From Nitrospirota bacterium (GTDB lineage Bacteria > Nitrospirota > JAOUDF01): 37,221 bases of DNA. The notes beneath the pieces were generated by a model. It worked only from the letters and a program-made list of their open reading frames with translations, made no database searches and was not told the origin of the DNA. Made by a program: the position numbers and the translations under genes. Each line of letters begins with the position of its first letter. The first letter of the stretch is position 1. This document shows, in pieces, positions 1 through 37,221 of this stretch. The stretch is from the NCBI GenBank assembly GCA_029859385.1, contig JAOUDF010000003.1:1-37221 (forward strand). The letters run 5' to 3'.

Positions 1-507
1 CGACCGATCGATCGGATGGCAAAAGCCTTTTAAAGGCCGGCAACAACTGCTCATAGGTGCTTCTCAGGTGTTGCGGCATGACCCGGACATCGCCCAGCAC
101 CGGCATGAAATTGGTATCGCCGCCCCAGCGCGGCACCACATGAACATGGAGATGATCGGCAACGCCCGCACCCGCAACCTTGCCCAAATTGATACCCACA
201 TTGAAGCCCTGCGGATTCATCGCCTCCCTGATCGCTTCCACCGCCATGCCCGTCACCGCCATCAGCTCCGCCTGGGTCTCGGCATCGAGGGAGGCGATCG
301 ATGCCTTGTGCGCGTAGGGTACCACCATGATATGGCCATTGTTGTAAGGGAAGATGTTCATGATGACGAAGGTGCGCCTGCCGCGCCAGAGGATATAGTT
401 CTCTCCGTCCCGGTCTTCGGCGGGCCGGTCACAGAGAAAGCAGCCATCGGCCTTGATCCCCGTCTCAATATATTCCATGCGCCAGGGCGCCCAGAGCCGC
501 TCCATCT
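1..507 (-). CDS. HIT family (histidine triad) hydrolase, partial: runs off the left window edge
   Basis: Manual reverse-strand translation MERLWAPWRMEYIETGIKADGCFLCDRP...HLHMHVVPRWGGDTNFMPV: HIT signature HxHxH and N-terminal CxxC. No stop before position 1. Confidence 0.9.
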
Positions 508-517
508 TACCGTCTCC

Positions 518-1027
518 CTAGCCACCCCAGGCCATTTTGGAATAGGCTTCCGTCAGCTGTTCGCGGTATTCCTTGAAGAACTTCTCGTGGCTCTTCTCCC
601 ACCGGGCCAGCATCAGGAGCGCCATCTTCGCCTCCCCTTCAGCCTTCTCGGCCATCTTTTCGTAGAACTCGCTGAGGTCCTTTTCGATCAACCATGCGGT
701 ATTGAAGACCGCCACATCAGGGACCATCGATTCATACAGGCACTGTTCCAGGAACTCCTTCTTTGCCCGGTCATCGAAATAGTCAGTGGGTTCAAGGGCT
801 ATTTCACGAAGCTTCGAGAGGTCTACTTCTCCCTTGCCCTTCAGATCTTCAAGAATCTGGGTAATGAAGGCAATATGGCGCTTCTCTTCCTCAATCAACG
901 TTTTAAAGGCGCTGACCGCCTCGCCGACACCCATGCGTTGTATTGACGTTTCGAAAAAGGTCATACCCGTCTTTTCCTGGTTGAGCGCATACTCGAATAT
1001 CTTTATGAGGTTTTCGTTGTTTGACAT
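518..1027 (-). CDS. Ferritin-like / rubrerythrin-type diiron domain protein
   Basis: MSNNENLIKIFEYALNQEKTGMTFFE...EEEKRHIAFI...EKSHEKFF: helical ExxH-type ferritin-like pattern. Start placed at 1027 behind AAAGGAG. Confidence 0.8.
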   Translation of the reverse strand: MSNNENLIKIFEYALNQEKTGMTFFETSIQRMGVGEAVSAFKTLIEEEKRHIAFITQILEDLKGKGEVDLSKLREIALEPTDYFDDRAKKEFLEQCLYESMVPDVAVFNTAWLIEKDLSEFYEKMAEKAEGEAKMALLMLARWEKSHEKFFKEYREQLTEAYSKMAWGG

Positions 1028-1153
1028 CGCCACTCCTTTCGCTGCTCTTTGAGAAAGATTTACAGAGTCGAAAATACATGTTTTATGAAATTGTATCAAG
1101 AACGAACATCCGGGGATGCTTCAGGATCGGCCAAAACCGATAAACAGACACAA

Positions 1154-1190
1154 AAAAGGCGCCGAAGGTGACCCTTGCGACGCCTCACTA
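1154..1190 (-). terminator. Rho-independent terminator downstream of the CD-NTase-like gene
   Basis: Minus strand AGGCGTCGCAAGG-GTCA-CCTTCGGCGCCTTTTTT: GC-rich stem plus T run. Confidence 0.75.
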
Positions 1191-1232
1191 ATTCTAGAAA
1201 TACAACGGCCGCCAGCCCAGTGGCCGACAACC

Positions 1233-2156
1233 TCAGACAGTAACCTTGCAGACAAATCCTTTCTTTTTCTGGGCAGGGGCCGTTTCAAGCGGGTATGCCA
1301 CACCAAATACCTGCCGCCACTTCTCCTGGGCAAATCCGTCGTACCCCGCGGAGCTGAACTGGATCGCCTCATCCGCCAGTTTCAGCGAACGGGCCGCGAT
1401 ATGCTGGAACTTCCCCTGCGACCAGATATACTGGCCGCTGCCAACCGTCATCATAGTGTCCCGTTCGGGTCTCTCCGCAAGATATTTCATGAAATCGCGA
1501 CACATCCAGTCGTAGTAGAGCACAGACTTGTCCCTGTACCGCCAGTCCTTTATGAAGTTATACGCCAGCGTATCCAGTTGCAGTCCGCCCACAGGAACCG
1601 ACCAGAGGTTCTTCCAGGCCCTCATCATCCGGCAGAGCCACTTGAGGTTGCCGTTGGTCTGGCTGCTCATGGCGGCGATGGTCTCTATCTCCGCCTTCGG
1701 GTGCGTCGTTTTCCAGCTCCCTCCCAGGTTGGCGTCGGGACAGGTATAGCTGCCGTCCTTGTTGAGGAAGGCAGGCACTATCTCGAAGGCCACGCCATCG
1801 GGATAGCTGATGACGACAGCCTGTCCATTGGCGCCAATCCTGGCATTGGGGAATGTCTTCTGAAGAGACGCCTGTACATCGAGCAGAAGGGAGAACTGCC
1901 CGTTGGGTTTCATGGAGGCGTATCGCTCATAGCTTTCATCGGGAAGACAGAAGATCATATCAAGGTCGATACAGCCGCGAATGGCAGTACCCCTTCCGTA
2001 CGATCCGGTGCAGAGGCTGTGGGCGGTCCTTGAATCCACCCCGCGAAAATCGGCATTGAGGCGCCGCACAACAAGGTGATACCGCTGCAGCAGGCCCTCC
2101 CGGTTATCGATAACCAGCCTGCCGCAAAATTCCCTGAAATCATCGCCTGCGCCCAC
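1233..2156 (-). CDS. CD-NTase-like (SMODS-type) nucleotidyltransferase, orphan
   Basis: GSYGRGTAIRGCIDLDMIF (hGS...DxD nucleotidyltransferase core) and a later acidic residue in VAFEIVPAF. GTG start at 2156 preceded by GGGAGGA; the ORF track over-extends to 2318. Confidence 0.8.
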   Translation of the reverse strand: MGAGDDFREFCGRLVIDNREGLLQRYHLVVRRLNADFRGVDSRTAHSLCTGSYGRGTAIRGCIDLDMIFCLPDESYERYASMKPNGQFSLLLDVQASLQKTFPNARIGANGQAVVISYPDGVAFEIVPAFLNKDGSYTCPDANLGGSWKTTHPKAEIETIAAMSSQTNGNLKWLCRMMRAWKNLWSVPVGGLQLDTLAYNFIKDWRYRDKSVLYYDWMCRDFMKYLAERPERDTMMTVGSGQYIWSQGKFQHIAARSLKLADEAIQFSSAGYDGFAQEKWRQVFGVAYPLETAPAQKKKGFVCKVTV

Positions 2157-2273
2157 AGTCTTCCTCCCGTCATCAAACTCGTTAAAGCCTTCCGGGCGAC
2201 AACCGCCCGAAAGAGTATCTGTAACGAGTAGAGCAACAGGAGTGCCAGACGGCGGAACTGGGTAACCAACTGA

Positions 2274-2312
2274 AAAATAATGGGCCGCCCCCCTTCCGGG
2301 GATCGGCCCTTC
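2274..2312 (-). terminator. Terminator downstream of msrAB
   Basis: Minus strand GGGCCGATCCCC-GGAA-GGGGGGCGGCCC followed by ATTATTTTT. Confidence 0.7.
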
Positions 2313-2369
2313 AATCAACAGCGTGCCTTTTTGTATCTAGCGGTTTCCTTCATGTAACTGCACGAAGAG

Positions 2370-3443
2370 TTATTTGAACAACCGCTGATATTCGCCATAG
2401 CCCTCCTTTTCCAGCGCGTCTTTCGGGATAAAACGGAGGGCGGCCGAGTTGATGCAGTAACGCAGCCCTGCGGGCTGAGGACCATCGTTGAAGAGATGAC
2501 CGAGGTGCGAGTCGCCGCGGGCGCTCCTTACTTCAGTCCGCACCGTAAAGAGGGAACGGTCTGCCTTCTCCACCATATTCCCCGCTTCGAGGGGCTTGGT
2601 AAAGCTCGGCCATCCCGTCCCCGAGTCGAACTTGTCGGTGGAGGCAAAGAGCGGCTCGCCGGAAACGACGTCAACATAGATACCCTCCTTCTTATTGTCC
2701 CAGTATTCGTTGTCGAAAGGGGGTTCGGTGCCGTTCTCCTGGGTCACTTTATATTGCAGCGGGGTAAGTTTCGATTTCAGCTCTTCCCTGCCCATCTTTT
2801 TCCCTTCAGGATGCCCGCCCCAGGTCTTTTTCAGAAACTGGTCCCGCCCCGAGTTATACCGGTAATACTTGTAACGAACCGGGTTCCTCTTATGGTAGTC
2901 CTGGTGATAATCTTCGGCCCGATAGAACGTCGACGCCTTGATAATCTCCGTTGCAATCGGCTTGTTGAAGACCCCTGATTTACCCAAGGCAGCCTTTGAC
3001 TCCTCCGCCAGCCGCCGTTGCTCGTCGCTATGGTAGAAGATCGCCGACCTGTACTGACCTCCCCTGTCAACAAACGACCCACCCGCATCGGTGGGGTCGA
3101 TCTGCCGCCAGAAGACATCGAGAAGTTGCGCGTACGTCACCTTCGCCGGGTCATAGACCACCTCTATCGACTCCAGATGCCCGGTCCTCCCCGACGAAAC
3201 CTCATCATAGGCAGGGTTATCCTTATGACCGCCGGTGTAGCCGGAGATCACCTCCATGACGCCATCGAGCTTCTCAAAGGGGGGCTCCATGCACCAGAAG
3301 CAGCCCCCGGCAAAGGTGGCCTTTTCATATCTTTCAGGAACAGTCTTCATGGAATCAACCCTCTTGTTTTCATTGCTTTCAATATTGGTGCAGCCGCCAA
3401 GGATTGCGACAAATACCAGAAGTGTAAAAATCCATATTCTCAT
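2370..3443 (-). CDS. msrAB: Bifunctional peptide-methionine (S)-S-oxide / (R)-S-oxide reductase, predicted lipoprotein
   Basis: MsrA motif [12 protein letters not shown], MsrB motif DSGTGWPSF...[11 protein letters not shown]-terminal signal with lipobox LGGC. Confidence 0.93.
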
Positions 3444-3609
3444 GCCTATCTCACCCCATGGATTACCTTACCTATAAATATATCATCATTCCCCAATATC
3501 TCGTCCGAGTATGGATATAAGATATTCGCGATCTCTGGGGGGAGTATCCAATAAAGCCAACAGAGTCCATCTGTTATTACGTCGGCGGTTAAACAAGTGA
3601 AACATCCTG

Positions 3610-3672
3610 TCATGCCCGAGTGATTCTATCGGGCATCCAGTGGTATGAATTCCCGCTTTCCCGGAAACGACG
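3610..3672. repeat. Palindromic REP-like intergenic repeat
   Basis: gtcATGCCCGAgtgattctaTCGGGCATccag...attcCCGctttcCCGGaaacgac; resembles common bacterial interspersed palindromic repeats. Confidence 0.5.
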
Positions 3673-4086
3673 TCCTTTCAGTATTTTATTGCCGCAGCAA
3701 TAACAACAAACCACTCCCAATGAAACGACAATCATTTTCCGCATAAAGCGTATATAGCCGTCACAACACCACAAGCTAACATTCAGAAACCTCAAAAATA
3801 TCTCTTCCATCTTCAATCATGTATCGCAAAAAAAACTTACTAAATCAAACTCTTGACGGCAAACTACTGATGTATTAATTTTTTTAAATCTTTTACCGTC
3901 TCGTCGTCGCGTGCGGCAACTATCAGTGAGACAGTTGATATTGCACTGTATTAACCGCGAGATGGAGCGTGTCATTGGAGAAGGCTCGAAGGCTTCTCGA
4001 TCAGCAAACATCTTTAGAAACCCAAGATAAGTTAGCCACAACTATCTATTGGTTTTAACTATACAAACAACCAAGGAGGAGAAACC

Positions 4087-4773
4087 GTGAACAAATGTTT
4101 ATTGTTGGCAGCGATAGTGGTGCTTGGTATATCGAATATAGCCCATGCTGATCTGATCAATCGGGGCGGCGGTACATCAGCCCACGGCACATATAACCTG
4201 ATCTACGACACCGACCGCAACATCACATGGTATGACTACACCAATTCACAGGACACTTGGTGGAATCAGGTAGACTGGGCATCGAACCTGTCGGTCACAT
4301 TTGATGGCCAGACGTTTATCAACTGGCGCCTGCCGGAGACGGTAGACGGCGTTTATTCCTATAAATATAAATATGACAGTAGCGCCACCGCCGGCTTCAA
4401 CATTACCAGTAGCGAGCTTGGCCACCTGTATTACACAGAGCTTGGGAACTTGGGTATGTACGATACAAACGGACATCCTCGCGCTGCCGGAACTTACGGC
4501 CTTATAAACAGCGCCCCCTTCCAGAACTTGCTTTCTAACTCCTATTGGTCGGGCACGGAGCACGCGCTCACGCTTACTCCTGACGCGTGGATATTCTCTA
4601 CTTCTTTCGGTAACCAGTATATATACACGCAGGGCCTCTACTTACACGCTTTGGCTGTGCATGATGGCGATGTTGCAGCCGCGCCGCTGCCCGCGCCGGA
4701 ACCCACTACTTGGCTGCTGCTGGGAAGCGGTCTTGTCGGCTTGGTGGCATTTAGGAAGGTGATCAATCGTTAG
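4087..4773 (+). CDS. PEP-CTERM sorting-domain protein with DUF1566-like N-terminal region
   Basis: Signal peptide; IYDTDRNITWYDYTN...NWRLPETVDG; C-terminal PAPEPTTWLLLGSGLVGLVAFRKVINR. RBS AAGGAGGAG upstream. Confidence 0.87.
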   Translation: MNKCLLLAAIVVLGISNIAHADLINRGGGTSAHGTYNLIYDTDRNITWYDYTNSQDTWWNQVDWASNLSVTFDGQTFINWRLPETVDGVYSYKYKYDSSATAGFNITSSELGHLYYTELGNLGMYDTNGHPRAAGTYGLINSAPFQNLLSNSYWSGTEHALTLTPDAWIFSTSFGNQYIYTQGLYLHALAVHDGDVAAAPLPAPEPTTWLLLGSGLVGLVAFRKVINR

Positions 4774-4829
4774 CGGCGTATTACACGGCAACGTCTTCAC
4801 CCTTCGACCTAGCATAACCTGCTGCCTGA

Positions 4830-5033
4830 TTAATAATGCGGTGGGGGTACTTCCTCTGACAGGTCTTTGACGTCGGCGGGAATCAGGGCGCGAAGCTTTT
4901 GTTTGAGAAACTCGACGTCGCTGACAAGCTGGTCGATGGCCTTCTGCTGGGTGATAACCACCTCGTTAAGCTGCTGGATGGTCTCTTCATGCTGCATGAT
5001 ATGGAGTTCTATGTCGACAAGGCGGGATTCCAT
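4830..5033 (-). CDS. slyX: SlyX family protein
   Basis: Short coiled coil MESRLVDIELHIMQHEETIQQLNEVVITQQ... ending PPPHY, typical of SlyX. Confidence 0.85.
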   Translation of the reverse strand: MESRLVDIELHIMQHEETIQQLNEVVITQQKAIDQLVSDVEFLKQKLRALIPADVKDLSEEVPPPHY

Positions 5034-5161
5034 AAACCTCTGATCTCCTCTTTTCTTCGAGTTTAATCAAGCTTATCACACCCACGGCCGATTTTATAAT
5101 GGTCTTCTCTCATCCGTCTTTGGTATCTTGTGTAACATGAAGCCCATTGGAACCGACCGGC

Positions 5162-6382
5162 ATGTATAAAAAACTCGCCATTATCGTCATACTGATCGCC
5201 ATTGTGGCCGGAGCGGTGTACCTCATCAAAAAGCCCCAGGCCGCCGTCCCGGTGAAGACCCTCACTGTCGCAAAGGGCGATTTCACCATCTCCGTCTCGT
5301 CTGCCACCACTTCCACGGTAAAGTCGGAGCGTGAAATCAACATAAGCGCGCAGCGCAACGGGAAGCTCATTGCCTTTTCCCTTAATGAGGGTGATCTCGT
5401 AAAGAAAGGGCAGGTGGTCGCCCGCCTCGACAGCGAGGAGGCCGAACTCCAGGTACAGCAGGCCGGAGCATCGCTGCGGCAGGCAAAGGCGCGCATCGGG
5501 CAGATCCAGGCCGAAATCACCATGGCTCGGGAATCATCCATGGCCCAGGTCGCCGAGGCAAAGGCCGCGCTGGATGAAGCCGCCAGCGACCTCAAGCGAA
5601 AGCAGATTTTGTTCGAGCGCGGGATGATCTCCCGGCAGGAGATCGACGCGGCGGTCGGCGCGGAGGGCGGGGCCCGGGGTCGCTACGACAACGCCATTGC
5701 CAATCGCGCCCAGGAGCAGATAAAGGAGGACGAGCTGACAACGGCCCGGGCACGGCTGAGAGAGCTCGAGGCCACTCTCGGCCTGACCAGCCTTCAGGTC
5801 GACTACGGCACGATCCACGCCCCCATCAATGGCGTGGTATCAAAAAAGCTGGTGGAGCAGGGGGAATATGTCATGACCGGCGCTCCACTGTTCCGGCTCA
5901 CCGATCCCGGCAACCTCTATATCGAAGTCGCCATCGACGAGTTCGACGCAAAATACCTCAAGCTGGGGCAGGCCGCCAAGGTGCGGATGGACGCCTTCCC
6001 CGGTGAGCATTTTACGGGCAGGGTGACGCTGGTCTCCCCCATTGTCATCGGTGAAAAGCTCCAGACAAGGACCTTCCTGGTGCGGGTGATGCTCGACGAC
6101 CGGAGGATAAAGATAGTCCCCGGCATGTCGGCCGATGTGGAGATCATCGCCCAGGAGGTGAGCGGGGTGCTGTCGATCCCCACTTCATCCATCGTGGAAA
6201 AGGACCAGCGGAAGATGGTCTATGTAGTCGCAGAGGGCAAGGCCGTCCTGACTCCTGTCACCAGGGGTATTACCACATGGAACGCAACGGAGATCACCGC
6301 GGGGCTGACGGAAGGGCGAAAGATCGTCACCAATCCCGAGGTACTGAACCTGCGCGACAATGTCCGGGTGAAGGAACAGTAG
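5162..6382 (+). CDS. Efflux RND/MacA-type periplasmic adaptor (HlyD family)
   Basis: N-terminal TM anchor, biotinyl-lipoyl-like ISAQRNGKLIAFSLNEGDLVKKGQVVARLD, coiled coil, DYGTIHAPINGVVSKKLVEQGEYV. Start likely at the internal Met, 5162. Confidence 0.87.
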   Translation: MYKKLAIIVILIAIVAGAVYLIKKPQAAVPVKTLTVAKGDFTISVSSATTSTVKSEREINISAQRNGKLIAFSLNEGDLVKKGQVVARLDSEEAELQVQQAGASLRQAKARIGQIQAEITMARESSMAQVAEAKAALDEAASDLKRKQILFERGMISRQEIDAAVGAEGGARGRYDNAIANRAQEQIKEDELTTARARLRELEATLGLTSLQVDYGTIHAPINGVVSKKLVEQGEYVMTGAPLFRLTDPGNLYIEVAIDEFDAKYLKLGQAAKVRMDAFPGEHFTGRVTLVSPIVIGEKLQTRTFLVRVMLDDRRIKIVPGMSADVEIIAQEVSGVLSIPTSSIVEKDQRKMVYVVAEGKAVLTPVTRGITTWNATEITAGLTEGRKIVTNPEVLNLRDNVRVKEQ

Positions 6383-6441
6383 GCAGGCTGAAGAGAAAGG
6401 CTCGACAGTTCCTCAATAATTCTGTATCGTTATGTCGACGA

Positions 6442-6539
6442 GGGAGCGGATAGGGTCTGGTGGCTCTTGCGGACTTCAAATCCGTGGGCGGACATCCCCG
6501 CGATGGCCGCGGTGGGTTCGATTCCCACCCCTCCCGCCA
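6442..6539 (+). tRNA. selC: tRNA-Sec (anticodon UCA)
   Basis: Anticodon arm GCGGACTTCAAATCCGT matches bacterial tRNA-Sec (GGACUUCAAAUCC); long variable arm; T arm GTGGGTTCGATTCCCAC; encoded CCA. The acceptor stem appears to have one C-C mismatch. Confidence 0.93.
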
Positions 6540-6559
6540 GAACTGGAAACTAAAACCAG

Positions 6560-6680
6560 GAAACAGGAAATTTTTCGCAAGGTCAAGGCGGACGAAGAAT
6601 TGCGCGGAGGCGTACATTGAAGTACGTCGCACAAGCAATCCTGAAGTCCAACGCAGAGATTGCGGAAAAGGGCCTGTTTC
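6560..6680. repeat. Nested palindromic intergenic element with imperfect ~21 bp terminal inverted repeats
   Basis: GAAACAGGaaaTTTTTCGCAA ... TTGCGGAAAAgggCCTGTTTC ends; internal CGTAC-attgaa-GTACG and GCAATC...GATTGC. Confidence 0.65.
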
Positions 6681-6693
6681 AAAAGAGGTGTGC

Positions 6694-7116
6694 ATGACCT
6701 GGGGTTCCGTATATCTACATCGTCAGCGCGCCCCCCGCGTGAGCATCAGCCTGCCCGTCGAATACGATGCAGACGGCGCCTCCGATACGTTATCAGCCGA
6801 AGCCGCCGACAGCCTGAAGAAGACCGAATCCAAAAACATCAGTGAGGGCGGCCTGCTCCTGATACTCCCCGACAGGCTTGATCTCGATTCGACCATCACC
6901 GTCCGCATACATGTCCCCATCAAGTATTACACCGACAGAAACAAGATATCGCCTGTCCTCGCGAAGGCCCGCGTGGTCTGGACGGACCTGATCGCGGAGG
7001 GTTCATCGGGAGAGTACCACTGCGGCATCAGCTTCACCGACATTGCTCCGGAAGACCTGGCGCTGCTGAGGGAATTCATCAACCGCTGTCTCTCCTCGGA
7101 AAACCCGCTTAAATAA
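6694..7116 (+). CDS. PilZ domain-containing protein
   Basis: RQRAPRVSISLPVEYD...NISEGGLLLILPDRLDLDSTITVRIHVP...YHCGISFTDI: PilZ RxxxR and N(I)SxGG motifs. Start at MTWG; the upstream ORF extension overlaps tRNA-Sec. Confidence 0.85.
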   Translation: MTWGSVYLHRQRAPRVSISLPVEYDADGASDTLSAEAADSLKKTESKNISEGGLLLILPDRLDLDSTITVRIHVPIKYYTDRNKISPVLAKARVVWTDLIAEGSSGEYHCGISFTDIAPEDLALLREFINRCLSSENPLK

Positions 7117-7138
7117 TAACCTATACCCTGATGGTGCA

Positions 7139-8197
7139 ATGATGACCCAGAAAGAAAAGATACGCCTGACCCAACTGGCGTCCTGTTCCGGCTGAGCGGC
7201 CAAACTCAGTCTGAAAGACCTGTCCCAGGTGCTGGGGCAGCTGCCGAAAGGTGAAGACAACCCCAACGTCCTGGTCGGGCTTAACGACCCGGACGACGCG
7301 GGGGTTTACCGCCTTGACGACCGGATGGCCATGGTCCAGACGGTGGACTTCTTTCCGCCCATCGTGGACGACCCGTACGACTTTGGCGCCATTACGGCGA
7401 CCAACGCCATCAGCGATGTCTATGCCATGGGCGGCAGGCCCGTCACCGCGCTGAACCTGACGGCCTTTCCGGAGAAGGAGCTGGGAAGCGGCATACTTGA
7501 TAAAATACTCAAAGGCGGCCACGACAAGGCGGCCGAGGCAGGGGTCGCCGTCATCGGCGGACACTCCATAAACGACAAGGAAATAAAGTACGGCATGGCG
7601 GTGACCGGCCTCGTCGAGATCGAGAAGATGGTCACCAAGGGGGGTGGACGACCGGGAGATATACTGTACCTCACCAAACCCCTGGGAGTGGGGATCATTG
7701 CAACGGCGGCCAAGCGGGACCTGGCCCCGGAGAAGGCATTGAAAAAAGCCATCAAATCGATGAGTGAGCTCAACAGGGGCGCAGCGGAGGCCATGGTAGC
7801 CGCGGGAGTGCGGGGTGGAACCGACGTTACGGGATTCGGCCTTCTGGGGCACCTGTGGGAGATGCTGGTCGCGGGCAAGGTGGGGGCCGAGATATCGGCC
7901 TCGGCGATACCGGTGTTCGAAGAGGTCTGGGACCTGGCGTTGGCCGAGATAATGCCCGGCAGGACAAAGGTCAACCTCGATTATCTGAGCGAGCATATCG
8001 TCTTCGAAGGCAGGGTCCCGCCGCAGACCCGGCATATCCTCTGCGACCCGCAGACGTCGGGCGGGCTGCTCATCGCGGTTCCCGAGGCATCGAGAGAGAT
8101 ATTTCTGCGCGAGGCCGAAGCCCGGGGCGTAAAGACGGTGGCCGAAATAGGCCGGTTAGTCAAAGACAAGGAATGCAGGATAAGGGTGACGCCATAA
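7139..8197 (+). CDS. selD: Selenide, water dikinase, selenocysteine-containing (in-frame UGA at 7193-7195)
   Basis: MMTQKEKIRLTQLASCSGUAAKLSLKDLSQVLGQLPKGEDNPNVLVG...; reading through TGA joins in frame to the 7229-8197 ORF (FGLLGHLWEM, CDPQTSGGLL). Cys/Sec at this site is the known SelD catalytic residue. Confidence 0.93.
7220..7240 (+). promoter_or_regulatory. Candidate bacterial SECIS hairpin
   Basis: CTGTCCCA-GGTGC-TGGGGCAG: 8 bp stem (one G-U) with GG in the loop; loop begins 32 nt after the TGA. Confidence 0.65.
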
Positions 8198-9597
8198 TGG
8201 AACAGAAAACCAGCAGACAGGCCGAGTTGAGAAGGCTTCCCAGCGTGGAGGAGGTCCTTCAGGTACCGGCGCTGGCACCGTGGATAGAAACTCTTTCGCG
8301 GGCCGTCGTGACGGCGGTCGTGCGGGACCAGCTTGCGTCCATACGGAAAGCGGTCGTCGATGGCGCCGACTGCCCCGATGAGTCCGCCATCCACGGCCGA
8401 ATCGCGGCCGCCCTGAAGCAGAAATCACTCTCCACCCTCAGGCCGGTCATCAACGCCACCGGCGTTATCCTTCACACCAATCTCGGTCGCGCCCCCCTTT
8501 CGAAAGCAGCCATTCAGGCGTTGACGGAGGTGGCAGCAGGGTACAGCAATCTCGAACTCGATCTCTCCTCGGGAAAGCGTGGAAGGCGCGCGCCCTTTAT
8601 GGAAGAGCTGGTCCGTCACCTCACCGGTGCAGAGTCGGCGCTGGTGGTCAACAACAATGCGGCTGCCCTCCTTTTGGCCCTGGGAACTCTGGCCAATGGC
8701 AAAGAGGTAATCATCTCGCGGGGAGAGCTTGTGCAGATCGGGGGCGGGTTCCGGATACCCGACATACTCCAGCAGAGCGGGGCAAAGCTCAAGGAGGTCG
8801 GCACCACCAACCAGACCTACGCATCGGATTACGAAAAGGCCATCGGCCCCGATACCGCCATGATCCTCAGGGTTCACCACAGCAACTTCAGGATGCTGGG
8901 GTTCACCCATCAGGCCGAGCGCCGCGATCTGGCAGCCCTGGCGGAGCGGCACAACATCCTGCTTGTCGAAGACCTGGGAAGCGGCGCCGTGGCCGACACC
9001 GCCGCCTTCGGCATGGAACACGAACCGACCCCGGCCGACTCGCTGGCAGCGGGGGTACATCTGGTTTGCTTCAGCGGCGACAAGATTCTGGGCGGCCCCC
9101 AGGCGGGGATACTGGCCGGGAGAAAGACGCTGGTCGAGCAGATGCGCAGGCACCCGCTCCTGCGGGCCATAAGGGTCGACAAGCTACAGGCCGCGGCCCT
9201 TCAGGCGACCCTTATCGACTATCTCAAGGGTGAACCGGAGAAGCGCAACCCCGTCTGGCAGATGTTGTCGGCCACGATTGATTCGCTGCGCTTACGGGCG
9301 GAGGAGCTGGCGGCGACACTGAAGAACGCGGGGATTGCAGCGGAGGCGACTCCCTGCACCAGCGCCATGGGAGGCGGTTCGCTGCCGGAGCAGGATATGC
9401 CGTCATACGGCGTAACCGTTACTCCTGCCTACCCGGTTAATGAGGAGGAAGAAAAACTGCGCACCGGTGAGACGCCGATCATGGCGCGGATAGAGGAAGA
9501 CAGGCTGGTGCTGGATTTGCGGACGGTGCTGCCGGGGCAGGATGATACGCTGGTCAAGGCGCTTTGTGACAGTTTGTCGGAAGCACCGTTGCGATAG
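8197..9597 (+). CDS. selA: L-seryl-tRNA(Sec) selenium transferase
   Basis: RPVINATGVILHTNLGRAPLS, VVNNNAAALLLAL, DLGSGA, FSGDKILGGPQAG. ATG overlaps the selD stop (TAATG); the ORF track start at 7855 is an upstream extension. Confidence 0.95.
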   Translation: MEQKTSRQAELRRLPSVEEVLQVPALAPWIETLSRAVVTAVVRDQLASIRKAVVDGADCPDESAIHGRIAAALKQKSLSTLRPVINATGVILHTNLGRAPLSKAAIQALTEVAAGYSNLELDLSSGKRGRRAPFMEELVRHLTGAESALVVNNNAAALLLALGTLANGKEVIISRGELVQIGGGFRIPDILQQSGAKLKEVGTTNQTYASDYEKAIGPDTAMILRVHHSNFRMLGFTHQAERRDLAALAERHNILLVEDLGSGAVADTAAFGMEHEPTPADSLAAGVHLVCFSGDKILGGPQAGILAGRKTLVEQMRRHPLLRAIRVDKLQAAALQATLIDYLKGEPEKRNPVWQMLSATIDSLRLRAEELAATLKNAGIAAEATPCTSAMGGGSLPEQDMPSYGVTVTPAYPVNEEEEKLRTGETPIMARIEEDRLVLDLRTVLPGQDDTLVKALCDSLSEAPLR

Positions 9598-9650
9598 AAC
9601 GGCTGGATCAGCCACGGCTGTAAGGAGTTGGCTGCATCCATTTGTTGAGC
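9594..9650 (-). other. attC-like integron recombination site (A), R' half supplied by sequence at the selA 3' end
   Basis: Minus strand GCTCAAC-AAATGGATgCAGCC...GGCTGATCCAGCCG|TTCTATC: R'' box, paired GGAT(g)CAGCC/GGCTGATCC arms with an extrahelical G, crossover G|TT. The native R' (from the cassette A start) would be GTTGGGC. Confidence 0.7.
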
Positions 9651-9682
9651 AATTCGTTGCCTGCGAATATCTCTTTCTACGT

Positions 9683-10414
9683 TCATGAGGGTTGACCCTC
9701 GTGCAGCTTTCTGAGTTTGGCCAGCCACGTCTCGAATGTTAGGTCGACGGTCAAGTCAAATTCTGTCTCTGCGAGATACGTCCATTCCATACCCACTGGT
9801 ACCGTCTTCTTTCGCACTTCATTCCCTTCGTTAATCTCCGCCCACATCTCCGTGGGACATTTGTCAGATAGGACTTGCATTAGTTCACGAATCAGCTTGA
9901 AGATGATTGTCGCATATTCCATTACTTCATCAAACGATGCTATGTAGCCTCGATGTATGACTTTGTTTCGAAGTTGCGGGATTTTCTCTGATAACTCGAA
10001 CGACTCACCCGCTATAGCCGGAAACAAAAAGAGAAAGGCGCCAAACTGCCGCTCCGATTGGGCTTTCACATGCTTCCACGATACATCGAAAAGCGAAGAA
10101 GATAATCCAAGCTTGCGATATGCGACTCTTAGGAAGAACTCATATGCGCGCTCAAGAGCTGCCGAAAAGGTAGATACAGCTTCATTCGTGTAATGATCAA
10201 GAAGAGCGTGACAACCGGACTGGAAAAGTACATGATGTTTGCGACTTATATGCACAACAGCAGTGGTGTGACCCTTTTCGCAGGTGAGATAGACTATTCC
10301 ATTGTCGTCCATTTCAGCGTAGTAGAATAACCTAACAGGTGTCGACTCGCCTGTAGTGGTCAGCTTGTTAGCTGCTTCTTTCATGCATATCACGCAAGAT
10401 CCCGTCGCCTTCAT
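9683..10414 (-). CDS. Integron-cassette-like protein with zinc-ribbon-like N-terminus and HEPN-like domain
   Basis: CVIC...CEKGH metal-binding-like residues, LRNKVIHRGYI (R-x4-H HEPN motif) in a helical context. Lies between two attC-like sites. Confidence 0.65.
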   Translation of the reverse strand: MKATGSCVICMKEAANKLTTTGESTPVRLFYYAEMDDNGIVYLTCEKGHTTAVVHISRKHHVLFQSGCHALLDHYTNEAVSTFSAALERAYEFFLRVAYRKLGLSSSLFDVSWKHVKAQSERQFGAFLFLFPAIAGESFELSEKIPQLRNKVIHRGYIASFDEVMEYATIIFKLIRELMQVLSDKCPTEMWAEINEGNEVRKKTVPVGMEWTYLAETEFDLTVDLTFETWLAKLRKLHEGQPS

Positions 10415-10432
10415 TATTCCTTATCCATCATT

Positions 10433-10485
10433 GCCCAACGTATAGCTAGCGCCAGAATGGCGCGAATTTGAGCGAATTGTTAAGC
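10433..10485 (-). other. attC-like integron recombination site (B)
   Basis: Minus strand GCTTAACAATTCGCTCAAATTCGCGCCATTCTGGCGCTAGCTATACGTTGGGC: RYYYAAC...GTTRRRY boxes, AACAATTCGxTCAA as in aadA-type attC, central GCGCCA-TTC-TGGCGC hairpin; the upstream gene's TAA stop lies within the R'' box. Confidence 0.8.
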
Positions 10486-10905
10486 ATGACCTTCTTTTGA
10501 TCCTGCGAAGTAACCGACTGCATAGCCGATTGCTCCAAGGACAAAACAATATACTGGAAGTACCGCAAAAATTAATGCGCTTGTAGAGCTTCCAGTTGCT
10601 GTACCGTTAATATCGAAATACCACTGAATATGAATAAACCACATTAACGGAATAACTGGAACAAGAAACCCTTTTATAGCTGAGATATGTCGTTTTTCCC
10701 CTTTCCTTCCAGCCAGTATGGTCCTTATGAAAATAAGAATTAACGGTAAAAGTACCCAAAGTGAGCCAATATTGGGAACCACATTGGCAAAAAACAAACA
10801 AGCAATTGCTGTGACAGTAATGATTACCTGGATAAATTTTGTATCAATGCGTTCCATGTTCTGATGCCATATCAACAAGTTATTAGATAAACGGAACCAT
10901 AGCAC
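10480..10905 (-). CDS. Hypothetical small membrane protein (cassette-like gene)
   Basis: About four predicted hydrophobic segments (IQVIITVTAIACLFFANVV, LWVLLPLILIFI, FLVPVIPLMWFI, LIFAVLPVYCFVLGAIGYAVGYF). Start uncertain (GTG 10905 or ATG 10857). AT-rich relative to neighbours. Confidence 0.6.
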   Translation of the reverse strand: MLWFRLSNNLLIWHQNMERIDTKFIQVIITVTAIACLFFANVVPNIGSLWVLLPLILIFIRTILAGRKGEKRHISAIKGFLVPVIPLMWFIHIQWYFDINGTATGSSTSALIFAVLPVYCFVLGAIGYAVGYFAGSKEGHA

Positions 10906-10998
10906 TAGAACATCGAATTATCAATCCATTAGCAAAAACAAAACCCGTTGGCGATACCGCCGCCCCTGGCTACTATTTGTGATTACCACTACGCCCGT

Positions 10999-12240
10999 TT
11001 ACTCCGCCGAGCGCTCCTGCTCAACTGATTCTGACGTTTCAGCTACCCTGCCCGACCGCAACACCAGCCCCCCCGCGAGACAGACCGCCCCGCATATCGC
11101 CACGGTCCACTGCACGCCGATCCGGTGCGACGCCACACCGGCAAAGAGGCTCCCGATGGGAGTAAGCCCCACGAACATCATGGAGTAGAGGCTCATCACC
11201 CTCCCCCGCAGTTCATCGGGCACCGTCGATTGCAGATAGGTGTTGGTCGAGACCAGCTGGGTAATGAGGCTGAACCCGGCCAGCGGCAAGATCAGCAGCG
11301 ACAGCCAGACGTTTGTTGACCCCGAAAAGAGGATAAGGACGACGCCGAAGGCTGACGCAGCTTTCCATACATTCCGGTCCATGCCGTCCTGCGCGTTCCG
11401 GTGGGCCAGCGCCAGGGCCCCGGCCAGGGCACCCATCCCTATGGCCCCCATGAGGTACCCCAGCAGGGCCGGGCCTCCGTGAAGGATTTCTCCGGCAAAG
11501 ACCGGCATGAGCACGGTATAGGGCGACCCGGCAATGCTGGACATTGCCACAAGGATGAGCAGCGCCCTGATGCGCGGCGTGTGCCACGCATAGCGAACCC
11601 CCTCCTTCAGCCGTTCGAGGTATGAGCCCTTTGGACCGGCAGCGGGGCGCGCTGCAAGCTGCATGACGAGAAGGCAGCCGATGACCACCATGAAGCTGAG
11701 GCTGTTTATGACAAAGCAGATCCCCTCGCCGTAGACGGCCACGGTGACCCCGGCGATGGAGGGGCCGATGAGGCGGGCGCTGTTGAAGATGGTGGAGTTG
11801 AGCGCTATGGCGTTGGAGAGGTCCTTGCGGTCGACCAGCTCCACGATGAACGACTGGCGGGCGGGCATGTCCACGGCGTTGATGAAACCGAGAAAGAGCG
11901 ACAGGGCGATGATATGCCAGACCTCGATGGTCCCGGCTATGGTGAGCACGGCGAGAAGGGCCGCCTGAAGCGCAGACAGCGCCTGGGTGATGACGATGAC
12001 GCGCCGCTTGGGAAAGCGGTCGGCCACCACCCCGCCCCACAACCCCATGACCAGCATGGGAAGCTGGGAGCAGAAGGCAACAATGCCCAGGAGAAAGGCC
12101 GAATTGGTCATGCGGTAGACGAGCCACCCCATGGCCACCTGCTGCATCCATGTGCCGACGAGGGAACAGAGCTGGCCGATGAAGAAGAGTCGGTAGTTTT
12201 TGTACTGGAGGGCGCGGAAGGTTTCTTTGGTTGAAAGCAA
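10999..12240 (-). CDS. MFS transporter (EntS-like)
   Basis: FRALQYKNYRLFFIGQLCSLVGTWMQQVAMGWLVYRMT..., 12-TM-like pattern, RFPKRRVIVITQ motif. Confidence 0.88.
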   Translation of the reverse strand: MLSTKETFRALQYKNYRLFFIGQLCSLVGTWMQQVAMGWLVYRMTNSAFLLGIVAFCSQLPMLVMGLWGGVVADRFPKRRVIVITQALSALQAALLAVLTIAGTIEVWHIIALSLFLGFINAVDMPARQSFIVELVDRKDLSNAIALNSTIFNSARLIGPSIAGVTVAVYGEGICFVINSLSFMVVIGCLLVMQLAARPAAGPKGSYLERLKEGVRYAWHTPRIRALLILVAMSSIAGSPYTVLMPVFAGEILHGGPALLGYLMGAIGMGALAGALALAHRNAQDGMDRNVWKAASAFGVVLILFSGSTNVWLSLLILPLAGFSLITQLVSTNTYLQSTVPDELRGRVMSLYSMMFVGLTPIGSLFAGVASHRIGVQWTVAICGAVCLAGGLVLRSGRVAETSESVEQERSAE

Positions 12241-12249
12241 CTTTGATGG

Positions 12250-12366
12250 TCTCGCAAACAGCCGTCACACCGGTGAAAACCGGTGTCCAGCGACTTTGTA
12301 GCTATCCAAGAGAACTGGATTCCGGCTGGAGTTTACCCCGTACCTTGATACGGGGCCGGAATGACA
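12250..12366. repeat. Interspersed palindromic repeat
   Basis: cCACCGGTgaaaACCGGTGtccag...ggattccggctggagtttaCCCCGTACcttGATACGGGGccggaatgac: paired hairpins in the style of common 'GTCATTCC...GGAATGAC' repeats. Confidence 0.6.
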
Positions 12367-12404
12367 AAAACTCTCCTCGACTTTCCCTACTTAATTTTGG
12401 GCCT

Positions 12405-13235
12405 TTACCGTATAGATGCTTTATAAGAGCTGCGCACCAGCGGGCCGGACACTACTTTGGCAAAACCAAGGGAGAGGGCCGCATCCTGCAGCTCGTCGAA
12501 CTCCTCTGGCGGCACAAACCTTGCCACCGGGTGCCCCTGCCCGCCGGGGTTGAGATACTGGCCGATGGTGAGGCTGCGGCATCCCACCGAGATCAGGTCC
12601 TGCAGCACCGTCATTACTTCGCTGGTCGTCTCACCCATGCCAAGGATGAGGCCCGATTTCGCCGTGAGCCCCGCCCGGGAAACCTTCTGCAGAAGATGCA
12701 GCGACCGTTCGTAGGCCGCGCCGGGCCTTACCTGCCGATAGAGCCTTTGGACCGTCTCCACGTTGTGGCCGAAGACATCGGGCTTCGAGTTGATCACCGT
12801 GTCGATGGCCGCATCATCTCCCATAAAATCGGGGGTCAAAAGCTCGACGGTACAGGAGGGGATTGTTTCACGGATGGCCGCCACGGTCAAGGCGAAGATG
12901 CGCGCCCCGCCGTCGGGAAGGTCATCCCGCGTTACCGAGGTAATGACGGCATGGCGGATGCTCAGTTGCTTCACCGCCGCCGCCACCCTCTCCGGTTCAT
13001 GCGGGTCGACATCCTCCGGCTTGCCGCCGGGGATGCCGCAGAAGGCGCAGTTGCGGGTACAGACATTGCCGAGGATCAGAAAGGTGGCGGTGCCGCTGCC
13101 CCAGCACTCCCATCGGTTGGGACAGCCGGAACTCTGGCAGACGGTGTGCAGCCCTTCGGCCGCAATGGTCGAGGCTACCGCGCGGTAGGCGTCGTTTTCG
13201 ATCGGATTTATTTTGAACCAGGGAGGTAACGGCAT
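12405..13235 (-). CDS. lipA: Lipoyl synthase (radical SAM)
   Basis: CQSSGCPNRWECWGSGTATFLILGNVCTRNCAFCGIPGGKP: the two CxnC clusters of LipA. Confidence 0.96.
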   Translation of the reverse strand: MPLPPWFKINPIENDAYRAVASTIAAEGLHTVCQSSGCPNRWECWGSGTATFLILGNVCTRNCAFCGIPGGKPEDVDPHEPERVAAAVKQLSIRHAVITSVTRDDLPDGGARIFALTVAAIRETIPSCTVELLTPDFMGDDAAIDTVINSKPDVFGHNVETVQRLYRQVRPGAAYERSLHLLQKVSRAGLTAKSGLILGMGETTSEVMTVLQDLISVGCRSLTIGQYLNPGGQGHPVARFVPPEEFDELQDAALSLGFAKVVSGPLVRSSYKASIR

Positions 13236-13239
13236 AAGA

Positions 13240-13322
13240 ACCCCACCCTCACCCTAACCCTCTCCCTGAGGGCGAGGGGAGCCCCCCTCCCTTTCAAGGG
13301 GAGGGTCGGGGTGGGGATGGGT
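13240..13322. repeat. GC-rich interspersed repeat
   Basis: CCCCACCCTCACCCTAACCCTCTCCCTGAGGGCGAGGGGAG...CCTCCCtttcaaGGGGAGGGTCGGGGTGGGG: nested inverted repeats of a familiar genomic repeat type. Confidence 0.6.
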
Positions 13323-13342
13323 AAAATCGCACAATAAAATTC

Positions 13343-14653
13343 TCAGACAACCAACCCCACCGGGTTCTCCATCAAATGACGAAACTCCTGCAGAAACTGG
13401 GCGCCCTGCATCCCGTCCACTACACGATGGTCGCAGGAGAGGGTCACCATCATCCTCTTGCCCACCTTTACATGGCTGCCCGCAACCACCGGCACGTCGC
13501 TGATGGTACCAATGGCGAGGATTGCGGCCTCGGGCGGGTTGATGACGGCAATGAAGCTCTCCACGCCGAACATCCCCAGGTTGGTGATGGTGAACGTCGC
13601 GCCGGTATATTCGTCCGGTTGCAAGCCCCGTTTTCTGGCCCGCTCGACCAGTACCTTTCCTTCGGCGGCGATGACCTTCAGCGCCTTGTTGCCGCAGTCG
13701 CGGATGACCGGCGTGATGAGCCCGTCCTCCAACCCGACCGCGACACCGATATCGATGGCCTTGTGGACCTTGACCTTGTTCTCCTCGACATAGGACGAGT
13801 TGAGCTGGGGGAACTTCTTCAGGGATTCAGCCGCCGCCTTGATCACGAGGTCGTTGACCCCGATCTTCACCTCAGGGTGAGTCTCCTTGACCTCCGCCAC
13901 CACCTCCAGGGCCTTCTCCATGGGGATCTCCATGGTGAGGTAGAAATGGGGCACCGGGGCCTTGCTCTTCGCCATCTGCCGCACAATGGCCTTGCGCATC
14001 TGCGAGAGGTCTTTTACCTCGCCGGGAACAGCAGGAGCGGCAACGGGAGGCGTCGGAGTGGGTTTCGCTGCCGGTTTCGGCGCGGCAGCCGCTGGGGCAG
14101 AAGTGCCTGCCGCATCGAGGATGTCTTTTTCCACAATGCGGCCTTCAGGACCAGTGCCGTGGACTTTGGCCAGATCAACCCCTTTTTCCTCAGCCAGCTT
14201 TCTTGCTGCAGGCGAAATCATCAATCGTCCTTCCCCTGATTCAACAGGAGGGGCTGGGGACGGCGCTGCTGCTGCCTTGGGTTTTTCTTCCACCGGCTTT
14301 GCGGCGGGCGCGGCAGGCGCTGGGGCAGCCGATTTCGGCTCTTCAGCAGGCTTCGGCGCGGGTGCGGCTGGTTTGGCTTCGGCACCACCGCCGACAATAT
14401 CCGAGATATCCTCATCCGCCGTACCCAGCACCGCGATAAGCTCGCCGATAGGGGCCGCCTGACCGGGCTCCAACAGCTTCTTGCGCAGAATGCCCGAAGA
14501 GAACGACTGAAGGTCCATCACCGCCTTGTCGGTCTCCACCTCGGCAATGGCATCGCCTGCCTTCACCTCGTCACCCTCATCCATATACCAGCTGATGATG
14601 GTTCCCTCTTCCATGGTGTCGCTGAGCTTGGGCATCAGTATTTTAATGGCCAT
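13343..14653 (-). CDS. pdhC: Pyruvate dehydrogenase complex E2, dihydrolipoamide acetyltransferase
   Basis: Lipoyl domain VETDKAVMDLQSF, Ala/Pro linker, E3-binding MISPAARKLAEEKGVDLAKVHGTGPEGRI, C-terminal catalytic LSCDHRVVDGMQGAQFL. Confidence 0.93.
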   Translation of the reverse strand: MAIKILMPKLSDTMEEGTIISWYMDEGDEVKAGDAIAEVETDKAVMDLQSFSSGILRKKLLEPGQAAPIGELIAVLGTADEDISDIVGGGAEAKPAAPAPKPAEEPKSAAPAPAAPAAKPVEEKPKAAAAPSPAPPVESGEGRLMISPAARKLAEEKGVDLAKVHGTGPEGRIVEKDILDAAGTSAPAAAAPKPAAKPTPTPPVAAPAVPGEVKDLSQMRKAIVRQMAKSKAPVPHFYLTMEIPMEKALEVVAEVKETHPEVKIGVNDLVIKAAAESLKKFPQLNSSYVEENKVKVHKAIDIGVAVGLEDGLITPVIRDCGNKALKVIAAEGKVLVERARKRGLQPDEYTGATFTITNLGMFGVESFIAVINPPEAAILAIGTISDVPVVAGSHVKVGKRMMVTLSCDHRVVDGMQGAQFLQEFRHLMENPVGLVV

Positions 14654-14690
14654 TGGTTCTCCTATAGCAACGCCAGAAACTCATTTATCG

Positions 14691-15047
14691 TCATGTTTTT
14701 CTCCGACGAATGCGAACGGCTCCCGCCGTAACAACGGTAAACGCCTGCAACAGCTCGTCTCCATGTTCTCCGACAGCGATCATTACTCTTTCCGCCTTAC
14801 TGTCAGGGGAGATACCTCCCAATCGAAGCAGCAGAACACCAGAAGATATCCTTCGCTGAAGATGCACCAGTTCTCCAAAATCCTTGTCCGCAGTGAGTAA
14901 AAGCGCCCCTTCTTTGTTGGCAAGGTCAAGAACAACATCATCGGAAATACCCGGCGACATTTCTGCAACATACCAGACATTGTGCCCGGAATGTCGAAGG
15001 CGCTCAACAACCTGCCTGTCAACGCCCTCGTCTGCAAGAAATTTCAC
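14691..15047 (-). CDS. DUF5615 family PIN-like protein (putative toxin)
   Basis: MKFLADEGVDRQVVERLRHSGHNVWYVAEMSPGISDDVVLDLANKEGALLLTADKDFGELV: acidic residues and layout typical of DUF5615. Confidence 0.87.
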   Translation of the reverse strand: MKFLADEGVDRQVVERLRHSGHNVWYVAEMSPGISDDVVLDLANKEGALLLTADKDFGELVHLQRRISSGVLLLRLGGISPDSKAERVMIAVGEHGDELLQAFTVVTAGAVRIRRRKT

Positions 15048-15277
15048 GCGGCCTCCCGAAGTGGATACACCACCTCATCCCGCAACGACTCTGCCGCAAA
15101 GGCTAAAGCCGCCTGTATGGCCTCTCGGGTCAGCCTTGGGTGAGCAGTAAGAACCTCTTCCATTGATTCTCCTGCCGCGAGCTTATCAAGAATAAGCTCA
15201 ACGGTTATGCGGGTACCGGCAATGACAGGCTTCCCCATCATGACTGCCGGATCGGATATTATTTGCACCTTCTGCAT
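15044..15277 (-). CDS. DUF433 family protein (putative antitoxin)
   Basis: ISDPAVMMGKPVIAGTRITVELILDKLAAGESMEEVLTAHPRLTREAIQAALAFAAE: canonical DUF433; overlaps the DUF5615 start by 4 nt. Confidence 0.9.
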   Translation of the reverse strand: MQKVQIISDPAVMMGKPVIAGTRITVELILDKLAAGESMEEVLTAHPRLTREAIQAALAFAAESLRDEVVYPLREAA

Positions 15278-15316
15278 TTTATCTCCTTTGTTCTTTGATT
15301 TCGTTCTACCGAGGCT

Positions 15317-16286
<970 letters not shown>

Positions 16287-16294
<8 letters not shown>

Positions 16295-17252
16295 AGATGT
16301 CCTCCTCGATGGTCTCCTGCCCGGGCCACGGGCTGGCATCGGCGAAGGCTACCGCGTCGCTGACGACCTTCTCTATCTCGGCCTCTATCTCCTTCTTCAT
16401 CTCCTCGTTCATGACGCCGTCTTTGGACAGTTTATTAAAAAGATTGGCGATGGGGTCCTGTTTTTTCTGCGCCTCCCATTCCTCCTTCGTCCGGTAGTGG
16501 CCGTGGGAAGGGTCCGACATCGAATGCCCCATGAAGCGGTAGACCCGCGCCTCGATGAAGGTCGGCACGCTGAGGTTTCTCGCCATGTCCACCGCCTTCT
16601 TCACCTGCTCGTACACCTCCAGCACGTTCATGCCGTCGATGTGAAAACGGGCCATGTCGTAGGCGCACCCCTTCTGCGCGATGTCGTAGATAGCCGATGC
16701 CCGCTCCACCGGCGTCCCCATGCCGTAGCGGTTGTTCTCGCAGATAAAGATGACCGGGAGCCTCCAGAGTACCGCCATGTTGAAGGCCTCGTGGACCACT
16801 CCTGCATTCACCGCCCCTTCGCCGAAAAAACAGAGGGTGACATTGTCTTCGTTCCGGTATTTGGAGGCAAAGGCCGCCCCCGCCGCCAGCGCCGTGTGGG
16901 TCCCCACGATGGCGTGCCCGCCCATGAAGCCCCGCTCCACGTCGGTGAGGTGCATCGAGCCGCTCTTGCCGCGGCAGATGCCACCGCTACGGCCGTACAG
17001 CTCGGCCATGATCTTGCCCGGGTCCGAGCCCATCACCAGGGGATGGCCGTGGTCGCGATAGGCGGTAAAGACGTAGTCGCCGGGCTTGATCGCCGCCAGC
17101 GAACCGACGGCAGTGGCTTCCTGGCCTATGTAGAGATGACAGAAGCCGCCGATCTTCTGCTGGGTGTATGCCTCGGCGCACTTTTCCTCGAAGCGGCGGA
17201 TGAGGTACATCTTCCGGTAGAGATCAATCAGCTGATCTTTGGAAAGGAGCAT
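16287..17252 (-). CDS. pdhA: Pyruvate dehydrogenase E1 component subunit alpha
   Basis: [36 protein letters not shown]..., ThDP motif [31 protein letters not shown]. Confidence 0.96.
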
Positions 17253-17263
17253 GGATTGTTGAC

Positions 17264-17890
17264 CTATTTACACGATGCACATACTTTTTGACGATATTGC
17301 ACGATTTCCAGCTTTTCTACAAGACTGTTCACGTGGTTCCAGTCAAGATTTGCCATGAAGGCATCGAGATATTTTTTTCGCGCCGTGCCGTAGTCGATCA
17401 TGTAGGCATGCTCGTAGACATCGAGTACCAGAAGCGGCGTGCAGCCCCATATCCCCTGGGTGTGGTAGTCGGATGAATAGTTGTGGAGTTTCGCGTCGGC
17501 CCAGTTGTAGGCCAGCACCACCCAGCCGCGGGCAGCAACACCGGCAGCCTTGAAGTCCTCGACCCACTTTTCGTAAGAGCCGAAATCCTCCTTGATCAGG
17601 TCGAGGATTGCCCCCTTGGCCTGCCCGTCACCGCCGAGATTGTTGAAATATGCCTCGTGCAGGGTGATGGCGTTGGTGGCGAAACACTCTTCCCGCTTCA
17701 GCTCGCCGATAAGGCTGAAGGTCCCGTTGGCCTCCGATCTGTCGGCCGTTTCCATCTTTGTCTCAATCTCATTGAGCTTGTTTACGTACCCCTTGTAGAG
17801 GGTATTGAAATGTTCGTCGATCTGCCTCTCCGAAATCCCCGGCAAGGCCCCTTTGATCTTCAGGTCAATGGCGGCATGTGTACTCTTCAT
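17264..17890 (-). CDS. Fe/Mn-family superoxide dismutase
   Basis: ISERQIDEHFNTLYKGYVNKLNEIE, LHEAYFNNLGG, LLVLDVYEHAYMIDY (DxxxH): ligand pattern retained; divergent N-terminal half. Confidence 0.88.
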   Translation of the reverse strand: MKSTHAAIDLKIKGALPGISERQIDEHFNTLYKGYVNKLNEIETKMETADRSEANGTFSLIGELKREECFATNAITLHEAYFNNLGGDGQAKGAILDLIKEDFGSYEKWVEDFKAAGVAARGWVVLAYNWADAKLHNYSSDYHTQGIWGCTPLLVLDVYEHAYMIDYGTARKKYLDAFMANLDWNHVNSLVEKLEIVQYRQKVCASCK

Positions 17891-18095
17891 AACAACCTCC
17901 TTTAATAGTGGGTTTGGGAACGCATGAGAAAACTATAACACAAATCACTCTCCGCGAAAAAAACAGACGAAATATCGGCACCAGCCGGGCCGTCTACCTA
18001 CTATGCTGAAGTTTACCCTTGAAAGGCAAGCATTTTCAGGCGGGATAGCCCATGGATACTCATGATCCCGGGAGAACAGCGCCGCAACTGGGCAT

Positions 18096-18136
18096 AAAAA
18101 AAGGCCCCGCAGGAAATTCCCACGGGGCCTTTCTGA
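18096..18136 (-). terminator. Terminator downstream of the cold-shock gene
   Basis: AAAAAAAGGCCCCGcaggaaattcccaCGGGGCCTTTCT. Confidence 0.8.
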
Positions 18137-18148
18137 AAACAGGCTTAT

Positions 18149-18364
18149 TTAGGACACCTTGGTGACGTTGGAAGCCTGAGGCCCTTTCTCACCCTGAATA
18201 ATATCGAACTCAACCTTCTGCCCTTCGGCGAGGGACTTGAACCCATCCCCCTGAATGCTGGAGAAGTGAACGAATACATCCTGCCCGCTCTCCTGCTCGA
18301 TAAAACCATAACCCTTTGCGTCGTTAAACCACTTTACCTTACCGATGTTGTTTGCCACTTCCAA
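18149..18364 (-). CDS. Cold-shock domain protein
   Basis: [64 protein letters not shown]1 (KGYGFI) and RNP2 (VFVHF). Confidence 0.96.
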
Positions 18365-18605
18365 ACCTCCTGATGCTGTGCAGGTAATGCCCTTGTTACC
18401 TGTATAACCGTTGAACCTTTTTTTGAAAGGGCGAGAAAACTCCCTTTCACTCTCCCTTTTTTATAACCGTTAGTGCTGTGCCGTTTCACCTCCTGCTGCC
18501 GTTGACCATCCACACTTCGCGGGCTTTCACTTCCCGGGGCACCATGGATGAAGCCCACAGGCCGTCCCGCGGCCGAATCAATACCGCTAAAACAGGCTGT
18601 CGATA

Positions 18606-18633
18606 AACGTAGCATGTTTTCCATTGGTGTCAA
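18606..18633 (-). promoter_or_regulatory. Candidate sigma70 promoter of the cold-shock gene, implying a long 5' UTR
   Basis: Minus strand TTGACA-N16-TACGTT; would give a leader of roughly 235 nt. Confidence 0.45.
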
Positions 18634-18761
18634 GCGCCTTTTGATATGACAAAGGTCATCCAGGGCTCAATCGACCAACCATGCTCGTTCCGTGCGACAC
18701 CGCTTCAATACTCGAACGGCGCAGAATAACAATAACATACTTCATATCCGGCGACGGTCTC

Positions 18762-19436
18762 TTAAAAAAAATTAATTAACGGACATCGCTCACAATCGGG
18801 CCGGGAGGGCCGGCAGTAATCCTTTCCCGTCTTAACGATGAGGGCATGGTAGTCGTTGTAAAGGGCAACACCCATGGGGAGCCTTTTTACAAAATAATCC
18901 TGCACCTCGTGATAGGTGGCATCATCGCCAAAACAGCCGTGGCGGGAGAATATCCGCTTCGTGTAGGCGTCGACCACAAAGGACGGCAGGTTGGCCGCGT
19001 AGAGGAGTATGGAGTCGGCCGTCTCGGGCCCGATCCCCTTTACCTCAAGAAGCTCGTGCCGCAGCCGCTTCAGCCCTACTGCGAACAAGGCGTCGAGGTC
19101 GCCGCCGTGCGGTCCAAAGAGGTAGTCCAGAAACGCCCCTATCCGCCTCGCCTTTATGTTGAAGTATCCGGCGGGCCGGATCAGCGCGGCCAGCTCCTTT
19201 TCGGCAAGCTTCCTCATGGCATCGGGCGACAGCACACCGGCCTTCTTCAGGTTGGCGATGGCCTTTTCCACATTGGTCCATGCCGTGTTCTGGGTAAGGA
19301 TGGCGCCGATGATCACCTCGAAGGGGGTCTCCCCCGGCCACCAGTGTTGTGGCCCGAACGCGGCGTACATGGCCTCATAGACCTCCATGAGGTCCGGTAC
19401 CTGCTTTACGGCCGGTGGCGTCCACTTTTTTTTCAT
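18762..19436 (-). CDS. HhH-GPD / endonuclease III-like DNA glycosylase with C-terminal FeS cluster
   Basis: ILTQNTAWTNVEKAI, LLEVKGIGPETADSILLYAANLPSFVVDAYTKRI, C-terminal CRPSRPDCERCPL. Confidence 0.9.
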   Translation of the reverse strand: MKKKWTPPAVKQVPDLMEVYEAMYAAFGPQHWWPGETPFEVIIGAILTQNTAWTNVEKAIANLKKAGVLSPDAMRKLAEKELAALIRPAGYFNIKARRIGAFLDYLFGPHGGDLDALFAVGLKRLRHELLEVKGIGPETADSILLYAANLPSFVVDAYTKRIFSRHGCFGDDATYHEVQDYFVKRLPMGVALYNDYHALIVKTGKDYCRPSRPDCERCPLINFF

Positions 19437-20008
19437 GCCACCCTCACCGCCCGGGGTTGCTGCACCCGCCTTCCCGTCACCTCGCCGAATTTTTCCTGAA
19501 GCCCTTTCATATTCAGATGTAGAAATTCCATCAGCCCCTCCGGAGGATTACTTGCAAGATAGCCATTGGCCAGGGCCTCCATCTTTTCGTTGTAGCGCTT
19601 GCGGGACGATCCATGAGCGTAGTTTCTCGAGTTGAAGCGCCTGAGGTCGCCGTTGAAGTCGGGGCTGATATGATAAAGCTCGTGCACAATGGTCGTAAGT
19701 TTCTGAAAGAAGGGGAGGTCAATAAATCGCGGCGATGCCAGGTAGATCACGTAGAGAAGCTCCTTGTCCCGATGTATGAAGGTCTGCATCCGGTAGCGGC
19801 GCATCCCCTTCGCCACCTCGCGAACCCCGCCCTCGAATCTCAGCGGGGCTATCTGGGCATAGGCGCCGCCCCTGCCGCCGGAACGCGATGTCGTGAAGGC
19901 CACCGAAACGTGGGACATGTCGATGTGGGACAGCTCGGGGCAACGCCTGACGATGTCTTCCATCAGGTCTGCCACATGACGGGTATAGTCAAAAGGGGGG
20001 CACTTCAT
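19433..20008 (-). CDS. Putative zinc metallopeptidase
   Basis: TTIVHELYHISPDFNGDLRRF (HExxH). Its 3' end overlaps the DNA glycosylase start. Confidence 0.75.
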   Translation of the reverse strand: MKCPPFDYTRHVADLMEDIVRRCPELSHIDMSHVSVAFTTSRSGGRGGAYAQIAPLRFEGGVREVAKGMRRYRMQTFIHRDKELLYVIYLASPRFIDLPFFQKLTTIVHELYHISPDFNGDLRRFNSRNYAHGSSRKRYNEKMEALANGYLASNPPEGLMEFLHLNMKGLQEKFGEVTGRRVQQPRAVRVA

Positions 20009-20043
20009 GATCTTGAATCGTGTCAGTTCGAAAATAAGGGCTT

Positions 20044-21372
20044 CTATGGTTCGACCAGCAGCACCTGCACATCCATCACATTGGTGCCGGTAGGGCCGGT
20101 GATCAGATGGTGCCGCTCACCGGAGAGTCTATCCAGTTGCTCAAAAAAAGTATAGGAATCGTTGCGGGCGAGAAAATCTTCCGGCTCGATACCGAACCCT
20201 CTCGCCCGGCCTGCCGTCTTTCCGTCCACCATGGCCCCGGCCGCGTCCGTCGGGCCGTCGTTTCCGTCGGTGCCACCCGAGAGGAAATCGATCCCCTCCG
20301 TACCTTCTATTTCCATGGCGAAGGCAAGGGCCATCTCCTGATTTCGCCCCCCTTTGCCACTACCCTTCACCGTTACGGTGGTTTCACCGCCGGCGATGAT
20401 GCAACGCCTGCCGCCGCCATGTCTCAAGCCATCCCGCCCCACCCCGGCCAGATAGCGGGCTGCATCGGCGGCCTCTCCCTGAAGTTCGGCGGTGACCACT
20501 TCAGTTGCATATCCAAGAGATTCGGCCTTGGACCGCGCAGCTTCCAGGGCCAGCGCCAGTGATCCGACCACCAGCGGGGAAGAACCGCTGAAGCATGCGG
20601 CCCGCGCCTTTGGGGTATCGGCAATCTTTCCGGCCTCTCCCTCGACCAGATACCTGGCCGCTGCCGCGGGCAAACGATCCTCAAGTCCGTATTTTCTAAT
20701 TACCTTCAGCGCATCGGCAAAGGTTGAACCGTCGGGTACCGTAGGCCCCGAGGCTATGACATCAAGCCGGTCGCCGATAACGTCGGAGAGGATAAGGGTT
20801 GCCAGGGTAGCAGGGTGCGCCAGCTCGGCCAATCTTCCGCCCTTGACCTTTGAAAGGTGCTTCCGGACCGCGTTCAGTTCCCCGATGGGAGCGCCGGCCC
20901 GTAAAAGGAGATCGGTGACCGCCTGCTTGTCGCCAAGGCTAAGCCCCTCCGCCGGTGACACCAGCAGTGCCGATCCCCCGCCCGAGAGGAGGCAGATTAC
21001 GAGGGTCTTTTCATCCGCCTCTTTCAGCATGCGGACGATCTCTTCCGTCCCCTTCACTCCGGCCTCGTCCGGAAGCGGGTGGGCGGCCTCCACCTGGCGT
21101 ATCCTCCCCAAAGACCCAGTGTGGCCGTACTTCACCACGACGAGCCCTTGGTCGATCCTGTCGCCCAGTATTTCTTCCATGGCTCTCGCCATGGGCGCCG
21201 TACCCTTGCCCGCGCCCACCACGATTATCCTGTTGAAGCAGTCCAGGGCATATGACGCACTGCCCACGTACAGGCGATTACCCTCCAACCGTACGGCATT
21301 TTTGACCGCTCGCCAAGGATCGGCCGCCTCCAGGGCAGCCTTGAAGATAGTGGTGAGGATCTGATCCTTCAT
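20044..21372 (-). CDS. Glycerate 2-kinase (MOFRL/GckA family)
   Basis: VVGAGKGTAPMARAMEE, SGGGSALL, GGETTVTVKGSGKGGRNQEMALAFA, SGGTDGNDGPTDAAGA. Confidence 0.93.
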   Translation of the reverse strand: MKDQILTTIFKAALEAADPWRAVKNAVRLEGNRLYVGSASYALDCFNRIIVVGAGKGTAPMARAMEEILGDRIDQGLVVVKYGHTGSLGRIRQVEAAHPLPDEAGVKGTEEIVRMLKEADEKTLVICLLSGGGSALLVSPAEGLSLGDKQAVTDLLLRAGAPIGELNAVRKHLSKVKGGRLAELAHPATLATLILSDVIGDRLDVIASGPTVPDGSTFADALKVIRKYGLEDRLPAAAARYLVEGEAGKIADTPKARAACFSGSSPLVVGSLALALEAARSKAESLGYATEVVTAELQGEAADAARYLAGVGRDGLRHGGGRRCIIAGGETTVTVKGSGKGGRNQEMALAFAMEIEGTEGIDFLSGGTDGNDGPTDAAGAMVDGKTAGRARGFGIEPEDFLARNDSYTFFEQLDRLSGERHHLITGPTGTNVMDVQVLLVEP

Positions 21373-21410
21373 TCTGAAACCCTCAAAGAGATCAGCCCGT
21401 CAGCCACAGA

Positions 21411-21647
21411 CTATTTCTCCCGTGTGTAGACGATCTTCTTCGTGCCGCCTTCGCAGCTGCCAATCACTTTGCCCTCACCCTTTTCCTCTTCAACCTTGTC
21501 GCTGGGAACAAGCCTGAGGCTGTAATTCTTTATCCCCTTGGCCTCCAGTTTCGCCTCGATATCCTTCACCACCTCTTCGCAGGGCGTACCTGCAAAGACC
21601 GGGGCAGCAACCATCAGCGCCAACACAGCAATCATCAATCTTTTCAT
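21411..21647 (-). CDS. DUF1161-like small secreted protein
   Basis: Signal peptide; TPCEEVVKDIEAKLEAKGIKNYSLRLV...GKVIGSCEGGTKKIVY. Confidence 0.82.
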   Translation of the reverse strand: MKRLMIAVLALMVAAPVFAGTPCEEVVKDIEAKLEAKGIKNYSLRLVPSDKVEEEKGEGKVIGSCEGGTKKIVYTREK

Positions 21648-21791
21648 CCTGTTCCCTCCTTAGTAAAGAGATAGTGTCCGGACCACTATATCATAAATCA
21701 TCAGACCGGCCAGCCACAAGAGGCCTGATGCATGCAGTCCATTTGGGGACGCTCTTGTCTTGCCCTCACAAGCCTGTTACCCTGTCTGCCC

Positions 21792-23420
21792 ATGGACATC
21801 CTTGTAATCAGCGTCATCGTCGCCGAACTTTCCCGCCTCATCACCGGCAGCCGTATCGACAAGGTTGTCGAGGAGGCCGACGGCTCATTTCATTTCACCC
21901 TGCGGGGCAAAGGGACCAATTACCGCCTCCTTGTCTGCGCCAACCCGCCCCATCCGCGCATCCTTCTGACAAACAGTTCTCCCGTACCCATTGAGAAACC
22001 GTCGACCTTTCATCAGTTCCTGAAAAGCCGCCTGACGGGAGGCAGAATCACCCGGGTCGCCCGGGAGGGCCTTGACCGGATCGTGCGGATAAGTGTCGAG
22101 ACCGGCGGCCCCTTCGAGGCGAAACTGATCGACCTGATCATCGAACTTCCGGGCAAGAGCGCCAACATTATCGCTCTGGATGCCGACGGTGTCATCCTCG
22201 CCTGCCGCCGTACGATTCCCCTCACGGAGAGCGGAAGGGGCATCCTCCCCGGCCTGCGCTATACCCCGGCGGCCGCGCCAACCGGCGTCCCTCTGGACAG
22301 ACTCACCGAGCCGATCAGCATCGAACGGATTGCGGGGCTGAGCCCCCTTCTCAGAAAAGAGCTGACAACCCGCTCAGGCTCGAAGGACGAGACAATGGCA
22401 GCGATCAAAGACTTTCTTGCCGTACTGGAGGGCCGGGAATGCAAGCCGGTTATCTATCCCGCCGAGGGGGGAAACAAGGCAGTCCTCTCCGCAATTGCGC
22501 TTCTCCAGTTCGACGACCGGCACCATCTCTCCTTTGATTCCATGAACGAAGCGGCCGACAGTTTTTATCAGACACAGACCACGTCAGCAACCCCGCTCGA
22601 AACACTCCGGAGCGGCCTGCGGCAGAAGATGTCGAAACAACGGGAAAAGGTCCGCCGTACTGAGGCCGTAGTCCGTCGCGAGCTGTCGGCGTGGGAGGGT
22701 TCATCCCTCGACCTGGTAAAGGGTCAGACTATCCTCACCTGGCAGGGCCGCATACCCAAGGGTGTCGAGACAGTAGATCTGCCCGGTCCCGATGGCGACA
22801 ACATCAGCATAGCCCTCGATCCGGCGCTGTCTTTCCCTGCCAATGCCGAACGGTATTTCAAAAGATACAAGAAGGCGAAACGCGGGATGGAGACCTGCGC
22901 GGAGCGGCTGGACAAGCTCTCGCAGGACACCGAATATCTGGAACTGATGCTGGCGGCAATCGACACGGCCGATACTTCATCAGACCTGCGCCGCATCGAG
23001 GAGGAGCTGCAAACCGAAGGGTACATGAAGAAACCGGCGGCAACCTCTCAGTCCAGAAAGAAAGAACCGGCCTTTCAACCCAGAAAGGAGCAGATCGAGG
23101 GGTGGGAGGTCTGGGTCGGCCGCAGCGCCGGAGACAACGACGAGCTGCTTCGTCACGCCTCGCCGGACGACCTTTGGTTTCACGCCCACGGTGTGCCCGG
23201 CAGCCATGTCATCATCCGCAATCCGAACCGGAGCGAAATACCGCAGGAGGTCATCCACCGGGCGGCACGGTTCGCCGCACGGCACAGCAAGGCACGGAAT
23301 GAGGGGAAGGTCGAGGTGATCTATTGCCTGAGGAAATTCGTGCGGAAACCGCCCGGCGCCCGGCCCGGGCTGGTGACGGTTTCACCGTTTGACAGCATCA
23401 CCGTGACCGCTCCGTTTTAA
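21792..23420 (+). CDS. rqcH: NFACT family protein (RqcH/Rqc2-like, ribosome-associated quality control)
   Basis: MDILVISVIVAELSRLITGSRIDKVVEEADGSFHFTLRGKG..., NFACT-R part GWEVWVGRSAGDNDELLRHASPDDLWFHAHGVPGSHVIIRN. Start at the internal Met. Confidence 0.88.
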   Translation: MDILVISVIVAELSRLITGSRIDKVVEEADGSFHFTLRGKGTNYRLLVCANPPHPRILLTNSSPVPIEKPSTFHQFLKSRLTGGRITRVAREGLDRIVRISVETGGPFEAKLIDLIIELPGKSANIIALDADGVILACRRTIPLTESGRGILPGLRYTPAAAPTGVPLDRLTEPISIERIAGLSPLLRKELTTRSGSKDETMAAIKDFLAVLEGRECKPVIYPAEGGNKAVLSAIALLQFDDRHHLSFDSMNEAADSFYQTQTTSATPLETLRSGLRQKMSKQREKVRRTEAVVRRELSAWEGSSLDLVKGQTILTWQGRIPKGVETVDLPGPDGDNISIALDPALSFPANAERYFKRYKKAKRGMETCAERLDKLSQDTEYLELMLAAIDTADTSSDLRRIEEELQTEGYMKKPAATSQSRKKEPAFQPRKEQIEGWEVWVGRSAGDNDELLRHASPDDLWFHAHGVPGSHVIIRNPNRSEIPQEVIHRAARFAARHSKARNEGKVEVIYCLRKFVRKPPGARPGLVTVSPFDSITVTAPF

Positions 23421-23423
23421 CTT

Positions 23424-24143
23424 CTAGCGCGGCGTCTTTTTGTCTTTCTTGCGATTGCCGTTTTCAGGCTGATCGGGTGTCTCGGGCTGACCGAAGAGAC
23501 TGATCAGCCGTACCTCCACCTGGTCTATCGCCACGTTGTGCGGCACGGCGGAGTCGTTCCAGGTCTCGATATAGAGCGTTGCGGCCCGGCCCGTCAGCGG
23601 CACCGCGCTCATGAAGATGCGGTTCCAGCGGGGCTCCACGCTGGTCGTCGGAGAACTCCACCGTACAACGGCCGGTGGCTCATAGCCGCTGATGCCGTCG
23701 TAAACGCCGACACGGATATTGGTCCGTTTGGAACTGGCCAGCCCCCTTGCCGCGGGGTCGGCATACCACACCTCGATGGAGTAGAGCCCGGGGGGCAGCT
23801 TGAACGCCTGATAGATGCCGCCGCGCCACGGCCCGTCACCGTACCATCGCTGGGCCAGACGTCCCGAATAAATAGCCCCCAGCGGTTTGTAGATGACCTC
23901 GAACTCGGCCTTGCCAGAATATCTCAGCCTCGTCGACACATAGGGCATCCAGGGCATGGCGATGCCGTAACCCGAATCCCCAAGCCCCGTAAGGCCCCCT
24001 TCAAAATCGCCATTGGCCAGGAAACCCGGCTCGTCCATCGGCACGTCCGAGGGCGGCCCGTCACCCCGCCCCATGGCATTGGCAGGCGCAGCCAGGGCAG
24101 AGCAAGCAAGGACCAGCATCAATATGAGTATGCGACCCGTCAT
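23424..24143 (-). CDS. Hypothetical secreted protein (possible carbohydrate-binding-like beta fold)
   Basis: MTGRILILMLVLACSALAAPANA signal peptide; GGAGG RBS; FLANGDFEGGLTG...; no firm family. Confidence 0.6.
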   Translation of the reverse strand: MTGRILILMLVLACSALAAPANAMGRGDGPPSDVPMDEPGFLANGDFEGGLTGLGDSGYGIAMPWMPYVSTRLRYSGKAEFEVIYKPLGAIYSGRLAQRWYGDGPWRGGIYQAFKLPPGLYSIEVWYADPAARGLASSKRTNIRVGVYDGISGYEPPAVVRWSSPTTSVEPRWNRIFMSAVPLTGRAATLYIETWNDSAVPHNVAIDQVEVRLISLFGQPETPDQPENGNRKKDKKTPR

Positions 24144-24226
24144 TTTTGCCTCCTGATGAAATATAACCCAATTCTCCGCATCATGTAATCCGATAAGTGA
24201 ATTTTCCACATCTGACGCATAACTGC

Positions 24227-24410
24227 GTGCCTGCACCCGGAAGGTTGGCGGGAGGGGTTTCAAGCGGGGATATGAGGGCGCGTTAAGTTAAATTTATAGT
24301 TTCCAGGCTACTCGCCGTCCATTCTGCACTGGATATATTGTTCCGTAAGTTTAAGGTGGCGCCATATCCCCTGTCGAAACCCCTCCCGCCAACCTTCCGG
24401 CTGCAGGCAC
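24227..24410. repeat. MITE-like element with long terminal inverted repeats
   Basis: GTGCCTGCA(c/g)CCGGAAGGTTGGCGGGAGGGGTTTC at both ends in inverted orientation (one mismatch in 34 nt), similarity continuing through GGGGATATG..GGCGC; no ORF inside. Confidence 0.82.
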
Positions 24411-24446
24411 ACACCACATAGATGTGAGCTGTTTTTATTTATGAAA

Positions 24447-24476
24447 GTTGACAAGAACTGACTCAAGTTTTATACT
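24447..24476 (+). promoter_or_regulatory. Sigma70-type promoter with embedded HAIR-like HspR operator
   Basis: TTGACA-N17-TATACT; overlapping gTTGAca-N7-ACTCAAG versus HAIR consensus CTTGAGT-N7-ACTCAAG (right half exact, left half 4/7). Confidence 0.7.
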
Positions 24477-24479
24477 AAC

Positions 24480-24558
24480 AGTTAGGTATACAGACTGAAG
24501 GCTGAAGGAAAGCAAGACTTGCAAGCCTCTACCTTCAGTCTTCGGCCTTCAGCCTAAC
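24480..24558 (+). repeat. Inverted-repeat-rich leader of the cbpA operon
   Basis: GTTAGG..GACTGAAGGCTGAAGG...CCTTCAGTCttcgGCCTTCAGCCTAAC: GTTAGG/CCTAAC, GACTGAAGG/CCTTCAGTC and CTGAAGGC/GCCTTCAG pairings. Confidence 0.65.
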
Positions 24559-24580
24559 CACCTGATTTCAAAGGAAAACC

Positions 24581-25564
24581 ATGGCCAAACGTGATTTTTA
24601 CGAAATTCTGGGCGTCCCCCGGTCCGCGTCGGACAAGGAGATAAAGAAGGCCTACCGCCGCCTCGCCCGCAAGTACCATCCCGATGTCAATCCCGGCGAC
24701 AAGACCGCTGAGGCGAAATTCAAGGAGGTCAGCGAGGCCCACGAAATTCTCTCCGACCCGAAGAAGAAAGAGATGTACAACCGTTTCGGCCACCAGGCCT
24801 TTGAAGCCGGGTTCGGGGAAGGGGGCTTCGGCGGTGCGGGACAGGGCCCCCGCTCAGGCTCCTTCAAATTCAAGGATGGCGCCTTTCGTTTTGAAACTTC
24901 CGGACAAGGGGGCCCCGGCTTCGACTACGACATGTTTCGGGACATATTCGGCGAATCGGGATTTGGAGAAGGCTTTCGACAACGGGGGCCTGTAGCTCAC
25001 CGCGGCGAAGACCTCTCCCATGAGGTGGAGATCGATCTGGAAGATGCCATCTACGGGACATCGGTCCAACTGTCGATCCGCCGCTCAAACCGGACCGAGA
25101 CGATTTCCATAAAGATTCCGCCGGGCGCTGATGAAGGCTCCAGAATCCGCGTGGCCGGGAAGGGTGAGGAAGGCAGCGGCGGCGGCCCGGCGGGCGACCT
25201 CTATATCGTGACGCGGCTTCGGTCCCACGCCTTCTTCGAACGCAAGGGGAACGACCTCTACTGCACCATGCCGGTAACCGCCTCCGAGGCGGCCCTCGGC
25301 GCAAAGGTCGAAGTGCCGACAACGGCCGGCGTGGTCACCCTGACCGTACCGCCGGGCACCCAGAGCGGACAGAAACTCCGCCTCAAGGGGAAGGGCGTAC
25401 CGGCAATGAAAGGCGGAACACCCGGCGACCAGTATGTGGTTATCAGCATCACCGTCCCTCGGAAACTGGATGCGCGAACCGAAGAGCTTTTCAGGGAGAT
25501 CAAACGCCTGCACCCTGAAAATCCGCGACAGGAGATCAGCTTCAGGGGCTTCAGAAAGAGATGA
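24581..25564 (+). CDS. cbpA: J-domain co-chaperone, CbpA-like (no zinc finger)
   Basis: [38 protein letters not shown] domain with HPD; G/F region; C-terminal DnaJ domains without CxxCxGxG repeats. Confidence 0.92.
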
Positions 25565-25578
25565 GGTGAGGTCCGCCA

Positions 25579-25977
25579 ATGGTACGGAAGAGTAAGAAAT
25601 ATTTCGTCATCAGCATCGCCTCGGAGATTCTGGAGGTCCACCCCCAGACCCTGCGGCAGTTCGAGAGAGAGGGGCTCGTCAAGCCGTCCCGCAGCCAGGG
25701 GAACGTAAGGCTCTATTCCGAGGAAGATATCGAACGGGTCAGGATGATCCTGCGTCTGCGGCGCGAACTGGGGGTAAACCTGGCCGGGATAGAGGTAATC
25801 CTCGGCATGCGCGAAAAGATGGAGGAGATGCAGCGGGAGATGCTGGAGACCTTTGACCAGATGCAGCGCTACGTCGCAACGGAACTGGCCCGGCGCAACG
25901 AACTGATGAAGCAGCCGTTGGCGAAACGTCCCCGTAGGGACATTGTAAAAATAAAGATTGAGGAAGACGAGGAGTAG
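25579..25977 (+). CDS. hspR: MerR-family heat-shock regulator HspR
   Basis: [68 protein letters not shown]. Confidence 0.88.
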
Positions 25978-25981
25978 AACC

Positions 25982-28564
25982 ATGAGACTCGACAGATTCA
26001 CCGTAAAAGCCCAGGAGGCGCTTCAGGGCGCCCAGCACGAGGCGGAAAAAAAGAAAAATCAGCTTATCGAGCCCGAGCATCTGCTTGCGGCCCTCATCGC
26101 CCAGGAGGACGGCATCGTCGTCCCCATTCTCCGCAAGCTGGAGGTCGACCCGGGGCGGCTTTCCGAGGAGCTGGCAAAAGAGACCGGCCGATTCCCCCGC
26201 GTAGAGGGGGCCACTGCCGGGAGCTACCTCTCCCCCGCCGCCAACCGCCTGCTTGAAAAGGCCTTCGAAGAGGCCGAGCGGATGAAGGACGAATACGTAA
26301 GCACCGAACACCTTTTAATCGCCATCCTCGAGGCATTCACCCCGGCTTCCAGAATTTTGAAGAGCCTGGGCGTCACGCGCGACCGGCTTTTGACGGTGTT
26401 GCGCGAGGTGCGCGGCTCCCAGCGGGTCACCGACCAGAATCCCGAGGAGAAGTATCAGGCGCTCCAGAAATACAGCCGCGACCTTACCGACCTGGCCCGC
26501 AAAGGGAAACTCGACCCGGTCATCGGCCGCGACGAAGAGATCCGCCGCGTCATCCAGGTTCTCTCACGAAGGACAAAGAACAACCCGGTGCTCATCGGCG
26601 AACCGGGCGTCGGAAAGACCGCCATCGCCGAGGGGCTGGCGCAGCGGGTGATCGCCGGTGACGTCCCCGAGGGGTTGAAGAACCGGCGCGTCGTTTCGCT
26701 GGACATGGGGGCGCTCATCGCGGGGGCCAAATATCGAGGCGAGTTCGAGGAGCGGCTCAAGGCCGTGCTCAAGGAGATTTCCGAGGCGGGCGGCGAGATC
26801 ATCCTCTTCATCGACGAGCTTCATACGCTGGTAGGCGCGGGGGCTGCCGAGGGGGCCATGGACGCCTCCAACATGCTCAAACCCGCCCTCGCCCGGGGCG
26901 AGCTGCGCTGCGTCGGCGCGACCACCCTCGACGAGTACCGCAAGCATATCGAGAAGGATGCGGCGCTGGAGCGGCGTTTCCAGCCGGTGCTGGTGGGCGA
27001 ACCCAACGTGGAGGACACCATCTCCATCCTCCGCGGCCTCAAGGAGCGCTACGAGGTGCACCACGGCGTCAAGATCCGCGACTCCGCCCTGGTGGCCGCC
27101 GCCATGCTGTCGAACCGCTACATCACTGACCGGTTCTTGCCCGACAAGGCCATCGACCTCATCGACGAGGCTGCATCGCGCCTGCGGATGGAGATCGACT
27201 CGCTCCCCACCGAACTCGACGAACTGGAGCGGCGGATGCGCCAGCTTGAGATCGAGCGGCAGGCGGTGAAGAAGGAAAAGGACCCGGCGTCGCAGGAGCG
27301 GCTGGCGGGTATCGAGCGGGAACTGGCCGAACTGGGAGAAGAGGCCAAGGGGCTGCGCGCCCACTGGCAGGCCGAGAAGGAGTGCATAAAAAATATCCGC
27401 GCGGCCAAGGAGTCGTTGGAACAGGCCCGCACCGACGCCGAGAAGGCAGAGCGGGAAGGGAACTGGGAAAAGACGGCGGAGCTGCGCTACGGCAGGCTGA
27501 TCGAGTTGCAGAAGTCCATCGATGCCGAGAACGAGCACCTGCAGGAGATACAGAAAACCGGCAAGATGCTGAAGGAAGAGGTGGACGAGGAGGACGTGGC
27601 GCGCATCGTCTCGCGCTGGACCGGTATTCCGGTAAGCCGGATGATCGAGAGTGAGATGCAGAAGCTGCTGCGAATGGAGGACTCTCTGGCTCGTCGAGTT
27701 GTCGGCCAGGCCGAAGCGCTCTCCGCCGTGTCAAACGCCGTGCGCCGCGCCCGGGCGGGGATCGCCGACCCCAACCGCCCCATCGGTTCGTTCATATTCA
27801 TGGGGCCTACCGGCGTCGGCAAGACCGAGCTGGCCCGCGCCCTCGCCGATTTCCTCTTCGACGACGAGAACGCCATGGTCCGCATCGACATGAGCGAGTA
27901 CATGGAGAAACACACCGTCTCGCGGCTCATCGGCGCGCCCCCCGGCTACGTGGGGTACGAGGAGGGCGGTCAACTCACCGAGGCCGTGCGGCGCAGGCCC
28001 TACGCCGTCATCCTCTTCGACGAGATCGAGAAGGCCCACAACGACGTCTTCAACATCCTGCTGCAACTCCTGGACGACGGCCGTCTCACCGACGGCCACG
28101 GCCGGACGGTCGACTTCAAGAACACTGTGGTCATCATGACCTCCAACGTCGGGAGCCAGTATATCCAGCAACTTGTTATCGAGGACGAGGATGAGATGCG
28201 CAAACTGGCCACCGAGGCGCTTCGGGCATCGTTCCGCCCCGAGTTCCTCAACCGCGTCGACGACATAGTCATCTTCCATCCCCTTGGCATGGAACATCTG
28301 AAAAAGATCGTCGAGATTCAGTCGGAGTATCTCAAGAAACGCCTCGCCGAGCGTAGCATCAATCTAATGCTCAGCGAAGAGGCGAAGGAGCTTCTCGCAA
28401 GGGAAGGCTTCGACCCCGTCTACGGCGCACGGCCTCTCAAGCGTACTATTCAGCGGGAGATACAGAATCCGCTGGCGCTCAAGGTGCTGGATGGGACATT
28501 CCACGAAGGAGATACAGTGGAGGTTGGAGCGGAGGAGGGGAAGATTGTGCTGGGGAAGGTTTAA
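25982..28564 (+). CDS. clpB: ATP-dependent disaggregase ClpB
   Basis: [18 protein letters not shown]; two Walker A motifs [15 protein letters not shown] and [15 protein letters not shown]; ClpB middle coiled coil. Real start 25982. Confidence 0.95.
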
Positions 28565-28604
28565 ACACGGGAGTCCCTAGTAGCAGGGGCTCCCGTGTTT
28601 AAAC
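28560..28604. terminator. Palindromic bidirectional terminator between converging genes
   Basis: TTTAAACACGGGAGtCCCtagtagcaGGGgCTCCCGTGTTTAAA. Confidence 0.8.
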
Positions 28605-28984
28605 TATTTAGTCTGTTTGAAAAAGGTATTGAACGTCTCCTGCGACTCAAAATACAGGGCTATTCCGCCCTGTCCCACGCCGATCACCGCCGTGGCCTTG
28701 TCCACCGGGTTCCCCGTTACGGGGTCCTTGGCCGTACGAAGGTCGGCCTCGGACTTGAGCCCCTGCACGCACCCCATGCAGCAGCCGTAGTAGGTCTTCC
28801 CCTCTACCTCGACCGGTATCTGGGTCTTGTCCATGACCGTGTCGTTCACCATGCAGACATACTGGTTCTCCACCGGCTTGACGTTCTCGGCGAACACCTG
28901 ACCGGCGTTCAGAAGAACGATGGTAAACACTGCGATATAAAGGGCTGAAAGCAACCTGCGCATTTTCATGACTTCCTCCGACAA
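28604..28984 (-). CDS. Secreted TRASH/metal-binding-like domain protein
   Basis: Signal peptide ending VFAE; YVCMVNDTVMDKTQIPVEVEGKTYYGCCMGCVQGLK: Cys spacing typical of YHS/TRASH-like domains. Confidence 0.7.
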   Translation of the reverse strand: MSEEVMKMRRLLSALYIAVFTIVLLNAGQVFAENVKPVENQYVCMVNDTVMDKTQIPVEVEGKTYYGCCMGCVQGLKSEADLRTAKDPVTGNPVDKATAVIGVGQGGIALYFESQETFNTFFKQTK

Positions 28985-29058
28985 TTTAACTCACCGCCGC
29001 CCGGTATCGGACGGCAACCTTGGACTTGTTCTATTATTATACCATTTTCGTAAGCTGA

Positions 29059-29352
29059 TCAGGCCTCTGCTTCCGGTTCGACGCCGCCCTCATCCCCGAA
29101 ATTCAACCGGGCCCCGATAAACTGCCCGGCGATTACCGCGACGATGACAAAGGGAATGGCATACGCCGAAATCTCGAGAAAGTGCCGCAGAAGGATACTG
29201 ATGGTGAGAGGAATATAGAGGCAGCGGGCCCACGGGCGCGACAGGCGGCGGTAGCGGTTTCTCAGGTGCCCCACGGGGATGTTCCCCACGAAGATTACCG
29301 AGAAATAGAGCGCTACTGCCAGCATGTGATGGTGCGACACAAACTCGTGCAT
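29059..29352 (-). CDS. Small membrane protein of unknown function
   Basis: 97 aa with two or three hydrophobic segments; tandem on the same strand as its neighbours. Confidence 0.6.
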   Translation of the reverse strand: MHEFVSHHHMLAVALYFSVIFVGNIPVGHLRNRYRRLSRPWARCLYIPLTISILLRHFLEISAYAIPFVIVAVIAGQFIGARLNFGDEGGVEPEAEA

Positions 29353-29370
29353 CCTTGCCCCTCCTCAGCC

Positions 29371-30390
29371 TTACTCTTTCGAAGCCGGTTTACGCTCCCT
29401 GGTTTCCTTCTCCCGGTCGTCGCCCGTCTCGAACCACAACCCCTTCTCCTTGGCCTCAGCCACCGCCTCCTCAATCTCCTTCGCATTTACATTTCTCGGG
29501 AGGGTAAGCTTCTGGCCTTCGGCTATCTGGGTAGGGTCCTTGATCTGCGACCGGTTTGCCTTGTAGATAATGGGCCAGAGGTAAGGGTCTCCGTAGACAT
29601 CCTTGCGGGCCGATATCTGCCAGAGCGTCTCCCCTTTTCCAACCATGTAGTCGGTCAATACCTGCGGTATTCCATTGCGGGCTCCCGCAGCCTCAACCTC
29701 TTTCTTGTCCGTGGCCTTTATCGCCGACGAAGAAGGGGCCTCGGGTTTGGATTTTGTCTCCAATGTTGCCCGTTTGGCGGCGAGACGCTCGACTTCCACC
29801 CGCGCCATGCGCTCGGCCTCGAGTTTGGCAAGCCGCTCCTTTTCTTCCTTGGTCTCTTTTATAGATTCATCGGCCGCAATCTGGGCCATCTTGGCCTTTT
29901 CGATGGAGGCTGAATAGCCACAGGTGCTTACAAAGAACAGATTTTTGGCCTCCACGAGAGCGGCCTGGGCCGACTCGAGTTTGGCCGAGGCATGCGTTTT
30001 GGCGCCGGCCTTTTCGGCTGACTCTATGGCATACATGGCTTCGCGGATCGAGCGCTCGGCATCGTTCTTTGAGCGCCTGATGAGGTCGGCCGCCTTGGTC
30101 ATGCTGGTCTTGGATTTCTGGTTTGACTTCTCGGCGGCGACACGGGCTTTCTTGTACCCTGTCAGCATGCTCTCCAGCGCCTCGGCATCCCGCTTCTCGG
30201 CTTCGGTCAGCAACTGGCCGATTTCCTCATAATCCTTCGGCAGGAAATATTCAACGCAGTTTTCCTGGGCCGCCTTCATGGCCGCCCGGGCGTCGGCAAT
30301 CTCCTGGATGGGCCTTTTAGTGCAGCCGACAAGGGATGAACCCAGAACAGCCACCGACAGCATGAGACAGGTAAAACGCAACACTTTCAT
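29371..30390 (-). CDS. LysM-domain lipoprotein with DUF4398-like helical region
   Basis: Lipobox LVGC; Ala/Glu/Lys-rich helical region; YMVGKGETLWQISARKDVYGDPYLWPIIYKANRSQIKDPTQIAEGQKLTLP LysM. Confidence 0.85.
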   Translation of the reverse strand: MKVLRFTCLMLSVAVLGSSLVGCTKRPIQEIADARAAMKAAQENCVEYFLPKDYEEIGQLLTEAEKRDAEALESMLTGYKKARVAAEKSNQKSKTSMTKAADLIRRSKNDAERSIREAMYAIESAEKAGAKTHASAKLESAQAALVEAKNLFFVSTCGYSASIEKAKMAQIAADESIKETKEEKERLAKLEAERMARVEVERLAAKRATLETKSKPEAPSSSAIKATDKKEVEAAGARNGIPQVLTDYMVGKGETLWQISARKDVYGDPYLWPIIYKANRSQIKDPTQIAEGQKLTLPRNVNAKEIEEAVAEAKEKGLWFETGDDREKETRERKPASKE

Positions 30391-30421
30391 TATACTCACC
30401 TCAAAACTACTTGTACTTCCG

Positions 30422-32197
30422 TTACTCCACCGGCGCAAGAGCGGCGATCTGCAACTCCAGCAACTGTTCCGGCGCAACCCTCGACGGGGCCTCGCTCATG
30501 AGGCAGGTCGCCTTCTGCGTCTTCGGGAAGGCGATGACGTCGCGGATGGAGTCGGTGCCCGCGAGAATCATGGTAATGCGGTCCAGGCCGAAGGCGATAC
30601 CGCCGTGGGGCGGAGCGCCGTACTCGAGGGCATCGAGCAGGAACCCGAACTTCAGCCGGGCATCCTCCTCGGAAATGCCGAGGAGTTCGAACATCTTCTT
30701 CTGCACATCCTGGCGATGGATACGGATCGATCCGCCGCCGATCTCGTAGCCGTTGAGCACGATGTCGTAGGCCTTGGCCCGCGCCTTTGACGGGTCGCTG
30801 TCCATCAGGGCCTCGTCGCCGTCCATGGGGGCCGTGAAGGGGTGGTGCATGGCGGCCCAGCGGCGACCTTCCTCGTCCCACTCCAGCAGCGGGAAGTCGG
30901 TGACCCAGAGGAAATTATACTTCGATTCGTCGATCATGCCGAGCCGCTGCGCGATATGGGTCCGCAGATGGGCCAGGGCATCGGCCACAATCTTGGGGTT
31001 GTCGGCCACGAAGATCATGAGATCGCCGGGCTTGGCGCCGAACTTCTGCGCGATGGCATCGATGGTCTCGGGCTTGAAGAACTTGGCGATGGGCGACTCG
31101 TAGCCCCCGTCGACGACCTTGATCCACGCGAGGCCCTTGGCCTTGTAGATCTTCGCCTCTTCGGTGAGGTCGTCCAGCTCCTTGCGCGAAAGGCCCGCCA
31201 TGCCGGGCGCGGCAAAGCCCTTCACCTGTCCGCCCGCCTCGACGGCCGCGGTGAAGACCTTGAAGTCGGAACCCTTCGCCAGCTCCGATACATCGTTGAG
31301 TTCGAGACCGAAGCGGGTGTCGGGCTTGTCGCAACCGTAACGATCCATGACCTCCTGATAGCCCAGGCGCGGGAAGGGCCGGGCGATGTCGATTCCCTTG
31401 GCCGCCTTCATTACCGTCGCCAGCATCTCCTCCATGAGGGCGATGATATCCTCGCGGTCGATGAACGACATCTCGAGATCGATCTGGGTGAACTCGGGCT
31501 GACGGTCGGCCCGCAGGTCCTCGTCCCTGAAGCACTTGACGATCTGGTAGTACCGCTCGAACCCTGCCACCATCAAAAGCTGCTTGAACAGCTGGGGCGA
31601 CTGGGGAAGGGCGAAGAACGAGCCGGGATTGACGCGGCTGGGGACGAGATAGTCCCGCGCGCCTTCGGGCGTGCTCTTGGTAAGGAACGGTGTTTCCACA
31701 TCGACGAAGCCCTGATCGTCGAGAAAACGCCGGACGGTCTTTGCGATGGCATGCCGCATGAAAAGTATCTTCTGCAGTGCAGGACGCCGCAGGTCGAGGT
31801 AGCGGTACTTGAGCCGCGTCATCTCCCCCACGTCGGTGTTGTCTTCTATCATGAACGGCGGGGTCTTGGCGGTGTTGAGCAGTTCAAGACCGTTGATCAG
31901 TACCTCGACCTCGCCGGTCGGCAGGTTGGGGTTGACCGTGCCGTCGGGGCGGGCCTCCACTCTGCCGGTCACCGAGATGACATACTCGCTGCGCAGCTCG
32001 TGGGCCTTTTCGTGGGTGGTCCCGTCTATCTCGGGATTGAACACCACCTGGGTAATTCCCTTGCGGTCGCGAAGGTCGATGAAGATCAGCCCGCCGTGGT
32101 CCCTGCGCCGCTGCACCCATCCCGCCAGGTGCACCACCTTGCCGATATCGCCCTTCCTGAGCTCTCCACACGTATGCGTTCTTTTAATCTGTGCCAA
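30422..32197 (-). CDS. aspS: Aspartyl-tRNA synthetase
   Basis: [41 protein letters not shown]..., [38 protein letters not shown]. Confidence 0.97.
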
Positions 32198-32213
32198 GTT
32201 GTCCAGTCTCCTT

Positions 32214-33359
32214 TTATGTCGTCGCCTGCCTGAGCCGCTTCACCTCACCGGGGGTGAGAAACCGCCACGCCCCCAGCGGCAGCGGACCCAGCTCGACGGG
32301 ACCAATCGCCATCCGTTTCAGTTTGAGCACCGAATGCCCTATCTTTTCGCACATCCTGCGCACCTGCCGGTTCCTTCCCTCATGGATGGTGATCTCTATC
32401 CACGAGTTGGTCGCCGTCTTCTTTACCGGCTTTACCGCCGCCGGGGCAGTCATACCGTCAGCCAGCTTTACGCCCTGCCGCAGCTTTTCGAAATCCGCCT
32501 CGTCGAGCACGCCATCCACCTTCACCCGGTAGGTCTTGGCCATCTCCCGCGCCGGATGGGTGACGGCATTGGCCAGGTCACCGTCGTTGGTAAAGAGCAG
32601 CAGCCCTTCGGTCTGCACATCCAGCCTCCCCACCGGTTTTACCCGCATCTTGAGCCCCTTGATGAGGCGCATCACCGTGTCCCGCGCCTCGGGGTCGTCC
32701 ATGGTGGTAATAAATCCCCGCGGCTTGTTGAGCATGATGCAGACCTTCTCTTCGGCATTGATGCGCAGCGGTTTGCCGTTTACCTTTATGTAGTCCCTGG
32801 CGGGGTCGACCTTGCATCCCAGTTCCGCCACCTGTCCGTTGACCGTTACCGAGCCCTCGCTGATCAGCTCCTCGGCGTGCCTGCGGGAGGCTATCCCCGC
32901 CTGCGCCAGCACCTTCTGGAGCCGCTCCAGGCCAGGTTCCCCGGTCGACGCCGGTTTTTCTACCCTGGGTGCAGCAGCAGGACGTCTCCTCGCCGTCATA
33001 GGGCGAGCCCCTTCTTCAGGGCGCCTCCTGCTGAGTGACGGTTTGCCGGGCGACGGCTTGCTCGATTTTGGTGATGACGGGCCACCGGTCCTTTGTCGAC
33101 CCGTTTCCGCCTGTTCCGGACGGGCGGTCCTTCCCTTCGCGGTCTTCGAAGGCCTCCCGGCCGACGGTTTCTCCGCCGATGAAGGGCGACCTTTGCGGTT
33201 GGTCGGCGTCTCTTCCCGGCCCGGCTTCATGGCCTTCCTCGCCTCGTGATATCTGTCCACCGCAGCCTTGATTACTTTTTCCATGCTGCCGGAGGATCGT
33301 CCGGTCGATTTCTTTCCACCGGCTGTTTTCGGCCTTTGACGCGTCTTTGTTGGTTTCAA
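32214..33359 (-). CDS. rluB: 23S rRNA pseudouridine synthase, RluB-like, with long basic low-complexity N-terminal extension
   Basis: S4 domain [56 protein letters not shown]. The N-terminal ~145 aa is Lys/Arg/Pro/Ser-rich. Confidence 0.9.
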
Positions 33360-33383
33360 TTCATTGTCTCGGGAAGATATTCC

Positions 33384-34940
33384 CTACTCCCACTCTATGG
33401 TGCCGGGGGGCTTGGAGGTAATGTCGTACACCACCCGGTTTACCCCCTTCACCTCGTTGATAATCCGGTTGGAAATCCTTGCCAGCAGTTCGTAAGGAAG
33501 GTGCACCCAGTCGGCGGTCATGCCGTCGAGGGAGTTTACTGCCCGCAGCGCGATGGTGTAGTCGTAGGTCCGCTCGTCCCCCATGACACCTACGGTCTTT
33601 ACCGGCAGGAGCACGGCAAAGGACTGCCATATCGACTGATAGAGCCCGGCGCTCTTGATCTCTTCGAGCACCACGGCATCGGCGTTGCGCAGAATCTCAA
33701 GACGGTCGGCGGTTACTTCACCCAAGCAGCGGATGGCCAGACCAGGGCCGGGGAACGGCTGCCGGTTGATGATCTCCTCGGGCATGCCCAGTTCGCGCCC
33801 AACCTGCCGGACCTCGTCCTTGAACAGTTCGCGCAGCGGCTCGATAAGCTTCAGCCGCATCCGCTCCGGCAAACCGCCCACGTTGTGATGCGACTTGATC
33901 ACCGCCGCCGGTCCCTTGACGGAGACCGATTCGATGACGTCGGGGTAGAGGGTTCCCTGCGCAAGGAAGTCGACGGTCCCGAGGCGCTCGGCCTCCCGCT
34001 CGAAGAGGTAGATGAACTCGTTGCCGATGATCTTGCGCTTCTGCTCCGGGTCGGTCACCCCTTTGAGTTTATCCAGAAAGATGTCGGACGCGTCGACATA
34101 GTCGAGGTTCATCCGGAACTGGTTCCGGAAGACATCCTGCACGCGTTCGGCCTCGCCCTTTCTGAGGACGCCGTTGTTGACGAAGATGGAGGTAAGCTGC
34201 TGGCCGATGGCCTGGTGAATGAGCACCGAAACCACCGATGAATCGACCCCGCCGGAGAGGGCGGAGATGACCTTGCCGCTGCCCACCTGGCGACGGATCG
34301 CGTCGATGGTGGTGCCGATGAACGACCCCATGGTCCACTGCCCCGTGCAGCCGCAGACGCCGCGCACGAAGGCCTCCAGAATTTCAGCGCCCCGGGGGGA
34401 ATGCACTACCTCGGGATGGAACTGGATGCCGTAGAAATTCCGTGACGGGTCGGCAATGGCAGCGGCCGGTGAGTTGTCCGTATGGGCTACAACCTTGAAG
34501 CCCTGAGGGGATTTTTCAATCCGGTCGCCATGGCTCATCCATACCTCGAGGGGGGCATTGTCTCCACGGAACGGGGCGAATATCCCCGATGCATCGTCAA
34601 CGCGAAGATAGGCGCGGCCGTATTCCCGCTTGGTCGCCCTCTCCACCACGCCGCCGTTGAGGTGGGTCATGAGCTGCATGCCGTAGCAGATGCCCAGCAC
34701 GGGCAGCCCCAGTTCGAATATCCCCTTGTCGATCATTGGGGCTTCCTTATCGTAGACGCTGGACGGGCCGCCGGAGAGGATGATCCCCTTGGGCGCCCAC
34801 TTTTTGATGGCGTCGAGACCGACGTTAAAAGGGTGTATCTCGCAGTAGACGCGGTTCTCCCGCACCCGCCGGGCAATAAGCTGGGTGTACTGGGAACCGA
34901 AGTCGAGGATCAGTATCTTTTCGGAATGGATGTCGGTCAT
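33384..34940 (-). CDS. guaA: GMP synthase (glutamine-hydrolysing)
   Basis: [38 protein letters not shown]-terminal [13 protein letters not shown]. Confidence 0.98.
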
Positions 34941-34957
34941 GAATTGGCTTTCAAAAA

Positions 34958-35022
34958 ATGTAGGGGCGATCCTTGTGATCGCCCAATCTGTGCTGTGCGG
35001 GCGAATACAAGATTCACCCCTG
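34958..35022. repeat. Interspersed 'GTAGGGGCGA' palindromic repeat
   Basis: tgtaggGGCGATccttgtgATCGCCcaat...GGGCGAATacaagATTCaCCCC: two hairpins in the guaB-guaA spacer. Confidence 0.55.
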
Positions 35023-35027
35023 CGATA

Positions 35028-36539
<1,512 letters not shown>

Positions 36540-36576
36540 TCAAGGTAAAGCACCTTCAAAGGGAGCATGTCGAAAA

Positions 36577-36615
36577 ATAAAAAGGCCCATCATTGCTGAT
36601 GGGCCTTTCATTTTA
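36577..36615 (-). terminator. Terminator following the rRNA operon
   Basis: AAAAAGGCCCATCAttgcTGATGGGCCTTTcatttt next to the 5S 3' end. Confidence 0.8.
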
Positions 36616-36617
36616 AT

Positions 36618-36734
36618 CCCGGCGACGTCCTACTCTCCCACACCATCGCTAGTGCAGTACCATCGGCGCTGGAGGTCTTAACTGCCGTGTTCGGGATGGG
36701 AACGGGTGTTGCCCCTCCGCCATAGCCACCGGGA
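36618..36734 (-). rRNA. rrf: 5S ribosomal RNA
   Basis: Reverse complement TCCCGGTGGCTATGGCGGAGGGGCAACACCCGTTCCCATCCCGAACACGGCAGTTAAG...GTGGGAGAGTAGGACGTCGCCGGG. Confidence 0.95.
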
Positions 36735-36809
36735 ATTCCGAATACTACTCAAACCGAATAAGCACATCTGATTTATGCGTTTTAAAAGACCGGATTTTTC
36801 AAGGGCAAA

Positions 36810-37221
<412 letters not shown>

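Follow-up and report, generated by a model that had tools for sequence, protein, structure and literature searches.

A zinc-ribbon/HEPN protein encoded in an integron cassette is a candidate single-gene anti-phage defence

The DNA analysed here (the window) is a stretch of 37,221 nucleotides from a Nitrospirota bacterium. It carries a cassette array between selA and the gene of an MFS transporter, and the minus-strand order is MFS gene, promoter-like site, 24-base block, cassette 1, attC 10485-10433, HEPN gene, attC 9650-9594 and selA. The features are as follows.

10896-10924 (-): candidate cassette promoter (Pc), TTGATA-17-TATGGT, a consensus scan match only
10874-10897 (-): attI-like block of 24 bases, GTTCCGTTTATCTAATAACTTGTT, which recurs unchanged in the attI region of an integron on contig C363
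10480-10857 (-): cassette 1, an ORF for a hydrophobic, likely membrane protein of 125 aa, its stop codon inside the R'' box of the attC
10433-10485 (-): attC between cassette 1 and the HEPN cassette, best covariance-model match and sole strict motif match in the window
9683-10414 (-): gene for the zinc-ribbon/HEPN protein, an ORF with its ATG at 10414 and its stop at 9683, 243 aa
10250-10414 (-): N-terminal module, residues 1-55, C2CH zinc-ribbon-like (C7, C10, C45, H49), from ligand conservation and predicted strands
9860-10240 (-): HEPN-like helical region, residues 59-185, from the AlphaFold2 model and the best Foldseek matches (2q00, 2hsb and other HEPN entries)
9953-9970 (-): RNKVIH (residues 149-154), the Rx4H motif of the predicted RNase active site, from conservation and position at a helix end
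9594-9650 (-): degenerate attC that closes the HEPN cassette on the selA side, second-best covariance-model match

The selA gene is intact (TIGR00474 positions 1-453 of 455), and its stop codon is overlapped by the R' half (GTTCTAT) of the outer attC. It belongs to a selenocysteine gene cluster with tRNA-Sec and a SelD-like gene, at 7139-8197 (+) with 6441-6538 and 8194-9597. The SelD-like gene reads through an in-frame TGA (ASCSGU) and is thus probably itself a selenoprotein gene.

A plain attC motif scan of the window was not significant alone (1 found versus 0.6 in shuffles), an Rfam search gave no attC-type match, and each window attC folded alone had an energy that was not significant (z -1.0 to -1.9). 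Since single-site folding gave no significant energy, we trained a covariance model on seven attC sites, all outside the window to avoid circularity, and searched the window with filters off. RNAalifold on the seven sites recovered the classical layout, with an R''/R' box, a spacer and an L''/L' box with an unpaired base, and both-sided changes in 7/14 pairs. The two cassette ends gave the two top matches (20.8 bits, E 0.0054, and, for the degenerate site, 16.5 bits, E 0.062), and the third-best match in the window reached 11.9 bits, E 0.89; all these E-values are rough, as the calibration was short. The attC-flanked cassette proposed in an earlier note from the sequence alone is thereby confirmed with an independent model, and carriage of the HEPN gene in a cassette is well supported.

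No integrase match was found beside the array on contig C174; the same genome has one integrase gene, on contig C363. The locus is thus an integrase-less array and not a complete integron. The integron on C363 (2087-4829) consists of the integrase gene, an attI region and two cassettes. Its integrase gene (TIGR02249, 251.9 bits, below the cut-off of 265) runs from 3726 to beyond 4829, truncated where the contig stops, and a fragment on contig C352 may continue it. The attC sites of this integron lie at 2999-3064 and 2087-2155, and its cassettes encode proteins of 180 aa and 275 aa without Pfam matches. The window promoter candidate TTGATA-17-TATGGT aligns with TTGACA-17-TTAATG of the C363 integron, and an exact search of the genome for the 19-mer core of the 24-base block gave two copies and no more, against none for the reversed control. 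The promoter/attI-like block as a whole occurs twice in the genome, at 10874-10924 (-) of the window and 3576-3650 (-) of C363, with 24 identical bases. As the block equals the attI region of the C363 integron, the window array has a promoter/attI-like block of its own. Together, the locus is a two-cassette, integrase-less integron array with the HEPN gene in the second cassette; the protein of cassette 1 has no Pfam, NCBIfam or PADLOC match above cut-off.

The translation of the HEPN gene reads C7xxC10 ... C45xxxH49, with LRNKVIHRG at residues 148-156. Both motifs singled out in the earlier note are therefore present in the ORF, and their conservation in 41 aligned relatives, which share 22-66% identity with the window protein, places them beyond chance. 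Compared with a 71%-identical relative in an Archangium MAG, the gene has dN ~0.19 and dS ~1.30, a ratio of ~0.14, so that the frame is under purifying selection. The gene has a G+C content of 46.9%, against 38.7% in the ORF of cassette 1 and 58.0% across the window.

Searches with Pfam, NCBIfam and PADLOC models gave the window protein no match above cut-off, and PADLOC-DB v2 offers no defence family at significance. The protein does match phrog_19381 of PHROGs v4 (E 1.9e-43), a family without assigned function there, as do all 12 members tested. About 45 relatives were found, on prophage contigs, in SPbeta phages, on plasmids and in other integrons. By source they comprise three genome contigs, seven plasmid records, phages SPbetaL4 and L6, and 32 loci of viral collections, where many contigs are predicted phages and not isolates; these loci came from an alignment search, while a single-sequence search gave none. 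Among 396 genomes of the phylum searched, a further five have a relative, in one case a degraded fragment. The relative L046, used as a DNA probe, had no match in E. coli.

An attC adjoins the relatives L002 (the Archangium MAG), L004 and L029 (genome G113), a degraded copy (L033) and, weakly, L037; the first four supplied sites to the attC model, so that only L037 and the window count as independent. The tree groups the window protein with L002, L003 and L037 (98/92). About three changes of the cassette label are needed on the tree, and well-supported branches force two of them, a pattern suggestive of repeated capture or loss. The Archangium contig (L002, 1-3468) holds a short cassette array with two attC sites and a SEC-C-like protein of 290 aa (named by eye), and just upstream of its HEPN gene lies a small ORF pair that, by eye, resembles a toxin-antitoxin module. 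On a Methylobacter plasmid (L014, 3513-5507) the HEPN relative is apparently split by an IS630-family transposase, a natural knock-out.

Among the neighbours of the relatives, no partner or antitoxin family recurs in unrelated loci, which favours a one-gene system. The neighbours common to several relatives are phage structural genes, resolvases and integrases. Elsewhere the gene keeps company with a Mrr restriction endonuclease (L029), HigB toxins (L003 and L029) and PIN proteins (L031 and L032). The majority of the neighbourhoods do not have the form of a classical defence island. The earlier note had looked to integrons or defence islands as the setting of homologues; the link with integrons recurs, and some relatives have Mrr, HigB or PIN genes for company. 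Our results suggest that the window gene is a good candidate for a one-gene anti-phage defence, and the note's broader reading as a defence or toxin protein was a reasonable inference.

Toxin genes are common integron cargo, and an alternative is that the protein is an RNase toxin for dormancy or growth arrest, with or without an antitoxin, which stabilises its element or slows growth under stress and has no specific anti-phage role. The HigB genes near two relatives and the PIN genes near two others are in line with this, and a review of HEPN proteins proposed a dormancy role for those borne by integrons (PMC3710099). However, the gene has no recurrent partner, antitoxin or other, and the cassette is a single ORF. 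We consider the toxin reading unlikely.

The gene could also serve its own mobile element, as a phage-borne regulator, a host-takeover RNase or a counter-defence protein. Many relatives sit in prophage-type contigs, and several adjoin tail or tape-measure genes. Relatives are nevertheless carried by plasmids and by integron cassettes that have no phage genes. In the SPbeta group, the gene is flanked by yonG and yonJ and is oriented against the adjoining genes, and it is present in 2/24 records with the same flank (L4 and L6), the others examined having different small genes there. Since most SPbeta-group records with this site lack the gene, it is not needed for the phage cycle, and we regard service to the element as distinctly improbable. 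The yonG-yonJ interval is a variable cargo slot (4766-6024 in SPbetaL4, L010), and the same slot in L075-L080 holds other small unknown genes.

We then return to the preferred reading, a defence RNase, and to the protein itself. AlphaFold2, run on a 32-sequence alignment, gave a confident model with a pLDDT of 92.4 for the whole protein and a pTM of 0.86. The model begins with a four-strand N-terminal module (strands 2-5, 31-35, 40-44 and 50-55), followed by helices, of which helix 144-153 ends in RNKVIH. Foldseek against the PDB placed HEPN entries first, second and eighth, with Csm6, AbiV and 1o3u lower down; 2q00 had a probability of 0.99 with a TM by target of 0.62-0.64, and 2hsb 0.94 with a TM of 0.65, while no E-value fell below 0.001 (E at least 0.07). 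A search of a viral fold library with the predicted model was uninformative.

HEPN domains are described by an Rx4-6H motif ending helix 3, a polar residue after the R and an acidic residue in helix 2 (PMC3710099), and all of these hallmarks are present in the window protein. R149, N150 and H154 are unchanged in 41/41 aligned relatives, and E88, E121, R122, G125 and G156 are likewise invariant. The acidic residues of helix 76-101 are E88 (41/41) and E92 (40/41). The Ex3[KR] motif, found in many but not all HEPN families (PMC3710099), occurs as E92x3[KR]96 in 27/41. The HEPN identity of the window protein is well supported, though its fold matches fall short of significance: the HEPN-like domain predicted from the sequence reappears as a helical core with RNKVIH at a helix end, and RNxxxH is invariant among homologues. 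Core helices 2 and 3 are separated by two inserted helices with W113-K114 and S120-E121-R122-Q123-G125, which we read as a family signature.

RNase activity is predicted from the motif residues. Some HEPN families have lost activity (PMC3710099), and a zinc ribbon suggests nucleic-acid binding, so that the protein might instead have a HEPN fold without catalysis and bind nucleic acid or act as a regulator; the invariance of R, N and H in 41/41 relatives across deep divergence would not be expected of an inactive domain and makes this very unlikely. Least credible of all is that the protein is no HEPN protein but some other helical fold in which RxxxxH arose by chance; for this reading, the non-significant Foldseek E-values and the lack of a Pfam HEPN model above cut-off can be cited, against the lead of HEPN entries in the fold search and the agreement of motif position, polar residue and acidic helix-2 residue with the HEPN description.

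The full set C7/C10/C45/H49 is present in 38/41 aligned relatives. In the other three, T replaces H49 (L057), or the N-terminal ligand residues are lacking in the alignment (L008 and L015). The ligand residues point to a C2CH module that probably binds zinc. A metal-sensing front end, as the earlier note had it, is a reasonable inference from these residues alone; the putative zinc module may instead be structural, or may bind nucleic acid or a phage protein.

We propose a mechanistic model in which the protein is a standalone HEPN RNase with a zinc-ribbon sensor, a single-gene anti-phage cargo whose RNase is released by a trigger. A self-contained effector RNase that brings its own sensor would agree with the single-gene form, the intact RNase motif and the carriage by prophages, plasmids and integrons, and we hold this reading to be probable, if well short of certain. 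The protein presumably forms a HEPN homodimer, in which R149, N150 and H154, together with the conserved acidic residue of helix 76-101 (E88 or E92), would make up an RNase site that needs no metal. Keeping the RNase off, and recognising the trigger of phage infection, would fall to the zinc-ribbon module and the W-K...SERQ-G helices peculiar to the family; this trigger could be a phage protein or a nucleic acid. The freed RNase would then cut cellular RNA, so that the infected cell stops making phage. Carried by prophages, plasmids and integrons, the gene would keep competitors out.

Going further, it is tempting to speculate that phrog_19381 is an undescribed, self-contained immune family, in which a C2CH ribbon would detect a phage component directly and set free the HEPN RNase of the same polypeptide, with the gene passed between integrons, temperate phages and plasmids of several phyla. 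We offer this wider proposal tentatively, as plausible and somewhat more doubtful than probable. The zinc-ribbon/HEPN family, and its occurrence on mobile elements of three kinds, appear undescribed in the open-licence papers to which our literature search was confined, and an earlier description is therefore possible. Two papers (doi 10.1126/science.ads0915 and ads0768), by their titles, reportedly treat integrons as stores of phage-defence genes.

The family is unnamed in Pfam and NCBIfam and has no model in PADLOC-DB v2, yet mobile elements of three kinds carry it as lone cargo in distant bacteria. Being one gene of ~240 aa with clear predicted catalytic residues, it is easily testable. If the proposal is true, it would add a minimal sensor-plus-RNase defence protein and a further instance, beyond Vibrio, of phage-defence genes stored in integrons.

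HEPN proteins have been known as integron cassette products since 2013, from Vpc_cass2 (PDB 3JRT; PMC3548836, PMC3710099). Vpc_cass2 shares with the window protein its cassette carriage and a four-helix bundle with Rx4-6H, whereas its description contains no zinc ribbon and it is known from Vibrio, Shewanella and Moritella. 3JRT was absent among the 50 fold matches listed, and no chain in the PDB sequences, 3JRT included, matches the window protein or the family profile. The nearest Pfam HEPN families by score are HEPN_RiboL-PSP (PF18735) and HEPN_MAE_28990 (PF18737), but all matches fall below the Pfam gathering scores and the window protein has no endoRNase L-PSP domain. As homology at threshold was lacking, we rejected the names Tha, 3JRT-type and RiboL-PSP HEPN for the family.

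An attached sensor domain controlling a HEPN RNase is also found in Csm6/Csx1 and in DS-11, a CBS-HEPN protein (DefensePredictor, PMC13092281). In these, nucleotides are sensed by CARF or CBS domains, while the sensor of the window protein would be a C2CH ribbon. Csx1/Csm6 profile matches were weak but consistent, in 7/32 relatives. Tha, a HEPN RNase of S. aureus prophages with the catalytic motif RNSIMH, is activated by phage tail proteins (PMC11087260). Unlike the window protein, Tha has 301 aa, is accompanied by an inhibitor gene, ith, and has no zinc module in its description. As a homologue it was rejected, since an hhalign profile comparison with Tha-1 of phage 80alpha gave a probability of 0.2, and any Tha-like working would thus be by analogy only. 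Tha is likewise a standalone prophage HEPN RNase with a separate N-terminal region proposed to take the signal, and it is the best precedent for the mechanism proposed here.
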